Below, piece by piece: positions 1-64,000 of a stretch of DNA of 64,000 nucleotides; the first letter of the stretch is position 1; each line of letters starts with the position of its first letter. The notes under the pieces are model-generated. The model had not been told where the DNA came from. It did no database searches and saw nothing but the letters and a program-made list of their open reading frames with translations. The translations under genes and the position numbers were made by a program. Origin of the DNA: Candidatus Lindowbacteria bacterium RIFCSPLOWO2_12_FULL_62_27 (GTDB lineage: Bacteria; Lindowbacteria; 2-12-FULL-62-27); contig MFPR01000026.1 in the NCBI GenBank assembly GCA_001784175.1, positions 1 through 64,000 of the forward strand, read 5' to 3'.

Positions 1-999
1 GGTGAATTGTGGAACACCGCTCGGAAAAATATGAACGTCTCGACCGCGTTCGGCCAGAACATCACAAAGGCGAGCGACAATTCGGTGAAGAGCGCGATCA
101 ACAACCAGAACTATCAGCTCTCGACATCGAGCGGCCGCCACACGTTCTCGACATTCTACCGATACCAGATCACGCAGGAAAAGACGGCGGCGACGGGCGA
201 CCGGCGCAACGCCAGCAACGGACTCACGTACGGCCTGAAGGAGATTCCGTGGAAAGTGTTCCTGTATCCGAAGAAGCCCTTCTCGACCGACCTCACGCTG
301 AACGCGACGCGCACGCGCGACAAATCCATCGACGCCGCGGGCCGGTCGCACCAGCGGCAGTATGGGGCCGGCGCGCAGACAAAGGTGAACGACGACGAGC
401 GGCTCAATATCGACTACAGTCTCGGCCTCACGGACAACGACAACGTCAACAGCGACATCCGCACGATAAACTGGAAGTGCGCGTACGTTGTGCAGAAGTT
501 CATTCAGGATGATGGGAGTTTCACGCTGTCGTACACGTCGAACAAAACGGAGGAGGAGATCACGACGCAGAACTACCGCGAAGCGGTCTGGCGCGCGGAC
601 GCGGCGCTGAAATGGGGCGGCCCGGCGCCGGAGGTGGTGGCCAAGCGCGACGAGGCGGAGGCTGCGGTGAAAGAGATTCTGAACGTGTACGCGGAAGAAG
701 ACATATTGAAATTCATGCAACGCCTCAGCCCGAACTTCAAGGGCGACCGGATCGCCTTCGAGAATCAAGTCCGCGCGTTGTACGACCGCGTGGACGCGAT
801 CAAGTACGAGGGCGTGTGGGCATCGGGGTTTGTCCCCGGAGACAACGTGATCGAACTGACGTTCCGCTGGCAGCGCCGCTGGCGCGTGTATGCGACCGGC
901 GCCGAAGAATCCGCCACGGGCGTCGCGCTGTTCCGTCTCGAAAAGTCCGGTGATAAATGGCTCCTGCAGGAGATCCGCGAGACCAGCCCACTTTTCTAA
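1..999 (+). CDS. 5'-truncated outer-membrane/beta-rich protein with C-terminal NTF2-like domain
   Basis: The reading frame is open to the left edge, so the true start lies outside the window; the in-frame TTG at 7 is not convincing. The first two thirds (to about residue 205) are alternating polar/hydrophobic strands with many aromatics, Asn and Thr, as in outer-membrane beta-barrels or extracellular beta-sheet proteins. The last 110 residues switch composition: an Ala/Glu-rich helix is followed by strands with a terminal KWLLQEI segment, resembling an NTF2/SnoaL-like domain of the kind attached to exported proteins. No signal peptide is visible because the N-terminus is missing. Function unknown. 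It ends 70 nt before a strong promoter, so it is probably the last gene of an upstream unit. Confidence 0.6.
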   Translation, partial: GELWNTARKNMNVSTAFGQNITKASDNSVKSAINNQNYQLSTSSGRHTFSTFYRYQITQEKTAATGDRRNASNGLTYGLKEIPWKVFLYPKKPFSTDLTLNATRTRDKSIDAAGRSHQRQYGAGAQTKVNDDERLNIDYSLGLTDNDNVNSDIRTINWKCAYVVQKFIQDDGSFTLSYTSNKTEEEITTQNYREAVWRADAALKWGGPAPEVVAKRDEAEAAVKEILNVYAEEDILKFMQRLSPNFKGDRIAFENQVRALYDRVDAIKYEGVWASGFVPGDNVIELTFRWQRRWRVYATGAEESATGVALFRLEKSGDKWLLQEIRETSPLF

Positions 1000-1069
1000 A
1001 TTCGACCCCGCCGGACACATTTTAAATCGTAGAATGGGAGAACATTGATTTCAACTCTGCGAAACAAAT

Positions 1070-1097
1070 TTGACATCGGCGAATAGTGCGATAGAAT
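1070..1097 (+). promoter_or_regulatory. sigma70-type promoter of putative small RNA or leader
   Basis: A perfect TTGACA (1070-1075) and a TAGAAT -10 (1092-1097) are separated by 16 bp. The predicted transcription start is near 1104. There is no good start codon close by; the next supported gene begins at 1385. Confidence 0.7.
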
Positions 1098-1103
1098 AGA
1101 GGC

Positions 1104-1243
1104 GTTCGGATACTCGGGTAGGTTTCTCGTCCTTGGGGGAAGGTCCAAAAAGACAATCAAACGTGGAGATTTTGCGGTTCGGCTGGAGGTCTGAACCTCG
1201 TCAAGTTGTGTATCTAAAATCACATTTAGAGTGTGATTTTTTA
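1104..1243 (+). ncRNA. putative structured RNA (small RNA or attenuator-type leader), about 140 nt
   Basis: This stretch lies between a strong promoter and an intrinsic terminator and has no credible ORF on the plus strand. Visible hairpins are CCTT/AAGG around a G5 loop (1131-1143), GAGGT/ACCTC with a CTGA loop (1186-1199) and the terminator itself. A GATAC near 1109-1113 can pair with GTATC near 1210-1214 to close the structure. I could not match it to 6S RNA, SRP RNA or a riboswitch class I know. It could be a stand-alone small RNA or a leader that attenuates the PorV-like gene at 1385. Confidence 0.45.
1216..1243 (+). terminator. intrinsic terminator
   Basis: A perfect 9-bp stem, AAAATCACA (1216-1224) with TGTGATTTT (1232-1240), encloses a 7-nt loop and runs into a T-rich tail. 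The A-run before the stem makes it potentially bidirectional. It closes the transcript from the promoter at 1070 and lies about 140 bp before the next gene. Confidence 0.7.
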
Positions 1244-1384
1244 TACAGCGGGGCATTTTTTCGTTGCGGGGTCATATATCATAACCTCTTTATATATAGA
1301 AGATTACATTGATTTCTTGGCGGTTGGATGCCCATGCTCATTTATTGCTGAATAAGACGTATACGGGAGGGAGACAGGGGGGTC

Positions 1385-2281
1385 ATGGTGGAGAAGAAGC
1401 GGGTGGTTTTGCAGTCAATTGTGCTGGTTCTCATAGCGACTGGTCCGGCGGTCGCGAGGGAGGATGGTGCGGGCACGACGACTGCGGATTTTCTAAAAGT
1501 GGGCACTCAGGCCCAGGCGCTGGCGCAGGCGGAGGCGGTGACGGCGCTGGCGGACGGCATTTCGTTTGTGTCCTACAATCCGGCGAGTGTCCAGATGAAG
1601 AGCATGACGCTTACGGCGACGCATGCCCTGCTCTACGAGGGCGTGTCGCTCGAAGAGATCGCGCTGGGAATCCCGTTTGGGCCGAAGGCCGGTTTGGTGA
1701 TCCGCGGAAACGGCATCGTGTTCGACCGCACAGAGCGTACGGACCAGAACGGCAATCGTCTGGGAACGTACGGCTCGACGTCGTTTGCGGCCGGAGCCGG
1801 TTTCTACGGGCATGTGGGGCCGCTGTCGCTGGGCATGTTCGGAAAGACCATCCGTCAAAAGATCGATGCGCATGAATCGTCGGCTGCGGCGGCCGATTTT
1901 GGGGTCCGGTACCTGACGCCGCTGCCGGGTCTCTCTCTCGGCGCGTCGCTTCTCAACGTCGGCCGGCCGGCGACGTTTATTGCGCAGCAGGACGAACTGC
2001 CGCGCGCGGCCCGCGCCGGGATCGGCTATCATCTTGGATTTTTGAAACTCGGCGCGGACGCCGTCCAATACCGGGGCCAACCGGTCCAGGCGGCCGCCGG
2101 CGCGGAGTTGACGCTTTTCAGCGGGTTGAAGCTTCGGGCGGGCTACCGCACGAAAACGCCCCTGACCTCCCCCTACAACGCCGGGATCGGGTTTCGGTTC
2201 TCAGCGCTCGATCTCAGCTACGCCTACAATCCGGGTGACGTCTTCGGCGCCGCCCACCGGCTGACGGTGACGGTGCGGTGA
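1385..2281 (+). CDS. PorV/PorQ-family outer-membrane protein (UPF0164-like)
   Basis: 298 residues. A signal peptide (KKR, then a hydrophobic stretch ending GPAVA-RED) is followed by a FLKVGTQAQALAQAEAVTALADG segment and an S-Y-NPASVQ motif, the usual opening of PorV/PorQ/UPF0164 barrel proteins. The rest is a regular series of amphipathic strands (LGASLLNVG, GLKLRAGYR, LDLSYAYNPG) ending in RLTVTVR. In type IX secretion PorV shuttles substrates at the outer membrane; PorQ-like relatives in other phyla have no settled role. Purine-rich GGGAGGGAGA and GGGGGG tracts just upstream serve as ribosome-binding sequence for the ATG. Its stop overlaps the GTG of the giant protein by 4 nt (GTGA), so the two are translationally coupled and plausibly act together at the surface. 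Confidence 0.8.
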   Translation: MVEKKRVVLQSIVLVLIATGPAVAREDGAGTTTADFLKVGTQAQALAQAEAVTALADGISFVSYNPASVQMKSMTLTATHALLYEGVSLEEIALGIPFGPKAGLVIRGNGIVFDRTERTDQNGNRLGTYGSTSFAAGAGFYGHVGPLSLGMFGKTIRQKIDAHESSAAAADFGVRYLTPLPGLSLGASLLNVGRPATFIAQQDELPRAARAGIGYHLGFLKLGADAVQYRGQPVQAAAGAELTLFSGLKLRAGYRTKTPLTSPYNAGIGFRFSALDLSYAYNPGDVFGAAHRLTVTVR

Positions 2282-5200
2282 CCCTCCTTCGCCTCTCCAT
2301 ATTAATATATATGGCGCTGGGGGTCGGCGCGTGGGGGTGGGCCGCCGACCTCGATGCAGCGCGGTTTTTGCACACTCCCAAGGACAGCCACCTGATCGAT
2401 CAGCCGTTGCGGATATCGGCGCAATTGACCGAAGCCGCCGGCGTCTCCTCCGTGCAACTCTTCTACAAAAGCCCGGACCGGGCAACCTACACCGTGAAAA
2501 CGATGCAGGCGTCCTGGCAGGCGGACCTTGCGCCGGGGGAACTGTCGCCGCTGGGGCTCAGCTACTTTTTCGAGGCGAAGTATGCGGACGGCCGGGCGTA
2601 CCGGTCGCGGGATTACTCGACGGTCCTCTTGGTGGTCCCGCCCGCGATCCGGGAGATGCTGTACCGGGACGACGCGAGCGGGACGGACGTGAAGGTTGTG
2701 AAGGACGAATTGATCCTGAAACTGGACCCGGCGATGGCGCCGGAAGTTGTCCCCAACGCGATCAACCAGCTTATCCTGCGGCACAACGCGAAGGTTCTCG
2801 GCGTGGACAACGGGTCGCGGCTGGTCCGGATGCAGATTCCGTCGACGCTCGATCTTAAGGCCGTCCTCGCCGATTTGTCGGCGCAGAGCGCCGTCGCGTA
2901 CGCGCATCCGCACGGACTCTACGAGCCGGTCCTGACGCCCAACGATCCGATGCTGGAGGAGCAGTGGGCCGTGCAAAAAATGCGGCTGCCCGAAGCGTGG
3001 AACACGACGACCGGCGACGTGAACGTGATTGTCGGCATCATCGACACGGGCCGCGACCCGAACCATCCGGACCTCTCCGGGCAGTTTCTGCCGGGCTACG
3101 ACTATTACGCGAACGATCCCGACCCGTGGGACGTCGGCGGCCATGGCACGATGGTGGCCGGCGTGGTGGGCGCGATCGGGAACAACGGCACGGGCGTGGC
3201 GGGCACGAATTGGAAGTGCAAGATACTGCCGTACCGGGTGGGGGACTGGTCGCTGTCGATCTGGGCGATCGTGCAGTCGTTGCGGGACGCGACGGACAAG
3301 GGCGCGCGCGTGATCAACATGAGTTTCGGCGGATTCGGCGGCTGGCCGGCGATGCACGACGCGCTGAAGTACGCCTACTCGAAGGGCGTGGTCCTGATCG
3401 CGGCCGCCGGCAATTCGTACACGCAAACGCCCGTCTATCCGGCCGCCTATCCGGAAGTCATCGGCGTCGTGGCGACGAACCGGTCGGACCAGAAGGCGTA
3501 TTTTTCGAGTTACGGCAGTTGGGTGGACGTTTCGGCGCCCGGCCAGGAAATCCTGACGACCACGGTCGGCGGCGGATACAAATCCGTCAACGGAACATCG
3601 TTCGCCTCGCCCTACACGGCGGGCCTCGCCAGCCTGCTTCTGTCGGTGAACCCGACGCTGACCAACGAGGAAGTCCGGGAGATTTTGCGGTCGACGGCGG
3701 TCGATCTCGGGTCGGCCGGCTTCGACAACGTGTTCGGCTATGGCCGGATCGACGCTCCGGCCGCTGTGATGGCGGCCCGGGGCGCCGCGGCGGACGACAC
3801 GCCGCCGGTCATCACGCATTTTCCAGTCCGCGAGGTGGACCCGGGAATTTCGGTGAGCGTGCTGGCCGCCGTGACCGACAACGTCGCCGTGCACAGCGGC
3901 ATTCTGTCGTACCGTCGAAAGGGCGACGCGACGTTCACCGAGTCGATCATGTCGTATCTGGGCGGCACGCTGTACGAGGGCGTCATTCCCAAGTCGACCG
4001 TCGAGCCGCCGGCGGTCGAGTACTCGCTGCGGGCGCGGGACGCGAAAGGCAACTGGTCGTTCACGCCGGTCTACACGATCGCGATGAAGGACCGCACGCC
4101 CCCGGTGGTTCAGCACACGCCGCCGTCGCAGGCCGATTCGGGCCTGCCGATGACGATCGCCGCGACCGTGACCGACGACGTCGGCGTGAAGTCGGCGACG
4201 GCGCATGTGCGGATGCGGGGAGAGTCCGGGTACACGGCGTATGAAATGACGGCGGGTCCCAACCAGCAGTATCAGGCGACGATCCCGGGACCGGCCGTCC
4301 GGATGCCCGCCATTCAATATTATTTTTCCGCCACCGACACCGCCGGCAACCAGCCCCCGACCGGCCAGCCGGGGAGCGCGGCGGCGCCGCACGAGGTCAA
4401 GGTCGTGTACGTCGACCGCACGCCGCCGTTTGTGGCGCACGATCCGGTGGCGGCCGCGCAGCCGGCGCATCTGCCAGTGCGGGTCGAGGCGCGAATCACC
4501 GACGACGTCGGCGTCGCCGGCGCGACGCTGTTCTTCCGGCCGCGCGGAAAGCCTCTCTTCGACACGGCGCCGATGATGCCGTCCGGCGCCGACTCCTACA
4601 TCGCGCTCATTCCCGCATCGGCCGTCGTGTCGCCGGCGGTTGAATACTACATCGACGCGACCGACTCCGCCGGCAACCGGCCGGCGGGCGGCCGTACTCC
4701 CGGATCGGCGAGTCTGCCGAACGGGTTTCCGGTTCCGGCCGACACGTCGCCTCCGACGATCCGGCACACGGCGCTCGGAACGCCGCCGGACGCGCTGATC
4801 GAGGGCCTGCCGGTCGTGGTGTCGGCGATCGCGCTGGACAACCACGGCGTTCAGGCGATGCGGCTGCATCACAAACCGGCGGGAGCTTCGTCGCATTTCG
4901 TCCGGCCGATGACGTACACGCTGTCGAACCGTTTCGAAGCCGCGCTGACCGAAAAGGACGCGGTGGGTCCCGCCATTCATTATTATCTGGTCGCGTCGGA
5001 TTCCGACGGCAACGAAACGACGTGGGGTCCGGCCGAAGTTCCGGTGCATGCCAAAGTGGCGATCATGACGGCGGCAGGCGACACGCGCGCGCTCTGGGCG
5101 CCGGGCGCGGATCAGGTTTTGTTCAAGGACCCAAAGACCGGCCTGTACGCGCGGATGGCCGTCCCGCATTTCGACACCGCGCATTTTTCGTGGTCGGCCG

Positions 5201-8200
5201 ACCTCACGAAGCTCGTGATGGCGGGCCGGTCGGGCGATTCGTGGCTGGTCTACGTGATCACGCTGGAGGATTCCATTCCCAGGGCGCACCGGGTCACGGA
5301 CGGCGATTGGCTGGATCTTTATCCGAGCTGGTCGGCCGACGGGAAGTTTTTGTTGTTCGCGTCGAACCGCGCGGGCGAATGGGACATTTTCATGAAACCG
5401 GTGGACTCGGACAGCGACGGCATCCCGGACACCGGCGGGGCGATCGTCAAGCTGTCGGCCGACACGGGCGCGCGCGGCAAGGGCGATGTCCTCGGCGTGG
5501 CGCGATTGGCTGCGCCGGGCGCGCTGGAGGTGGTGCGCGGGAAGGTGCCGATCATCGGCGGCGTGTTTGCCCTGGTTCAAGCCGATCAGATGACCCAGGC
5601 GCCGGCGGAAGGATACCGAATAGAGGCAGCGCCGGAGACGAACCCACAAGAGACGACGCTGATCGAGAGCGTGAACGGGTTGAAAACGATACTGTTCGAC
5701 GCCAAGCTGGGCGAGTGGACGCCGCCCTCGGATACGCCGGGAAAATATTCGGTCTGTTTGCACGCGCAAACGTCCGGGCGGTCTGCCAGGGAATGCGTGA
5801 CGGTGTGGGTTCCGGGTCTCGCCGTGACGCTGGAGGCGAAGCCGACGGAGATGTTCCCGGACCAGGCGACTGTGGAGGTACGCGGCGAGGCGCGATATAA
5901 CTTCGGCGCGCTGGGCGCCGGCTTGCCGGTGACGATCTGGGTGCTCGGGACCGGTAGGTCGGTCAGCGCGGTCACGAACGCCTCCGGGCAATTCTACGCC
6001 GAGCTTCCGGCGCCCAGCGTTCCCGGCGAGTATCGGCTGCACGCGGCGGTCACCGACACGTGGGGCTTGATCGCGCGCGCCGAGACGCCGATTACGGTGA
6101 AGGCCAAGAAAATCGTACTGACGATCGATCTCGACCCCACGGAAACATTCGCGCAAGAACCTGTCCGCGCGTTCGGCCGCGCGGTCTATGAGGACAGCCT
6201 TCCGGTGGTCAACCGGGAGGTGACGCTGGAGATCAAGGAGACCTTCAGGAAATATTTCGCGCTCACCGACTCGACCGGCGCCTATTCGGTTCCGGGCGTA
6301 TCGGCGGGCAAACCGGGGCTTTACCATGTCCACGCGCAAGTGTCCGACAGTTTCACCAGCGCGGTCACGCACGCCGAGCTGCGGCTTCGCGGGCAGGCGG
6401 TGGAGCTGACCGAGCAACTTTTACCGCCCGTCGTTTTCACCGGCGCCTACACGTCGGTGTCGGGCACGGCGGTTTACCGGACCACGCGCGCGCCCCTTAA
6501 GGACGCGCCGGTGGCGATCTCGCCGTCCTGGTATCCGGAGCCTGTCTCCGTCCGGACCGACACCGCCGGCCGGTATCTCGCGCTGATCCAGGCGTCGGAT
6601 CGGGCCGGGACGATGCCGGTGCAGGTCACGGCCGGCGACGGGTTTGAAACCGCGAGCGTGCAGCGCGACCTTGTGATGCTGGATTTTTCCTACGGAAATC
6701 CGTTGAAAATCGAAGTGACGATGCGGCCGGATTCGCCGGCCGTCTGGCGCGGGCGGCCCTTCGGGATCACCGGCGACGCGATCTATGTCTATGCGGACCG
6801 TCGCTGGCCCGTCGAGGAAGGCCGCGTGGACCTCGCGATGGACAGCGTTGGCCCCTTGGGGACGCTGTCGTTGACGCGCGACGACGGCGGCCGATTCTCC
6901 TGGAACGGCGCCGCTCCTCGCACGCCGGACACCTACCGGATCCGCGCGACGGTCACCGACCGGTTTGAGCTGAAAGGCCGATCGGAGACGGACCAGGTGG
7001 TGAAGGACCGGCCGCTGATCGTCAAGGGCTTTGCCGACAAGACCGATCCGTACCGGATGTTTCTCCTGAATTTCTTCGGGCACCTGTACTATCCGGACGG
7101 CGGCGCAGTCGAAGCCGCGACGGTGAGCTGCACGTCGAGCCCGCCGGGATATGAAAAAGCGGTGCAGGACTATTTCGATCCCTCGTACGACGGATACTTC
7201 GTCATGCAATTCTTTTCGCCGAACAGGGTCGACACGTACACGCTGCAGTTCCGGGCGGTGGATTCGTACGGCGGAACCGGGGAGACGCAACTCATCGCGA
7301 CGGTGCGGCCGCTGAACGTGAAGGTGACCGCCGGCGTATCGGACTCGATCGTTCCGGCCCGCCTGACGCCGACGGTGCGGGGCAAGGGCATATACATTGA
7401 AAATCAGATCCAGGTGGTGGAAGCGCCGGCGGCCATCCGGTCGACGACGGGGTCAGGCGCGGTCTGGACGGGAAAAACAAACATTCTCGGCGAATTTTCG
7501 AGCGTCGCCGCGCTCCCGCGCGCCGATTTCGAAACCTATCAGCTCACCGTGGACGACGGCCTGTCGGCGGACACCGCGGAAATCGGATTGACCATCCTGT
7601 CGGACTCCATCGTCATCGACGCGCATCTGGACACAGCGATCGTGCCGGACGAAGCGTCGTGGTTGAAGAGTCTCCCGCCGCCGGCCCGGGTTTGGTTGAC
7701 GGCGCGGCCGCGGCATCCGAAAGGCTATGCGCTCTATCGCGAGGGCGCGACGCGCGTGACCGTGACGAACGCGCTGACGGGCGGCGCGGTGTGGGAGACG
7801 GCGTGGACGGCGGCGCCTCTGGGCGAGGGGAAGGACGCGCGGGAGCGGGACGAGGTCGCGGTCCCGGTTCCGACGAGCGCCGGAGAGTTTCGCGTCTCGA
7901 TCTGGATGGAGGACCGCTACGGCGAAGGCGAAACGTCGGTGCTCCTGACGGTCTACACGCCGAGCGAGCCGAAAGACGATCTCGCGCTCGAACTGAATCT
8001 GGACACGAGCGTCGTATCGCCGGGCGCGGTGGTGACGGCCTGGGGCACGCTGGTTTACTCCGGCCTGTCGACCGGCGATCAGGACGACACGGTATTGATT
8101 GAGAATAGTGTCTCGAAGGAACACTGGGAAGGCGTGTATCGCGCGACCGAAAAGAAATTCACGCGGGTTTTTTCGGCGCCGGCCGCCACGGGCGCCTATC

Positions 8201-11200
8201 CGATCGTGGCGTCGAAATGGCACAGCGGCAAGCGGGCCGAGGATGCCGAGATTTTGTTCGTGGTGAAGGGCACGGATACGCCGCCGCCTCCACCGCCTCC
8301 GCCGCCTCCGCCCCCGCCGCCTCCGCCCCCGCCGCCTCCGCCCCCGCCGCCTCCGCCGCCGATCAAGCTCATCATCGTGACGGTGCCGGCGCTCTACATG
8401 GCCGACCCCGGCGATCCCGTGGCGGTGGAAGGGTCGGCGGCCTATACCACAGGCGAGGATGTTTACCCCGGCGTGGCGACGCTCTATCGGGGTTCCACGT
8501 CGATGGCGACCGTGATGCTGTCTCTGCACGGCCGGTTCCGGTTTCCGGAATTTCCGGCGCCGTCGGCCGTGACGGAATACGAGGTCGTGGTGGAGGACGG
8601 CACGCGCGCCGGCCGGGCCACGTTCAAAGTCGTGCCGCCCCCGCCTCCACCGCCGCCCCCGCCGCCGCCCCCGCCGCCTCCACCACCGCCTCCGCCCCCG
8701 CCGCCCACGCCGCCCGCGCCGTACGTCAAGCTCTATCCGGTCCAGTCGCCGGACGGCAAGTACGTGGCCTTTTCGGGCCGGAAGGTCGGGACGACCGATT
8801 CGCTGAACATCTACATTCTGGAGACGGCCAATCCTGCGGCGATCATTCCTTTCACGGCCGAATACGCCAACGACCAGTTTCCGGCATGGTCGGCGGACGG
8901 AAAAACAATCGCGTTCGGATCAAAGCGATCCGGAAATTTCGACATCTGGTCCAAGCCGGTCGACGGCAACGGCGACGGCAAGCCGGACAGCACGGGCCGC
9001 GCCGCGCAACTGACGCGATGGGAAGGCGAGGACAACAAACCCACGTGGTCGCCGGACGGCCGCAAGATCGCGTTCCATTCCGACCGCGCCGGCAACTACG
9101 ACATTTACGTTCAGAACGCGAGCGGTTCAGGCGAGCCTCTGCGGTTGACGGAGAACGCCGCCTACGACGCGCATCCGCACTGGTCGGCGGACGGGAAATA
9201 CATCACGTTCCACTCAAACCGCCGAGCGAAGGAGAGGCTGGCGGACGGAAGTTCCGAGAAGACGTCGATCGGCCTCGTGCTGGACGAGAGCAGCAGCGTG
9301 GACGACGAATCATTCTTGAAGCTGTCCAGCGGCGCCGGCCGGTTTCTCGAGAACCTTGCGGCGGGCGTGTCGGTGGCGGTGACCAAGTTCGACCAGCGCG
9401 TGAAGACGATACAGGATTTCACGGAAGACAAGAAACTCTTGACTGAGGCCTGCGGCACGAGAACCTTCGGCTGCGCGACGGCGATCTACGACGCGCTCTT
9501 CGAATCGCTGGGCCGGCTGGCGGCGCGGCCGGGCCGCCGGATGGCGCTGTTGGTGTCCGACGGATGGGACAATTCGAGCAAGAAAACGATGACGGACGTG
9601 ATCCGGTACGCCACGGAGAACAACATCCAGATATTCGGGGTGTTCGTGTCCAACGCTTTGTATCCCTCGAACCCGGAGCCGTTGCGGATTCTGACCAAGG
9701 CCACGGGCGGCGCGCTGATCGAGATCGACGATTTCGGCGGCGTGACGTCGGGGCTGGAGCATGTGATGAAGCTGTACGACGAGCTCCTGGGTAATTTCAA
9801 CATCTGGTACGCGCCGGCCGAAGGCGGCGAAGCGCGGCAACTCACGGACGACCTGGCGGATGACCTGTATCCGGCGTTCAGCCCGGACGTGAAAAAAATC
9901 GCGTACGTGTCGTTCCGGAGCGGCAAGGGCGACATTTATGTGATCCGGTTCGACCCGACGACGCCGGAATCGCCGCAGCGCCTGTATCCCCCGGTGGCGC
10001 GGATTTCGGCGGACACCAGAGCAATCATGAAGTTCCCGCTGGCGTTGGATGGCGGCGCGTCCTCCGACGCCGACGGCAGGATCGTTGCCTACCGTTGGAG
10101 TTTCGGCGATGGGGGTCTCGGGGGGGACAGCATCGTGGGTCACGCTTACGAGAAGCCGGGTCCGTATACCGTCACGCTGACGGTGATCGACAACGACGGA
10201 CTGATCGATGAGGACAGCGTGCAGATCGTGGTCGACACCGCGCCACCGGGAACGGGCAAACCCTGTGCCCCCAATCTGTCGTCGTTTCAGATTGTCTTCC
10301 GTCCAAGCCAGACGCCGATGCCGACCGGATATGTCGGATATCCGTTTGTCCTCCATGACGGCGGCGTGTACAAGATGTTTTATCACGTGCGCCGGGACTA
10401 CGCGGGATCGCGGGCCGACCTCGAGAAACTCGGTATCGACACGCCTCCGGGAGAAATGCCGAACTTCTCCCATAACATGGTCTCTTATGCCGAGGGCGAG
10501 GACGGTGTTCGATGGACGCACCGTGGAGTTCTGGACGAGACATACGGGGTGGCCCATGTCGGACAGGGTATGGCGCTTGCAAGGGTTGGAACGCGTCTGG
10601 ATCTCATCCAGGAGGACTATCCCAAAATTCATATGAAGCGATTGGCGTCCTATCTCACGTACCGTTACCAGACCGCGGAGGGCGCCTGGAGTTCCAAGAT
10701 CACCCTGCTGGAGGGAACGGATGACCCCAAGAGCTGGGAGTCGACCATGACTCAGCGAACGGCCGCCTTCTTGACATCCTCCGACAGTCTGACGGCCCGG
10801 CTCTGGTACGGAGGTCTCAACAGCACGAGCGAGTTCGCGGACCATCCGCAGTCGATCGGCTTGGCGAAACTCGATTGGGACGAAAGCGGGCAAAGATGGA
10901 GAGCCCGCAGTCGGGAGCGCGTTCTTGCCGCGAGCGCCGAGCCCGGCCATGAATTCGAATCGGTGCAGGTGATGTATCCCTCGGTCCGCCAAATCGGGTC
11001 GGACTCTTATGTGATGTACTACCTCGGTTACCAGCATCCGGAAAAAACCTCCGTATGCCGCGCGTACAGCGCCGATGGGATTGCATGGGAAGGGCGCGAG
11101 AAATTGTTCGACGCGACCCACCTGCCGGCGCAAGTCAGCGACATCACAAGCGTGCAGCTTTTCAGCGATCCCAAGGACGGAAAGGAGTATCTGTATCTGA

Positions 11201-14200
11201 CGGCCGTGGTGGGCGGCTACGAGCATGTGGCCAGAATGGGGTTTACCTGCGACCGGACCGGGATTCCGCCGAATGCCATGTGCTCGCCCGACACCGATCG
11301 CACCGTCGTCGGGACCTCGGTGAAGTTTGACGGCCGCGGGTCGAGCGACCGCGACGGCGTCATCGTCGATTACCGGTGGGAATTCGGCGACGGATCCACG
11401 GCGTCCGGGCCGCAGGCCAGTCACGCTTATCTCCAGCCCGGCGTGTATACCACGTGGCTGACAGTAACGGACAACGACAACCTCTCGGATTTCGACACCT
11501 GCCGGGTGGAGGTTCTTTCCCCTCCGGACAGCGCAAAGGGCCTGTACGTGAATGACGATCGGATTGTGGGGGACAAGTTCACTTATGCGGCCGGCAGCGA
11601 TGAGATCGGCGACGGCACGCGGTTCCGGCCGTTCCGAACCATTCAGAAAGCGATGTCTTTGGCACGACCGGGGGATACGATTTTCGCCGACATCGGGCTC
11701 TATCCCGAACAGGTGGTCATCGACAAGGATCGCATCTGGTTGGAAGGCGCCGGCTCATGGAGCGCATGGGACCAGACGGTGATTGATGCGGGCGATACGT
11801 CTGCTGAACAGAAGGCCCGCGGGTTGTACGCGTCCGATCGTGTCGGCCTGGTCCTGCGGAATTTTGCCGTCCATCACGGATTCACCGGCATCGAGTGGAG
11901 AAACGTCGATTCCTCCTGGATATGGGGCGTCGCCGCGCGACACAACGGCGGCCACGGGATGCGTCTCCACACGAATTCGGATTCGAATCTTCTGTGGGGG
12001 ATCATCTCCGAATCGAATGCGGCGGCCGGCCTGATTCTGGACGGATCGTATCAGAATCTACTGACCGCCTGCGCGTTCGGACAGAATACGGCGGCCGGCG
12101 TGGAGATCCGGAACGGCCGCGGGAACCGCGTCGTCCTGAACGACATTTACGAGAACGACACCGGCGTCTGGATTTCCGGCGGGACCGGGGACCATGTGAT
12201 TTTCAAGAACAATTTCAAATCCAACCGGGTCAGTTACATTTCGAACGCCGCCGGCGGTCCTCTGTCCGTGGCGCGCAACTGGTGGGGAACCACGGATGAA
12301 GTCACGATCCGGCAGAGGATGGCCGGGTCGGCCGCGATTCCGGAGTTCATTCCGTACAGGCTCGGGCTGGTCGACACGCCGGAGGGCATGGACACGGTGG
12401 CGCCCCGCGCGCCGGCGGAGATCCGCGCGGAAACGACGGCGCAGGGGGCGATCCTGATTCGGTGGAGGAATCCGGATGTGGACGAGGAATATCCGGGATC
12501 GCTCAGCGGGTTCACCGGCGTGCGGATCTACCGCCTGGTGGATCGGCCGGACACGACGCAGTGGGCGTCCGAGGCCACGTTGCGGGCTCGCGTGCCCCAG
12601 CCAGGCGCTGAGTTTTTGGACACGGACGTGCAGCCCGGCCGCGCCTACTATTATCGTCTGACATCGTTGGACGACGCATGGCACGTCAATGAGTCATGGT
12701 TTTCGGATACCGTCAGCATCAGCGTGCCGGACTCCGGGAGGTTAAGACCGACGCTCTCGTGGTATCCGTCCGGCGGGCAGGGAACCGCAAAGTCGGAGAC
12801 GTACCAGTTGCGGAACATGTCGAAGAACCCGCAAGACGTGGCCGCGGGCGTCATCGTGGGCGTGTTCGTGATCCGCGGCGCGGAATACGTGGAAACGGCG
12901 TATCTCGACACGGCCGCCATCGGAGAGATGGCGGCGGTCGACACGCGCGCGGTCCGGCTGACGATCGTCACCAACGCCGCCTGGGAGGCCGCGCAGAAGA
13001 ACGCCTCGGTGACGGTCGAGCTTCGCGTCGTGCAGGAGCTGAATTGGCCGGAGAAGAATGTGGGAGTGTCGGGGCAGTACAGGCTCGTCAAAGACGACGC
13101 CGGCCCGGTGGGTCTTTCGAGCATGTCATACGTAGTGTCCGACGAAGTTGTTGAGTTGGGGGCGCCGGGCGCCGTTCGGCGCGATCACAAGGCATTCATC
13201 GAGATCAAGAGCGTCGTTTACAATCCGGATAGCTCCGGCATTCTGATGGACATGTATCGGTCCATTCATGATGGATTGTACTTGGCGGAGGCGCGCATTC
13301 CCGGTGGCGCCGCGAGCGTCGAAACCTTCGGGACATATTCGGTCCTCCATCTTACACAGATTCCTATCAAGAACGGCGAATCGGCGGCGGTGCGATTGGT
13401 CCTCGGCATGGACTTGAACCGGCAAAGCGATATTGACCTGAAAGCGATCGCCCAAGACATCCGCATGACAGAGTGGAGTCCGGCGGGTGCGATGACCGTG
13501 GAAGAAATCTCTGATGCCCCGGGCGGCGCGGCGTTTCAACGACGGCGCGTCATCCGGGGCGCGGTCCCCAAGTCCGACCTCTCGACTCGTGTGACGTTCT
13601 TTGATGTCACAAACGGGAGGCCCCGGAAAATCGCCGAAACCCGTCTGTCGGACAGCGGGGCATTCGAGCTGGCGGACATCTCCGATTCGGTGAATGACGT
13701 GGTCGTGCGCGTGGACCGACGGGCGTCATTCCCGCATTTCTCGCGTTTGAAACTTGATGAGGACAGGGTGACGTACCTTTTGGCCAATATCGAGCCTGCG
13801 GAAATTGACGTGAAGAGAGGCCACAGCCGAATGGTCGATTCGCCGGAGATCCGGCAGGAAGTGTCGGCGGGAGAAGGTACGGAGAAGGCGCGGATCGATG
13901 TGCCGGGTGGCGCGATCGACCGGCCGTTTTATATCACTCTGCGAGAACCGGACAATATCGAGGAGATACGCGCCGCCGCGCCCGCCGGCCGGAGGCTATT
14001 GGCCGCCCGGGAGTACGTGCTGGTGGACGCGCAGACAGGCGAGGAGATTCACAGCGGGTTCCGCGAAAAAATCCGCATCGCGCTGTCACTGGCCGGCCTG
14101 AGATCCGGCGAGATGGCAAAAATCGCCCACTACGATCCCGAGACCGGCAACTTCAACGAGGAGGCGGCGGTCGTGGATGAGACTGGCGGAGAAGTCGTGT

Positions 14201-14586
14201 CCGACGTCGACCATTTCTCGATCTACGTCTCGCTTGCGTCTCCGGCGCCGGCGGCCCCCGCGCCGACGTACACGGATTTTTCGGAACTCTTGGTGTATCC
14301 GAATCCGTATCTGGCCACCTATGGGACGAACCGGGTGGTGTTCGAATACGTTCCGGCGACCGCGAAAGTAACGATTTACGCGGTGTCCGGCGATCTCGTC
14401 CGGGAAATCGAGAACGAGGGGTCAGGCGACGTCAACGGGTCCGTGCGCGGAAGCGCCGCCACCGCTCACATCGGCTGGGACCTCACGAACCGCTTCGGCC
14501 GTCCGGCGGCGAGCGGGATGTATTTGTATTTGTTGAAGGACACCGCCGGCCATGTGCAAAAGGGCCGGGTGGGTGTGGTACGATGA
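2278..14586 (+). CDS. giant exported subtilase (S8) mosaic protein, 4102 residues
   Basis: Reading N to C: signal peptide (about 1-23); Ig-like domain; fervidolysin-like propeptide (about 138-240); S8 protease with catalytic D256 (IIDTG), H289 (GGHGT) and S441 (NGTSFASP); four Ig-like repeats with TPP(V/F/T)I and DDVGV motifs (about 508-920); a first PD40/TolB-like propeller; a long run of Ig/transthyretin-like domains (about 1100-2000); two polyproline tracts (about 2002-2028 and 2119-2146) around one Ig domain; a second PD40 propeller interrupted by a VWA domain with MIDAS D2336-x-S2338-x-S2340; two PKD domains flanking a GH43-like five-bladed region; a right-handed beta-helix (about 3088-3352); FN3; and a C-terminal FlgD/T9SS-like domain (VYPNPY...GRPAASGMYLYLL). 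All catalytic residues are present, so an active cell-surface or secreted protease is likely. The frame stays open for 12.3 kb. GTG start, coupled to the PorV-like gene. Confidence 0.9.
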   Translation: MTLLRLSILIYMALGVGAWGWAADLDAARFLHTPKDSHLIDQPLRISAQLTEAAGVSSVQLFYKSPDRATYTVKTMQASWQADLAPGELSPLGLSYFFEAKYADGRAYRSRDYSTVLLVVPPAIREMLYRDDASGTDVKVVKDELILKLDPAMAPEVVPNAINQLILRHNAKVLGVDNGSRLVRMQIPSTLDLKAVLADLSAQSAVAYAHPHGLYEPVLTPNDPMLEEQWAVQKMRLPEAWNTTTGDVNVIVGIIDTGRDPNHPDLSGQFLPGYDYYANDPDPWDVGGHGTMVAGVVGAIGNNGTGVAGTNWKCKILPYRVGDWSLSIWAIVQSLRDATDKGARVINMSFGGFGGWPAMHDALKYAYSKGVVLIAAAGNSYTQTPVYPAAYPEVIGVVATNRSDQKAYFSSYGSWVDVSAPGQEILTTTVGGGYKSVNGTSFASPYTAGLASLLLSVNPTLTNEEVREILRSTAVDLGSAGFDNVFGYGRIDAPAAVMAARGAAADDTPPVITHFPVREVDPGISVSVLAAVTDNVAVHSGILSYRRKGDATFTESIMSYLGGTLYEGVIPKSTVEPPAVEYSLRARDAKGNWSFTPVYTIAMKDRTPPVVQHTPPSQADSGLPMTIAATVTDDVGVKSATAHVRMRGESGYTAYEMTAGPNQQYQATIPGPAVRMPAIQYYFSATDTAGNQPPTGQPGSAAAPHEVKVVYVDRTPPFVAHDPVAAAQPAHLPVRVEARITDDVGVAGATLFFRPRGKPLFDTAPMMPSGADSYIALIPASAVVSPAVEYYIDATDSAGNRPAGGRTPGSASLPNGFPVPADTSPPTIRHTALGTPPDALIEGLPVVVSAIALDNHGVQAMRLHHKPAGASSHFVRPMTYTLSNRFEAALTEKDAVGPAIHYYLVASDSDGNETTWGPAEVPVHAKVAIMTAAGDTRALWAPGADQVLFKDPKTGLYARMAVPHFDTAHFSWSADLTKLVMAGRSGDSWLVYVITLEDSIPRAHRVTDGDWLDLYPSWSADGKFLLFASNRAGEWDIFMKPVDSDSDGIPDTGGAIVKLSADTGARGKGDVLGVARLAAPGALEVVRGKVPIIGGVFALVQADQMTQAPAEGYRIEAAPETNPQETTLIESVNGLKTILFDAKLGEWTPPSDTPGKYSVCLHAQTSGRSARECVTVWVPGLAVTLEAKPTEMFPDQATVEVRGEARYNFGALGAGLPVTIWVLGTGRSVSAVTNASGQFYAELPAPSVPGEYRLHAAVTDTWGLIARAETPITVKAKKIVLTIDLDPTETFAQEPVRAFGRAVYEDSLPVVNREVTLEIKETFRKYFALTDSTGAYSVPGVSAGKPGLYHVHAQVSDSFTSAVTHAELRLRGQAVELTEQLLPPVVFTGAYTSVSGTAVYRTTRAPLKDAPVAISPSWYPEPVSVRTDTAGRYLALIQASDRAGTMPVQVTAGDGFETASVQRDLVMLDFSYGNPLKIEVTMRPDSPAVWRGRPFGITGDAIYVYADRRWPVEEGRVDLAMDSVGPLGTLSLTRDDGGRFSWNGAAPRTPDTYRIRATVTDRFELKGRSETDQVVKDRPLIVKGFADKTDPYRMFLLNFFGHLYYPDGGAVEAATVSCTSSPPGYEKAVQDYFDPSYDGYFVMQFFSPNRVDTYTLQFRAVDSYGGTGETQLIATVRPLNVKVTAGVSDSIVPARLTPTVRGKGIYIENQIQVVEAPAAIRSTTGSGAVWTGKTNILGEFSSVAALPRADFETYQLTVDDGLSADTAEIGLTILSDSIVIDAHLDTAIVPDEASWLKSLPPPARVWLTARPRHPKGYALYREGATRVTVTNALTGGAVWETAWTAAPLGEGKDARERDEVAVPVPTSAGEFRVSIWMEDRYGEGETSVLLTVYTPSEPKDDLALELNLDTSVVSPGAVVTAWGTLVYSGLSTGDQDDTVLIENSVSKEHWEGVYRATEKKFTRVFSAPAATGAYPIVASKWHSGKRAEDAEILFVVKGTDTPPPPPPPPPPPPPPPPPPPPPPPPPPPIKLIIVTVPALYMADPGDPVAVEGSAAYTTGEDVYPGVATLYRGSTSMATVMLSLHGRFRFPEFPAPSAVTEYEVVVEDGTRAGRATFKVVPPPPPPPPPPPPPPPPPPPPPPPPTPPAPYVKLYPVQSPDGKYVAFSGRKVGTTDSLNIYILETANPAAIIPFTAEYANDQFPAWSADGKTIAFGSKRSGNFDIWSKPVDGNGDGKPDSTGRAAQLTRWEGEDNKPTWSPDGRKIAFHSDRAGNYDIYVQNASGSGEPLRLTENAAYDAHPHWSADGKYITFHSNRRAKERLADGSSEKTSIGLVLDESSSVDDESFLKLSSGAGRFLENLAAGVSVAVTKFDQRVKTIQDFTEDKKLLTEACGTRTFGCATAIYDALFESLGRLAARPGRRMALLVSDGWDNSSKKTMTDVIRYATENNIQIFGVFVSNALYPSNPEPLRILTKATGGALIEIDDFGGVTSGLEHVMKLYDELLGNFNIWYAPAEGGEARQLTDDLADDLYPAFSPDVKKIAYVSFRSGKGDIYVIRFDPTTPESPQRLYPPVARISADTRAIMKFPLALDGGASSDADGRIVAYRWSFGDGGLGGDSIVGHAYEKPGPYTVTLTVIDNDGLIDEDSVQIVVDTAPPGTGKPCAPNLSSFQIVFRPSQTPMPTGYVGYPFVLHDGGVYKMFYHVRRDYAGSRADLEKLGIDTPPGEMPNFSHNMVSYAEGEDGVRWTHRGVLDETYGVAHVGQGMALARVGTRLDLIQEDYPKIHMKRLASYLTYRYQTAEGAWSSKITLLEGTDDPKSWESTMTQRTAAFLTSSDSLTARLWYGGLNSTSEFADHPQSIGLAKLDWDESGQRWRARSRERVLAASAEPGHEFESVQVMYPSVRQIGSDSYVMYYLGYQHPEKTSVCRAYSADGIAWEGREKLFDATHLPAQVSDITSVQLFSDPKDGKEYLYLTAVVGGYEHVARMGFTCDRTGIPPNAMCSPDTDRTVVGTSVKFDGRGSSDRDGVIVDYRWEFGDGSTASGPQASHAYLQPGVYTTWLTVTDNDNLSDFDTCRVEVLSPPDSAKGLYVNDDRIVGDKFTYAAGSDEIGDGTRFRPFRTIQKAMSLARPGDTIFADIGLYPEQVVIDKDRIWLEGAGSWSAWDQTVIDAGDTSAEQKARGLYASDRVGLVLRNFAVHHGFTGIEWRNVDSSWIWGVAARHNGGHGMRLHTNSDSNLLWGIISESNAAAGLILDGSYQNLLTACAFGQNTAAGVEIRNGRGNRVVLNDIYENDTGVWISGGTGDHVIFKNNFKSNRVSYISNAAGGPLSVARNWWGTTDEVTIRQRMAGSAAIPEFIPYRLGLVDTPEGMDTVAPRAPAEIRAETTAQGAILIRWRNPDVDEEYPGSLSGFTGVRIYRLVDRPDTTQWASEATLRARVPQPGAEFLDTDVQPGRAYYYRLTSLDDAWHVNESWFSDTVSISVPDSGRLRPTLSWYPSGGQGTAKSETYQLRNMSKNPQDVAAGVIVGVFVIRGAEYVETAYLDTAAIGEMAAVDTRAVRLTIVTNAAWEAAQKNASVTVELRVVQELNWPEKNVGVSGQYRLVKDDAGPVGLSSMSYVVSDEVVELGAPGAVRRDHKAFIEIKSVVYNPDSSGILMDMYRSIHDGLYLAEARIPGGAASVETFGTYSVLHLTQIPIKNGESAAVRLVLGMDLNRQSDIDLKAIAQDIRMTEWSPAGAMTVEEISDAPGGAAFQRRRVIRGAVPKSDLSTRVTFFDVTNGRPRKIAETRLSDSGAFELADISDSVNDVVVRVDRRASFPHFSRLKLDEDRVTYLLANIEPAEIDVKRGHSRMVDSPEIRQEVSAGEGTEKARIDVPGGAIDRPFYITLREPDNIEEIRAAAPAGRRLLAAREYVLVDAQTGEEIHSGFREKIRIALSLAGLRSGEMAKIAHYDPETGNFNEEAAVVDETGGEVVSDVDHFSIYVSLASPAPAAPAPTYTDFSELLVYPNPYLATYGTNRVVFEYVPATAKVTIYAVSGDLVREIENEGSGDVNGSVRGSAATAHIGWDLTNRFGRPAASGMYLYLLKDTAGHVQKGRVGVVR

Positions 14587-14612
14587 AGTCGAATACGGGA
14601 GGCTGGACGATC

Positions 14613-15302
14613 ATGAATCGATATTGCATTGGCGTTTTCGTATGGCTTGTTGTTTGCGGCCCGGCCCTGGCCGGCGATCCGCAGGTGTCGCCCTTCCGGT
14701 GGCGCGACGCCGACATGCCGCTCACCTACCGTCTGAACGTGTCGGCCGTGCCCGAATACATGCGCGGCGTCTTCCTCGAATACGGCCGCATCGGGATCGA
14801 CGATTGGGCGAAGGTTGAGGGGGCGAGGCTGACGTCGTGTTATCGGGGCGCCACGGCGTCTTCGGAAAAGACGGATGAAAAAATCTTCGCGCGCTGGAAC
14901 ACGCTGCCGAGCGGTATCGGCGGCTGGGCCTACTATCCTCCCGTCGGGTTCATCGAATACAACAGCCGGTATGCCGACAAGTACTACGCCCAGCGCGACA
15001 ATCTGCGGAATCTCACGCTGCACGAAAACGGCCACGCGATCGGATTCCCGCATTATTTCGAGGACGACTCCGTCATGGCCTACAAGTACATTCCAAACCT
15101 GACCGATTTCGACCGCCGGCTGATCCTGCTGAATTATCCTGGGCAGAAGATAACGTCGGAGGCGTGTTGCGCCAAGTCCGACACAATGCTGGCCGCATCG
15201 CAGCGGTCGGAGGGAAAGTCGGCGACCGGCCACGGCCAGTGGTGCTATGCGTCCTGGCTGGACCGGAAGTCGGATTTTGAGATGCCCGGAGGTGGGCCAT
15301 GA
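14613..15302 (+). CDS. exported metzincin-type (matrixin-like) zinc protease
   Basis: 229 residues from the ATG at 14613, chosen because GGGAGG lies 10 nt upstream and it opens directly into a signal peptide (MNRYCIGVFVWLVVCGPALA). An alternative ATG at 14583 overlaps the stop of the giant gene (ATGA) and adds 10 residues. The motif HENGHAIGFPH (H137, E138, H141, H147) fits HExxHxxGxxH, with the two extra zinc/catalytic elements spaced as in metzincins, and SVMAY about 10 residues later fits the Met-turn. The region before it (IFARWNTLPSGIGGWAYYPP) resembles the matrixin core strands. Two pairs of C-terminal cysteines may form disulfides. Probably secreted with the upstream subtilase; substrate unknown. 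Confidence 0.75.
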   Translation: MNRYCIGVFVWLVVCGPALAGDPQVSPFRWRDADMPLTYRLNVSAVPEYMRGVFLEYGRIGIDDWAKVEGARLTSCYRGATASSEKTDEKIFARWNTLPSGIGGWAYYPPVGFIEYNSRYADKYYAQRDNLRNLTLHENGHAIGFPHYFEDDSVMAYKYIPNLTDFDRRLILLNYPGQKITSEACCAKSDTMLAASQRSEGKSATGHGQWCYASWLDRKSDFEMPGGGP

Positions 15303-16246
15303 GCAGATGGATGTGTGTGTGGATATGCGCGATGGTCTGGACTCAGCCTGCGGCGGCGATCCATCTCTGGAACATCGAGCTTCCGACGATGGCCCGGGAG
15401 TCGCGGGCCATCGTTTACGGAGAAGTCACCGGCACGAAGAGCTTTTACGATTCCGGCCGGGGAGAAGTCCTGACGGAAGTGGAGATGAGTCTCATGGAGG
15501 CTCTGAAAGAGGACACGGAGGTGAAAGCCGCTGCGCGGTTCGTCATCGCCGGCGGAGTCCACGAAGACGTGGAGTGGGCCGGCCCGGGCCTGCCGAAGCT
15601 GTCGCGCGGCGATGTGGCGGTGGTTTTTCTGGAGAAGCTCGACGGCCGATACTGGCCATACGGCCTGCCGCTGGGGATTTTCAACCAAACTGTGACCTCG
15701 GCCGGCAAGGCGGTATTGAAACGCGATCTGACGGACGCCCATGTGGTCCATATGGACGACACCGGCGCCGAGGTTCCCGTGAAAGTGAACTACTACGGGA
15801 TTGATGGATTCAAACAAAAGATACGCGAGTATCTCGGCGCCGCGCCGAAAGCGGAGCCCGGCCTGAACGAACGATACGCGCAGTCAGACGCGGTGGCCGC
15901 CGGCCGGGTGACCGGCGTGCGCGTGAGTCTCACGTCCGATAGCCTCGTTGAAACGCAGGTGGACCTCAAGCCTCACCAAATCCTGAAGGGCGACACCCGC
16001 GCGATCTGGATCATTCGCGTGGAGGGCGGAGAACTGCCGGATGTGAAGTACGAATCGTACGACATGCCGGCGTTTGTTCAGAACGGCGAATACCTCGTTT
16101 TTCTGAAAACCACACCGGCGGGATTGTCGCCGATCGGCTCGGCGGGAGCCGTCCCCGGCCGCCGCCGCTCGGATGGGCGTTTCGAAATCCTGACGCCGGA
16201 CGGCCGGATTCTGCTCTTGGATCAGGTGGACTTCGGAGCGAGATAA
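15299..16246 (+). CDS. exported protein with an internally duplicated beta domain
   Basis: 315 residues; signal peptide ending QPAAA-IHLW. ATG overlaps the protease stop by 4 nt. Two halves are similar: residues about 30-115 (SRAIVYGEVTGTKSF, then TEVEMSLMEALKEDTEV, AVVFLEK) and about 197-280 (SDAVAAGRVTGVRVSL, then TQVDLKPHQILKGDTR, YLVFLKT). Each half has the order VxGxVTGxx / strand / LKGD / V(I/E)GG / VFL, which recalls the OB-like fold of exported TIMP/NTR-type or DUF-type domains, but I do not recognise the family. A surface role linked to the co-transcribed proteases, for example as inhibitor or partner, is only an inference from context. It is the last gene of this unit; a new promoter follows. 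Confidence 0.6.
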   Translation: MSRWMCVWICAMVWTQPAAAIHLWNIELPTMARESRAIVYGEVTGTKSFYDSGRGEVLTEVEMSLMEALKEDTEVKAAARFVIAGGVHEDVEWAGPGLPKLSRGDVAVVFLEKLDGRYWPYGLPLGIFNQTVTSAGKAVLKRDLTDAHVVHMDDTGAEVPVKVNYYGIDGFKQKIREYLGAAPKAEPGLNERYAQSDAVAAGRVTGVRVSLTSDSLVETQVDLKPHQILKGDTRAIWIIRVEGGELPDVKYESYDMPAFVQNGEYLVFLKTTPAGLSPIGSAGAVPGRRRSDGRFEILTPDGRILLLDQVDFGAR

Positions 16247-16268
16247 TCGGCGCCGGCTTGCCTCGTTC

Positions 16269-16297
16269 TTGACAGCCGTCCGGCTGCCACGTAGGTT
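16269..16297 (+). promoter_or_regulatory. leaderless-type promoter of the ferredoxin gene
   Basis: TTGACA (16269-16274), 17-bp spacer, TAGGTT (16292-16297), then only 6 nt to the ATG at 16304. Transcription would begin at or next to the A of the start codon. There is no Shine-Dalgarno sequence. Confidence 0.65.
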
Positions 16298-16303
16298 TGC
16301 CGC

Positions 16304-16606
16304 ATGGAACAGCACCAGCCCTACGAAAAACTGATCAGCGTCTGCACGAATTTCCGTGAAGAGGGGTCGTGTTGCGCCAAGCGCGGGTCGAAGGAAATCG
16401 TCGAGGCGCTGAAAGAGTACGTGAAAAAAAACGGATTGAAGGGCCGGACGCGCGTGGCCCGGTCGGGGTGCTTTGGGCTGTGCGAAATGGGTCCCAACAT
16501 CGCCGTCTATCCGGACGGCGGAAGCAACGGGACCTGGTACAAGGGTGTGCAGATCGGCGATGTGCCGTCGATCATTGAAAAACATATCGCCCACATGCGC
16601 ACGTGA
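16304..16606 (+). CDS. thioredoxin-like [2Fe-2S] ferredoxin
   Basis: 100 residues. Four-cysteine pattern C14-x8-C23 (VCTNFREEGSCC) and C-x3-C (GCFGLCEMGPN) matches the thioredoxin-fold [2Fe-2S] ferredoxins and the NuoE C-terminal domain, including the GPNIAVYPDG strand before the helix that ends the fold. These small proteins carry electrons in the cytoplasm; no partner gene is adjacent. The gene stands alone with its own leaderless promoter and is followed by hairpin repeats, so it is probably monocistronic. Confidence 0.85.
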   Translation: MEQHQPYEKLISVCTNFREEGSCCAKRGSKEIVEALKEYVKKNGLKGRTRVARSGCFGLCEMGPNIAVYPDGGSNGTWYKGVQIGDVPSIIEKHIAHMRT

Positions 16607-16614
16607 GTTCGGCG

Positions 16615-16774
16615 CCTGGGCGTCCCTGTTGCGGACATCGGTGGGTCTGCCATCCATGGCAAACCTGACCCCGGAGGCAACAGGGACAGTACATCCTGGG
16701 CGTCCCTGTTGCTTGGGATCGGAGGGTTCGCCATCCTTGGCGAACCTTGGGCTGAGGCAACAGGGACAGTACAT
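16615..16774 (+). repeat. two tandem 80-bp hairpin repeats
   Basis: Units 16615-16694 and 16695-16774 have exactly the same length. They share about 18 nt at the left (CCTGGGCGTCCCTGTTGC) and 20 nt at the right (GAGGCAACAGGGACAGTACA), which pair with each other through GTCCCTGTTGC/GCAACAGGGAC. The centres differ in sequence but keep an inner stem of the form GGTnnGCCA/TGGCnnACC; one base pair is T-A in unit 1 and C-G in unit 2, a compensatory change. The array ends 8 nt before tRNA-Gly. Confidence 0.75.
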
Positions 16775-16782
16775 CCATGTAC

Positions 16783-16853
16783 GCGGGTGTAGCTCAATGG
16801 TAGAGCTCTGGCTTCCCAAGCCAGTGACGTGGGTTCGATTCCCATCACCCGCT
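16783..16853 (+). tRNA. tRNA-Gly (anticodon CCC)
   Basis: The acceptor stem GCGGGTG (16783-16789) pairs with CACCCGC (16846-16852), followed by discriminator T. The D arm is GCTC-AATGGTA-GAGC. The anticodon arm is CTGGC-TTCCCAA-GCCAG with anticodon CCC (GGG codons). The T arm is GTGGG-TTCGATT-CCCAT. CCA is not encoded. A coding gene starts only 5 nt downstream. Confidence 0.95.
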
Positions 16854-16858
16854 CTGTC

Positions 16859-17887
16859 ATGAAGGCGGTGCAGTTTCATGAGCATGGCGGCGTGGAGGTG
16901 CTTCGGTACGAGGACGTGGAGACGCCCAAGCCCGCCGAGGGAGAAGTGCTGGTCAAGGTTTCCGCCTGCGCGCTGAATCATCTGGACATCTGGATCCGCA
17001 ACGGGATTCCCGCTTACAGAATCCCCATGCCTCATATTTCCGGCTGCGACGTGTCCGGCTGGGTGGAGGATCCGGCCGGGAGCGGGTTGCGCCGCGGGCA
17101 GCGCGTGGTGCTGTCACCGGGCGTGTCGTGCGGGCAGTGCGAGTGGTGCCGGGCCGGGCACGACAATCAGTGCATGGAGTTCAAAATATTCGGCGCCGGC
17201 ACGCAGGGCGGGTATGCCCAATACTGTGTGGCCCGCGCGTCGGATTGCGTTCCGCTTCCGGACGAGCTGGGCGATGAAGAGGCCGCGGCGTTTCCGCTGA
17301 CGTTCGTCACCGCATGGCACATGCTGTTCACACGCGCGAACCTCAAGTCGGGCGAAACTGTTCTGGTCATGAGTGCCGGCAGCGGCGTGGGATCCGCCGC
17401 GCTGCAGATGGCCCGCTGGGCCGGCGCCCGCGCGCTGGCCACGGCGGGCACGGAGGAGAAGGCGGACCAGGCGCGGTCCATGGGCGCCGAGCAGGTGCAT
17501 CTTCCCGAGCGGGGCCGCATCCGGGACTGGGCAAAGGAGGTCACGGGCGGCCGCGGCGTGGATGTCGTGTTCGAACACGTGGGCGGTGAGACCCTGATCG
17601 AAGGTCTGGCGAGCCTCTCGAAAAACGGGCGGCTGGTCACTTGCGGTTCGACCGCCGGCGGCACGGCCGCGCTCGACATCCGTTTTTTGTTCATGCGCCA
17701 GCTCACCATCCTCGGGAGCATGATGGGCACGCGCCGGGAGCTGGAGCAGGTTCTGAAACTGGTGGCCGCGCGAACGTTGCGGCCGGTCATCGACCGGACG
17801 TTTCCCCTTTCCGAGGCCGCGACCGCCCAGCGGTGGATGGAGGCCCGCCGGAATTTCGGAAAAATTCTTTTGCTCCCGGAAGGCTAG
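16859..17887 (+). CDS. zinc-type alcohol dehydrogenase / quinone oxidoreductase family (MDR)
   Basis: 342 residues. N-terminal GroES-like domain (MKAVQFHEHGGVEVLRYEDV, ACALNHLDIWIRNG) with the structural-zinc cysteine cluster (SCGQCEWCRAGHDNQC), then a Rossmann domain with SAGSGVGSAALQMARWAG and DVVFEHVGG. It will oxidise or reduce an alcohol, aldehyde or enone with NAD(P)H; the substrate cannot be read from sequence. An upstream in-frame ATG at 16829 lies inside the tRNA and is rejected. The chosen ATG at 16859 aligns with the family N-terminus. No Shine-Dalgarno is possible, because the 30 nt upstream are tRNA; cleavage of the tRNA 3' end would release an almost leaderless mRNA. Confidence 0.88.
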   Translation: MKAVQFHEHGGVEVLRYEDVETPKPAEGEVLVKVSACALNHLDIWIRNGIPAYRIPMPHISGCDVSGWVEDPAGSGLRRGQRVVLSPGVSCGQCEWCRAGHDNQCMEFKIFGAGTQGGYAQYCVARASDCVPLPDELGDEEAAAFPLTFVTAWHMLFTRANLKSGETVLVMSAGSGVGSAALQMARWAGARALATAGTEEKADQARSMGAEQVHLPERGRIRDWAKEVTGGRGVDVVFEHVGGETLIEGLASLSKNGRLVTCGSTAGGTAALDIRFLFMRQLTILGSMMGTRRELEQVLKLVAARTLRPVIDRTFPLSEAATAQRWMEARRNFGKILLLPEG

Positions 17888-17893
17888 GCGAAT

Positions 17894-17923
17894 TTGCTTG
17901 TAACTTGAAAAACGCCGTGTTAG
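17894..17923 (+). promoter_or_regulatory. possible promoter of the rpsF operon
   Basis: TTGCTT (17894-17899), 18-bp spacer and TGTTAG (17918-17923) form a moderate match. The predicted leader is about 75 nt and contains a perfect 6-bp hairpin CTGAAG/CTTCAG (17967-17983, loop GACAG) before the start of rpsF. The hairpin could be a ribosomal-protein autoregulatory element, but I do not see the S6:S18 consensus with certainty. Confidence 0.35.
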
Positions 17924-18006
17924 GGTGTGGCTTCAATTTCGTCAGAAAGATGTGAAACTCCCTGCCCTGAAGGACAGCTTCAGAGCGAAACCAGAGGGAA
18001 GGTCGG

Positions 18007-18435
18007 ATGAGTACGAATCGATACGAGTGTGTGCTGATATTTGACGTGCAGGCGACGGACGCTGTGCGGGAGGGCATTCTCAAGGAGCTGACGGCGCTGG
18101 TGGATGGAAGCGGTGGCGGGGTCGTTGAGACCGTGCCGTTCGGCATCCGCACGCTGGCCATGGAGCTGAAAGGCCGCCGGCGCGGGGATTACCGCATACT
18201 GCGGTTTCAGACCGCCGGCGACGTGCTTCAGAAGATGGACCGGATGTTGCGGCTCAAGGAGGAAGTGTTGCGGTTTTTGATCACGAAGTATTATCCGCCC
18301 AAACCCAAAAAAGAGAAGCGGAAAAAGTTGCAGAAACCGGAGATCGCCGGGGCGGAAACGGAAGGAGAAAAAGCGGATGGCAAATCTGAACAAAGTGCTG
18401 CTGATCGGCAACCTGACGCGCCAGCCGGAGCTTAG
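18007..18435 (+). CDS. rpsF: 30S ribosomal protein bS6
   Basis: 142 residues. The start, MSTNRYECVLIFDVQATD, and the core EL.GRRRGDYRILRFQTAGDVLQKMDRMLRLKEEVLRFLI match bS6, the ribosome platform protein that binds with bS18 to 16S rRNA. The usual bS6 ends near residue 100; here about 45 extra residues form a charged Lys/Glu/Ala tail (KPKKEKRKKLQKPE...). The last 19 codons overlap the start of ssb in a different frame. It leads the conserved rpsF-ssb-rpsR-rplI-dnaB cluster. AGAGGGAAGG lies upstream as ribosome-binding site. Confidence 0.95.
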   Translation: MSTNRYECVLIFDVQATDAVREGILKELTALVDGSGGGVVETVPFGIRTLAMELKGRRRGDYRILRFQTAGDVLQKMDRMLRLKEEVLRFLITKYYPPKPKKEKRKKLQKPEIAGAETEGEKADGKSEQSAADRQPDAPAGA

Positions 18436-18817
18436 GTACACGCCCGGCGGTTCGGCCGTCACGACGCTGGGGGTTGCGGTCAACCGGCGGTTCAAGGATT
18501 CATCGGGGGCGTTGAAGGAAGAGGTCACGTTTGTGGACGTGAGCGTGTTTTCGAAGCAGGCGGAGGCCTGCTCGCAATATTTGCAGAAAGGCAGTCCCGT
18601 CTTCGTCGAGGGCCGCCTTCATCTTCGCAAGTGGGAAACACCGGACGGCCAGGCGCGCACCAAGCTGGACGTGACGGCCGAGCGGGTACAGTTTCTGAGC
18701 CGGCGCGGCGACGCGCCGTCCCGAGTGGCCGAGCCGGTCCCCGCGGGAGAATCCGCGGAGGCGGCGCCGCCGGCTCCCGATTCGGATCTTCCTCCCGACG
18801 ACGACGTTCCATTTTGA
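18377..18817 (+). CDS. ssb: single-stranded DNA-binding protein
   Basis: 146 residues. The OB fold opens MANLNKVLLIGNLTRQPELRYTPGG and includes VFVEGRLHLRKWETPDGQ; it ends in an acidic tail with the conserved tip DDDVPF that recruits replication and repair partners. It protects single-stranded DNA during replication. The ATG at 18377 lies inside rpsF (59-nt overlap, +1 frame shift relative to it), with GGAAGGAG about 10 nt upstream also inside rpsF. The conserved N-terminus makes this start secure, so the overlap is genuine. Confidence 0.95.
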   Translation: MANLNKVLLIGNLTRQPELRYTPGGSAVTTLGVAVNRRFKDSSGALKEEVTFVDVSVFSKQAEACSQYLQKGSPVFVEGRLHLRKWETPDGQARTKLDVTAERVQFLSRRGDAPSRVAEPVPAGESAEAAPPAPDSDLPPDDDVPF

Positions 18818-18861
18818 GCGGTCGACGCTAGAGAGCGAAAAAAGAGGGCAGGTCACAAGAA

Positions 18862-19089
18862 ATGGTTTTCTTAAGAAAGCGCAAGAAGCGCCAGTGCGTC
18901 TATTGCATGACGCAGAAGGATCCCTATTATCTCGATCTCGAGAGCATTGAAGGATTCGTGAGCGACTCGAAACGCATTCTCCCGCGGCGGGTCACCGGAA
19001 CCTGCGCCAAGCACCAGCGAGGGTTGACGAAGGCCATCAAGCGCGCCCGGTACCTTGCGTTCATTGCCTACGTGCCGATGGGGGCGTGA
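18862..19089 (+). CDS. rpsR: 30S ribosomal protein bS18
   Basis: 75 residues with the family core (DLESIEGFVSDSKRILPRRVTGTCAKHQRGLTKAIKRARYLAFIAYV). bS18 pairs with bS6 on the 30S platform. The N-terminus has QCVYC, and with GTCAKHQ this gives a C-x2-C...C-x2-H set, suggesting the zinc-binding (C+) form of bS18, which is common in some phyla. The gene sits 44 nt after ssb; the purine-rich GAGGGCAGGTCACAAGAA precedes the ATG. Confidence 0.95.
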   Translation: MVFLRKRKKRQCVYCMTQKDPYYLDLESIEGFVSDSKRILPRRVTGTCAKHQRGLTKAIKRARYLAFIAYVPMGA

Positions 19090-19093
19090 GGCC

Positions 19094-19546
19094 GTGCAGA
19101 AGATGATCCTGAAGAAATACGTTCCCAACCTGGGCAACGAGGGCGACATGGTGACCGTGAAGGAGGGGTATGCCCGGAATTATCTATTGCCGAGAAAGCT
19201 GGCGGTGCCGGCGGGCGAAGGGGCGCTGAAAGTCGTGGCGCAGGAGAAGCGTGGCCGCGAGGCCCGTATTCTCAAGGAGCAAACCGACGCCCGCGTGCTG
19301 GCGGAGAAAGTCTCCGGCGCGAACGTGACGGTGACGAAGCGCGCCGACGAAGACGGCACGCTGTACGGCGCCGTGACGACCGCCGAGATCGTGCACGCGC
19401 TGCTGGGTGCCGGCTTTCCGAAATTCAATCCTGACTCCGTTCACATCCACGTTCCGATCAAGAAGGTCGGAGATCACGCCGTCGAGGTTGTCCTGGCCAA
19501 GGGAATCGCCGCGCAGCTCAAGGTCGCCGTTCAGGCCGCCGTGTAA
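19094..19546 (+). CDS. rplI: 50S ribosomal protein bL9
   Basis: 150 residues from GTG at 19094 (MQKMILKKYVPNLGNEGDMVTVKEGYARNYLLPRKLA). The GTG start gives the short MxxI(L) lead that aligns with most bL9 proteins; ATG at 19103 is a close alternative with slightly better spacing to GTGAGG. The N-terminal rRNA-binding domain, connecting helix (EKRGREARILKEQTDARVLAEKV) and C-terminal domain (GTLYGAVTTAEIVHALLGAG...VHIHVPIKKVGDHAVEVVL) are all present at normal length. It lies 4 nt after rpsR. bL9 binds 23S rRNA near the L1 stalk and affects reading-frame fidelity. Confidence 0.93.
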   Translation: MQKMILKKYVPNLGNEGDMVTVKEGYARNYLLPRKLAVPAGEGALKVVAQEKRGREARILKEQTDARVLAEKVSGANVTVTKRADEDGTLYGAVTTAEIVHALLGAGFPKFNPDSVHIHVPIKKVGDHAVEVVLAKGIAAQLKVAVQAAV

Positions 19547-19571
19547 ACCATTTCGGGAGGGGGTGGGGCTC

Positions 19572-20963
19572 GTGCAGACGGGGCAATTGCGCATTCCGAC
19601 GGTTCCACCGCACAATCTGGACGCGGAGGAGGCGGTGCTGGGCGCCGTCCTCATTTCGCGGGAAGCCGTTGCGGAAATCATCGAAATCTTTTCCGACGAA
19701 CCCGTTTTTTACAAGCCGACGCACAATCTGATTTTCGAAGTGGTCCGCGATCTGTTCCAGCAGGGTCAGGCGATCGACACGCTGACCGTTTCGGAAGAAT
19801 TGAAAAAGCGCGGAGAGATCGACCGCATCGGCGGCCTGACCTATCTGCACGGCCTGACCATGGCCGTACCGACGGCCGCCGCGGCCTCGAACTATGCCCA
19901 GATCGTGCGCGACAAATTCCTGCTGCGCCGGCTGATCGACGCCTGCGGCAAAATCAGCGCCGAAGCGATGGCGGACGAGGACCTGGTGAGCGAAATTTTG
20001 GACCGGGCCGAGTCGGATATTTTCAGTCTGGCGGACCTTCGCATTCAAAAAAGTTTTGTCACCCTCGTCGACGCGCTGTCCCGCAATTTTGAGGAACTCG
20101 AGCAACTGAAGGCCCGGCGTGAGCTGGTGTCCGGTCTGCCCACGGGCTTTAACGAGTTCGACCGCATGACGACCGGCCTTCATCCGGGGGACCTCTGCAT
20201 CCTGGCGGCGCGGCCGAGCGTGGGCAAGACCGCATTCGCGCTGAACGTGGCCGGCCGGCTGGCCATCCATTCGGGCAAGCGCATCGCGTTTTTCAGTCTC
20301 GAGATGACGGTGGACGCGCTGGTCAAGCGCATCCTCTGTTCCGAAGCCCGCGTTCCGCTGCATACCATTCGCCGGGGCAACGTCAGCGACCGCGACTGGC
20401 GCCGGCTGACGGACATGGCCTCCAAGATCATCGACCGGACGGCGCCGCTGCACATCGATGACAGCACGAACCTGACCGTGCTCGACATGATGGCCAAAGC
20501 CCGGCGGCTCGCCACGCGCGGCGACGGCCGGCTGGACCTGATCATCGTCGATTATCTCCAGATGGTGGAGCCGTCCGGCAAATTCGAGAACCGCCAGTTG
20601 GCCGTCGCCGAAATTTCGCGCGGGCTTAAGAGGCTGGCGAAGGAACTCAAGGTTCCGGTGATCGCGCTGTCCCAGCTTTCGCGACGCGTCGAGGAGCGCG
20701 CCGGCATGCGGCCGCAACTGTCGGACCTGCGGGAATCCGGCTCGCTCGAGCAGGACGCCGACCTTGTGGTTTTCCTGCACCGCGATGACGGCGGCGGTCC
20801 GGACAAGAAACCCCAGACCGGCACGTATCCCGTGGAGCTGATCATCGGCAAGCAGCGGAACGGTCCGGTGGGGACCGTCAATCTGGTCTTTTTTTCGGAA
20901 ATCACCCGATTCGAGAACTACGTGGCCGACACGCGGGTTGCGGATGTGGGGGCGACTGTCTAG
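19572..20963 (+). CDS. dnaB: replicative DNA helicase DnaB
   Basis: 463 residues from GTG at 19572, about 10 nt after GGGAGGGG; the open frame extends further upstream but there reads through rplI and lacks homology. The N-terminal domain begins IPTVPPHNLDAEEAVLGAVLISREAV. The RecA-like helicase domain has Walker A (ARPSVGKT), FFSLEM, Walker B (LIIVDYLQMV) and the SQLSRRVEER and RESGSLEQDAD motifs. It unwinds DNA ahead of the replisome as a hexamer. No intein is visible. It fits the canonical rplI-dnaB order. Confidence 0.95.
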   Translation: MQTGQLRIPTVPPHNLDAEEAVLGAVLISREAVAEIIEIFSDEPVFYKPTHNLIFEVVRDLFQQGQAIDTLTVSEELKKRGEIDRIGGLTYLHGLTMAVPTAAAASNYAQIVRDKFLLRRLIDACGKISAEAMADEDLVSEILDRAESDIFSLADLRIQKSFVTLVDALSRNFEELEQLKARRELVSGLPTGFNEFDRMTTGLHPGDLCILAARPSVGKTAFALNVAGRLAIHSGKRIAFFSLEMTVDALVKRILCSEARVPLHTIRRGNVSDRDWRRLTDMASKIIDRTAPLHIDDSTNLTVLDMMAKARRLATRGDGRLDLIIVDYLQMVEPSGKFENRQLAVAEISRGLKRLAKELKVPVIALSQLSRRVEERAGMRPQLSDLRESGSLEQDADLVVFLHRDDGGGPDKKPQTGTYPVELIIGKQRNGPVGTVNLVFFSEITRFENYVADTRVADVGATV

Positions 20964-20967
20964 CAGG

Positions 20968-22347
20968 ATGACCAAAGTCCGAACCCGTTTCTTCTGCGAC
21001 GCCTGCGGGTACGAGACGGTGAAGTGGATGGGCCGTTGCCCGGGCTGCGAGGCCTACGATTCGATGGTCGAGGCCGTGCAGGAACCTGCGGCATCGGAAG
21101 ACGCGGCAGGCCATCAGGCCGCGGCGCCGCTGAAATCTCTCGGCGAAATTGCCTCCACCGAACGTGAACGGATTCCGACCGGGTGGGGCGAGGTCGACCG
21201 GGTTCTGGGCGGCGGGATCGTGCCGGGAAGCCTGACACTCCTGGGCGGGGAACCGGGAATCGGAAAATCGACGCTGCTGTTATCCGCCGGTTTGCGCCTT
21301 GCGTCGGCCGGCCGGCGGTGTGTCTACATCGCCGCCGAGGAGTCGGCCCCCCAGGTGCGGATGCGGGCGGACCGAATTTCAGAAAACAACCCCCCGCCGG
21401 AATTTTTCGTCTGCGAAACCTCGGACCTCCCCGCCGCCTTGAAGGCCACGGCCGGCGCCGCCGTGGTGGTGCTCGATTCGATCCAGACGGTCCGCGTCCC
21501 CACGCTGCGGTCCATCAGCGGCTCCGTCCTGCAGATTCGTGAAAGCGTGTTTCGGATCCAGGAGGCTGCCAAGCCCGGTGACGGGGCCAACGGGCCGGCG
21601 TTTCTTCTGGTCGGCCACATCACCAAGGGCGGCGAGATCGCCGGACCGAAAATCCTGGAACACATGGTCGATTGCGTTCTCGCCTTCGAAGGCGACCGGC
21701 GCATGGGCCTGCGATTCTTGCGCGCCCAGAAAAATCGGTTCGGTTCGACGGACGAGATCGGCGTGTTTGAGATGGGCGGAAAGGGATTGGAGGAGATCAC
21801 CGACCCCGGCGCGCTCTTTCGGTCGGCCGGCCCGGACGCCCATCCGGGCGTGGCGGTGTCGAGCCTCGTGGAGGGGAGCCGGGCCTTCCTCGTGGAGATC
21901 CAGGCGTTGACGCAGGAGGTGAGTCTGGCGATGCCGCGCCGCGTCGCCACCGGCGTCGACCCCCGCCGGCTGCTTTCGATTCTGGCGGTGCTCGACAAGC
22001 GCGCCGGCGTCCGATTGGGAACCTCGGACGTTTTCCTGACCGCCGTCGGCGGATTTCTGGCCCGCGAGCCGGCCGCCGATCTGGCCGTCGCGATGGCCAT
22101 CGCCTCCGCGGCGCGGAATCGGCCGCTGCCGGCCACCACCGCCTTTGTCGGGGAAGTCACGCTGACCGGAGAGCTTCGGCTGCCTCCCTCGCTGGACCGC
22201 CGCGTGGGCGAGGCCGCGCGGCTGGGATTTGGAGAGATCGTTCTGCCGGATTCCGCACGGGGCCGGGCGGGCAGGCTCGCCGCCGGAGGCGTTGACATTA
22301 TATACTCAAGAAGTATAGTTCAGTGTGTGGAAAAGTATGTACGATAA
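20968..22347 (+). CDS. radA: DNA repair protein RadA (Sms)
   Basis: 459 residues from ATG at 20968, 5 nt after the dnaB stop. Zinc finger CDAC...CPGC (FFCDACGYETVKWMGRCPGCEAYDS), then a RecA-type ATPase with Walker A GEPGIGKST, the RadA-specific KNRFG motif and a C-terminal Lon-like domain (REPAADLAVAMAIASAARNRPL, FVGEVTLTGELR). RadA drives branch migration of recombination intermediates with RecA. Its last 30 codons contain a good promoter for the next gene. The sequence turns AT-rich at the end (IIYSRSIVQCVEKYVR). Confidence 0.95.
   Translation: MTKVRTRFFCDACGYETVKWMGRCPGCEAYDSMVEAVQEPAASEDAAGHQAAAPLKSLGEIASTERERIPTGWGEVDRVLGGGIVPGSLTLLGGEPGIGKSTLLLSAGLRLASAGRRCVYIAAEESAPQVRMRADRISENNPPPEFFVCETSDLPAALKATAGAAVVVLDSIQTVRVPTLRSISGSVLQIRESVFRIQEAAKPGDGANGPAFLLVGHITKGGEIAGPKILEHMVDCVLAFEGDRRMGLRFLRAQKNRFGSTDEIGVFEMGGKGLEEITDPGALFRSAGPDAHPGVAVSSLVEGSRAFLVEIQALTQEVSLAMPRRVATGVDPRRLLSILAVLDKRAGVRLGTSDVFLTAVGGFLAREPAADLAVAMAIASAARNRPLPATTAFVGEVTLTGELRLPPSLDRRVGEAARLGFGEIVLPDSARGRAGRLAAGGVDIIYSRSIVQCVEKYVR
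22292..22319 (+). promoter_or_regulatory. sigma70-type promoter inside the 3' end of radA
   Basis: TTGACA (22292-22297), 16-bp spacer and TATAGT (22314-22319) make a near-consensus promoter. It would give a leader of about 105 nt for the PIN/TRAM gene at 22430. The leader contains a perfect 7-bp hairpin, CCTCCGA/TCGGAGG with a GTC loop (22375-22391). No T-run follows, so this is not a terminator. Confidence 0.7.
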
Positions 22348-22429
22348 CGTCTATACGTTTTTCCACCGGTTATTCCTCCGAGTCTCGGAGGGAAAGGCAT
22401 AAGAATAATGGAAAGGGGGTGAGGGACAC

Positions 22430-23413
22430 GTGTTATTCATCATTCTGCGTGTCACTTTTGTTTGTCTCACCGCATCGTTAGGAGGCTTGCTGGCGTATTG
22501 GGACAAGATTCAGGCAACCGTTCCCTATGGCGTTCTCCTGGGTCTTGGCGTGGGTCTTTTGGCCGTAGGGATCGAGTTTGTTTTCACGCGACTGAAGATG
22601 GCGCACATTTTGACGGTCGTGCTGTCACTCCTGCTTTCGGTTTTCCTGACCGACATCCTGCTTCTCTTCCCGTTGATACGTGGAGAGTTTGCCGTCCGGT
22701 ACTATGCCGGCGCCATTCTGATCGTTTTCTACGTATTGCTTCTGATCTGTTACACGAAGCGGAGGGAGATCGAGGAGATCTTCACGAGTCTGGGGATCCT
22801 CAAGGCGCGGGAGACGAAGTACAAGATTCTGGATACGAGCGCCATCATTGACGGGCGGATCGCGGACATTTCGAAGATCAAGTTTCTGGAAGGGGAGATT
22901 CTGATTCCGAAATTTGTGCTCAACGAATTGCAGCAGATCGCCGACTCTTCGGAGACGCTCAAGCGGAACCGCGGCCGGCGGGGACTGGACATTCTCAACC
23001 GCGTCCAGAAGGAAATCGACATCCCGGTCCGGATCGTCGACACCGATTTTCCGGAACTCGTCGACGTCGATTCCAAGCTCATCAAGCTGGCGCAGCATCT
23101 GGGCGGCAAGGTCGTGACCAACGATTTCAACCTGAACAAAATTGCCCAGCTTCAGAACGTGGCGGTTCTCAACATCAACGATCTGGCCAACGCCCTGAAA
23201 CCCGTGGTGCTGCCCGGCGAAGGGCTCAACATCACGATCATCAAAGAGGGCAAGGAGCCGAGCCAGGGCGTCGGGTATCTCGACGACGGCACGATGGTGG
23301 TGGTCGACAACGGGCGACGGTACATCGGAAGCAACGTGAACGTGGTGATCACCAGCACGCTTCAGACGTCGGCCGGGAGAATGATTTTCGGTAAACTGGC
23401 TTCACACGTGTAA
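22430..23413 (+). CDS. membrane-anchored PIN/TRAM domain protein (YacL-like)
   Basis: 327 residues. Four hydrophobic segments fill about residues 1-110, then a PIN nuclease domain ([15 protein letters not shown], with acidic D135 and a conserved [14 protein letters not shown]) and a C-terminal TRAM-like RNA-binding strand set ([33 protein letters not shown]). This is the YacL family found in Firmicutes, Thermus and many phyla. It is likely a membrane-tethered ribonuclease, but its targets are not established. GTG start with AAAGGGGGTGAGG upstream. As in many genomes it directly precedes ispD (15-nt gap). Confidence 0.88.
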
Positions 23414-23428
23414 CGCGCCGTTTCCCTC

Positions 23429-24112
23429 ATGAAACGGCGGGCGGCGGTCACCGGGATCGTGGTGGCGGCGGGCCGCTCCAAAAGAATGGGCCGGCTGGGC
23501 GACAAGACATGGATTCGGATATCCGACCGGCCCGTTCTTTTTTATTCCCTGAAGGCTTTTCGCGCGGCCGGTATTCGCCGCGTTGTGATCGTCGTTCGGC
23601 CCGGCTCGGTCGAAGGGACCCGCCGTCGCCTCCGGTCGTTCTCGCCGGCGAAGCTTCCCGATCTGACGGTGGTGGCCGGCGGCCGGCAGAGGCAGGATTC
23701 AGTCTGGAACGGGCTTGAGGCGGTTGAGACGGACACGGTGCTTGTTCACGACGCCGCCCGGCCTGCCGTGTCGCCGGACCTGATTCGCCGAATTTGCCGG
23801 CTGGCCATCCGATTTGGCGCGTGCGTTCCGGTCGTTCCGGTGATTGACACGTTAAAGCGCGTGAGGGGCCGGCGGATTATCCGCACGGAATCCCGTGAAG
23901 GGCTGTATGGCGTTCAAACGCCCCAGGGCTTTCAAACCAAAGTTTTGCGGGAGGCGATCCGTGAGGCGCGGCGGCGCGGAAAGGTGGTCACGGACTGTTC
24001 GGCCGCCGTTGAACTTCTGGGGAAACCGGTGATGGCGACGCCGGGTGACCCCGCCAACATCAAGCTGACGTACCCGGAGGATTTGGTCCGGATTCGGTCC
24101 GTCTTGAAATGA
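23429..24112 (+). CDS. ispD: 2-C-methyl-D-erythritol 4-phosphate cytidylyltransferase
   Basis: 227 residues. IVVAAGRSKRMG is the CTP-binding loop; VHDAARP and YGVQTPQGFQ, VTDCSAAVELLGKPV and PANIKLTYPEDL are family landmarks. IspD activates MEP with CTP in the non-mevalonate isoprenoid pathway, in the cytoplasm. The segment after the nucleotide loop (GDKTWIRISDRPVLFYSL) departs from the usual GxxKQ form but keeps the essential lysine position. No ispF follows. It ends 12 nt from the convergent ygeW gene. Confidence 0.92.
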   Translation: MKRRAAVTGIVVAAGRSKRMGRLGDKTWIRISDRPVLFYSLKAFRAAGIRRVVIVVRPGSVEGTRRRLRSFSPAKLPDLTVVAGGRQRQDSVWNGLEAVETDTVLVHDAARPAVSPDLIRRICRLAIRFGACVPVVPVIDTLKRVRGRRIIRTESREGLYGVQTPQGFQTKVLREAIREARRRGKVVTDCSAAVELLGKPVMATPGDPANIKLTYPEDLVRIRSVLK

Positions 24113-24124
24113 GATGCGCGGCCT

Positions 24125-25330
24125 TCAGCCGCTGATTCTCCGCAATTTTTTCCGGCCGATCCCCGCCAAGAGCCCGGCGGGGCTCTTGAATTTCGAAAGC
24201 AGGATCATCGAAGCAATGATGAACGGCTTGAAGCTTGCCTCCCGGTACGTCGTGATCCTGTATTTCTCAAACACCTTCCCGGAAACCTCCCCCTCCTTGC
24301 AGGACACGCCGGAGATGTCCGCGGGGAGACAGTGCATGTAGAGGGCCGGCGTGTCGCCCCCGCTGCGCGTGAGGGCCATGAGTTTCTCGTTGCATTCCCA
24401 CGTCTTGAACCTTGCGTTGTTTTCGAGCGCGCGTCGTTCCAGGTCTTTCAGTCCGGCCGAGTCGCCCGCGCGGAGGAGTTGGGTGCGCTGTTCCATGACG
24501 GAAAACGGCGCCCAGCTCTTGGGATAGACGATATCGGCGTTCTTGAACGCCTCCTCCATGCTGTGGGCGACGCGGAAGGCGCCTCCGGATTTTTTCGCGT
24601 TTTGTTGCGCGATCTTCAGCGTTTCCGGCAGGAGGGTGTACCCTTCTGGATGGGCGAGGACCACCTCCATGCCGAACCGGGTCATGAGCCCGATGATTCC
24701 CTGGGGGACGGAGAGCGGCTTTCCGTAGCTTGGAGAATACGCCCAAGTCATGGCGATTTTTCGGCCTTTGAGTTTGTCGAGCCCGCCAAACTCCCGTTTC
24801 AGATGGCACAGGTCCGCCATGGCTTGCGTGGGGTGATCAATGTCGCATTGAAGGTTGACGATCGCCGGACGCTGCGGCAGGACGCCCTCGCGCAGTCCCT
24901 CGTCGAGGGCCGCAGCCACCTCGCGCATGTATTTGTTGCCCTCCCCGATGTACATGTCGTCCCGGATGCCGATGGCTTCGGTCAGGAAGGAGATCATGTT
25001 GGCGGTCTCGCGAACGGTTTCGCCGTGCGCGATCTGGGATTTCTCCTCATCGAGGTCCTGGACGCCGAGCCCCAGCAGGTTCGCGGCGGAGGCGAAGGAG
25101 AAGCGGGTCCGGGTGGACTTGTCCCGGAAAATCGAGACCGCGAGCCCCGATTGAAAGAGCCTGAGGGACACGTTGGATTCGTAGAGCGATCGAAGGATTT
25201 CCGCGGTCAGGAGGGTCGCGCGAATTTCCTGATCGGACTTCTCCCAGGTCAGCAGGAAATCTTTCCCGTGCATCCCGATCGTGAGTTTGGCGAGTTCCCT
25301 GATCGCCGAAGTTGCAGAATTCTTGCGCAT
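24125..25330 (-). CDS. ygeW: knotted carbamoyltransferase YgeW
   Basis: 401 residues. It carries the aspartate/ornithine carbamoyltransferase signature SIFRDKSTRTRFSFASAANLLGL and long segments characteristic of the YgeW branch (SQIAHGETVRETANMISF, IGIRDDMYIGEGNKYMREV, QGIIGLMTRFGMEVVLAHPEGY, MHCLPADISGVSCKEGEV). YgeW is a trefoil-knotted carbamoyltransferase whose physiological substrate is unresolved; in E. coli it sits in a purine/diaminopropionate catabolic cluster. None of those neighbours is present here, so it is an orphan. It has its own promoter at 25394-25367 and a GGAG ribosome site. A perfect 8-bp inverted repeat (AAGAGCCC/GGGCTCTT, 24168-24187) lies in its 3' coding end. Confidence 0.9.
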   Translation of the reverse strand: MRKNSATSAIRELAKLTIGMHGKDFLLTWEKSDQEIRATLLTAEILRSLYESNVSLRLFQSGLAVSIFRDKSTRTRFSFASAANLLGLGVQDLDEEKSQIAHGETVRETANMISFLTEAIGIRDDMYIGEGNKYMREVAAALDEGLREGVLPQRPAIVNLQCDIDHPTQAMADLCHLKREFGGLDKLKGRKIAMTWAYSPSYGKPLSVPQGIIGLMTRFGMEVVLAHPEGYTLLPETLKIAQQNAKKSGGAFRVAHSMEEAFKNADIVYPKSWAPFSVMEQRTQLLRAGDSAGLKDLERRALENNARFKTWECNEKLMALTRSGGDTPALYMHCLPADISGVSCKEGEVSGKVFEKYRITTYREASFKPFIIASMILLSKFKSPAGLLAGIGRKKLRRISG

Positions 25331-25366
25331 GGCGTATGTCTCCTTTCGTTTCGTGAAACGGGCAGG

Positions 25367-25394
25367 ATTTTAGCTCGAAACCTTCAACTTGCAA
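25367..25394 (-). promoter_or_regulatory. ygeW promoter, divergent from lgt
   Basis: On the minus strand TTGCAA (25394-25389), 16-bp spacer and TAAAAT (25372-25367). The -35 hexamer is palindromic, so it can also serve the plus-strand lgt promoter. The predicted leader to the ATG at 25330 is about 30 nt and contains AAAGGAG. Confidence 0.55.
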
Positions 25395-25417
25395 CTTAAA
25401 TCTTTCAATGGGACAGT
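25389..25417 (+). promoter_or_regulatory. possible leaderless-type promoter of lgt
   Basis: TTGCAA (25389-25394), 17-bp spacer and GACAGT (25412-25417), followed by 6 nt and the ATG of lgt. The -10 is weak in its first base, but the distance to the ATG is the same as at the other leaderless-type promoters in this window. The -35 is shared with divergent ygeW. Confidence 0.4.
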
Positions 25418-25423
25418 TTCCCC

Positions 25424-26179
25424 ATGCATCCGATCCTGTTTCGAATCGGCGATTTTGAAGTTCACAGTTTTGGACTCATGATGGCGTTCGCGTGGCTGGC
25501 GGCCGGCGCCTATCTGGACCGGGAGTTTCGCCGGCACGTTTCACGTGTTCCGCGCGCCCTCGTCGGCGATCTGATTGTGTGGGCGCTGGCCGGTTCCCTG
25601 ATCGGCGCCCGGCTGCTGTATCTGGCGGTGGAGTATCCGTCGTGGACGGCAGATGCGTGGTCCGCCGTGTTTTCCCGCTCGGGGTTTGTTTTTTATGGAG
25701 GGCTCGTGGGCGGCGTGGCGGCCGGCGTCTGGCTCGTGCGCCGGCGGGGTCTTTCGATCCGGGCCGTCGGAGACGTCGTGGCGCCGGCCCTGGCGCTCGG
25801 ATTGTGCGTGGGCCGGATCGGATGTTTTCTCGCGGGCGACGATTACGGCAAACCCAGCGACGTCCCATGGGCGGTGACCTTCACCGATCCGGACACCCTG
25901 GCGCCGCCGGGCGTGCCGCTCCATCCGGCGCAGCTTTATCTTTCCGCGAACGCCCTGGCGATTTTTTTGATCTTGAATTTTCTGCTGCCGCGCCGAATGT
26001 TCAAGGGACAGGTTCTGTCCCTGTTTTTGATGTTGTACCCGGCCGGCCGATTTCTTCTGGAATTTTTCCGGGGCGACCCGCGCGGCGCGTGGGGGCCGTT
26101 TTCGACCTCCCAGTGGATCAGCCTTCTGGTGTTCCCGGCGGGAATCTGGTTATATGCGTGGTTGCGGAGAACAAAATGA
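25424..26179 (+). CDS. lgt: phosphatidylglycerol--prolipoprotein diacylglyceryl transferase
   Basis: 251 residues, about seven hydrophobic segments. Landmarks: MHPILFRIGDFEVHSFGLMM at the start, VFYGGLVGGVAAG, the Lgt signature GRIGCFLAGDDYGKPSDVPWAV, HPAQLY and FLLEFFRGDPRG. Lgt attaches diacylglycerol to the lipobox cysteine of prolipoproteins in the inner membrane, so lipoproteins are made here. Its stop overlaps the ATG of the disulfide-forming fusion protein by 4 nt (ATGA). No clear Shine-Dalgarno sequence precedes the ATG. Confidence 0.93.
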   Translation: MHPILFRIGDFEVHSFGLMMAFAWLAAGAYLDREFRRHVSRVPRALVGDLIVWALAGSLIGARLLYLAVEYPSWTADAWSAVFSRSGFVFYGGLVGGVAAGVWLVRRRGLSIRAVGDVVAPALALGLCVGRIGCFLAGDDYGKPSDVPWAVTFTDPDTLAPPGVPLHPAQLYLSANALAIFLILNFLLPRRMFKGQVLSLFLMLYPAGRFLLEFFRGDPRGAWGPFSTSQWISLLVFPAGIWLYAWLRRTK

Positions 26180-27357
26180 AACTTCGGCAGTTTTTCCTCG
26201 TGTTGCTCTGTTTGTTCGGCCTGGCCGACGTCCTGTTCCTTTCGGCGCAAGAGGACAAGGGAACGATCGGCCAGTTCTGCGAATCGCTGGCCGGCTCGTT
26301 CGGCGCGGGATGCGAGAAGGTCCTGTCCTCCCGCTTTTCAACGGTGGCCGGATTTCCGCTGAGCCAATGGGGCATGGTCTATTATCTGACGATGCTGTGG
26401 CTGTCCATCTGGGTCCGGGTGGAAAGCGACCGCGGCGGCGGCCGCGCGGCAGGCGTTCTTCTGGCCATCCTCTCGGGGACGGGCTTGGGCGTATCCGTTT
26501 ATCTCACCTATCTTCAGGCGGGACCGCTCGGCGCATGGTGTCCCTTTTGCCTGATGTCCGCGGCCATCACGCTGCTGATTGCCGTTTTGTCTGTGTGGGG
26601 CGCCTGTCGAAGTATTTTCGGCGGCGGCCCATCTAACGGCGCGCCGGCGGAAGTCCTGCCGCTCTCACGGTCCGGCGCCACGGCGGTGGCGGCTCTCTCG
26701 CTGCTCTCCATTCTCATGGCGTCCGGTCTGGCCGTTGCGCTCCTGTCACGCCGCCCGGAAAAGGCGTCGTCGGCGCTCGAGGACATGATGCGATATGTTC
26801 CCCGGCGCGTCACGCCGCCGGGCGGACAGGCATACGGATTGGACACGGCGCCGGTGGCGGTGCAGGCGTTTCTGGATTACACGTGTCAGCACTGCCGGTC
26901 GTTTGAAGCCGACGTTTTTCCAAGGATCCGCCGGGAGTACATCGACCCGGGCCGTGTCCGGTGGATCAGCAAGGTTCTGCCGCATTCCGACCAGGGCGCG
27001 CCGATGTTTTTCAGCATGGCCGGGATATGCGCGCGGTCCACGAAGGATTCCGGCGCGATCGAGCGCGCATTTTTTTCCTACCCGATGCCTTCGCCGAAAA
27101 CCGGATTCGACGCGCTGGTCGACGCGGTCCAGAAAGTGGGCCTGGACACCCAGGTCGCGGCCGGCCTCCGGACCTGCATGGAGACGCGGTACCGGGACGT
27201 CCAGCAGCAGGTGATTGTTGAGGTTCAGCAGGCGTTTAGCTATGGTTTAAAAGGTCCACCGGCGTTTGTGATTGATGGCATCGCATTTCAGGGAAGCATG
27301 GAGTATCGAACCCTGTCGGACTTGCTTGAGTTATTCCTGACCCAGCATCAGCCCTGA
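26176..27357 (+). CDS. VKOR domain - DsbA-like thioredoxin fusion
   Basis: 393 residues. The N-terminal half is a vitamin K epoxide reductase-type membrane domain: a first segment (FFLVLLCLFGLADVLFL), loop cysteines C35 and C46, further membrane helices and the active CxxC at C122/C125 (AWCPFCLM). After another membrane segment (about residues 175-195) comes a periplasmic thioredoxin domain with CQHC at C237/C240 (DYTCQHCRSFEADVFP) and a cis-Pro-like GPPAFVIDG. Such fusions make disulfides in exported proteins, the VKOR half passing electrons to quinone. The frame is open further upstream, but there it overlaps lgt; the ATG at 26176 fits the signal-anchor start. It plausibly supports the Cys-containing secreted proteins in this region. 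Confidence 0.88.
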   Translation: MKLRQFFLVLLCLFGLADVLFLSAQEDKGTIGQFCESLAGSFGAGCEKVLSSRFSTVAGFPLSQWGMVYYLTMLWLSIWVRVESDRGGGRAAGVLLAILSGTGLGVSVYLTYLQAGPLGAWCPFCLMSAAITLLIAVLSVWGACRSIFGGGPSNGAPAEVLPLSRSGATAVAALSLLSILMASGLAVALLSRRPEKASSALEDMMRYVPRRVTPPGGQAYGLDTAPVAVQAFLDYTCQHCRSFEADVFPRIRREYIDPGRVRWISKVLPHSDQGAPMFFSMAGICARSTKDSGAIERAFFSYPMPSPKTGFDALVDAVQKVGLDTQVAAGLRTCMETRYRDVQQQVIVEVQQAFSYGLKGPPAFVIDGIAFQGSMEYRTLSDLLELFLTQHQP

Positions 27358-27423
27358 CGGCTGACCCGGGGTCGGTCAGGCCGGCATCCGAACAGAGGGC
27401 GTGGTCTATCCGGGGAGGGTTGA

Positions 27424-28518
27424 ATGGAGGACGAAACGGAAAAACTTCGGGGGTTTCTCTCGAAACGCAAGGGCATTGGGCGTCTGACGGTCCAGATCGC
27501 GCTGAGCGTGGCTGCTTTTATCCTGATGGTGGAAGTCGCTCTCATCTATGTGTTGATGGACTCCCGGAAGCAGGATCTGAACCGGATGCGCGAAAAAATG
27601 TACGGGCAGGCGATCAGCGGGCCGGTCCTCAAACCCACGGACCTTTTGACGGACGCCGAACTTGAGGGGGAGATCGTCCGGTACAGGCGCCGCTTGTATC
27701 TTTCCACCTTCATCCTGTTGGCGGTGGTCGTAACGGGCACGGCGCTCATCGTGCACAAACGCGCGGTGCGGCCGATTCACAAGATTCTCTCCTATGATGA
27801 CGATTCCCTCCATGCCAAGATTTCGTTCATTCCGAAAGAGGAGTATCCGATGAACGAACTCGGCGCACTCATGAATTCCCGCAATCTCATGCTCTACTCG
27901 CTCCTCCAAGCCTACAAAAAGGAGGCGATCGAATCTTTGGTCGCTGCGGTCGACGCCAAGGACCGCTACACCTACGGCCACTCCCGGCGGGTGGGGTATT
28001 ACGCCGCCGCCATCGCGCGGATGATGGGCCTGTCGAAAGAGGAGCAGGACAACATGCGGCAGGCCGGCGACCTTCACGACATCGGCAAGATCGCAATCCC
28101 GGAGGAGATTCTGAACGCGCCCCGCGTCCTGACCGACGCCGAGTGGGAGGTCATGAAGAAGCATCCGCGCCGCGGAGAGGCGATGCTTCGGTTTTCCCAG
28201 TTTCCGGATGACGTCCGGCTGGGCGCGTTGACCCATCACGAAAATTTCGACGGAACGGGTTACCCCGAAGGCCTGAAGGGCGATCAGATCCCCCAAGTCG
28301 GCAGGATTTTGCACGTGGCGGACGCGCTGGACGCCATGACGTCCACCCGCCCCTACCGCAAGCCCCTCACGATGGACATGGTGGTGGACGAGCTCATGAA
28401 AAATCGGAACAAGATGTTTGACGCGAAAGCGGTCGACGCGCTGCTCACCCTGATTGAGCGGGGCAAGATCAAGATCCCGCATTCCATTTCCCTCGATAGT
28501 TCGGCCGAGTCGGCCTAG
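27424..28518 (+). CDS. membrane HD-GYP domain phosphodiesterase
   Basis: 364 residues. Two membrane helices (about 23-45 and 93-110) enclose a short periplasmic loop; then a HAMP-like linker (RAVRPIHKIL) and an HD-GYP domain with all motifs: HSRRVG, H218-D219 (DLHDIGKIAIP), HPRRGE, HHENFDGTGYPEGLKG (GYP at 279-281) and VADALDAMTS. HD-GYP proteins hydrolyse cyclic di-GMP. The small sensor loop suggests response to an envelope signal. No GGDEF gene lies nearby. GGGGAGGGTTGA gives a ribosome site close to the ATG. Confidence 0.9.
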   Translation: MEDETEKLRGFLSKRKGIGRLTVQIALSVAAFILMVEVALIYVLMDSRKQDLNRMREKMYGQAISGPVLKPTDLLTDAELEGEIVRYRRRLYLSTFILLAVVVTGTALIVHKRAVRPIHKILSYDDDSLHAKISFIPKEEYPMNELGALMNSRNLMLYSLLQAYKKEAIESLVAAVDAKDRYTYGHSRRVGYYAAAIARMMGLSKEEQDNMRQAGDLHDIGKIAIPEEILNAPRVLTDAEWEVMKKHPRRGEAMLRFSQFPDDVRLGALTHHENFDGTGYPEGLKGDQIPQVGRILHVADALDAMTSTRPYRKPLTMDMVVDELMKNRNKMFDAKAVDALLTLIERGKIKIPHSISLDSSAESA

Positions 28519-28529
28519 CCGGAGGATCG

Positions 28530-29201
28530 GTGTCCGAACGGTATTACGATTTGACGCTGCCGATCTCGGGGCGTCTGCCGGTCTGGCCGGGCGATCCGCC
28601 GGTCAGCGTGATCCGGGTCTCCAGCCTGGACCGTGGAGACGCCGCCAATGTTTCGCGCCTGGATATCGGCTCGCATACCGGCACGCACGTGGATGCGCCG
28701 CTGCATTTTGAGCCCGGCGGCGCGCCGGTGGACCGCCTGCCGCTGGACGTCCTCCTGGGTCCGGCGCGTCTGGTGGAACTGGATGTGCGGGAAAAGATTT
28801 CGAAATCCGACATCGAATCCTTGGACTTGAGCGGCGTGACGCGGGTGCTGTTCAAGACGCGGAATTGCCGGCGGTGGCAGGACCTCGCCGATGCGGCATC
28901 GGAGTCGCCTTGTCCATTTGATGAAACCTATGTCTATCTGGACGAGCCGGCGGCCGGCCTCCTCGTGGACCGCGGGGTCCGGCTGGTCGGCGTCGATTAT
29001 CTGTCCGTGGAGTCGTACCGCAACCCCGCGTTCTCCACCCATCACCGGCTCCTGCGCGCGGGCGTGGTGATCCTCGAGGGCCTCAATCCCCTCTCGGTCC
29101 CGCCGGGCGACTACGAGCTGATCGCGGCCCCGCTCCGGATCGAGGGCGGAGACGGCGCGCCCGCCCGGGTCATTTTGAAATCCCTGAAATCCATGCAGTG
29201 A
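28530..29201 (+). CDS. cyclase family protein (kynurenine formamidase-like metal hydrolase)
   Basis: 223 residues; GTG start 11 nt after the HD-GYP gene, with CCGGAGGATCG upstream. The motif SHTGTHVDAPLHFEPGG is the HxGTHxDxPxH metal-binding signature of the cyclase/KynB superfamily, and VRLVGVDYLSVE and HHRLLRAGVVILEGLNPL match its second half. These enzymes hydrolyse N-formylkynurenine or related amides, or act in polyketide cyclisation; no kynurenine-pathway gene is adjacent, so the substrate is open. Its TGA stop is the first three bases of the 54-bp palindromic repeat. Confidence 0.85.
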   Translation: MSERYYDLTLPISGRLPVWPGDPPVSVIRVSSLDRGDAANVSRLDIGSHTGTHVDAPLHFEPGGAPVDRLPLDVLLGPARLVELDVREKISKSDIESLDLSGVTRVLFKTRNCRRWQDLADAASESPCPFDETYVYLDEPAAGLLVDRGVRLVGVDYLSVESYRNPAFSTHHRLLRAGVVILEGLNPLSVPPGDYELIAAPLRIEGGDGAPARVILKSLKSMQ

Positions 29202-29252
29202 TATCATGATATCATGATAGCTATCATGATATCATGATATCATGATATCACT
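29199..29252. repeat. 54-bp palindrome array, copy 1
   Basis: The order is TGATATCA twice, TGATAGCTATCA once, TGATATCA three times, then CT. Positions 29199-29242 form one perfect 44-bp palindrome centred on AGCT. The first TGA is the stop codon of the cyclase gene, and the next gene starts at 29255. All 54 bases are identical to 50816-50869. Confidence 0.95.
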
Positions 29253-29254
29253 TT

Positions 29255-29977
29255 GTGATCAGCGTCATTGTCCCGACGTTGAACGAAGCCGGAACGCTGC
29301 CCCGGCTCCTGGGACGGTGCCGGCCGGCGTCGGAGATGGAAGTGGTCGTGTCGGACGGCGGGAGCGAGGACGGGACGCCGGACACGGCTGAGCGGCTCGG
29401 CGCGCGCGTCGTTCGGTCGGAGAGGGGCCGGGGCCGGCAGATGAACGCGGGCGCGCGCGTGGCTCGGGGCGATGTTCTGTTGTTCGTCCATGCGGACGCT
29501 GAGCCTCCGCATTGCTTTCAGGCGGACATCGCGTCGATTCTCGGCCGGCCGGGGGTTGTGGCGGGGGCGTGGTTGTTGTCGATCGATGCTGCCGGCGCCT
29601 CCTATCGAATGATCGAGCGGCTGGCCAATCTTAGGAGCCGCGTGTTTCAACTGCCGTACGGGGACCAGGGGTTCTTCATCCGTCGCGCGGATTTTGACTT
29701 CCTCGGTGGTTTTTCGGATGCTCCCATCATGGAGGATGTGGAGATGGTCCGGCGGTGCCGACGCCGGGGCCGGATCGTGACGGCCGGGTCCCGGATGCTG
29801 GTTTCTGCGCGGCGCTGGAAGAAAGAGGGCTGGTTGCATACCACGGCGCGGAATCTCCTGGTGCTCACGCTGTACTCCGCCGGTGTCTCTCCCCGGCGCC
29901 TGCTGGCGCTGTATCCACCTCACCGGATCAGCGCCTCCGGCGCCCCAAGTGCCGGCGTCTCCGACGCCGGTCGGTAG
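29255..29977 (+). CDS. family 2 glycosyltransferase (TIGR04283-like)
   Basis: 240 residues. The GT-A core is clear: ISVIVPTLNEAGTLPRLL, VVVSDGGSEDGTPD, a metal-binding HADAEPP and YGDQGFFIRRADFDFLGGFSDAPIMEDVEMVRRCRRRG. The last motifs match the small TIGR04283 group, annotated as arsenosugar-biosynthesis-associated transferases, but no arsenic gene is nearby. It is more likely a transferase for surface or small-molecule glycosides. GTG at 29255 begins 2 nt after the palindrome array and has no Shine-Dalgarno sequence. The C-terminal tail is Ala/Gly/Ser-rich. Confidence 0.85.
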   Translation: MISVIVPTLNEAGTLPRLLGRCRPASEMEVVVSDGGSEDGTPDTAERLGARVVRSERGRGRQMNAGARVARGDVLLFVHADAEPPHCFQADIASILGRPGVVAGAWLLSIDAAGASYRMIERLANLRSRVFQLPYGDQGFFIRRADFDFLGGFSDAPIMEDVEMVRRCRRRGRIVTAGSRMLVSARRWKKEGWLHTTARNLLVLTLYSAGVSPRRLLALYPPHRISASGAPSAGVSDAGR

Positions 29978-29987
29978 GCCGACCGCG

Positions 29988-30830
29988 ATGGATTTGGATC
30001 GAGTTCTCGCGGATCTGTTGGCGCTCCGCCCGAGGCTGGACAGGATCCTCCTGGCGCCATTTTCCGGCGGTCGCCGGGGCGGTCGCCGCAGGGGGCTTGT
30101 GGCGAGCCGGGCCAAGACGTCCTATCGAAATATAGTCACAAAATTCGACGAAAATGCCGAAAAAGTAATTGTGGATACTCTCACCGGTCGGTATCCGGAT
30201 GTAACTGTGGTTGCAGAAGAAAGCAAGCCTTTTGAGGGCGCGAAAGGGAATGGTTGGACGTGGTGTATCGACCCGTTGGACGGCACGGTCAACTACGCCT
30301 ACGGCCATCCGTTTTTTGCGGTGTCCATCGCGCTTCTGAAAGGCCGCCAGCCGAAGGTTGCGATGGTCCATTTGCCGGCCCGTCAGGAGACATTCTGGGC
30401 GGTGGCGGGCCGGGGCGCGTATGCGAACAGCCGTCGGATTCACGTCGGCCGGACCGCCCGCTATCGGGATGCGCTCCTTGCGACGGGATTCCCTTACACG
30501 CGCAACTGGGCCTTTCGCGCCAATCTTCGGGGGATGAATCTCATGCTCCCCCGCGTGCGGGATTTCCGTCGCGGCGGCGCGGCGTCCGTCGATCTGGCGT
30601 TCGTGGCGAGCGGCCGGCTGGACGGATATTTTGAAGCCGGTCTTTGGTCATGGGATGTCGCCGCAGGAGGCCTCCTGGTGATGGAAGCGGGCGGCCGGGT
30701 GAGCGACTGGACCGGCGGCCCGGACTGGCTGTCGCGCCGGCAGATCGTGGCGTCGAACCCCCGGCTTCACCGGTCGCTCATCCCGTACCTGCGCCGGTCA
30801 TTGCCTGGCGACCGGAGTCATCGCCGATGA
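29988..30830 (+). CDS. inositol monophosphatase family protein
   Basis: 280 residues from ATG at 29988, 10 nt after the glycosyltransferase stop; the longer open frame upstream has no family similarity. Metal and substrate motifs: KFDENAEKVIVDTL, VVAEES, the signature WCIDPLDGTVNYAYGHPFFAVSIAL, and WSWDVAAGGLLVMEAGG. These Mg-dependent phosphatases act on inositol-1-phosphate, fructose-1,6-bisphosphate, NADP or PAP; I cannot choose among them. Its stop overlaps the next ATG (ATGA). Confidence 0.88.
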   Translation: MDLDRVLADLLALRPRLDRILLAPFSGGRRGGRRRGLVASRAKTSYRNIVTKFDENAEKVIVDTLTGRYPDVTVVAEESKPFEGAKGNGWTWCIDPLDGTVNYAYGHPFFAVSIALLKGRQPKVAMVHLPARQETFWAVAGRGAYANSRRIHVGRTARYRDALLATGFPYTRNWAFRANLRGMNLMLPRVRDFRRGGAASVDLAFVASGRLDGYFEAGLWSWDVAAGGLLVMEAGGRVSDWTGGPDWLSRRQIVASNPRLHRSLIPYLRRSLPGDRSHRR

Positions 30831-31675
30831 ATCGGATCATCGCCATCGTCCTCGCGTTGTTCCTTTCCGGGGGTCCTCTGTCCGCGGCGCTGGATGGATC
30901 CGGGGACGACGGTCTGTTTCAGAACAAGTCCACGTCCGCGATCGATCGCGCGGATTTCAAGATCCGAAATGTTCCCTACAAGGTCGAACCGGCGGCGCCG
31001 GATGATCGTCCGACGGAGGCCCCGATGGAGTTCGGGGAACAAAAATCATCGACTCTCCGGGCGCCGACCCCGGACGAGATTTATGCGGAAGTGCCCGAGG
31101 ATCTCATCATCGAGTACGTGGATCATGTCGACCACGGGAAGCGAATGACGGCGCCGCAAATGGCGCAAAAATATCTCGGGTTCGTCGGGGAGGGCCGGAC
31201 CATTCCGGCCGAGCCGCAAGATCAAACGCTCTACTGGCTGATGCTGTCCGAGCGGGACCACCGCGCGGCAAAATCGGCCTGGTTCAATTCCGCGCGCTCA
31301 AGCATTCCACTTGACGAATTCAACCGTGTCGTGGACTTGCGCCGGTACCGGGTGAAGAGCGCCCTGAAACTGGCCGAGCCGCCGATCTTGAGAAGCGTGG
31401 AGGCGCCGGCGTCCGCGCCGGGGGCGACCGGGATCGAAAAGCTGAGGATGCCGGATCTGAAACCGCTCGGCGGGTGGGACCGGCATCCGAACGCACATCT
31501 GCCGGGCCCCGCGATCCGGCCTCTGGAAACCGGACCCGAGCCGCCGCCGGCGCGGCCGGCGCGCCGGCCGGAAACGGTCGATCAGGAGGGCGCGGACGAT
31601 CTTGAAAGCCGCGCGCCGCCGGAACAGATGCCCTCCTTCCAAGGCATCCCCGGTTCCCTGCGCAACAGCCCTTGA
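30827..31675 (+). CDS. exported protein of unknown function, Pro-rich C-terminus
   Basis: 282 residues from ATG at 30827 (4-nt overlap with the phosphatase stop). Signal peptide MNRIIAIVLALFLSGGPLSA. The middle (about 80-190) is acidic and helical (PDEIYAEVPEDLIIEYVDHVDHGKRM, PQMAQKYLGF, DQTLYWLMLSERDHRAAK). The last 80 residues are rich in Pro, Arg and Ala and probably disordered. I do not recognise a family. It is translationally coupled to two further exported proteins (TTGA overlap, then 11-nt overlap), so the three likely form one envelope module. Confidence 0.6.
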   Translation: MNRIIAIVLALFLSGGPLSAALDGSGDDGLFQNKSTSAIDRADFKIRNVPYKVEPAAPDDRPTEAPMEFGEQKSSTLRAPTPDEIYAEVPEDLIIEYVDHVDHGKRMTAPQMAQKYLGFVGEGRTIPAEPQDQTLYWLMLSERDHRAAKSAWFNSARSSIPLDEFNRVVDLRRYRVKSALKLAEPPILRSVEAPASAPGATGIEKLRMPDLKPLGGWDRHPNAHLPGPAIRPLETGPEPPPARPARRPETVDQEGADDLESRAPPEQMPSFQGIPGSLRNSP

Positions 31676-33267
31676 AAGCGATTGTCGCCCTCCTCTGGCT
31701 GATCGTGTTGTGGATCACGCCCGCCGAGTCGCTGTCAACGTTGAAGCTTGTCGAGAATACGGCGATTGACAATGACGGGAATGACGTTCTGTTCGCCGAG
31801 CTGCACGACAACAGCGATACCGTGGTTTATGTCAAGAAGGACGTCGCGTCAACCGCGTCCGACGACTGGTCTTTTGTCCTCAACAATCTGACCACGGGCG
31901 GCGATTCGCGCGGGGTGATCGCACAGGGCGATCCGGACATTTTTTACGGGTTCACGCACGGCCCGGCGCAGAGCATCATCTACGCGCGCGACGCCGGTCA
32001 ATCGGTCGGCGGCGCCCGAGGCCTGTATTATGGATTCTTCAACCGGAGCGACAGCGGCCTCATCAAGAACAACGCGACCTATCCCGCCTATGTCGCGGGC
32101 GGCGCGACGTACAACTTCGCGTACGTGCGGGACAGCGGCACGCTGTACGTGGCGACCATGAGCAGCGATACGCCGTCCTTGCCGGCCAACGACGTCAAAG
32201 TTTTCGTTCCGGGCACGGAGATCAAAGCGCTGAGATCTCCGAAGTGGTCGCCGGACGCCCAGAGCCTGGTGTTCGCGGCCGAGGAGTCGGGCGACTCGCA
32301 GGCGTCGATCTACGTTCTCAAAAATGTCCAGAGCCTGGCGGCCGCCGGGACGGCCCTCAATCTCCTCACCGACACCGGCATCGCCCGGATCACGAACGAT
32401 ACGTTTTACAACGCCTTCCCGCACTTCGTCGGCAACGACCAGTTCGTCCTCTACACGCGCGCGAACCCGTACGCCAATTTCCGGTTTGCGAATTTCGCCG
32501 ACACCGGCGGCTGCACGACCGTGGTGGTGTCCGGGACAAACTGGGACGCGATGCTGTACGACCGGAGCCAGAGCCAGACATGGTCGGTCGACACGTCGGC
32601 GGCGACGTCGGCCGTGTCGTCGTCGGCCGGCCACCGGGGATACATTCTGCTGGTGACGACCACCAACAACATCGACACGGACGGCGATCTGGCGTCTGCC
32701 GTGATTCAGACGACCCAGACCCTGACGGCCGCTTCTTCGGGGACCTTTTATTTTCCGACCAACGCCCGGCTGAAGCTCCAGTCCGGCGCCGTTCCCACGT
32801 GTACGTTCACGGTGGTTCCCGACACTCCGAAGAGCGTCCTGAAGAGTGACACGAGGGACGGCATGGAGGCGGTGATCGCTCCCGTCCACATCACGATCGA
32901 CGTGCCGAACGATTCGACGGACAAATTCAAGATCGAGGTCATCATGTTTTATCACGACATCGAGCTGGCGAACTACGTGGAGCTTGCGACGCGGGGCCAG
33001 GTCTACGACACGCAGACGCGTACCTGGAAATCCGCCGGCACGGGCATCGACGTGTCGTCCAACCTCGTGACCTTCACGGCGCCGCACTTCTCCGCGTTCG
33101 GTGTCGGGCTCACCTCCGAATTCATTGTGTCTCTCCGGGGCGAAAGCTGCCTCGTGCGCCGGTGGGGCGCGTCGCCGCCGCTTTTGGCGGGCGCGCGCCG
33201 CCTGCGCGACATCCTGCTGAACTCGCCGTGGGGCCGCCGGGCGGCCCGTTGCTACTATGCGATCTGA
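31672..33267 (+). CDS. exported beta-propeller-like protein with degenerate CFI-box-type C-terminus
   Basis: 531 residues. TTG start overlapping the upstream stop (TTGA); the signal peptide MKAIVALLWLIVLWITPAES supports it. The body alternates short strands with PKWSPDAQSLVFAAEESGDSQASIYVL and FPHFVGNDQFVLYTRANP, the WSPDG-type PD40/TolB propeller blades seen also in the giant protein. A beta-sandwich with APVHITIDVPNDS and APHFSAFGVGL follows, like a ZU5-type or sorting-adjacent domain. The end SCLVRRWGASPPLLAGARRLRDILLNSPWGRRAARCYY (split: Cys, then LRD, then GR, then YY) resembles the CFI-box C-terminal domain of exported proteins, but lacks the usual IATAAYGS block. Confidence 0.65.
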   Translation: MKAIVALLWLIVLWITPAESLSTLKLVENTAIDNDGNDVLFAELHDNSDTVVYVKKDVASTASDDWSFVLNNLTTGGDSRGVIAQGDPDIFYGFTHGPAQSIIYARDAGQSVGGARGLYYGFFNRSDSGLIKNNATYPAYVAGGATYNFAYVRDSGTLYVATMSSDTPSLPANDVKVFVPGTEIKALRSPKWSPDAQSLVFAAEESGDSQASIYVLKNVQSLAAAGTALNLLTDTGIARITNDTFYNAFPHFVGNDQFVLYTRANPYANFRFANFADTGGCTTVVVSGTNWDAMLYDRSQSQTWSVDTSAATSAVSSSAGHRGYILLVTTTNNIDTDGDLASAVIQTTQTLTAASSGTFYFPTNARLKLQSGAVPTCTFTVVPDTPKSVLKSDTRDGMEAVIAPVHITIDVPNDSTDKFKIEVIMFYHDIELANYVELATRGQVYDTQTRTWKSAGTGIDVSSNLVTFTAPHFSAFGVGLTSEFIVSLRGESCLVRRWGASPPLLAGARRLRDILLNSPWGRRAARCYYAI

Positions 33268-34531
33268 CGCGCCCGCTTTGCGCCCGCTCCGTCTGCTGGT
33301 TCTGGCGCTTGCGCTCGCTCCGCTCCCGGCCGACGGCGCGCTACTGGACCACGGGTTCCGCATCGAGGGCGAACGGATGCTGCGCCCGGGCATGTGGCGA
33401 TTTTCGGGGACCTTTGCGACCGAGTCGGACATCCGGCCGGGCGTGGAACCGATCACGGGCACGCCGGTCGACGTGAACGCCATCCGGTTTCCGTTCAGTT
33501 GGCGGTACGGATTCACCTCGAGGCTCGAAGTCGGGACCGACGTCCAGTTTGAGCGCGACAAGGGCACGGACCTGGGCCCGGCGAAACTGTTCGACGCCGG
33601 CGGCGTGTCGAACTGGGATCTCGTGGCGAAGTGCAAGGTTTTTCCCTGGACGACGTTTGTCGGTCATGTCGGCGTGTATGGGAACAACAAACTCTACGGC
33701 GGCAGCGATCCTCTGGATTATGGCTTGGACATTCTGCTGACGCTCCCGCTCAATCTGCCGATCGGCATGCCGAATCTGATGCATTTCAACACCGGCATCC
33801 GCTTCAAGGGCGGCAACCCGAACATCGACCTCAACACCCGGCTCGACGCCCGCGGCTACATGGACCCGATTCATCTCGGCTGGTCGCTGATCGTTTCTCC
33901 GCGCGCGAAGTGGGCCGCCGTCGGGGAAATTCTCGTTCGACGGTCGCCCTACGGTCTGGAGGAGGAGGCGGAACTGACGCTGGGAACCCGCTACGCCTAC
34001 ACCGAACGATCGACGCTCATGGCCTCCATCGCGCGCGGCGTGACGGACGGCAGTCCGAACTGGGCGCTCCGCCTGGGCTTCGAAACAACCTATGGTTCAC
34101 AGACGGAGCGGCAGGTGGTCCGGGCGGAGGGCCGGCAACAGTTGCCCACGGAAATTCCGGAGGAAGGCCCGCCGCCGCTGGAGATTTCCGTTTCGCGCCT
34201 CACATCGATCGCCGAAGCCGCGTACCAGCGGGGCGACTACTCTTCCGCCGCCGACGCCTTCTCGGAACTCGTGTCGCGCCTGCCGTCCGAGGGCCGGGTC
34301 TATTACAACCTCGGCGTCTGCTATTATCACCTGAAAGATTACGCAAAGGCCGAAGGAGACTTTTTCAAGGCGCTGACTCTGATGCCGAACGATCCCGAGG
34401 TCTATCTGTACATGGGTCATTGCCAATTTCTGCAGAGCCGTCCGTCGGAAGCCCGGAGGAGCTGGGAAGAAGCGCTCCGGCTGGACCCGACAAACGAGAT
34501 GGCGAAATTCCTGCTGCAGTCCAGCCAGTAG
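33257..34531 (+). CDS. outer-membrane beta-barrel protein with C-terminal TPRs
   Basis: 424 residues. Signal peptide (LRLLVLALALAPLPADG-ALL). Residues about 35-290 are paired amphipathic strands (FSWRYGFTSRLEVGTDVQF, NLMHFNTGIRFKGG, AELTLGTRYAYTERSTLMASIARG) with aromatic strand ends, as in transporter-type barrels. A linker with PTEIPEEGPPPLEI leads into three TPR motifs (AEAAYQRGDYSSAADAFSELVSRLP, YYNLGVCYYHLKDYAKAEGDFFKAL, YLYMGHCQFLQSRPSEARRSWEEAL), probably periplasmic. It overlaps the previous gene by 11 nt. Function unknown; a surface scaffold for the two upstream exported proteins is an inference. Confidence 0.7.
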   Translation: MRSDAPALRPLRLLVLALALAPLPADGALLDHGFRIEGERMLRPGMWRFSGTFATESDIRPGVEPITGTPVDVNAIRFPFSWRYGFTSRLEVGTDVQFERDKGTDLGPAKLFDAGGVSNWDLVAKCKVFPWTTFVGHVGVYGNNKLYGGSDPLDYGLDILLTLPLNLPIGMPNLMHFNTGIRFKGGNPNIDLNTRLDARGYMDPIHLGWSLIVSPRAKWAAVGEILVRRSPYGLEEEAELTLGTRYAYTERSTLMASIARGVTDGSPNWALRLGFETTYGSQTERQVVRAEGRQQLPTEIPEEGPPPLEISVSRLTSIAEAAYQRGDYSSAADAFSELVSRLPSEGRVYYNLGVCYYHLKDYAKAEGDFFKALTLMPNDPEVYLYMGHCQFLQSRPSEARRSWEEALRLDPTNEMAKFLLQSSQ

Positions 34532-34543
34532 GTCCGCCTTCGC

Positions 34544-35641
34544 ATGGAAATCGGAATCGTCGGATTGCCGAACGTCGGCAAGTCGACCCTGTTCAACGCG
34601 CTGACCCAAATGTCGGCGCCGGCGGAGAACTATCCGTTTTGCACGATCGACCCGAACGTCGGCGTCGTGACCGTGCCGGACGCGCGGCTGAACCGGCTGG
34701 CCGAGATCGTGACCCCGAGGGCCGTGACCCCGACGGCGATCCGGTTCGTGGACATCGCGGGCCTCGTGGCGGGCGCGCACAAAGGCGAGGGACTCGGCAA
34801 CAAGTTTCTCTCCCATATCCGCGAGGTCGACGCGATCGTGCACGTGGTGCGGTGTTTCGAGGACAAGCAGGTGGTCCATGTCGCGTCGACCGTCGATCCG
34901 GTCCGTGACGCCGAGACGATCGAAACGGAATTGATTCTCGCCGACCTCGGCACCGTGGGCCGCCGGCTGGATGCGATTGACAAAAAGGCGCGGACGACCA
35001 ACCCGGAACTGAAACCCGAGGCGACCCTGCTCGCGAACCTCCAATCGCATCTGTCGGCCGGCAAACTGGCCAACCGGTTTGAGGCCGAAAGCAAGGAATC
35101 CGCGGAGACCGTGGCCGGCCTGCATCTTCTGACGTCGAAACCGATGATTTACGCGGCCAACCTGCACGAAACCGATTTGAACGAAGCCGTGAGCCGGTTG
35201 AAAGTCCTCAAAGCGTCCGCGGACGAGAAAGGCTACGCAGTTCTGCCGATCGCGGCGAAATTCGAGCAGGAGCTGAACGCGCTGCCGGAAGACGAGCGGC
35301 GGTTGTTCATGTCCGACCTCGGCATGGAATCGGGGGGACTGCCGCGGCTGGTCGAGGCGTGCTACCGGCTGCTGAAACTGGTGACCTTTTTCACCGCCGG
35401 CGAAAAGGAGGCCCGGGCCTGGACGGTCCCGCAGGGGACGACGGCGCCGCGCGCGGCCGGAAAAATACACACCGACATCGAAAAAGGTTTTGTCCGCGCG
35501 GAAGTCTGCCGCTATTCAGACTTGGACGCCGGCGGTTCGTACGCGAAGGTCCGGGAAGCCGGCAAGATGCGAACGGAGGGAAGGGACTACGTGATCCAGG
35601 ACGGGGACGTCTGTTACTTCAAGTTCACCCAGCCGGCCTGA
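34544..35641 (+). CDS. ychF: ribosome-binding ATPase YchF
   Basis: 365 residues, full length. G domain with GLPNVGKSTLFNALT, FCTIDPNVG and FVDIAGLVAGAHKGEGLGNKFLSHIRE; a coiled-coil arm; and the C-terminal TGS domain (LVTFFTAGEKEARAWTVPQGTTAPRAAGKIHTDIEKGFVRAEV). YchF is an Obg-family ATPase that binds ribosomes and responds to redox and stress. It starts 12 nt after the exported TPR protein and ends the conserved part of this segment; an accessory patch follows. Confidence 0.95.
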   Translation: MEIGIVGLPNVGKSTLFNALTQMSAPAENYPFCTIDPNVGVVTVPDARLNRLAEIVTPRAVTPTAIRFVDIAGLVAGAHKGEGLGNKFLSHIREVDAIVHVVRCFEDKQVVHVASTVDPVRDAETIETELILADLGTVGRRLDAIDKKARTTNPELKPEATLLANLQSHLSAGKLANRFEAESKESAETVAGLHLLTSKPMIYAANLHETDLNEAVSRLKVLKASADEKGYAVLPIAAKFEQELNALPEDERRLFMSDLGMESGGLPRLVEACYRLLKLVTFFTAGEKEARAWTVPQGTTAPRAAGKIHTDIEKGFVRAEVCRYSDLDAGGSYAKVREAGKMRTEGRDYVIQDGDVCYFKFTQPA

Positions 35642-35816
35642 CCGTCGAAAATGGAGCGGTGGAGAACCGTCTAACACGAATGGCGTCTCACACGGCTCCC
35701 AATCGGGCCGGCTCGCCGGTATGTGATAATTGGTCGGCGCGCAGCTAACCGGCGGACTCGGCGATCTCCAGACCGCCGGATTGATTTCACCGGAGGATCG
35801 GGGTAACATTCTGGCA

Positions 35817-36161
35817 GTGGATGGCGTGCTGACCCGGATCAAAGGATTGGTAACAACGGGGAGAGTGGTGTTCTCTAAAAAAGCCCGCATCGAGTTGGCG
35901 TTAGACGATCTGACGGAGGACGATGGGGTGGAATCCATTCTCAACGCCACGGAAGTTCGCGCCAAGCGGTCGAGAAGCAAACACCGCCGACAACCGCGCG
36001 AGCGGGTTTACATCATTGTAGCCCCGACAAACTCGGGGATCGAGATATATTCCAAAGGCACCATACGGAAAAAAACCGGCGAGGAAATTTTCTACTTTCT
36101 GATTTCGGCGAAACTGTCGAGAGAAAACTGGGAAGGAGAACGGCATGGAACTAAAAATTAA
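35817..36161 (+). CDS. putative DUF4258/MqsR-like toxin of a type II TA pair
   Basis: About 114 residues from GTG at 35817; the frame is open up to a TTG at 35730 and the start is uncertain (GGAGGA at 35792 would favour a non-standard ATT at 35808). The core reads IKGLVTTGRVVFSKKARIELALDDLTEDDGVESILN, then RERVYIIVAPTNSGIEIYSKGTIRKKTGEEIFYFLISAKL, as in DUF4258/RelE-like RNases. The next gene, overlapping by 17 nt, encodes a YgiT-type zinc finger, the usual antitoxin partner. An extended -10-like TGTGATAAT lies at 35722-35730. It is in an accessory patch next to intron debris. Confidence 0.6.
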   Translation: MDGVLTRIKGLVTTGRVVFSKKARIELALDDLTEDDGVESILNATEVRAKRSRSKHRRQPRERVYIIVAPTNSGIEIYSKGTIRKKTGEEIFYFLISAKLSRENWEGERHGTKN

Positions 36162-36357
36162 AACCTGTCCCACCTGCGATTCCAAAAATTTCCGTCGGAA
36201 GACCGGCGCGCTGACGCATTACCATCGTCGTCGGGAGATTCGCGTTCCGCGTGCGACCTATTGGGAGTGCGGCGACTGCGGAGAACAGGTCTACTCGCTG
36301 GACGACATGCACAAGATCACGGAATACGTCCGCCGCCATTTCTCGAAGGCCGCCTGA
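36145..36357 (+). CDS. YgiT-type zinc-finger protein (antitoxin N-terminal domain)
   Basis: 70 residues. Two CxxC pairs (CPTCDSKNF and CGDCGEQVY) around the conserved strand VPRATYWEC, then a short helix. This is the YgiT/MqsA N-terminal zinc domain without the C-terminal helix-turn-helix, so it probably neutralises the toxin but may not repress DNA by itself. GGAAGGAG sits 7 nt before the ATG, inside the toxin gene. Gene order toxin then antitoxin matches MqsRA-type loci. Confidence 0.75.
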   Translation: MELKIKTCPTCDSKNFRRKTGALTHYHRRREIRVPRATYWECGDCGEQVYSLDDMHKITEYVRRHFSKAA

Positions 36358-36422
36358 ACGGGTCAACGGTCAACTCAACGGACTCAACGACTCAACGCAA
36401 CGGTGTCATTCTTCTACATTGC

Positions 36423-36870
36423 GTGCGCCAAGAAGTTCATCGGCGCTGGTGATAGATGGACACCCGCATAAAGCGTAGCCAGCGATGCGGTACCGAGTCT
36501 TGCGCGATGTCGGGCAATCGGCAGCGTGAAGCGTGGACAGGGAGGGCGTAGGCCGTAACGCAAGTGAATGGATTGAGCCCCGAAAAAGAAAACCTTCCCG
36601 AAAGGGAAGATGTTGTGGAAGCCGAGTCTCTGTAATTTGCCGAAGGCAATACGAAACGACCGAAAGGGCGAGGTCGCGTAGTTCCACCGGGGTCAAAGAC
36701 AACGGCATGGTGCAGCCAACAAAATGGTCAATCTAATGGGTGAGAGTCCCATCTCGGTAATTGTCCATTCGGCCGAGTAGTTATATCTGGCTCACAGGGA
36801 GGTAACGAACTGTGAGGAAGCCCAGAAGTAAAAGCGGGTATTCACGCGTGAAGTTCCAGTCATGATACTA
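36423..36870 (+). mobile_element. truncated group II intron (5' ribozyme domains, no reverse transcriptase)
   Basis: GTGCG at 36423 fits the 5' end consensus. The following 450 nt carry segments I recognise from bacterial group II ribozymes: AAAGCGTAGCCAGCGATGC, GAAGCGTGGACAGGGAG, AAGTGAATGGATTGAGCC, AATGGGTGAGAGTCCCATC and GCTCACAGGGAGGTAACGA, ending near GTGAAGTTCC. These normally lie upstream of the maturase ORF. Here no reverse transcriptase and no domain V/VI hairpin follow; ordinary sequence and a promoter begin by 36926. It is therefore a 5' fragment. Short ORFs in this stretch are not genes. The 65 nt before it contain repeated ACTCAACG. Confidence 0.65.
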
Positions 36871-36925
36871 TCATGGGTCATTTCTCGATGGCAGGGGTGG
36901 GTCAATTCTGGAGAGCGGTGAAGTT

Positions 36926-36954
36926 TTGACGGGTTCGCGGGTATGTGGTAGCAT
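36926..36954 (+). promoter_or_regulatory. leaderless-type promoter of the PIN gene
   Basis: TTGACG (36926-36931), 17-bp spacer, TAGCAT (36949-36954) and 7 nt to the ATG at 36962. There is no Shine-Dalgarno sequence. Confidence 0.6.
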
Positions 36955-36961
36955 TTAATTC

Positions 36962-37411
36962 ATGGCGGTGCCTATCGTTTATATGGATTTGTGCTGTCTC
37001 AAAAGGCCTTACGATGACCAGACCGATCCTAAAGTTCGATTGGAAACGGATGCCGTGTTGATCATTCTTTCGATGGCCGAAAGCGGCAAAATTCGTGTTG
37101 TTTCATCAGAAGTTTTGGAATTCGAGAATGCAGAAAACACGAATGTAGAGCGTCGGCAGAGAGCCGCCTTGGTGATTTCGGGTCTGCGCCCAAAGTTGCG
37201 CTTGAATGCGGTTGCCATTGCCGCCGCCAAAGAAATAGAGATGCGGAAGATTGGCGGCTATGATGCCCTGCATTTGGCCATTGCGAATGAAAATGGCGTT
37301 GACTCTTTTTTGACGACCGATGCCCGGCTGCTCCGGTTTGGCGCGAAATCCGGTTTCCGCATGCATACGAAAATCATGTCGCCAGTTGACTTTGTGAAGG
37401 AGGCACGTTGA
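36962..37411 (+). CDS. PIN domain ribonuclease (VapC-like toxin)
   Basis: 149 residues. N-terminal VYMDLCCLKRPYDDQTDPKVRLETDA has the first acidic residue of the PIN site in the form typical of a stand-alone PIN group; the second half has KIGGYDALHLAIANENGVDSFLTTDARLL, supplying the later Asp residues. PIN toxins cut RNA. The small gene immediately downstream is the likely partner, giving the reversed toxin-first order. Lower GC (about 50%) than the surroundings suggests acquisition. It starts at the ATG of a leaderless-type promoter. Confidence 0.85.
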   Translation: MAVPIVYMDLCCLKRPYDDQTDPKVRLETDAVLIILSMAESGKIRVVSSEVLEFENAENTNVERRQRAALVISGLRPKLRLNAVAIAAAKEIEMRKIGGYDALHLAIANENGVDSFLTTDARLLRFGAKSGFRMHTKIMSPVDFVKEAR

Positions 37412-37611
37412 TGAAACTTGTGACGCTCGAACCGCCTTTTGAAATCAGGCGCAAGGGGTTTCAAGTTCTATGTAAGAGTCTCGGCCCCGCAAATGCGCTT
37501 CGATTCCTTTTGCAGTATGAGCCTGGACAGGGGAATTACACAAAGGAACGTCAACGCCGGATCGCTCGCCGTCCGGTGGCCGACATTTTGAAACAACCCG
37601 GCCGGCGATAA
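37411..37611 (+). CDS. small antitoxin-like partner of the PIN protein
   Basis: 66 residues from ATG at 37411, overlapping the PIN stop by one base (TGATG), with GAAGGAGG 8-10 nt upstream. The sequence has RRKGFQVLCKSLGPANALRFLLQYEPGQGNYTKERQ, a pattern I associate with small proteins paired with PIN toxins (LGPAxALRFLxQFExGxGDYTxER). The C-terminus is basic. Assignment as antitoxin rests on pairing and size, not on a defined DNA-binding motif. Confidence 0.65.
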   Translation: MKLVTLEPPFEIRRKGFQVLCKSLGPANALRFLLQYEPGQGNYTKERQRRIARRPVADILKQPGRR

Positions 37612-37683
37612 GTGGGATCTTGGATATTCGATTTTAGATTTGGATTAGCGGAAGCAATCCAGAACGGACTTTGCGGGACTTGA

Positions 37684-37863
37684 AGAGCAGACGGCGAGCT
37701 GTTACATCGCCGCCTGTTAGCCATCATGGAAAGGCGGCTCGGCCCGGATCATCGTGACTTGTTGGTTGTATTGGAGAATCTATCCCGTCTGAACAAATCA
37801 TTGGGGCGGCGCCAAGACGCGGATTTGTATGCGGGTCGAGTGAAGCGGATTCGAGAAAGATAG
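37684..37863 (+). pseudogene. remnant of a kinesin-light-chain-type TPR gene
   Basis: The frame from 37684 to the TAG at 37863 reads a single TPR unit: ELLHRRLLAIMERRLGPDHRD, then LENLSRLNKSLGRRQDADLYAGRVKRI, the classic LGPDHPD...NLARLY pattern. It opens after a stop, has an internal ATG at 37726 (45 codons) but no ribosome site, and no matching repeats precede it. It looks like the last repeat of a gene whose 5' part was lost, consistent with the intron and TA debris just upstream. Confidence 0.5.
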
Positions 37864-37866
37864 AAA

Positions 37867-40545
37867 CTACCGTTTCACATCCCGAAGGAGCCGCGTGACG
37901 AGCGCCGTCCACCCGGTCTGGTGGCTCGCTCCGACGCCGCGGCCCGTGTCCCCGTGAAAATATTCGTAGAAGAGCGCGAGGTCTTTCCAGTGCGGGTCTT
38001 TCGCGTATCGTTCGTCGTCTCCATGGCAGGCCCGCCGGCCGTTCTTGTCCGGGAGGAAGAGCCGGGCCAGCCGCCGGGAGATTTCCTCCGCGACCTGTTT
38101 TAAATTCATAATCCGGCCCGATCCCGTTGGGCATTCGACACGGAGGGAATCGCCGTAGAAGTGGTGAAACCGCTCCAGGGCCTCGATGAGCAGGTAATTC
38201 ATCGGGAACCACACCGGCCCCCGCCAGTTGGAGTTGCCGCCGAAGAGTCCCGTGGAGGAATCCGCCGGATCGTACTGCACCCGGTATTCCTCTCCGCCGG
38301 CGCGGAACACGTAGGGATGGTCATGATAGACGCGGGAGAGGGACCGGATGCCGTAGGGGGAGAGAAACTCGTCTTCGTCCAGCAGATACCGCAGGACGCG
38401 CATGAGCCGCTCGCGGGACGGGATCGCAAGGAGCCGGCGGGTTGCGTCACCGGATTTCATCGAGTCGAAATAGGTGATCTGCGAAGCGAGGTCTTTTCGG
38501 TTTTCCAAAAACCACTGCAGCCGCCGCTTGAATCCCGGCAGTCGGTCGATCGTTTCCTGATCCAGTATTTCGACCGTAAACAGCGGCACAAGCCCGACCA
38601 TCGACCGGCACCGCAGCGGCACGCTCTTGCCGTCGATGCGAAGCTGGTCATAGTAAAATCCGTCCTGCTCGTCCCAGAGGCCGGTGCCGCCGAGGGAGTT
38701 CATCGAGTCGGCGATGGCGACGAAGTGTTCAAAGAATTTGGACGCGATGTCCTCGCAGGCCGGATTGGACAGCGCCAGCTCGCAGGCCATGGACATCATC
38801 GTGGCGGCGTAAAATGCCATCCAGGCCGTGCCGTCCGCCTGCTGGAGGTGCCCGCCCGTGGGCAGGGGTTTGGACCGGTCGAAGACCCCGATGTTGTCGA
38901 GTCCGAGAAACCCGCCGGAAAACAGGTTGTTGCCCTCCGCATCTTTGCGGTTGACCCACCATGTGAAATTCAGCATCAGTTTCAAAAACGTGCGCGAGAG
39001 GAACACGCGGTCGCGCTCGCCGCGCGCGCCGGTCATCTTGTAGACGCGCCAGCTTGCCCACGCGTGGACGGGGGGATTGACGTCGGAGAAGGCGAACTCG
39101 TACGCGGGGATCTGGCCGTTGGCGTGCATGTACCATTCCCGGAGGAAGAGCACCATCTGGTCCTTGGCGAACTGCGGATCGATCGATGCGAAGGGGATCA
39201 TGTGAAAGGCGGTGTCCCAGGCGGCGAACCAGGGATATTCCCACTTGTCGGGCATGGAAATAACGTCGCGATTATAAAGCTGCATCCACTCGTGATTCCG
39301 GCCCTGCCATCGATCCGCCGGCGGTTTCGGCATGGATGGATCTCCGTCGAGCCAGTCTTCGATGATGTAGTGGAAAAACTGCTTGGTCCACAAAAGTCCG
39401 GCATAGGCCTGGCGCATGACGGCGGCGCTCTCCGCCGGCAGGCCCGCCGGCGTTTTGGCCGCGTAGAATTCGCCGGTTTCCCGGATTCGATCGGCGAACA
39501 CCTGGTCAAAGGACTTGCCGAACGGTTCGTCCGGCGCCAGATCGGCGGCGGAAAGCCGCAGCCGGATCTGGACCTCCGCGCCGGCCGGGAGTTTGATCAC
39601 GTAATGGGCCGCCGCCTTCGTTCCGGTGTTCTTGGGATTCACGGCGGCGGTATTTTTGTGGATCACATACTCATGAAACGCGTCCTTGACGTGCGCCGTT
39701 CGGTTCGGCGCGCGGTAGAGCCGCTGGCTGTTGGTTTCATTTTCCGTAAAGAGCATTTTCGGCGCGCGGCGGTCGGGTCCGGCGTCTGCGGCCCACACGA
39801 GTTTTCCGAGCGAGCTGTGTTCGGCCCGGACCCGCCCGTTCTTGTCCAGCCGCATTTCGGGGCGGGGCCAGTATCCTTCTCCCGTGCGTCCCCAGATCCA
39901 TGTGTTTCGAAACCAGATCGTGGGCAGCGCGTGGAGAGTGGCCGGCGCGGGCCCCCGGTTGGCGATGGTGAGCCGGATGAGAATGTCATCGGCGTCGGCC
40001 TTTGCGTATTCGGCGACGATGTCAAAGTACCGGTGGCCGTCGAAAATCCCGGTATCGGGCAGCTCAAACTCGGGCTCGAGTTTTCCGCGATTGGCGTTTT
40101 CCTCAATCAGGCGCGCGTATGGAAATTCGCCCTGCGGGTACTTGTAGAGCGCCTTCATGTAGGAATGTGTGGGAAGAGAGTCGAGGTAGTAGTAGCATTC
40201 CTTTACATCCTCGCCATGATTTCCCTGCGGGCCGGTCAGTCCAAAGAGCCGTTCCTTGAGGATGGGATCCTTTTCGTTCCAGAATGCGAACGAAAAACAC
40301 AGCCGGCACTCGCGGTCGGTCAATCCCAGCAGTCCATCCTCGCCCCAGCGGTAGACGCGGCTGCGCGCGTCATCGTGCGTGAAATGCTCCCAGGACGATC
40401 CGTCGGCCGAGTAGTCCTCCCGGACGGTCCCCCACTGGCGTTCGGACAGATAGGGTCCCCATCGTTTCCAGTTTTTCTTGCGGCCGGCATCCTCCTGAAG
40501 TCGGAGTGTTTCCGCCTCCAGCCCGTTCATCGGCTTCATTGGCAA
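37867..40545 (-). CDS. GH63/MGH1-like glucosidase
   Basis: 892 residues, no signal peptide, so cytoplasmic. The N-terminal third is a beta-sandwich (SWEHFTHDDARSRVYRWGEDGLLGL). The C-terminal two thirds form an (alpha/alpha)6 barrel with NRDVISMPDKWEYPWFAAWDTAFHMIPF, GGFLGLDNIGVFDRS and NSNWRGPVWFPMNYLLIEALERFHHFYG, matching bacterial GH63-related enzymes annotated as mannosyl-oligosaccharide glucosidase-like. Members act on mannosylglycerate, glucosylglycerate or alpha-glucosides; which applies here is unclear. It stands alone, divergent from the GGxDxY-repeat gene. No trehalose or glycogen gene lies nearby. Confidence 0.85.
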   Translation of the reverse strand: MPMKPMNGLEAETLRLQEDAGRKKNWKRWGPYLSERQWGTVREDYSADGSSWEHFTHDDARSRVYRWGEDGLLGLTDRECRLCFSFAFWNEKDPILKERLFGLTGPQGNHGEDVKECYYYLDSLPTHSYMKALYKYPQGEFPYARLIEENANRGKLEPEFELPDTGIFDGHRYFDIVAEYAKADADDILIRLTIANRGPAPATLHALPTIWFRNTWIWGRTGEGYWPRPEMRLDKNGRVRAEHSSLGKLVWAADAGPDRRAPKMLFTENETNSQRLYRAPNRTAHVKDAFHEYVIHKNTAAVNPKNTGTKAAAHYVIKLPAGAEVQIRLRLSAADLAPDEPFGKSFDQVFADRIRETGEFYAAKTPAGLPAESAAVMRQAYAGLLWTKQFFHYIIEDWLDGDPSMPKPPADRWQGRNHEWMQLYNRDVISMPDKWEYPWFAAWDTAFHMIPFASIDPQFAKDQMVLFLREWYMHANGQIPAYEFAFSDVNPPVHAWASWRVYKMTGARGERDRVFLSRTFLKLMLNFTWWVNRKDAEGNNLFSGGFLGLDNIGVFDRSKPLPTGGHLQQADGTAWMAFYAATMMSMACELALSNPACEDIASKFFEHFVAIADSMNSLGGTGLWDEQDGFYYDQLRIDGKSVPLRCRSMVGLVPLFTVEILDQETIDRLPGFKRRLQWFLENRKDLASQITYFDSMKSGDATRRLLAIPSRERLMRVLRYLLDEDEFLSPYGIRSLSRVYHDHPYVFRAGGEEYRVQYDPADSSTGLFGGNSNWRGPVWFPMNYLLIEALERFHHFYGDSLRVECPTGSGRIMNLKQVAEEISRRLARLFLPDKNGRRACHGDDERYAKDPHWKDLALFYEYFHGDTGRGVGASHQTGWTALVTRLLRDVKR

Positions 40546-40585
40546 ACGATCAAACCAGCGGGGGGCGGAAACGTCAAGGAATCAG

Positions 40586-40615
40586 TTGTACGAGGTCGAG
40601 ACCTGTGTTTAGGTG
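40586..40615 (+). promoter_or_regulatory. possible promoter of the GGxDxY-repeat gene
   Basis: TTGTAC (40586-40591), 17 or 18 bp, then TTAGGT/TAGGTG (40609-40615), about 10 nt before the ATG at 40625. A small inverted repeat, AGGTC-GA-GACCT, lies in the spacer and could bind a regulator. The match is weak. Confidence 0.3.
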
Positions 40616-40624
40616 GACCGACTT

Positions 40625-43258
40625 ATGAGGAATGCGATGGGTGGAGCGTTCGTGTGGTTATCCGTGCTGGCCACCGCCGGACCGGCCGCGGAGATTGTCG
40701 CGGATCCGTTGTCGCTGGATCGCGCGATTCAAACGGCCGCGTTCGGCGACACGGTGGTTCTTGTCGCTGATCGGTATGCCGGTCCCATTCGGCTGCCGTC
40801 GGGCGTTTCGCTGGATGGGAACGGCGCGACCGTGGAAGCGGCGCCGGAGAGCGGCCCGGCGCTGGTGTTGGAAGGGTCGAACCGTGTTCAGAACCTCAAT
40901 GTGTTGGGCAACGGCCGTGCGGACGTCGGGGTCCGGGTGATCCGGGGGCCGGCCGTCTTCAAGCGTGTTTTCGTCCGGGAATTCCGGCGATACGGGATCC
41001 GTGCCGGCAATGGAGAGGGGACGTTCGCCGAAGGGACGATCGAGGACTGCGGCGAAGACGGCCTGTCGGCCGCCGGGGGGCGGTGGACGATCCAGCGGAG
41101 CCGGTTTGCGCGAAACGGTGACGATGGCGTGGACCTGTTTCGGACCAACTCGACGATCATATCGTCCTGCGTGTTTGACCGGAACGCGGACGCCGCGGTG
41201 GAAGTGGCGCTCAGCCGGGACGTGCGGCTGATCGGGAATTTTTCGCGCGGCCATCGCGTGACGTGCGCGGCGCGGCTCGGCGATCTGCCCGCGCGTTTTT
41301 CGAACAATCATCTGGCGGATCGCGCGTTTCTCGAAAAGCGCGGAGACACACCGGTCGCGGACGGACCCGGACTTGAGCGGCGGACGGATAAGAGCAACAT
41401 CATCGTGAAGGACGACTCGGTTGATACGCCGCCGTTCATTCCCGTGGAAGTTCAGGTGGTGCAGGCGCCTGCGGCGGGTGGCGCTGCCAGCGCCGCCAGC
41501 GCGGCTGCGGCGGTGGAGATGGCCGAGCGCGTCCGGACGAGCGCGTCGAACCGTCTTGCCTATGCGGGCCTTCAGCCGAGTGACGTATGTTTGAAGGGCC
41601 AACTGGGCGCGGACACGAACATCACGCCGCTGCTCCGGCGCGTGTTTGATGATCCGTTTTTTCTGGGTACCTGGCTCGCGCTCCGGGCGTCCGAAGGCGA
41701 AACGCCGGTGTCCGCGCGGTACCGCCAGTACGCGCGGGATCTCGGGGTGGCGGGTCTTGAGGCCGTGGACACGCCGGTCCTGTCGCCGGAAAGCCCAAAG
41801 GCACTGGCCGAGTCTGTGATGCAGGCCTGGGAAAAAATTGACGAAACCTATCAACAAGCTTTTGCCGCGTTCGATTCGCCGTCCCGCACGGCGCTTCTGT
41901 CGGAGCTTCAGGCGCAGTACGCGGAGGAAGCGGAGTTGGGCTTGCCGCTCGTGGAGGATTATTATTTCGACGTGGAGATCGACCAGAGCCTCCGTGAGCG
42001 GCTAAGCAGGGCGTCGCGCGTTGACACGTATCCGCTGTTTCAAAGCGGCGAGCGGATGTGGGCGTTTCTCGGCGCGATGCCGGCCGCGTTGGAGGCGCTC
42101 AAGAAACAGTTGCCGGCGAAACAGGCGTCGGCGCCAGTTGTGTTTCGTCGGCAAACCCCGTGGGGTCCGCTCGTGATCGCAGGGACGGGCGACGACGCGC
42201 ATGACAGCGTGACCGGATTTTTCTTCGACCTCGGGGGAGACGACCGATACACGGCGCTGGACGGCGATGGTCCGGTCGTGATCGTCGATCTTGCCGGGAA
42301 TGACAGCTATTCGGGCGCGATCGCCTCCGGGATCGGGCGGCTGTCGGTCGTGCTGGATGTGGACGGCCGCGACCGCTATGAGAGCGGGAGCCGCACGCAG
42401 GGCAGCGGGCTTTTGGGCATCGGGTTTCTGATCGATGCGGCGGGCGACGACGAGTATGTGGCGAGCCGGTACAGTCAGGGATTCGGCTTTTACGGCGCGG
42501 GCTGGCTACGGGACGGCGGCGGCGACGATGTGTATCGCGTGTCGGGATACGGACAAGGATTTGGCGGCGTCCGGGGACTCGGCGTGGTGGACGACGCGGG
42601 AGGGAATGACCGCTACGAAATTCTGCCCGTGTCAAACGATCCGATCCGCGATCCTTCCCGGACGACTTCCATGGGCCAGGGGATCGGCGTGGGTCTTCGG
42701 CCGCATGGCGCCGGCGGGATCGGCATTCTGTGGGACGGCGGCGGCCGCGATGTTTACCTCGCCGACCTTTTCGGCCAGGGCGTCGGATACTGGTACGCGT
42801 TCGGCGCGCTCATCGACGCGGGGGAGGGCAACGACCAATACACGGCCTATCACTACGTTCAGGGCGCCGGCATTCATCTTTCGGTCGGCGCTCTCTACGA
42901 CGGCGGCGGCGCGGATAGATATCAAGCGTGGTATGTCGCTCAAGGGTGCGGACATGACGCGTCGATCGGCGCTCTGTATGAGTCCGGCGGCAACGATATC
43001 TATTCATCGTACGGTCTTTCGCAGGGAACGGGGAGCATCAACGGTGTGGGACTTCTCGCCGATGCCGGCGGCCGGGATGCATACATGGGCGTGAAGGGCA
43101 TGAGCGGCCAGGGCGAGGCCTGGTATCATTCGCGCCTGCGCGAGTACGGCAGCGTCGGGATGCTGCTGGACCTGGGCGGCGACGATTTTTACGCGACCGG
43201 AACGTTTAGCCATGCCGTGTGGTTCAAGGGCGATCACGGCCTCGGGGTGGACGAATGA
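40625..43258 (+). CDS. exported beta-helix protein with about 12 GGxDxY repeats
   Basis: 877 residues from ATG at 40625, 8 nt after AGGTGG; a GTG at 40613 is the alternative. Signal peptide (GGAFVWLSVLATAGPAAA region). Residues about 25-240 form a right-handed beta-helix (SLDGNGATVEAAPESGPALVLEGSNRVQNLNVLGNG, TIEDCGEDGLSAAGG). A helical linker with a GGAASAASAAAAVE spacer follows. The C-terminal 325 residues repeat a unit of about 25-40 residues: (G/A)G(G/D/N)D-x-Y, a short strand, then often QGxG and a hydrophobic VGxLxDxG strand. Twelve copies are visible (GGDDRYTA, AGNDSYSG, GGDDVYRV, GGNDIYSS and others). They are not RTX nonapeptides, though the acidic turns suggest metal binding. Its stop overlaps the HEAT gene ATG. 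Confidence 0.8.
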   Translation: MRNAMGGAFVWLSVLATAGPAAEIVADPLSLDRAIQTAAFGDTVVLVADRYAGPIRLPSGVSLDGNGATVEAAPESGPALVLEGSNRVQNLNVLGNGRADVGVRVIRGPAVFKRVFVREFRRYGIRAGNGEGTFAEGTIEDCGEDGLSAAGGRWTIQRSRFARNGDDGVDLFRTNSTIISSCVFDRNADAAVEVALSRDVRLIGNFSRGHRVTCAARLGDLPARFSNNHLADRAFLEKRGDTPVADGPGLERRTDKSNIIVKDDSVDTPPFIPVEVQVVQAPAAGGAASAASAAAAVEMAERVRTSASNRLAYAGLQPSDVCLKGQLGADTNITPLLRRVFDDPFFLGTWLALRASEGETPVSARYRQYARDLGVAGLEAVDTPVLSPESPKALAESVMQAWEKIDETYQQAFAAFDSPSRTALLSELQAQYAEEAELGLPLVEDYYFDVEIDQSLRERLSRASRVDTYPLFQSGERMWAFLGAMPAALEALKKQLPAKQASAPVVFRRQTPWGPLVIAGTGDDAHDSVTGFFFDLGGDDRYTALDGDGPVVIVDLAGNDSYSGAIASGIGRLSVVLDVDGRDRYESGSRTQGSGLLGIGFLIDAAGDDEYVASRYSQGFGFYGAGWLRDGGGDDVYRVSGYGQGFGGVRGLGVVDDAGGNDRYEILPVSNDPIRDPSRTTSMGQGIGVGLRPHGAGGIGILWDGGGRDVYLADLFGQGVGYWYAFGALIDAGEGNDQYTAYHYVQGAGIHLSVGALYDGGGADRYQAWYVAQGCGHDASIGALYESGGNDIYSSYGLSQGTGSINGVGLLADAGGRDAYMGVKGMSGQGEAWYHSRLREYGSVGMLLDLGGDDFYATGTFSHAVWFKGDHGLGVDE

Positions 43259-44187
43259 GGCTCCTGCATCGGTGTCTGGCGGCGGCGTATATAATATTTG
43301 TATGTATATATAATAATGGGTGGGCGTGGGACGCGCGGCCGGCGGATCTGGAGGAGGCGTTTTTGCTTTGGGCGTCACCCAAGGCGGAATACGCCGGGAC
43401 CTCGCAGTTGGACGCGTGGACGCTCTTGACCGCCGACACCGCGGCGACGGCGCGGGTGATTCCGAAGTTTCTTGGAACGCCGAGTGGCGCGGTCCGGGAA
43501 AAAATTCTGATGTTTTGTGAGAATGCGGATGCCGCGTCGGTGGGTCCGGCGTTCCGGCCGCATGCCGTGCCCGATTCGCCGCAGCTCGGTCTGGTCCTGT
43601 TCTGCTTGTCCCGTGCAGGCGACACGGAGAGCCTTCCGATCATTCTTGAGCATCTTTCGAGCCGCCGGTGGCAGGTGCGCTCCGCCGCGGCGCTGTCGCT
43701 CGGGTATCTGGGCCGCGACGCGCGGGCGGCCGTGCCGGACCTGATCCGGGCGCTGTCCGACACGGCCCCGATGGTTCGAAAATCGGCCGCGTATGCGCTC
43801 GGTCAGTGCGCCGACTCGGGCACGGTGACGCTGACGGTGGTGGAGGCGCTGGTCCGAGCGCTCGACGACGATTTCTTTGGTACGCGGTTCAACGCCGCCC
43901 GCGCTCTGGCCCTCTTGGGCGATTCGGCGCTCGCGATGTTGGCGGCCCGGTACGACGGCCTGAGCGACACCGCGCGATACGGTGTTCTGTTGACGCTGGG
44001 GCGCGCCGAAGGCGCCGCCGGCCGGCCGATGCTGGAGAAAATCAGCGCCGACACGGCCGCGGTGATGCCGTTGCGCGGGATCGCGTTGAAGGGATTGCTG
44101 GATCGAAAGTGGGCGCCTGCCGACACGGACTTGGCGGAGTTGCGCGCCACGGACGTGGGCCGGGGACTGTGGGGGATGACAAGATAG
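43255..44187 (+). CDS. exported HEAT-repeat protein
   Basis: 310 residues from ATG at 43255 (ATGA overlap with the upstream gene). The signal peptide (MRLLHRCLAAAYIIFVCIYNNGWAWDA) is encoded by a strikingly AT-rich stretch (43286-43318). The mature part has HEAT/PBS-lyase-type repeats: SLPIILEHLSSRRWQVRSAAALSLGYLG, AVPDLIRALSDTAPMVRKSAAYALGQ, VEALVRALDDDFFGTRFNAARALALLG. HEAT solenoids bind other proteins; coupling to the beta-helix/GGxDxY protein points to a joint periplasmic or surface role. The gene's last codons carry the queE promoter. Confidence 0.75.
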   Translation: MRLLHRCLAAAYIIFVCIYNNGWAWDARPADLEEAFLLWASPKAEYAGTSQLDAWTLLTADTAATARVIPKFLGTPSGAVREKILMFCENADAASVGPAFRPHAVPDSPQLGLVLFCLSRAGDTESLPIILEHLSSRRWQVRSAAALSLGYLGRDARAAVPDLIRALSDTAPMVRKSAAYALGQCADSGTVTLTVVEALVRALDDDFFGTRFNAARALALLGDSALAMLAARYDGLSDTARYGVLLTLGRAEGAAGRPMLEKISADTAAVMPLRGIALKGLLDRKWAPADTDLAELRATDVGRGLWGMTR

Positions 44188-44205
44188 GCGGCGGTTTTCT
44201 ATACT
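44176..44205 (+). promoter_or_regulatory. leaderless-type promoter of queE
   Basis: ATGACA (44176-44181), 18-bp spacer, TATACT (44200-44205) and 7 nt to the ATG at 44213. The promoter overlaps the end of the upstream coding region. There is no Shine-Dalgarno sequence. Confidence 0.6.
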
Positions 44206-44212
44206 GTAGCAA

Positions 44213-44929
44213 ATGTATATCAGCGAGATTTTCCGTTCATTTCAGGGCGAAGGAAAACTGGCGGGCGTACCGTCCGTCTTCGTGCGGACCAGCGGATGCA
44301 ATCTCCGGTGTGTCTGGTGTGACACGCGCTACACGAGTTGGGAGCCGGAGGGGTCCGACCGCGCCGTTGGAGACATCATGGCCGAAGTGCGCCGCCTGGT
44401 GCGGGAGGGAGAGGCGCCGGTCCGCCATGCCGTCGTCACGGGCGGCGAGCCGACGCTGGAGGAGTCTCTTCCGGAGTTGTGTTCAGGCCTCGCGTCGGAG
44501 GGCTTTCACGTCACGATCGAGACCAACGCCACGAGATTTCTGAATCTGGATGCTCATTTGATTTCTCTGAGTCCGAAGCTTGGAAATTCCTCGCCGCTTC
44601 GGTCCCCGGCCGAAATTCCGAAATCCCACGACGCGTTGCGGAATCGCCCGGAGGTCGTCCGCGCGTATCTGGACGCCTATGCTGATCCGCCCGCGAGGGA
44701 TTGCCAGATCAAATTCGTGATCGAGCGCGAGGAGGATCTGGCGGAAGTTGCGGAGTTCGAGCGCGCGGCGAACATTCCAAAGGACAAGATACTTCTCATG
44801 CCCCAGTCCGTGGAGCCGTCGGATTTGGCGCGCAAAACCGCGTGGCTCGTCGATCTGGCCGCCAAGCGCGGTTACGGATTCAGCCCGAGGCTCCACATCG
44901 CCAAATACGGAAACCGGCGCGGGGTCTGA
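44213..44929 (+). CDS. queE: 7-carboxy-7-deazaguanine synthase
   Basis: 238 residues. Radical-SAM cluster C29-x3-C33-x2-C36 (SGCNLRCVWCDT), preceded by SEIFRSFQGEGKLAGVPSVFVRT, plus VVTGGEPTLEESLPEL and IETNAT. QueE converts 6-carboxytetrahydropterin to CDG, the deazapurine core of queuosine/preQ0. C-terminal SPRLHIAKYGNRRGV is typical. No other que gene is present in the window, but tRNA-modification genes follow immediately. Expressed from its own leaderless-type promoter. Confidence 0.92.
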   Translation: MYISEIFRSFQGEGKLAGVPSVFVRTSGCNLRCVWCDTRYTSWEPEGSDRAVGDIMAEVRRLVREGEAPVRHAVVTGGEPTLEESLPELCSGLASEGFHVTIETNATRFLNLDAHLISLSPKLGNSSPLRSPAEIPKSHDALRNRPEVVRAYLDAYADPPARDCQIKFVIEREEDLAEVAEFERAANIPKDKILLMPQSVEPSDLARKTAWLVDLAAKRGYGFSPRLHIAKYGNRRGV

Positions 44930-44959
44930 TTGACTTCGAGCCAAGTCCGGGAATACACT
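44930..44959 (+). promoter_or_regulatory. leaderless-type promoter of the cysteine desulfurase operon
   Basis: TTGACT (44930-44935), 18-bp spacer, TACACT (44954-44959) and 6 nt to the ATG at 44966. It starts directly after the queE stop. There is no Shine-Dalgarno sequence. Confidence 0.6.
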
Positions 44960-44965
44960 GCCGGT

Positions 44966-46171
44966 ATGGAGAACCTGCTCGTGTATCTGGACCACAATGC
45001 AACGACGCCGGTCGCGCCGGAGGTGCGGGAGGCGATGGCGCCGTTTCTGTCGACCGACTGGTGTAATCCGTCGTCTCCCTACCGGCCCGCCCAGAGAGTC
45101 CGGGCGGCGGTGGACCGCGCGCGGGAGGAGGTCGCGGCTCTTTTGGCCTGTGACCCGGACGAGATCACGTTTACGTCCTGCGCGACCGAGTCTTGCAACC
45201 TGGCGATTCTCGGCACGGCGAGGAGCGCCGGTCCCGGCGCCCGCCTGGTAACGGTGTCGACGGAACACCATGCGGTGTTGAACGCCGTGAAGGCCGCGCA
45301 GGCGCAAGGATCCGACGTCATGTTTCTGCCGGTGGACCGTCAGGGGCTGCTGGAGTCCGGCGCTTTTATCGGCAGCCTGCTTCCGCGGACCGTCCTGGTG
45401 TCCGTGATGCTGGGCAACAACGAGACGGGCGTCGTGCAGGATATCGCCGCGATCGGGCGCGCCTGCCGGGAACGAGGAATTCTTTTTCATTGCGACGCAA
45501 CAGCGTCGATCGGGAAGATGGCCGTTCGGCCGCAGGACCTCTCTTGCGATTTTCTTTCCCTGTCCGGCCACAAATTCGGGGCGCCCAAAGGGATTGGCGC
45601 ACTGTATGTCCGGGCGGACGTGAAGGCATACCCGATCATGTACGGCGGCGAGCAGGAGGCGGGACTGCGGCCGGGAACCGAAAACGTTGCGGGGATCGTG
45701 GGCCTGGGTGTTGCGGCGCGTCGCGCGAAGCAATTTGCGGAATCCGGCGGCCCGGTCCGGCTGGACGTTTTGCGGAACGCGATCGAATCGGGAATTCGTG
45801 GGCGTGTTCCGTCTGCCGAGTTTCTGTCACTGCCGCCGGATCGCCCGGACCGGAGGTTGTGCAATACCCTGTCGGTTCGCGTGCCGGGCGTGCGGAATGA
45901 CGAACTCGTTCTGCTCTTGGACCGTGAAGGCATCTGCGTCTCAACCGGCGCCGCCTGTGCGACGGGCGCGTCCCTGCCGTCCCACGTAATTCGCGCCATG
46001 GGCTATGCCGACGAGGAGGCCCGGGAAGTGATCCGCATTTCTCTTGGGGAGGAAAATTCCGAGCGGGACGTGGAGCGTCTGGTGGACGCATTTGCCCGCG
46101 CGGCCGCCGCCCTGTCCGGCGGTTCGTATTTGCGGACCCGTGTGCCCGTTCCGGTGGAACTTCCGTCATGA
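44966..46171 (+). CDS. cysteine desulfurase (NifS/IscS family)
   Basis: 401 residues from ATG at 44966; the longer frame upstream runs through the promoter. PLP enzyme motifs: VYLDHNATTPVAPEV, EITFTSCATESCNLAI, EHHAVLNAV, the Schiff-base lysine in SLSGHKFGAPKGIGALYVR, GGEQEAGLRPGTENVAGIV, and the active-site cysteine loop STGAACATGASLPSHV. It removes sulfur from cysteine as an enzyme persulfide. Position directly before mnmA and tusA (ATGA overlap) says its sulfur serves tRNA thiolation rather than, or as well as, Fe-S assembly. No iscU lies nearby. Confidence 0.92.
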   Translation: MENLLVYLDHNATTPVAPEVREAMAPFLSTDWCNPSSPYRPAQRVRAAVDRAREEVAALLACDPDEITFTSCATESCNLAILGTARSAGPGARLVTVSTEHHAVLNAVKAAQAQGSDVMFLPVDRQGLLESGAFIGSLLPRTVLVSVMLGNNETGVVQDIAAIGRACRERGILFHCDATASIGKMAVRPQDLSCDFLSLSGHKFGAPKGIGALYVRADVKAYPIMYGGEQEAGLRPGTENVAGIVGLGVAARRAKQFAESGGPVRLDVLRNAIESGIRGRVPSAEFLSLPPDRPDRRLCNTLSVRVPGVRNDELVLLLDREGICVSTGAACATGASLPSHVIRAMGYADEEAREVIRISLGEENSERDVERLVDAFARAAAALSGGSYLRTRVPVPVELPS

Positions 46172-47202
46172 AGGTTCTGGTTGGCCTCTCCGGAGGAGTG
46201 GACAGTTCGGTGGCGGCGGCGCTCCTGCGAGAGGCAGGCCACGACGTCACCGCCTTCACGCTGCTGCTCGGCCATGCAGACCCGGACGGCGTGCATCGAT
46301 GCTGCCGGCCGTCGGACGTTCGGGACGCCCGTGCGGTGGCGGCGCGATTGGGAATTCCGCATTACGTGTGGGATTATCAGGAGTTGTTTCAGCAGAAAGT
46401 CGAGACGCCGTTTCTGCGCGGTTACGCCGCCGGGATCACCCCGAACCCGTGCGGCATGTGCAATCGGGATGTCCGGTTCGGCGCGGTGCTCGACCGCGCG
46501 ATCCGGCTGGGATACGACGCGCTCTCGACCGGCCACTACGCGCGAGCGTGGGCCGGGGGACTCTATCGCGGACTGGACCGGCAGAAGGACCAGTCGTATT
46601 TTCTTTCCAGAATTCCGGCTTCTTCGATTTCCAGGCTGGTGTTCCCGCTGGCGCATCTGACGAAGCCGCGCGTTCGGCAGATCGCCGCCGACATGGGGTT
46701 GCCGTCGGCCGAAAAACCGGAGAGCCAGGAAATCTGTTTCGTGTCCGGCCGAACCTCCGATTTTCTGGCCGCGCGTTTGGGGGAGACTCCGGGCGAAATT
46801 GTGGATGCGGCCGGCCGGACGCTGGGCCGGCACTCGGGGATCCATCAGTTCACGCCGGGCCAGCGCCGGGGAATCGGGATATCCGGTTCCGAGCCGCTCC
46901 ATGTCACCGCGTTGGATGCAGGGACGAACCGCGTGACAGTCGGCCCGAGGCGCTCAGTCTTTCGCGACCGCGTGCGTCTCGTGGAGTGCAGCCGGCTCCT
47001 GCCGCCGGATGATCCGTGGCCGGAAACGTTTGGCGCCCAGTTCAGGTACAGGGCGGTTCCGGCGCCCGCGCGAATCGCGGCGTCGTCCGGAAACGAAATG
47101 GATTTGATTCTGACCGAGCCTGCGTTCGCTCCGGCGCCCGGCCAGATCGCCGCGCTGTATGACGGCGACCGGGTGATCGCCTCCGGGCTTATTGCGGCCT
47201 GA
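46168..47202 (+). CDS. mnmA: tRNA-specific 2-thiouridylase
   Basis: 344 residues. PP-loop SGGVDSSVAAALL for ATP, NPCGMCNRDVRFGAVL with the first catalytic cysteine, STGHYAR, DQSYFLSRIP and the second cysteine in SQEICFVSG. C-terminal domain GIHQFTPGQRRGIGI. MnmA adds sulfur to U34 of tRNA-Lys, -Glu and -Gln using persulfide sulfur. Its ATG overlaps the stop of the desulfurase, and its own stop overlaps the start of tusA by one base, so donor, carrier and thiolase are made together. Confidence 0.94.
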   Translation: MKVLVGLSGGVDSSVAAALLREAGHDVTAFTLLLGHADPDGVHRCCRPSDVRDARAVAARLGIPHYVWDYQELFQQKVETPFLRGYAAGITPNPCGMCNRDVRFGAVLDRAIRLGYDALSTGHYARAWAGGLYRGLDRQKDQSYFLSRIPASSISRLVFPLAHLTKPRVRQIAADMGLPSAEKPESQEICFVSGRTSDFLAARLGETPGEIVDAAGRTLGRHSGIHQFTPGQRRGIGISGSEPLHVTALDAGTNRVTVGPRRSVFRDRVRLVECSRLLPPDDPWPETFGAQFRYRAVPAPARIAASSGNEMDLILTEPAFAPAPGQIAALYDGDRVIASGLIAA

Positions 47203-47435
47203 TGCCGCCGATCAAGCAGAAAATCGACGCGCTCGGATTGTTCTGCCCGGTCCCTTTGCATATGATCGGCCGGGCCTTCAGGAAAATGCAGGCCGGGGAT
47301 TGCGTGGAGCTGGTCGGAGACGACCCGGGCCTGCGGACCGACATGGAAGACTGGACGGCCGCGAACCGGCACAGGATCGTTGAGCGCCGGCAGGAAGGCC
47401 GGATCCTGGCCTTTGTGGTTGAAAAAGGACGCTGA
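47202..47435 (+). CDS. TusA/SirA-family sulfur carrier
   Basis: 77 residues. IDALGLFCPVPLHMIGRAFRKMQAGDCVELVGDDPG has the TusA signature with the persulfide-carrying C15 in CPVP and the two-layer alpha/beta order. TusA proteins relay sulfur from a cysteine desulfurase, directly or through TusBCD-E, to MnmA. As tusBCDE are absent here, a direct relay within this operon is the simplest reading. Confidence 0.9.
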   Translation: MPPIKQKIDALGLFCPVPLHMIGRAFRKMQAGDCVELVGDDPGLRTDMEDWTAANRHRIVERRQEGRILAFVVEKGR

Positions 47436-47438
47436 CCG

Positions 47439-48203
47439 GTGCTCCATGGCAAAAAGATCGTGGTGGTGATGCCGGCCTACAATGCCGCCCGCACGGTCCG
47501 CCGCACGTACGAAGAAATACCAAAAGATATCGTCGATGACGTCATTCTGACGGACGACGCGAGTTCCGACGAGACGGTGGAACTTGCGCGTGCGCTGCCC
47601 ATCCGCGTCGTGCGGCATGACCGGACGACGGGATATGGCGGCAACCAGAAGACCTGTTACCGGGAGGCGCTCAAGGCCGGCGCGGACATCGTTGTGATGA
47701 TCCATCCGGATTATCAGTACACGCCGAAACTGATCACGGCGATGGCGGCGATGATCGCCCTCGGCGAATTCGACGTCGTGCTCGGCTCGCGCATTCTGGG
47801 CGGCGCGGCCCTCCGGGGCGGGATGCCGGCCTACAAATACGTGTCGAACCGGTTCCTGACGCTCCTGCAGAATTTTTTCATGGGCCAGAAAATTTCCGAA
47901 TATCATACGGGCTATCGCGCCTGGGACCGGCGGGTCCTGGAACGGTTGCCGGTTCTCGAGAACTCCGACGATTTCGTGTTCGACAACCAGATGCTCGCCC
48001 AGGCGTTTTATTTCGGATTCCGCATCGGCGAGATTTCCTGCCCCTGCCGCTATGAGGCGGACAGCTCGAGCATCAATTTCTCGAGGTCGGTCCGCTACGG
48101 GTTGGGGGTGCTCGGCGTGACGGCCCGGTATGTCCTGCAGCGTTGGGGCGCGATGCGTTTTTCTCTGTTTGATCCGGCCGGGCGGCGGCTGGAGCTTTCG
48201 TGA
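47439..48203 (+). CDS. family 2 glycosyltransferase (dolichyl-phosphate-sugar synthase-like)
   Basis: 254 residues; GTG start 3 nt after tusA. GT-A motifs VVVMPAYNAARTVRRTYEEIP, VILTDDASSDETVELAR, the acidic MIHPDYQYTP, and GSRILGGAALRGGMPAYKYVSNRFLT with EYHTGYRAWDRRVL, as in DPM1/GtrB-like enzymes that load sugar onto a lipid phosphate. The next gene is a multi-span GT-C-like protein overlapping by 4 nt, a pairing expected if this enzyme makes the lipid-linked donor. No membrane helices are obvious. Confidence 0.85.
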   Translation: MLHGKKIVVVMPAYNAARTVRRTYEEIPKDIVDDVILTDDASSDETVELARALPIRVVRHDRTTGYGGNQKTCYREALKAGADIVVMIHPDYQYTPKLITAMAAMIALGEFDVVLGSRILGGAALRGGMPAYKYVSNRFLTLLQNFFMGQKISEYHTGYRAWDRRVLERLPVLENSDDFVFDNQMLAQAFYFGFRIGEISCPCRYEADSSSINFSRSVRYGLGVLGVTARYVLQRWGAMRFSLFDPAGRRLELS

Positions 48204-49795
48204 CGGTTCGCCGGCCCGAACTCGGGCTGTTTCTGATTTTCCTTTTCTCCGCCTCCTTCATTCATCATCCGGTGGAGTATGACAACACGCTGAGCCGTTT
48301 TTTTCTGTTAAGCGCGGTGGTCGATTACGGCCGGCTGGATATTGAGGCGTACAAAGATCAGACGATTGACATTTCCGTTGCCGGCGACAAGACGTATTCG
48401 AACAAGGCCATCGGCGCGCCGCTTGTGGCGGCCCCGATCTACTGGGCGCTCCGCCGCTGGACGCCGATCCGGCACGACGCGCCGCTCTCGCCGCGGGCCC
48501 GAAGGATATGCGTCTTTCTGACGACCACGGTTCCGTTCGCGCTTCTGGGGGTGGTGATGTACCGGGTCCTCCTTGGCATGGGCGCCGCGCCGATCAACGC
48601 CTATCTGGCGGTTCTGGCGTATGGATTGGGCACGATCGCGTGGATTCATGCCGCGATGTTCAGCGGCCATCAGGTGGCGGCGAACTTCGCGTTCTTTTCT
48701 TTCGCCTGTCTCCACGGTCGGGCGGATGGAGACCGCTGGAAATTTTTGGGCGCCGGCTGTCTGGCCGGCTTGGCGGCGTTGTCAGACTACACTGCGATCT
48801 TTCTCGCCATTTTGCTCGCGGCCTACGCGATGGCCGTGACGAGCCGGTGGCCCACCCGGGCCGCATTTCTCGCCGGCGTTGCGCTGTGCGGAGTTGTGTT
48901 GGCGGCGTACAACGGGAGGTGTTTTGGCGGAGCCTTCTCGTTTTCGTATGAGCACCTAGGGTACGGCGATTTCGCCGCGGGCGCCCGGCGGGGATTCATG
49001 GGGGTGGCGGCGCCGGTTCCCGAGTCTCTGATGGCCCTGATGTTTTCTCCGGCCCGCGGAATTTTTTTTATCATGCCCGTCCTGCTCCTGTCCCTGCCCG
49101 GATTCTGGCTCTGGTTTGAGCGAGTCCATGCGGCAGAAGGCGCTGCGCCGGATCGGGGCGCCGGCCTGGCGCCGTGGGTGGCCGGCGCGGCCGTGGTGGG
49201 ATACCTTTTGATCAATGCCGGCTTTTACGGCTGGCATGGCGGCTGGACGTTTGGCCCGCGATACCTGGCGCCGATCCTTCCTTTTCTCGTGTTGCCGCTC
49301 GCTTTTGCGCTGGATCGGCCGTGGTTCAGTGCGTTGTTTCTTGCGTCGTTTCTTCAAATCAGCGCTGCCCAGATGGTGATGCCGCATACGCCGGAGGAGA
49401 TACGCAATCCCATCGCGGAATGCCTGTATCCGTTGTTCCGATATGGCTATCGCTCGGATACGTGGGGTTCAAGACTGAGGATGTCCGAACTCATGTCCGC
49501 GGTCATATTCGTGTCGATTCTCGCCGCGCTGGTCTGGCGGACGCGTCCGGCGGCCTCGCCGGTCGCCCTGCCCGATGGGTCACAGGCGGTGCTGGCGGTC
49601 TGGCGTCCGATTTACCCTCTGGCGCTGGCCGGCATCATCATCGGACTTTTCCTGACGAGGTCACCGGCCACGGTGGACATTCACACCTACAATTCGCGTC
49701 TCCTGGCCAGTCTCGCGGGCGCGACGGGCTCGGAGGCGTTGTCTGCCGCCGCTCTGCAGGAGGCCCGCCGCTCGCCGCGAGGGATCCTGCCCTGA
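48200..49795 (+). CDS. polytopic membrane protein, GT-C glycosyltransferase-like
   Basis: 531 residues with about 11-12 hydrophobic segments and a periplasmic-type first loop (HHPVEYDNTLSRFFLLSAVVDYGRLDIEAYKDQTIDISVAGDKTYSNKA). The early DNTLSR and YSNKAIGAPLVAAP motifs and HGGWTFGPRYLAPILPFLVLPLAFAL near residue 350 are shared in outline with the protein at 54459 (DFDIPVR, YYQKFGPGQAFVLAP, SYGQRFLLPVVPVALLALP). Both look like GT-C-fold transferases or related lipid-sugar proteins. GTG start overlaps the upstream glycosyltransferase by 4 nt. Confidence 0.7.
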   Translation: MTVRRPELGLFLIFLFSASFIHHPVEYDNTLSRFFLLSAVVDYGRLDIEAYKDQTIDISVAGDKTYSNKAIGAPLVAAPIYWALRRWTPIRHDAPLSPRARRICVFLTTTVPFALLGVVMYRVLLGMGAAPINAYLAVLAYGLGTIAWIHAAMFSGHQVAANFAFFSFACLHGRADGDRWKFLGAGCLAGLAALSDYTAIFLAILLAAYAMAVTSRWPTRAAFLAGVALCGVVLAAYNGRCFGGAFSFSYEHLGYGDFAAGARRGFMGVAAPVPESLMALMFSPARGIFFIMPVLLLSLPGFWLWFERVHAAEGAAPDRGAGLAPWVAGAAVVGYLLINAGFYGWHGGWTFGPRYLAPILPFLVLPLAFALDRPWFSALFLASFLQISAAQMVMPHTPEEIRNPIAECLYPLFRYGYRSDTWGSRLRMSELMSAVIFVSILAALVWRTRPAASPVALPDGSQAVLAVWRPIYPLALAGIIIGLFLTRSPATVDIHTYNSRLLASLAGATGSEALSAAALQEARRSPRGILP

Positions 49796-49799
49796 TGCC

Positions 49800-49827
49800 T
49801 TGTCTTTCACGGAATCTTCGGTACAGT
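49800..49827 (+). promoter_or_regulatory. leaderless-type promoter of the lipid A gene block
   Basis: TTGTCT (49800-49805), 16-bp spacer, TACAGT (49822-49827) and 7 nt to the ATG at 49835. It would drive the Gfo/Idh-lpxB-msbA series. Confidence 0.55.
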
Positions 49828-49834
49828 TGAACTC

Positions 49835-50818
49835 ATGGAACCGAACGGCAGTCTGACCTGCGCGGTGATCGGAGTGGGTCATCTGGGATTCCATCATGCG
49901 AGGATCCTGTCCGACCCCGATCTGGCGCGTCTCGTCGGAGTGGTGGACGTGCGGGAGGACCGTGCGCGTGAAGTGGCGGAGAAGTTCAAGGTTCGTGCCT
50001 ATTCGAGCGTGAAGGATCTCCCGGCGGTCGATGTGGCGGTGGTGGCCGTGCCGACGAGCATGCACGCGGAGGTGGCGGTGGAATTGCTACAGCGCGGCGT
50101 TCACGTGTTCGTCGAAAAACCGATCGCGCAGAATCTCCGCGAGGCCCGCCGGATCGCCCATGCCGCGCGGCGGTTCGGCCGGACCGTGCAGGTGGGCCAC
50201 GTGGAGCGGTTCAATCCGGCGCTGTATGAGGTGCGGGACCGCGTGACCGACCCGCGGTTCATCGAGATCCACCGGCTGAGCCCTTTCCCGGAGCGCGCGA
50301 CGGACGTTTCGGTGGTGCTGGACGTGATGATCCACGATCTGGACATTGTCCTCCAGTGGATGGCCGACCGGCATCGCCGGCTCCTCAAAGTCAGCGCGGT
50401 CGGGACGCCGGTCCTGACGGACCGCCTCGACATCGTGAACGCGCGGCTTGAATTTCAGGGCGGCGTCGTCGCGAACGTCACGGCCAGCCGGATCTCGGCC
50501 GAGGCGATGCGCAAAATCCGCGTGTTCCAGCCCGACAGCTACCTCTCGGTCGACACTTGGGGCCGATCCTACGAATTTTACCGAAAACGCTCCCCCGGCC
50601 CCCTCCGGTCGCTTTTCGATCTCGAGATCGACCGGAAAGATTTCCAGACCAGCGAGGAGCCCCTACGCCGGGAACTCCGGCACTTCCTGAACTGCCTCCG
50701 GGAGTCCCGCCCGGCCGAGCCGTCGGCCGCCGAGGCCACGCGTGCGCTCTCCCTGGCGCTCCGCATCGAGCGCCTGGCCGCCCGGTCCGCCCGGCCCCGG
50801 CCCCGGCCCCCCAAGTGA
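49835..50818 (+). CDS. Gfo/Idh/MocA-family oxidoreductase
   Basis: 327 residues. Rossmann start CAVIGVGHLGFHHARILSD, the family motif VFVEKPIAQNLREARRIAHAARR, QVGHVERFNPAL and a C-terminal alpha/beta domain with MIHDLDIVLQWM. These enzymes oxidise or reduce sugars or UDP-sugars with NAD(P). In many diderm genomes a member of this family sits directly before lpxB, so a role in envelope sugar or UDP-GlcNAc-derivative metabolism (for example 3-oxo or 3-amino sugars for lipid A) is plausible but unproven. Its TGA stop forms the start of the second palindrome array. Confidence 0.88.
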   Translation: MEPNGSLTCAVIGVGHLGFHHARILSDPDLARLVGVVDVREDRAREVAEKFKVRAYSSVKDLPAVDVAVVAVPTSMHAEVAVELLQRGVHVFVEKPIAQNLREARRIAHAARRFGRTVQVGHVERFNPALYEVRDRVTDPRFIEIHRLSPFPERATDVSVVLDVMIHDLDIVLQWMADRHRRLLKVSAVGTPVLTDRLDIVNARLEFQGGVVANVTASRISAEAMRKIRVFQPDSYLSVDTWGRSYEFYRKRSPGPLRSLFDLEIDRKDFQTSEEPLRRELRHFLNCLRESRPAEPSAAEATRALSLALRIERLAARSARPRPRPPK

Positions 50819-50869
50819 TATCATGATATCATGATAGCTATCATGATATCATGATATCATGATATCACT
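50816..50869. repeat. 54-bp palindrome array, copy 2
   Basis: All 54 bases match 29199-29252: TGATATCA x2, TGATAGCTATCA, TGATATCA x3, CT. The first TGA is the stop codon of the oxidoreductase gene and lpxB starts at 50875. No sequence similarity extends beyond the 54 bp on either side. Confidence 0.95.
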
Positions 50870-50874
50870 CTGCC

Positions 50875-52020
50875 ATGCCGTGCCGTATTTTTGTTTCATC
50901 CGGCGAGCTGTCGAGCGAGCTGCACACCGAGATGGTCCTTCGCGCGTTCGAGCGGCGGCACGCCGGCCGGTTTGAATTTTTCGGCCTCGGCGGCCGGATC
51001 GCCGAGGCGGCGGGGCTGCGGCTTTGTGAGAACATTGTGGACCGCGCGGTCATCGGATTTTCGGAGGCGGTGCGCCACCTCGGATACTTTCGAAGGCTGC
51101 TCCGGACGGTGGATGCGATGATGGCACGCCGGGAGATGGACGGGGTCTTCCTCGTCGACTATCCCGGCTTGAATCTGCACATTGCCCGAATGGCCGCGCG
51201 GTATCGCCTGCCGGTGGTGTATTACATCAGTCCGCAGGTCTGGGCCTGGCACCGGAGCCGGGTCCGGATCCTGGCGAGGTGCATTCGGAAAATGCTCGTG
51301 ATTTTTCCTTTCGAAGTTCCCATCTACGAGGCGGCCGGATGTCCCGTTGAATTTGTGGGCCATCCCTTTGTCGACCGCGTGGCGCCTCAACAAACCCGCG
51401 CGGAGACGCGCCGGTCGATCGGGATCGGCGAGGCGGACCGCCTGATCGCGCTTCTGCCGGGCAGCCGCCGGCAGGAAGTGCATCGGCATTTCCCGGTCAT
51501 GTGGGAGGCGGTGAAAGGCCTGTCGCGGAGCGGCCCGGTGACCGCGGTTATCGGCGTTGCCTCCACGGTCCCGGCAACGTTCTACCGGTATGCGACGCAG
51601 GACACGCCGCCCGGGCTGAAAACTTTTCTGATCGAGGACGAAAAGAGCCGGCACAACCTGATCGCCGCGTCGGACCTGGCGCTGGTCACCACCGGCACGA
51701 TCACCATTGAAACGATGCTGCTCGGGACGCCGATGGTCGCCGGCTACCGGCTCTCCCCGCTGTCGTATGCGCTCGCGCGGCTTCTGGCGAAGGTGCGATA
51801 CTGCGCGATGCCGAATCTGCTGGCGGACGAGCCGATCGTTCCGGAACTGATCCAGCGCCGGTTCACGCCGGAGCGTGTCCGGGCCGAAGCCGAAAAAATT
51901 CTGACCGATCCCGCACGGTCGGATCGCCAGCGCTCCGGCCTGCGCCGGACCGCGGCCCTTCTGGGACCGCCGGGCGCCGCAGACCGGGTGGCGGCCCACG
52001 CTGCGGGAGTTTTCCTCTGA
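50875..52020 (+). CDS. lpxB: lipid-A-disaccharide synthase
   Basis: 381 residues. IFVSSGELSSELHTEMV replaces the usual GE.SGD opening; VDYPGLNLHIARMAAR, YYISPQVWAWHRSRVRILARCIRKMLVIFPFE, YEAAGCPVEFVGHPFVD, ALLPGSRRQEVHRHFP and TTGTITIETMLLGTPMVAGYR are diagnostic. LpxB joins UDP-2,3-diacylglucosamine and lipid X to form the lipid A disaccharide at the inner membrane. The ATG comes 5 nt after the palindrome array, without a Shine-Dalgarno. The ACP partner gene lies at 59999; other lpx genes are outside the window. Confidence 0.94.
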   Translation: MPCRIFVSSGELSSELHTEMVLRAFERRHAGRFEFFGLGGRIAEAAGLRLCENIVDRAVIGFSEAVRHLGYFRRLLRTVDAMMARREMDGVFLVDYPGLNLHIARMAARYRLPVVYYISPQVWAWHRSRVRILARCIRKMLVIFPFEVPIYEAAGCPVEFVGHPFVDRVAPQQTRAETRRSIGIGEADRLIALLPGSRRQEVHRHFPVMWEAVKGLSRSGPVTAVIGVASTVPATFYRYATQDTPPGLKTFLIEDEKSRHNLIAASDLALVTTGTITIETMLLGTPMVAGYRLSPLSYALARLLAKVRYCAMPNLLADEPIVPELIQRRFTPERVRAEAEKILTDPARSDRQRSGLRRTAALLGPPGAADRVAAHAAGVFL

Positions 52021-53810
52021 TGTCTCCCCCGCCGCGTTCTCATTTGCGCCGGATGCTCGCGTATCTGCGTCCGCACCGGGCGCTTCTGGGCATCGCCATC
52101 GGCTGCATGGGCCTGTATGCGGTCTTCCACGCGCTGTCGATCCTTCTCATGAAGCCGATCCTGGACAATATCTTCTTCACGACGGCCGGCCCGCTCACGT
52201 TCACGATTCCGTACGTGAACTGGTCGTTCGGGTTTCCGGACCGCATGAAATTTCTGGCGTTCGTGTCGGCCGCCATCGTGCTGACCTACTTCACCAAATC
52301 GATCTCCTCCTTCGGTCAGGAATACCTGATGACGTGGGTCGGGATGCGGATTCTTCAGAGGCTGCGCAATCAACTCTTCGAAAAATACACGCGGATGCCG
52401 CTGGAATTTCTGGAAGGCGAGCGCGCAGGGAAGCTTCTGTCGGTCAGCCTGAACGATGTGGGTCTCGTCTATTCCTCCACCGTGCGCCTCGTGACGGACG
52501 TCATCCTGCAGCCCTTCGTGATACTCTTTTTGGTCCTTCTCGCCTTGACGCTGGTCCCGCCCGTGCTCTCGGTGGCCTCCTTTGTGGTGCTGCCATTCAT
52601 CGCGGGCTTGATCACGTATTTTGGCCGGAAGATGAAGCGCGCGACGACGGGCGCGCAGGTCAAGATCGAAGATCTGACGCAGGTCCTTTCGGAAAAAGTG
52701 GCCGGTATGAAGATCGTCCGGATCTTCGGCCAGGAGGAGACCGAGCGCGCGAAATTCGAGCGCGAGTCCGAGGGGTACTTTCACTGGAGCATGAAGCAGG
52801 CGAAGATTTCGAGCCTGTCGGGCCCGCTGATGGTGTTTCTCGGGGGACTGGGCGTGTCGGTGGCCGTCTACTATGGCGGGTATCTCGTCGTGACGCAGGC
52901 GATCACCACCGGTTCCTTCGGCGCTTTTGTGACCGCCGTGATTTCGATCTACCGGCCGATCAAGAGCCTGACGAACCTGAACAACAGTTATCAGCAGGGC
53001 GCCGCGGCCGCGGAGCGCATCTTTGCGTTTCTGGACGTCCCCGACGCTCCGGACCCGGACGTGGGACAGCCTGCGAGATTCGAGCGGGAGATGTCATTTC
53101 ATCAGGTGCAGTTCACTTACAACGGCACCGAAGCGCCCGTGTTGAAAAACGTCGATCTTTCGATCCGAAAGGGCGAGCATGTCGCCTTTGTGGGCGTCAG
53201 CGGCATCGGCAAGACCACGCTGCTCATGCTGATTCCGAGGCTGCTGGAGCCGACCGGCGGCGAAATCAGGCTGGACGGCGTTCCGCTGCCCGAGATCAGC
53301 CCCCGGACGCTTCGCCGTCTCATGGCGGCCGTGGTCCAGGAAGTGGTTCTCTTCAACGACACGGTCGGCGCGAACATTCAGTATGGCCGTCCGGGCGCGG
53401 GGATGGCGGAAGTGGAAGCAGCCGCGCGCGCCGCCGACGCGCACGAGTTCATTCAAGCGCTTCCGCAGAAATACGAGACCGTGATCGGCGACCGCGGATC
53501 GAAACTATCGGGCGGGCAGCGGCAGCGGATCGCGATTGCGCGCGCTTTTTTGAAGAACGCGCCGATTTTGATCCTCGACGAGGCGACGTCGAACCTGGAT
53601 TCGGAATCGGAGCGCGAAGTTCAGAACGCCGTCGAGCGTCTTGCTTCCGGCCGGACCACACTGGTGGTGGCGCACCGGCTGTCGACCATCCGCCGCTGCG
53701 ACCGGATCTACGTTTTGAGAGATGGCCGGATCCTGGACGCCGGCGCCCACGAGGAACTCATGTCCCGATGCGAGGCCTATCGAACGACCGTTTCCCTCCA
53801 GTCGCTCTAG
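52020..53810 (+). CDS. msbA: MsbA-type lipid A/phospholipid ABC exporter
   Basis: 596 residues, half-transporter. Six membrane helices fill residues 1-320 (with YLMTWVGMRILQRLRNQLFEKYTRMPLEFLE coupling region). The ATPase domain has Walker A GVSGIGKTT, signature KLSGGQRQRIAIARA, Walker B ILILDEATSNLD and the H-loop VVAHRLSTI. MsbA flips core lipid A across the inner membrane. The first base of its ATG is the last base of the lpxB stop (TGATG). The isoleucine in the P-loop (GIGKTT for GSGKST) is a tolerated variant. Confidence 0.92.
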   Translation: MSPPPRSHLRRMLAYLRPHRALLGIAIGCMGLYAVFHALSILLMKPILDNIFFTTAGPLTFTIPYVNWSFGFPDRMKFLAFVSAAIVLTYFTKSISSFGQEYLMTWVGMRILQRLRNQLFEKYTRMPLEFLEGERAGKLLSVSLNDVGLVYSSTVRLVTDVILQPFVILFLVLLALTLVPPVLSVASFVVLPFIAGLITYFGRKMKRATTGAQVKIEDLTQVLSEKVAGMKIVRIFGQEETERAKFERESEGYFHWSMKQAKISSLSGPLMVFLGGLGVSVAVYYGGYLVVTQAITTGSFGAFVTAVISIYRPIKSLTNLNNSYQQGAAAAERIFAFLDVPDAPDPDVGQPARFEREMSFHQVQFTYNGTEAPVLKNVDLSIRKGEHVAFVGVSGIGKTTLLMLIPRLLEPTGGEIRLDGVPLPEISPRTLRRLMAAVVQEVVLFNDTVGANIQYGRPGAGMAEVEAAARAADAHEFIQALPQKYETVIGDRGSKLSGGQRQRIAIARAFLKNAPILILDEATSNLDSESEREVQNAVERLASGRTTLVVAHRLSTIRRCDRIYVLRDGRILDAGAHEELMSRCEAYRTTVSLQSL

Positions 53811-53811
53811 C

Positions 53812-54459
53812 GTGCTGAAGCAGAAACTCATGGCCGGCCTGTGCGAACGTCTGGGCCCCTGGTGGATAGACAGCATGGGGTCGTCGTTGGCGTGGGAGGT
53901 GCGCGGGCGCGAGCATTGGGAAGAGGTGCGTGAGCGCGCGCACGTGCTGGTGTTCTGGCATGCGCGCGTGCTCCTGATGGCGTATTTTTTCCGTCACCGG
54001 GGCTATCACGTGGTGGCTTCGGAAAACGCGGATGGCGACATGGCCGCGCGGTCCGTTCTGCGGCTTGGCATCGGATCCCTGAGAGGTTCGACCAGCCGCG
54101 GCGCCTCCAAGGTATTGCTGGGCGCCGCCCGGTTGTTGAAGTCCGGCCGGCCGATCGCGTTCACGCCGGACGGACCGCGTGGCCCGCGGCACGTATTTCA
54201 GCCCGGCGCCCTGTCGGCGGCCCGACTGGCCGGCGTTCCGGTCCTTCCGGCGACCGTTTCAGTGGACCAAGCTTGGATTCTGCCGAGTTGGGACCGCTTT
54301 GTCCTCCCGCGTTTTGGCGCGAGGGCCGTACTCCAGTTTCTGCCCGCCGCCGCGCCGCCGGCTCGAAACGATCTGGAAACAGTCCGGGAGGAGCTTGAGA
54401 AGGCGCTCGTGGCGGCCACCGATGGGCTGGACGCAGAACTTGGGCTGGTGATCCCATAG
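53812..54459 (+). CDS. DUF374 lysophospholipid acyltransferase-like protein
   Basis: 215 residues from GTG at 53812, one base after the msbA stop; the frame upstream overlaps msbA. DUF374 motifs: LVFWHARVLLMAYFFRHRGYHVVASENADGDMAARSVLRLGIGSLRGSTSRGASKVLL and FTPDGPRGPRHVFQPGALSAARLAGVPVLP (split here at the FTPDGPRGP core). HxxxxL and the PDGPRGP loop correspond to the acyltransferase active site. It is likely a late acyltransferase acting on lipid A or a phospholipid; Kdo transferase is not visible. Confidence 0.85.
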   Translation: MLKQKLMAGLCERLGPWWIDSMGSSLAWEVRGREHWEEVRERAHVLVFWHARVLLMAYFFRHRGYHVVASENADGDMAARSVLRLGIGSLRGSTSRGASKVLLGAARLLKSGRPIAFTPDGPRGPRHVFQPGALSAARLAGVPVLPATVSVDQAWILPSWDRFVLPRFGARAVLQFLPAAAPPARNDLETVREELEKALVAATDGLDAELGLVIP

Positions 54460-55829
54460 TGAAGCCGGTCCTTGCGCTTTTCTTGTGCGGCGTGTGTCTC
54501 ACGTGCGCGGTCCGGAGCGGCCAGCCGGAAACGGTCGACGAACTGTTGCCGCTTTACGCCTCCGTCTCGTTTCTGGATCACGGCGATTTCGACATTCCGG
54601 TTCGCGACACGTTTTATCCGGGGTTTTACGTAGAAGGCGCCGACGGCCGGTATTATCAGAAGTTCGGTCCCGGCCAGGCGTTCGTACTGGCGCCATTTGC
54701 GGCGATCGGCCGCGCCGTTACAGGCGCCGATGCGTCGCCGGCGGTTCGAGGGCGGAACATCCTGCAGTCGGCCCTGTTTTTCGGAATGTTCGTCGTGCCG
54801 CTGACGGCGGTTGTCTTTTTTCTGTTCTGTGTCGATCTCGGCTATTCGGAGAAAACGAGCGCCCTCGCCGCCCTGTCGATCATGGCCGCCACCGAGCTCT
54901 TGCCCTACTCGCGGACGCTTTTCGGCGACCTGACGTGCGCGTTTCTCGGCCTGAGCGCATTTTTCCTGATCGCGACGCTGAAACCGGATTCAACGGCCCG
55001 CGCCGCGGCCGCCGGCCTGTGTGTGGGGTTGTCCATCCTGGTGCGTCCGGTCTCGGTGCTGTTCGCGCCCGCGTTTGTGCTGTGCCTGATCCTCATCTGG
55101 AAACGCGAATCCTTTCCGATTCCGGTCTGCCGCCGGCACCTGATGGCGGCCGTCGTCCCGGCCGCCCTTCTCGGCTCGGCGCTTCTGGCCTACAACCGTC
55201 ATGCCTTCGGTTCATTTTTCTCCAGCGGATACGGATCGGAGATGTTTCAATTCGACGAGCCTCTCTGGCGCGGCGCATGGCATCTATTGTTTTCCTTCGA
55301 GAAGGGATTCTTCATTTATTCTCCCGTCGTGCTGCTGTCCTTATTGTTCTGGCGCCATTTTCATCGCGCCCATCCGCAGGTTTCCCTTGCCATCCTCGTT
55401 TATGCCGGTTTGTATCTCATCGTCTATTCCGGCTGGTACGCGAGCAGCCCCGGAAAAGAACTCTCCTACGGCCAGCGATTTCTTCTGCCGGTCGTCCCGG
55501 TCGCCCTCCTGGCCCTCCCCGAATGCCTGTCGCGTCTTCGGCGGAATGTGTGGAGCATTGCGGCTGTGCTGGTTCTGTGGGTTTCGTTTCTTGTCCAAGC
55601 GGCGGGATGTCTTCAAACGGGCCTCGCGTACAGAAATTGGGCCGCCCAGTTCGAGTCGGAGCCCTCGCCGCTTGTGGGATATGTTCTTCTGACCGTCCGG
55701 GACCCCGCAACGATTCGAGTGTGGTGGTGGCAGAGCGGCGCCCTCGGGCGCTCCGCGGGTGTGGCGCTCGTGTGCCTGGCGGTCTACTTTGCCGTTCTCA
55801 GCGTCCGCCGCAATCGAGCGGCGGGATGA
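54459..55829 (+). CDS. polytopic membrane protein, GT-C-like, paralogue of 48200-49795
   Basis: 456 residues, about 10-11 hydrophobic segments. The first loop (ETVDELLPLYASVSFLDHGDFDIPVRDTFYPGFYVEGADGRYYQKFGPGQAFVLAPFAAIG) and the later FEKGFFIYSPVVLLSLLFW, GWYASSPGKELSYGQRFLLPVVPVALLALPECL parallel the other GT-C-like protein. GTG start overlaps the upstream stop by one base (TAGTG). It belongs to the envelope operon and probably transfers or handles a lipid-linked sugar. No metal-binding DxD in the usual loop is certain; DHGDFDIP is a candidate. Confidence 0.7.
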   Translation: MKPVLALFLCGVCLTCAVRSGQPETVDELLPLYASVSFLDHGDFDIPVRDTFYPGFYVEGADGRYYQKFGPGQAFVLAPFAAIGRAVTGADASPAVRGRNILQSALFFGMFVVPLTAVVFFLFCVDLGYSEKTSALAALSIMAATELLPYSRTLFGDLTCAFLGLSAFFLIATLKPDSTARAAAAGLCVGLSILVRPVSVLFAPAFVLCLILIWKRESFPIPVCRRHLMAAVVPAALLGSALLAYNRHAFGSFFSSGYGSEMFQFDEPLWRGAWHLLFSFEKGFFIYSPVVLLSLLFWRHFHRAHPQVSLAILVYAGLYLIVYSGWYASSPGKELSYGQRFLLPVVPVALLALPECLSRLRRNVWSIAAVLVLWVSFLVQAAGCLQTGLAYRNWAAQFESEPSPLVGYVLLTVRDPATIRVWWWQSGALGRSAGVALVCLAVYFAVLSVRRNRAAG

Positions 55830-55830
55830 G

Positions 55831-56013
55831 TTACGCCGAAATGTCGACTTTGTTCCCGGTTCCGACGGCCTGAAACAGCGGCCGAACCAGCTTGGGTTGT
55901 TCGGCTGTGAACTCCATCCGTTTGTCGCTTGATTCCCGCACCACCTCGTAACGGGACATTTGGGCCTGATGGCTGATGGATTCCATGTAATCGGCGAACG
56001 GACTGACACTCAT
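55831..56013 (-). CDS. small conserved-looking protein, 60 residues, unknown
   Basis: ATG at 56013, about 7 nt after AGGGAGGAAG on the minus strand; longer starts (56079) are possible but lack a ribosome site. Sequence: MSVSPFADYMESISHQAQMSRYEVV, a helical start, then RLVRPLFQ-type segment (PKLVRPLFQAVG) and an end NKVDISA, which recalls small motility-associated or flagellar-type proteins with a terminal DI(S/T)A, though I cannot name a family. A good promoter (TTGACT-17-TACAAT) and a leader hairpin precede it, which supports it as real. It is isolated, convergent with the membrane protein. Confidence 0.55.
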   Translation of the reverse strand: MSVSPFADYMESISHQAQMSRYEVVRESSDKRMEFTAEQPKLVRPLFQAVGTGNKVDISA

Positions 56014-56040
56014 GGCGGCTTCCTCCCTGAAATGCATGCC

Positions 56041-56062
56041 GGCCGTTCGCTCCGGAACGGCC
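56041..56062 (-). promoter_or_regulatory. leader hairpin of the 60-residue gene
   Basis: Perfect inverted repeat GGCCGTTC/GAACGGCC (56041-56048 with 56055-56062, 6-nt loop) in the predicted 5' leader, about 30 nt before the ATG at 56013. It could tune translation, since the Shine-Dalgarno follows it. Confidence 0.4.
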
Positions 56063-56091
56063 CGCCCATTTTCCCCCAACTCGACGGATGG

Positions 56092-56120
56092 ATTGTACGG
56101 CGCTTGAGGGTCGAAGTCAA
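56092..56120 (-). promoter_or_regulatory. promoter of the 60-residue gene
   Basis: On the minus strand TTGACT (56120-56115), 17-bp spacer, TACAAT (56097-56092). Predicted start near 56085, leader about 70 nt. Confidence 0.65.
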
Positions 56121-56154
56121 ATTCATGTTCGGCCCAACCGCAGGCCTATTGAGG

Positions 56155-56183
56155 TTGTCGAATCGCTCGTGCCCAAGTAGGTT
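56155..56183 (+). promoter_or_regulatory. leaderless-type promoter of the HEAT gene
   Basis: TTGTCG (56155-56160), 17-bp spacer, TAGGTT (56178-56183) and 6 nt to the ATG at 56190. The -10 is identical to that of the ferredoxin gene at 16304. Confidence 0.6.
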
Positions 56184-56189
56184 GGGCCG

Positions 56190-59100
56190 ATGAAGGCCGT
56201 CATGACGATCTTCTTCGCCGTGTCGATGATCAGCGCGTCCTTTGGAAAGGGCACGGCCCCCTCGGTGGACCGTGCGCTGGACCTGGTCCGCCAATACCGC
56301 GCGTCTCATCCCCGATATCTTCAGGATCGCCGCGATATTCTAGAGGATCTGCGGGACCTTGGGCCGGGTGCGGCGCCTGCCATACCGATGCTGATTGAAA
56401 TCTTGACGGATACGGCAGGCAACTCCGATCGCGCGCTGGAATTCCGGACTCTGGTGCGAAGGGTTCTGATCGCGATCGGCAAGCCGGCCGTTCCTGCCGT
56501 TGTCGCGCTCTTGGACAGGAAAGGCACGGGGATCGTTTTTCGGGTCAGCGACGTTCTGTGTGGAATCGGGGAGCCGGCGGTTACCGAGCTGGCGCAGGCG
56601 TTGGCTCACGAGCATCCAACCGTACGAAACCGTGCAGCGCTGATTCTGAGAAACCTCGGAATAAAAGCGGCTCCCGCAGTCCCTGCCCTGGTCCAACGGC
56701 TCAACGACGACGTGGACAGCGTCGCCCGGTCCGCGTCCGTGGCGCTGGGAAAGATCGGCGATCCGGCCGTTCCGCAACTCCTGCAGGCGTTAAAGCACCC
56801 ACGGCCCAATGTCAGGAAAGGCGCTGCCGGTGCGCTCGGATTGATGGAATCGCCGCTGGATTCCGAGACGATCGTCCGCGCGCTGGCCGCGGCCTCGGCC
56901 GACCCCATCGGCGAAGTCCGTCACGCGGTCGGAATGACCCTCGGCCGGTATGGCCAACGTTCCTCCGTGCCGATTCTGATGGAGATTCTGCGGGACGATC
57001 TGACGGAGTGGCCTGCAGAGGCGGCGGAACTTCTCGATAGACTGGGCGAATCGGACACGGTCCTTCGAGCGCTCCGGGAGGATCTGGACAGCGGCACGGT
57101 CCGGGACCGCCGGAATGCGGCCTCGGCTCTTTCGGCTTTGGGCGCTCAGGCGGTTCCTCTCCTGACAGCGGCGTTGAGGGACGATGCCACAGCCGTGCGA
57201 ACGGAGGCGGTGTGGTCATTAAAGTCCATCGGCGATCCCGCCCGGACTGCGTTGTCAGATCTGTCGGACATGCTCACGGCGCCGGACATGAATCTGAACG
57301 ACGCCGCCGTTGAAACGATTCTTTTCCTGTCGCACCATCAGCACGACACGATTTCGCTGGCCGCGTTGGTTGCCGTCGCCAGGCATGGACCCCCCTTAAA
57401 ACGCGGCCGAGCCGTCTACGAGCTTGCAGCGTGGGGCGCAGACGCCGTTCCCGCCCTGCCGCGCCTGTTGCAAGCCGCCCGGGATGGAGACGAACGCCTT
57501 CAAGAGGATGTGATGCGTGCGTTCGAACGGATCGGCGAGGCTTCCATCGAGTTTCTAGCGGGTACCGTGCAGGACCCTGACCCTCGGGTGCGATGCACTG
57601 CATTTCGGTTGCTGGAGGCAGTGCTGGAAAGAAGGGAGGAAGGGTCGATGCGCGTGGTGGCCGTCCTATTTTCGGCTCTGGGAGACAGTGATCCGCAAGT
57701 CGTATCCTCGGCGGGAAGGGCCCTGTCACGTCTTGCGGGATCTCCACATTACGTCCCGGCGTGGGTTCAGGCTCTGAGGGATCCTGATGACGCAGTGCGG
57801 ATCGGCGCCTCCGCATGGCCGGTTATTCGCGTCCGCGCAGACAGGCGAACCGTCACTGCCGCGGACACTCCTGCGCTCATCGCGGCCTTCGTGAAGGTCC
57901 TGGGCGACCGCCTGTGGATCGTTCGATTGAACGCCGCCCACTTTCTCATCCAGCATGAGTGGCGCCTGCCTCGGGCCGTATCCGCGCTGGTCCGTTTGAC
58001 GGAATCGAAGCATGCCGATTGCCGCAGACGGGCGCTGATGGCGTTGTACGAATCATGCCAACCGGTTCGCCTTGGGCACATCAAATCGCAGCGGCCGGCG
58101 TGGTTCGGGAAAACAGCGCAATTGCACGTCCGCGCCTTGAAAGACGAAGATACAAACATCCGGCTGACCGCCGCCGGGAACCTCATCCGTCTGGATACGC
58201 ACTTGGAGGCGGCGGTTCAAACGCTGGTGGCGCTCTGGCAGTCGGGTCCGCCGGATATCCGCCATCACGCGGTGATGGAACTGAGCAAGTCGGGCGCCGG
58301 CGCAAACATAGAGATCCATGATCTCGTGTCCATGCTGAAGGACCCGGACTGGAGGGTACGGGAATGGGCGGCGAGGGTACTGATCGAGAGGGGCAGACTA
58401 TTCGGCGCGGTTTGTGAAACGGCGCGGGATCTCCTGAGCGAGAAACCCGTGGCGGCCAAGCTTGCCGCCCTACGCCTGTTACAGTCGATCGGAACCCGGT
58501 CTGATTCGGCCGTGGCGATCCTCATGGCGGCGCTGAATGACACCTCGTGGGAGGTTCGCGGCGCGGCGGCACGCGCTGTCGGGACCATCGGGCTGAAGGG
58601 GGACAGGACGGTTCCGCGGCTGATTCAATTGCTGGATGACGATGCGCGCCATGTCCGCGGTCATGCGGCAAGGTCGCTCGTTCTTCTGGGCCAGGATGCC
58701 ATGCCGGCGGTGATCAACGCGTTAAGAGGCATATCTGCGCATTTGCGGGGCGCTGCGGCCGGCGTTCTTGCAGACATGAAAGCCGTCCAGCCTCTGATTG
58801 ACCTGTTCATTGCGGAACCTGAATTTGTGGTATATCGGTATGTTCTCGGGCCTCTTTATCTGACACAGAAGTCGTATTCCTTCGATAAGGATTCTTATGA
58901 GGAACGCGAAGAGCTCTTGTATGTGACCCTGGCTGGTCTTGGAGACACTGCGCTTGCCGGCCTGCGACGATTCCTGAAATCCCGCGATGCCCGCGTCCGC
59001 CGTTCGGTCATCCTTGTGCTGGCGTACATGGGGGCTGGGGCTGCGGCCGAAAAATCGACGTTGATAGAGGCATTGGTCGACAGAGACACGGCGGTGCGGC

Positions 59101-59750
59101 GCGCCGCGGCGGTCGCGTTGAATCGAATGGGCGACACGGACCGCGTCCCGTACACATTCTGGTTCGACGCGCTTTCGGACACACGGGAACCGATCCGTCG
59201 GGAGGCGGAACAGTCCCTCCTTTCTCGCTCATATGCCGTCGATGACCTGATCGCCTCTTTGGAACGGCCGGAGCCCCACGTGAAAGCGGTGGTGTCAAGG
59301 ATCCTGGCGAACATGGGTGACAGCGCCGCGCCGGCGATTCCTGCGTTAATCCGCTGTCTCGGCGCCGACCGCGCGGATGTCCGCGGAGCCGCATCGTGGG
59401 CGCTGGCCCATATTGGAGGTCCAGCCGTGCCGGCCCTGACGGTGGCGTTGAAAGACGAAAACCGGACCATACGGCGCGCGGCGTCCGATGCTCTGCGCAG
59501 GATGGGCCGAAAGGCGCGGCCAGCCATGCCCGACCTGATCCGCGCCCTGAAGGACGCATCCAGCGGCGTCCGGTACCATGCGGCGCACGCATTGGGTGAA
59601 ATCGGCGACACCTCGCCTCAAGTGATATCCGCGCTCCGGGAAGTTCTGAGGGATCCGGCTCAGCACGTGAGAGATTCCGTCCGCGTGGCGTTGGAACGGC
59701 TGGAAAGACGCCCGGGGCGGTTCGGGAAAGAAGAAAAAGAAAACGAATAA
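56190..59750 (+). CDS. large exported HEAT-repeat protein
   Basis: 1186 residues. Signal peptide MKAVMTIFFAVSMISASFGKG. Nearly the whole protein is HEAT/PBS-lyase-like repeats of about 30-40 residues, such as AVPALVQRLNDDVDSVARSASVALGKIG, AVPQLLQALKHPRPNVRKGAAGALGLM, RTVPRLIQLLDDDARHVRGHAARSLVLLG and AVPALTVALKDENRTIRRAASDALRRMG; I count more than twenty. The end is charged (RRPGRFGKEEKENE). HEAT solenoids are protein-binding scaffolds; with a signal peptide it likely works in the periplasm or on the surface. It is monocistronic, leaderless and followed by a 248-nt gap with a G/C hairpin. Related in type to the protein at 43255. Confidence 0.85.
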   Translation: MKAVMTIFFAVSMISASFGKGTAPSVDRALDLVRQYRASHPRYLQDRRDILEDLRDLGPGAAPAIPMLIEILTDTAGNSDRALEFRTLVRRVLIAIGKPAVPAVVALLDRKGTGIVFRVSDVLCGIGEPAVTELAQALAHEHPTVRNRAALILRNLGIKAAPAVPALVQRLNDDVDSVARSASVALGKIGDPAVPQLLQALKHPRPNVRKGAAGALGLMESPLDSETIVRALAAASADPIGEVRHAVGMTLGRYGQRSSVPILMEILRDDLTEWPAEAAELLDRLGESDTVLRALREDLDSGTVRDRRNAASALSALGAQAVPLLTAALRDDATAVRTEAVWSLKSIGDPARTALSDLSDMLTAPDMNLNDAAVETILFLSHHQHDTISLAALVAVARHGPPLKRGRAVYELAAWGADAVPALPRLLQAARDGDERLQEDVMRAFERIGEASIEFLAGTVQDPDPRVRCTAFRLLEAVLERREEGSMRVVAVLFSALGDSDPQVVSSAGRALSRLAGSPHYVPAWVQALRDPDDAVRIGASAWPVIRVRADRRTVTAADTPALIAAFVKVLGDRLWIVRLNAAHFLIQHEWRLPRAVSALVRLTESKHADCRRRALMALYESCQPVRLGHIKSQRPAWFGKTAQLHVRALKDEDTNIRLTAAGNLIRLDTHLEAAVQTLVALWQSGPPDIRHHAVMELSKSGAGANIEIHDLVSMLKDPDWRVREWAARVLIERGRLFGAVCETARDLLSEKPVAAKLAALRLLQSIGTRSDSAVAILMAALNDTSWEVRGAAARAVGTIGLKGDRTVPRLIQLLDDDARHVRGHAARSLVLLGQDAMPAVINALRGISAHLRGAAAGVLADMKAVQPLIDLFIAEPEFVVYRYVLGPLYLTQKSYSFDKDSYEEREELLYVTLAGLGDTALAGLRRFLKSRDARVRRSVILVLAYMGAGAAAEKSTLIEALVDRDTAVRRAAAVALNRMGDTDRVPYTFWFDALSDTREPIRREAEQSLLSRSYAVDDLIASLERPEPHVKAVVSRILANMGDSAAPAIPALIRCLGADRADVRGAASWALAHIGGPAVPALTVALKDENRTIRRAASDALRRMGRKARPAMPDLIRALKDASSGVRYHAAHALGEIGDTSPQVISALREVLRDPAQHVRDSVRVALERLERRPGRFGKEEKENE

Positions 59751-59841
59751 ATGTATGCCTGACCGTAGCGTGTGATCAGGACGTGAAGAACTTGTGAGAA
59801 CAGAGTGCTATTTTCACGAAAGGGGTCAGTGAAAGACGGTA

Positions 59842-59884
59842 ACCCCCCTCATTCCCCCCTTTTCAAGGGGGGATGAAGGGGGGT
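59842..59884. repeat. C-run/G-run inverted repeat
   Basis: CCCCCCTCATTCCCCCCTT (59843-59861) can pair, with a small shift, with AAGGGGGGATGAAGGGGGG further right; the loop is TTC. Such C6/G6 palindromes with a TCAT centre recur between genes in many bacteria. Here it sits 90 nt after the HEAT gene and may stop transcription. The rest of 59751-59939 shows nothing I recognise. Confidence 0.6.
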
Positions 59885-59939
59885 CCAGCCGCTGTTTACT
59901 GACTTCTTACATTTCACGCGATTTCCACGCGATTTTCAG

Positions 59940-59968
59940 TTGACAGTTTTGCGCGATGGACGTAATGT
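59940..59968 (+). promoter_or_regulatory. acpP-fabF promoter
   Basis: TTGACA (59940-59945), 17-bp spacer and TAATGT (59963-59968). Predicted start about 59975, so the in-frame ATG at 59969 cannot be used and ATG 59999, preceded by GGTGAG, is the likely start. Confidence 0.65.
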
Positions 59969-59998
59969 ATGGATCGGAAAGGGTTGGTGAGATCGTAT

Positions 59999-60253
59999 AT
60001 GCTGACACGAGAGGATATTTTTGAGCGCGTCCGGGACATCATCCTGGAGCGGCTCAGCGTGAAGAAGGAGAAGGTCACGCTGGATGCGAATTTTCTTGAC
60101 GATCTGGGCGCCGATTCTCTGGAGCTGACGGAGCTGGTGCTGGCGGTCGAAGAGGAGTTCAGCCTGAAGATACCCGATGACCAGATCGAGAACCTGACGA
60201 CGGTCGGCAAGGTCGTCACCTTTGTGGAAACCTGCCTGAGTTCAACCGCCTGA
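59999..60253 (+). CDS. acpP: acyl carrier protein
   Basis: 84 residues from ATG at 59999. Acidic four-helix protein with LDANFLDDLGADSLELTELVLAVEEEFSLKIPDDQIENLTTVGKVVTFVE; the serine of GADSLE takes the phosphopantetheine arm. It carries fatty acyl chains, and 3-hydroxyacyl chains for lipid A. The 10-residue longer ORF start at 59969 falls before the predicted transcription start. It is followed by fabF after 46 nt. Confidence 0.94.
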   Translation: MLTREDIFERVRDIILERLSVKKEKVTLDANFLDDLGADSLELTELVLAVEEEFSLKIPDDQIENLTTVGKVVTFVETCLSSTA

Positions 60254-60299
60254 CCAGATCCTTCCGCATGCCGTTGTTTCCGCTGTTGGACCGTCCCCG

Positions 60300-61613
60300 A
60301 TGAACCGCCGCCGCGTGGTGGTGACGGGCGCGGGCGTTGCGGCGCCGAACGGAATCGGCGTGCGCGCCTTCTGGGAGAGCTTGGCGGAAGGCCGGAGTGG
60401 GATCAAACCGATCACGATCCTGGACGCGGCGCCCTACCCAACGCGGTTCGGCGGCGAGATTTCGGATTTCGATCCCCTGAATCATTTCGACAAGAACGAG
60501 GCGCGAAAGCTGGACCGGTTCGCCCAATTCGCCCTCGTCGCCTGCCGGGAGGCGGTCGAGCAGTCGAAGCTCGGTGAGGCGGCGTCGCAAGGGTCAGCGG
60601 ACCGGATCGGCGTCGTGTTCGGGTCCGGGATGGGAGGATTCACAACGATCGAGGAGCAGCACCGGCGCCTGATCGAGCATGGCCCGCGCCGGGTCTATCC
60701 GTTTCTGATCCCGATGATGATCGTGAACATCGCGGCCGGCGAGATCGCGATCCGGCATGGATTCAAGGGCCCCAACACTTCGATGGTGTCCGCTTGCACC
60801 ACCGGCAATCACTGTCTGGGATATGCGCTCCGGACCATCCAGTGCGGCGACGCGGACGCCATGGTGGCGGGCGCGAGCGAAGCCGGCATCACGCACATCG
60901 CGCTGGCCGGGTTTTCGATCATGCGCGCGCTGTCGACGCGAAACGACGATCCCTCGAAGGCGAGCCGGCCGTTTGACAAGGACCGGGACGGATTTGTTCT
61001 ATCGGAAGGCGCAGGCGTTCTGATTCTGGAGGAACACGAATGTGCGGTCCGGCGGGGCGCGCCGATTCTGGCCGAAATCACCGGCTACGCCGCCAACAGC
61101 GACGCCCACCACATCACGGCCCCATGCCCCGACGGCGAGGGCGCGCGGAACGTCATGCGCCTGGCGCTCGCCGACGCGGGCCTGAAACCGGAAGACATCG
61201 ACTACATCAACGCGCATGGCACATCGACGCAGCTCAATGACAAATCCGAAACGCTGGCGATCAAGGAGGTGTTCGGCGACCACGCCCGAAAGGTCAGGAT
61301 CAGCTCGACCAAATCCGTTCACGGGCACCTTCTCGGCGCCGGCGCGGCCGTGGAGGCGGTGGCGTGCGTTCAGGCGCTGCGGGACAACGTCGTTCCGCCG
61401 ACCATCAATTACACCACGCCCGACCCGGACTGCGACCTCAATTACACGCCGAACGTCAAGGTCTCGCATCCCATCCGCCATGCGATGTCCAACGCCTTCG
61501 GATTCGGCGGACACAACGCGTCGATTATTTTCAAGAAATACGGTAACGATTCACCTCCTCTCCCCCCGAAGGGGGGAGAGGACGAGCGAAGCTCGGGTGA
61601 GGGGGGTGGATGA
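60300..61613 (+). CDS. fabF: 3-oxoacyl-ACP synthase II
   Basis: 437 residues. RRRVVVTGAGVAAPNGIGV start, active cysteine in VSACTTGNHCLGYA, YINAHGTSTQLNDKSETLAIKEVFG and KSVHGHLLGAGAAVEAVACVQAL with the two histidines, and FGFGGHNASIIFKK near the end. It elongates acyl-ACP in fatty-acid synthesis, partnered with acpP upstream. FabF normally stops a few residues after the FKK; here 25 further residues (NDSPPLPPKGGEDERSSGEGGG core) are encoded by a palindromic repeat, which has therefore replaced the original stop codon. Confidence 0.94.
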   Translation: MNRRRVVVTGAGVAAPNGIGVRAFWESLAEGRSGIKPITILDAAPYPTRFGGEISDFDPLNHFDKNEARKLDRFAQFALVACREAVEQSKLGEAASQGSADRIGVVFGSGMGGFTTIEEQHRRLIEHGPRRVYPFLIPMMIVNIAAGEIAIRHGFKGPNTSMVSACTTGNHCLGYALRTIQCGDADAMVAGASEAGITHIALAGFSIMRALSTRNDDPSKASRPFDKDRDGFVLSEGAGVLILEEHECAVRRGAPILAEITGYAANSDAHHITAPCPDGEGARNVMRLALADAGLKPEDIDYINAHGTSTQLNDKSETLAIKEVFGDHARKVRISSTKSVHGHLLGAGAAVEAVACVQALRDNVVPPTINYTTPDPDCDLNYTPNVKVSHPIRHAMSNAFGFGGHNASIIFKKYGNDSPPLPPKGGEDERSSGEGGG

Positions 61614-61672
61614 CGACGGCCGAAACATGCCACCCTCACCCCGACCCTCTCCCGCCATGGGCGGGAGAGGGG
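61551..61672. repeat. composite palindromic repeat element between fabF and the M15 gene
   Basis: Hairpin 1: CTCTCCCCCC/GGGGGGAGAG (61558-61580, GAA loop). Hairpin 2: CCCTCTCCCGCC/GGCGGGAGAGGG (61645-61671, 3-nt loop). Between them GGGTGAGGGGGG and CCACCCTCACCCC are complementary, so the whole 120 bp can fold as one structure. The left part is inside the fabF frame. Similar CTCACCC/CTCTCCC palindromes are widespread intergenic repeats. Hairpin 2 could stop both convergent transcripts. Confidence 0.75.
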
Positions 61673-61681
61673 AATAAAGGT

Positions 61682-62788
61682 TCAACGCCACACAAGCCGC
61701 GCGTAGCGGCGGCCGTTCCGGAAGGCGTATCCCCACCGCGTTTTTTTGGATTCGCGCACGTCGACATGCACGTGGAAGGTCGAATACCATTTGCCCTTGC
61801 CGGCCGAGTGCTGGTGTTCATAGAGTCCGATCCCGCCGATGGGCAGGGCGCCGCGCTGTTCGAGCTGGTCGCAGATGCCCGCGAGGGTGGCCGCGTCGTA
61901 GATGTTGCTTTTCCTGTCCTGGTTGACGTCGTCGAACACGCCGTCGGCCGGCGCCGAATCGACGATGATGTCGGCCGCGAGGCCGTACTGGTGATAGGAG
62001 TGAAAGGCGGCTTCGGGAAGAAAGCGGTTGTAATCCGGCGTCCGAAATCCGCTGAGGACCCGGATGCCCTTGCACTGAAAATGCGGCGACCGGTCGATCA
62101 GATCGACCAGCCGTTCGACCTTGTTGATGAGGGAATGGCGAATGACGGCGTACTTGGGAAAGTGGCGCACCTGCGCATCGGACCGGGAACTGGACACGAA
62201 ATCCCCTACGCGAAAATTCCGGGAGATGTGCAGGTCCATCATGTCCGGCGTGATTTCGACAAACCGGTCGGGCGCCCGCCGGTCGTCGTCCCGTTCCGGG
62301 TACGTGCCCATGACGTATCCGTTGATCCGCCCCCGCACGATCCGGAGTTTCTGGGGAATGATGATCACGAGCGGCAGCGTTTCCGCCGAGCCTCCGCCGT
62401 TTCGGCCAAGCCGGCAGCCGACCGAGAGCGGGAAGACGCCACCGGTGTCGGGAAGATCGATGACGTATCCATTCGGCCGGGAGGTCCGCCCGGCCAGCCG
62501 GCCGCCCCATTGGGCGAATTCGGCCGAATGGCCGAGCGCCGCCGTCTGGATGTCCGGCGAATCCGTTCCGCCTTCGCGGACGGGCGCCACGATCAAGCGG
62601 GATCTGGGCGCGGCGATAATCGCCATGCCCGGCTCTTTTTTCGCCTGGTAGGCGGCCGAGTCATAGGGATCGACCCACTGGCAGAGAACGGCCCACCGGC
62701 CGGCATCACGCGCATGGGCCGGGCCGGGCAGGACGCCGGAAGCGAGCAGGACAAACCCCAGCAACAGAAACATGCCCCATTTTTCCAT
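61682..62788 (-). CDS. exported M15-type peptidase (D-Ala-D-Ala carboxypeptidase-like)
   Basis: 368 residues from ATG at 62788; the longer frame (to 63070) overlaps alaS antisense and is rejected. Signal peptide MEKWGMFLLLGFVLLASGVLPGPAHA. The C-terminal half holds the M15/DUF882 zinc site: LSGFRTPDYNRFLPEAAFHSYHQYGLAADIIVD (split at HSYHQYGLAADI) and STFHVHVDVRE, giving H...D and H-x-H. The N-terminal 180 residues are an additional beta-rich region of unknown role. It probably trims peptidoglycan stem peptides in the periplasm. Ribosome site GGCGGCGAG. Convergent with fabF, divergent from alaS. Confidence 0.82.
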   Translation of the reverse strand: MEKWGMFLLLGFVLLASGVLPGPAHARDAGRWAVLCQWVDPYDSAAYQAKKEPGMAIIAAPRSRLIVAPVREGGTDSPDIQTAALGHSAEFAQWGGRLAGRTSRPNGYVIDLPDTGGVFPLSVGCRLGRNGGGSAETLPLVIIIPQKLRIVRGRINGYVMGTYPERDDDRRAPDRFVEITPDMMDLHISRNFRVGDFVSSSRSDAQVRHFPKYAVIRHSLINKVERLVDLIDRSPHFQCKGIRVLSGFRTPDYNRFLPEAAFHSYHQYGLAADIIVDSAPADGVFDDVNQDRKSNIYDAATLAGICDQLEQRGALPIGGIGLYEHQHSAGKGKWYSTFHVHVDVRESKKTRWGYAFRNGRRYARLVWR

Positions 62789-62859
62789 ATTCTCGCCGCC
62801 GACGGAATGCCGGCCGGCGTTTTTCTTGGCCGCGGCCCTATGATATAACCGACTGCCAA

Positions 62860-64000
62860 TGAAAGGGTCGGAGATTCGTGAGGCGTTTCTGAAATTTTTC
62901 GAAGGCCACGGGCACCGGCGGGTCCCGAGCGCGTCACTCCTGCCGAAGGACAAGACGCTTCTCTTCAACATCGCGGGGATGGTGCCGTTCAAGCCGTATT
63001 TTCTCGGGGAAGTAGCGCCGCCGTACGCGCGCGCCGTCTCGTCCCAGAAATGCATCCGGACGAACGACATCGATCGCGTGGGGACGACGGCGCGGCACCT
63101 GACGTTTTTCGAGATGCTGGGGAATTTTTCGTTCGGCGATTACTTCAAGCGCGAGGCGATCGGCTGGGGCTGGGAATTTTTGACGGCCGTCCTCGGTCTG
63201 CCGAATGACCGGCTGTACGTTTCTGTGTATGAGAAGGACGACGAGGCGCACCGCCTCTGGCGCGAAATCGCCGGCCTTTCGGCCGACCGGATCGTTCGGC
63301 TCGGCAAGGAGCACAACTTCTGGGAAGTCGGTCCCACGGGTCCCTGCGGTCCCTGCTCGGAGATTCTGTACGACCAGGGGCCGTCCTTCAGTTGCGGCCG
63401 GCCGGCCTGCGCGCCGGGCTGCGACTGCGACCGGTACATGGAAGTGTGGAACCTGGTGTTCATGGAATTCAACCAGGCCGGCGGCGAGATGCATCCGCTG
63501 CCGAAGAAGAACATCGACACCGGCATGGGCCTGGAGCGGCTGGCCGCCGTTTTGCAGAACAAGCGGTCGAATTTCGAGACGGACCTGTTGTATCCGATCA
63601 TCGAATCAGCGCGGTCGCTCAGCGCGGCCGGCGTCTCCGGCGCTGACCGCAAATCGGCCGTGGCCCTCAACGTCGTCGCCGATCACATGCGCGCGGCCAC
63701 GTTCCTCCTGTCGGACGGCCTGCGCCCGTCGAACGAAGACCGGGGCTATGTGCTTCGGCGTCTCATCCGGCGCGCCTCCGCGTCGATGCGGAAGTTGGGC
63801 GTGACGGGTCCCGCGCTGAGCCGGCTCGTGCCGGTGGTGGTGGACCTGTTCGGCCAGGCGTATCCGGAACTGGCCCGTGAGCAGGAGTCCGTGACGCGGG
63901 AGCTTCAGGCCGAGGAGGAGCGGTTCGCCAAAACGCTGGACATCGGGATGGAGCGGCTGACGCAGGCGACGGCGGAGTTGCGCCGCGCGAAGCGCGAGAT
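62860..64000 (+). CDS. alaS: alanine--tRNA ligase, 3' end outside the window
   Basis: The first 380 residues are visible; the frame runs off the right edge (usual length about 870). Class II motifs: SEIREAFLKFFEGHGHRRVPSASLLP, FNIAGMVPFKPYFLG, QKCIRTNDID, the FEMLGNFSFGDYFKREAI motif 2 region, VGPTGPCGPCSEI, a cysteine-rich loop (SCGRPACAPGCDCD), WNLVFMEFNQ, and NIDTGMGLERLAAVLQ for motif 3. It charges tRNA-Ala. An AT-rich core (TATGATATAAC, 62840-62850) sits 9 nt before the ATG and can act as -10 for alaS and, reversed, for the M15 gene. Confidence 0.94.

Follow-up and report, generated by a model that had tools for sequence, protein, structure and literature searches.

Tandem 8-bp palindromic boxes as a dispersed, REP-like repeat at gene ends in Candidatus Lindowbacteria, and a candidate ribbon-helix-helix reader

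Two base-for-base identical arrays of six palindromic units stand at positions 29199 and 50816 of the 64,000-nucleotide stretch of Candidatus Lindowbacteria DNA analysed here (the window), just as the original prediction had described them, and we lean towards reading the array as a dispersed, REP-like repeat of operator boxes for a ribbon-helix-helix (RHH) protein, acting as a boundary after genes. The unit TGATATCA is the predicted 8-bp binding box of a small RHH protein, whose dimers would occupy neighbouring boxes of the array, much as MetJ does at met boxes; the 4-bp insert of the middle box (TGAT-AGCT-ATCA) would keep two half-arrays apart. Through the array in front of its gene, the RHH protein would control its own expression. 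The other arrays lie shortly past stop codons, mostly ahead of the next gene in the same operon, where bound protein and transcript hairpin together may form a boundary, so that the next gene is expressed less or separately. A REP-like distribution is here combined with an operator-like unit, and, among the genomes searched, a candidate reader is present only where the repeats occur. REP-like repeats were described decades ago and, to our knowledge, still lack a clear host role. If the reading proposed here is true, operator arrays have spread genome-wide to gene boundaries and stayed intact across genera while their surroundings diverged, and one and the same 8-bp box has recurred in two phyla.

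Arrays in the window and in the source genome

The two copies in the window and the genes on either side of them are the following.

28530 to 29201, + strand: gene for a putative cyclase (PF04199), upstream of copy 1; its stop codon is the array's first TGA
29199 to 29250, + strand: array copy 1, (TGATATCA)2 TGATAGCTATCA (TGATATCA)3
29255 to 29977, + strand: gene for a family 2 glycosyltransferase (PF00535), downstream of copy 1; GTG start 4 nt past the array
49835 to 50818, + strand: gene for a GFO/IDH/MocA oxidoreductase, upstream of copy 2; its stop codon is the array's first TGA
50816 to 50867, + strand: array copy 2, same as copy 1 over 54 bp; right flank CTCTG
50875 to 52020, + strand: lpxB (PF02684), downstream of copy 2; ATG start 7 nt past the array

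That the first TGA of the array serves as the stop codon of the upstream gene was confirmed, in frame, at both copies. The dinucleotide CT lies directly 3' of the array in each, and copy 1 taken together with its flanks (AG...CTTTG) spans 29197-29255. The window holds 10 TGATATCA, against 0.23 expected from shuffles, and RNA folding of the two arrays gives −36.7 and −34.1 kcal/mol (z = −6.3 and −7.2), the transcript hairpin being 22-25 bp long. Elsewhere in the window, an open reading frame of 4102 aa with a GTG start occupies positions 2278-14586 of the + strand.

Searching the whole source genome (G000; 4.39 Mb, 44 contigs), in which genes were called by a codon-usage script and most genes flanking the arrays have Pfam matches, uncovered 78 TGATATCA, versus 2 for the reversed pattern. 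All of them lie in 15 arrays except five isolated, chance-like copies, three of which are inside genes. The arrays take the form (TGATATCA)2-3, TGAT(A/G)GCTATCA, (TGATATCA)2-3, most having 4-5 TGATATCA boxes plus a central 12-bp box, which is TGATAGCTATCA or, in one copy, TGATGGCTATCA. Their usual flanks are AG on the left and CTTTG on the right, and array and flanks together make the whole element a near-perfect palindrome. The array at L081 carries older, degenerate extra boxes; at L088:6021-6040, 3' of the array, lies a degenerate extra piece, TGATTTCACTTTG, as if it were an older second element end. No shared functional theme was found among the genes flanking the 15 arrays, and these are unrelated and often housekeeping genes, so the originally suggested link between two envelope-related loci is not supported.

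With respect to gene orientation, all 15 G000 arrays occupy narrow gaps that separate codirectional genes. A second genome, G001 (described below), has 17 arrays between codirectional genes, 7 between convergent genes and 2 at contig ends, and neither genome has an array between divergent genes, a class that accounts for 12% of the junctions and 32% of the intergenic bases of the G000 sequence sampled. The asymmetric arrays with five boxes are also polar: 13/14 run as 2 + centre + 3 in the direction of transcription (11/12 non-redundant, p = 0.006), which a symmetric DNA site leaves unexplained and an RNA hairpin might explain. The claim that arrays always begin at a stop codon proved not to be general, since an in-frame TGA is the exact array start in only 6 of the 15 G000 arrays; in three more the stop that the array supplies is in a different frame or comes from a degenerate unit; the other six lie beyond the stop, by up to 72 nt (at L085, the upstream gene, rpmB, ends 72 nt before the array). 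Where an upstream gene reads into an array, the first TGA is its stop in 11/18 cases (10/17 non-redundant, p = 0.03), and the preference for stop codons is thus only modestly enriched.

Orthologous junctions in related genomes

The comparison covered 41 genomes, namely G000, G001 (Candidatus Lindowbacteria nzgw232, JAHFCY01, a different genus of the same family), G002 (a third genus) and 38 others. G001 contains 26 arrays, whose centres are mostly TGATATATATCA, with ATAT in place of AGCT, the exceptions being two arrays with CCAC between boxes and a few without a centre; arrays were absent from G002 and from the 38 further genomes. Orthologous junctions were located through the flanking proteins, and five of them (29199, L084, L085, L088 and L089, the last with only the downstream gene common to the two genomes) carry an array in both G000 and G001, the chance probability of at least five shared junctions being <1e-5. 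Three of the five array pairs differ between the two genera only in the two bases at the centre, and a fourth pair differs in these and in one box; the aligned flanks at shared junctions are mostly 43-65% identical, and the flanking proteins mostly 60-85%. Uncommon flanks are also common to both genera (CCGAG at L085, CTC at L084) and therefore favour an origin of the shared arrays by common descent, with a centre that would since have been homogenised.

The junction of copy 1 has an orthologous array in G001 (L092) and an empty site in G002 (L117), where the upstream stop overlaps the downstream TTG start; the orthologous junctions of copy 2 are without an array in both G001 (L118) and G002 (L119). 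Comparing array-bearing with array-free orthologous junctions, the course that the original prediction had pointed to, thus yielded empty sites in G002, and its worry that an assembly artefact had joined the two loci is contradicted by arrays at orthologous junctions in an independently assembled genus.

Farther afield, the array was absent from the viral contigs searched, and the plasmids, phages and E. coli searched held no convincing array and no convincing RHH relative. None of the papers searched contains the 16-mer TGATATCATGATATCA. A Nitrosomonadales MAG has a single (TGATATCA)3 array (L045:504-527) with other flanks (ATGATGATATCA...TGATGAT), which is probably unrelated.

Candidate reader proteins in two phyla

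Short palindromes in tandem pointed to an RHH reader, by analogy with the sites of MetJ, omega and F55 (see below). One of the 15 G000 arrays precedes a gene for a 65-aa RHH candidate (C30:79899-80093), and in both G000 and G001 the array lies 18-21 nt upstream of this gene, the upstream and other neighbours of which differ between the two genomes. The gene is confidently present only in these two among the 41 genomes, and a profile made from the two proteins gave one marginal match (E = 5.6e-4) in the 39 others. As for family membership, the RHH signal is weak though consistent: the protein matches a FitA-like RHH (E = 1e-4) and RHH_1 (0.006), both below the Pfam curated cut-offs, and its top Foldseek matches are mostly RHH proteins (NikR, AmrZ, CopG), none of them significant (E > 0.3). 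Weaker matches are to MatP and CdbA, from the protein model, and to the segregation protein PrgO. AlphaFold models of two RHH candidates have pLDDT values of 68 and 74, with no significant Foldseek E-value. In these two genomes the RHH gene has as neighbours genes for an acetyltransferase, an epimerase, a spermine-synthase-like protein and a kinase, plus one whose product has no Pfam match; no toxin family, as would accompany a FitA-like type II antitoxin, was present among them in either genus.

Because the link between RHH gene and array in Lindowbacteria was a post hoc observation, Clostridia were used as a replicate. Several ruminant-gut Clostridia have scattered intergenic (TGATATCA)2-4 arrays, and at four distinct loci the array overlaps or abuts a promoter −10 element and is then followed by a gene for an RHH-like protein of 57-76 aa. 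Searched with a profile of these four proteins, nine array genomes and 11 array-free family members yielded the RHH-like gene in 6/9 and 0/11 cases, respectively (Fisher p = 0.002); in G043, one of the six and outside the profile, an array at the contig start lies ~50 bp before the gene. The family was absent from three Clostridia array genomes and from the Nitrosomonadales one, all of them drafts. The clostridial protein is modelled as helix-helix with weak Arc/HicB matches, the model being essentially without an RHH match in Foldseek, and no similarity is detectable between the Lindowbacteria and the Clostridia candidates. In the Clostridia MAG JAFRZS01 (L028:2453-3419), several TGATATCATGATATCA sites lie 3' of the RHH gene (2494-2667) at a spacing of ~66-180 bp with repeated flanks, and resemble an iteron or centromere cluster.

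Box binding and autoregulation would be the simplest account of this linkage between RHH gene and array, and it is from linkage and location that we infer RHH binding, autoregulation and a boundary role. The original suggestion of a cluster of regulator-binding sites gains ground from the association between RHH genes and arrays in two phyla, with the binding itself a prediction. Nor do the arrays mark out a coherent promoter regulon, being intercistronic, beside unrelated genes and mostly outside promoters. More tentatively, and short of an even chance in our judgement, the arrays may belong to a class of dispersed operator-box repeats for a dedicated, autoregulated RHH protein, a class that would have arisen at least twice, in Lindowbacteria and in gut Clostridia, with the same 8-bp box but with RHH proteins of no detectable similarity, and that would serve as protein-bound boundaries between genes.

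Known systems and alternative explanations

The distribution of the array is REP-like, including the use of a repeat end as stop codon: as in GTAG/CGTC REP elements, short palindromes follow soon after stops, between codirectional or convergent genes, and sometimes supply the stop, the end of a GTAG REP being able to serve as a stop codon (PMC3733652). Here, however, there is no GTAG/CGTC tag (AAAG/CTTTG-like flanks stand at both ends instead), no RAYT at the arrays, and a copy number of 15 and 26 arrays, where PMC2817692 gives REP copies as usually >100 per genome. In addition, the elements consist of 8-bp boxes in tandem and are associated with an RHH gene. We therefore did not file the array as a GTAG/CGTC REP, given that tag, RAYT link and copy number all differ.

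In its sequence, the array looks like an RHH operator array. MetJ is an RHH repressor whose operator consists of contiguous tandem 8-bp palindromic boxes (PMC4239095), and the present arrays are likewise contiguous and tandem, with a candidate RHH gene in the same genome that carries the array itself, embedded in the promoter in Clostridia. They differ from met boxes in the box (TGATATCA rather than AGACGTCT), in their mostly intercistronic location as opposed to the promoters of one pathway, and in a central box with a 4-bp insert, and RHH binding is here predicted. F55 of SSV1, an RHH repressor acting on tandem short repeats (ATAGATAG) at several promoters, its own included (PMC5569661), offers a further parallel; F55 is a virus regulator with promoter sites only, and its sites are unlike the array in sequence.

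Among alternatives to operator boxes, the main rival, which we consider unlikely, is an RNA element, i.e., a perfect, REP-like intercistronic mRNA hairpin that would protect the upstream message from 3' exonucleases or be cut by RNase III so as to separate the cistrons. The polarity relative to transcription and the location of every typed array after a gene 3' end, with none between divergent genes, fit it too, as do the very stable hairpins, in which the 4-nt loop is the genus-variable part (AGCU, AUAU, CCAC). Of four single transitions, three preserve pairing as G-U in the sense transcript, but this excess is not significant. An RNA element would leave the RHH linkage unexplained and gives no reason for one constant 8-mer rather than any paired stem, and an Rfam search gave only chance microRNA-like hairpin matches.

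Quite unlikely, in our estimate, is a non-autonomous mobile repeat of the REP/MITE kind, mobilised by a transposase in trans and without host function. The original prediction of a mini-mobile element is sustained as far as dispersal goes, with near-identical copies, orthologous junctions that are empty in G002 and a centre that is genus-specific in all copies, but not as regards a mobiliser or a target: no clear target-site duplication and no GTAG/CGTC tag were found at the arrays, and the preference for stop codons is weak. There are eight Y1-type (RAYT-like) transposase genes in G000, yet none at any array or isolated TGATATCA copy, and G002 has 10 of them and 0 arrays; a RAYT/Y1 transposase was accordingly rejected as the driver, being unlinked to the arrays and commoner in the array-free genome. 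The G000 genes are on C1, C22, C24 (two), C36, C41, C43 and C44. Five junctions, moreover, have kept intact arrays in two genera, and this, along with the lack of a linked mobiliser, makes a plain selfish repeat less likely than it would otherwise appear.

Very unlikely, too, is a chromosome-organising or partition site, in which the RHH protein would use the scattered arrays in the manner of matS or parS. MatP is itself an RHH protein, and its matS sites, dispersed on the chromosome, number roughly two dozen, a figure to set beside the 15-26 sites per genome found here, and the weak matches of the 65-aa model to MatP, CdbA and PrgO point the same way. A matS site, however, consists of one 13-bp palindrome and occurs only in the Ter region, whereas the present sites are tandem arrays at gene ends, with no obvious clustering by contig (the contigs being unordered). 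The omega protein, an RHH ParB of pSM19035, binds 7-10 contiguous 7-bp repeats that overlap promoters (PMC9499535); contiguous short repeats with an RHH dimer on each, overlapping the promoter of the RHH gene itself, would be shared with our arrays, and the array end TATCACT fits WATCACW. Its repeats are non-palindromic, lie on a plasmid and have ParA adjacent, whereas the 8-bp palindromes described here are chromosomal, and a ParA-type gene beside the RHH gene is absent in both genera.

Finally, a translational coupler, in which the hairpin stands in for the Shine-Dalgarno (SD) sequence of the next gene, as originally suggested, is barely credible: the gap from array to start is only 2-8 nt at some junctions, and a TTG within the right flank could serve as start at a few, but some arrays lie between convergent genes, SD-like matches of at least 4 nt are as frequent after arrays (46% of genes) as at other codirectional genes (38%), and a good SD follows the array at L080, L088 and L089.
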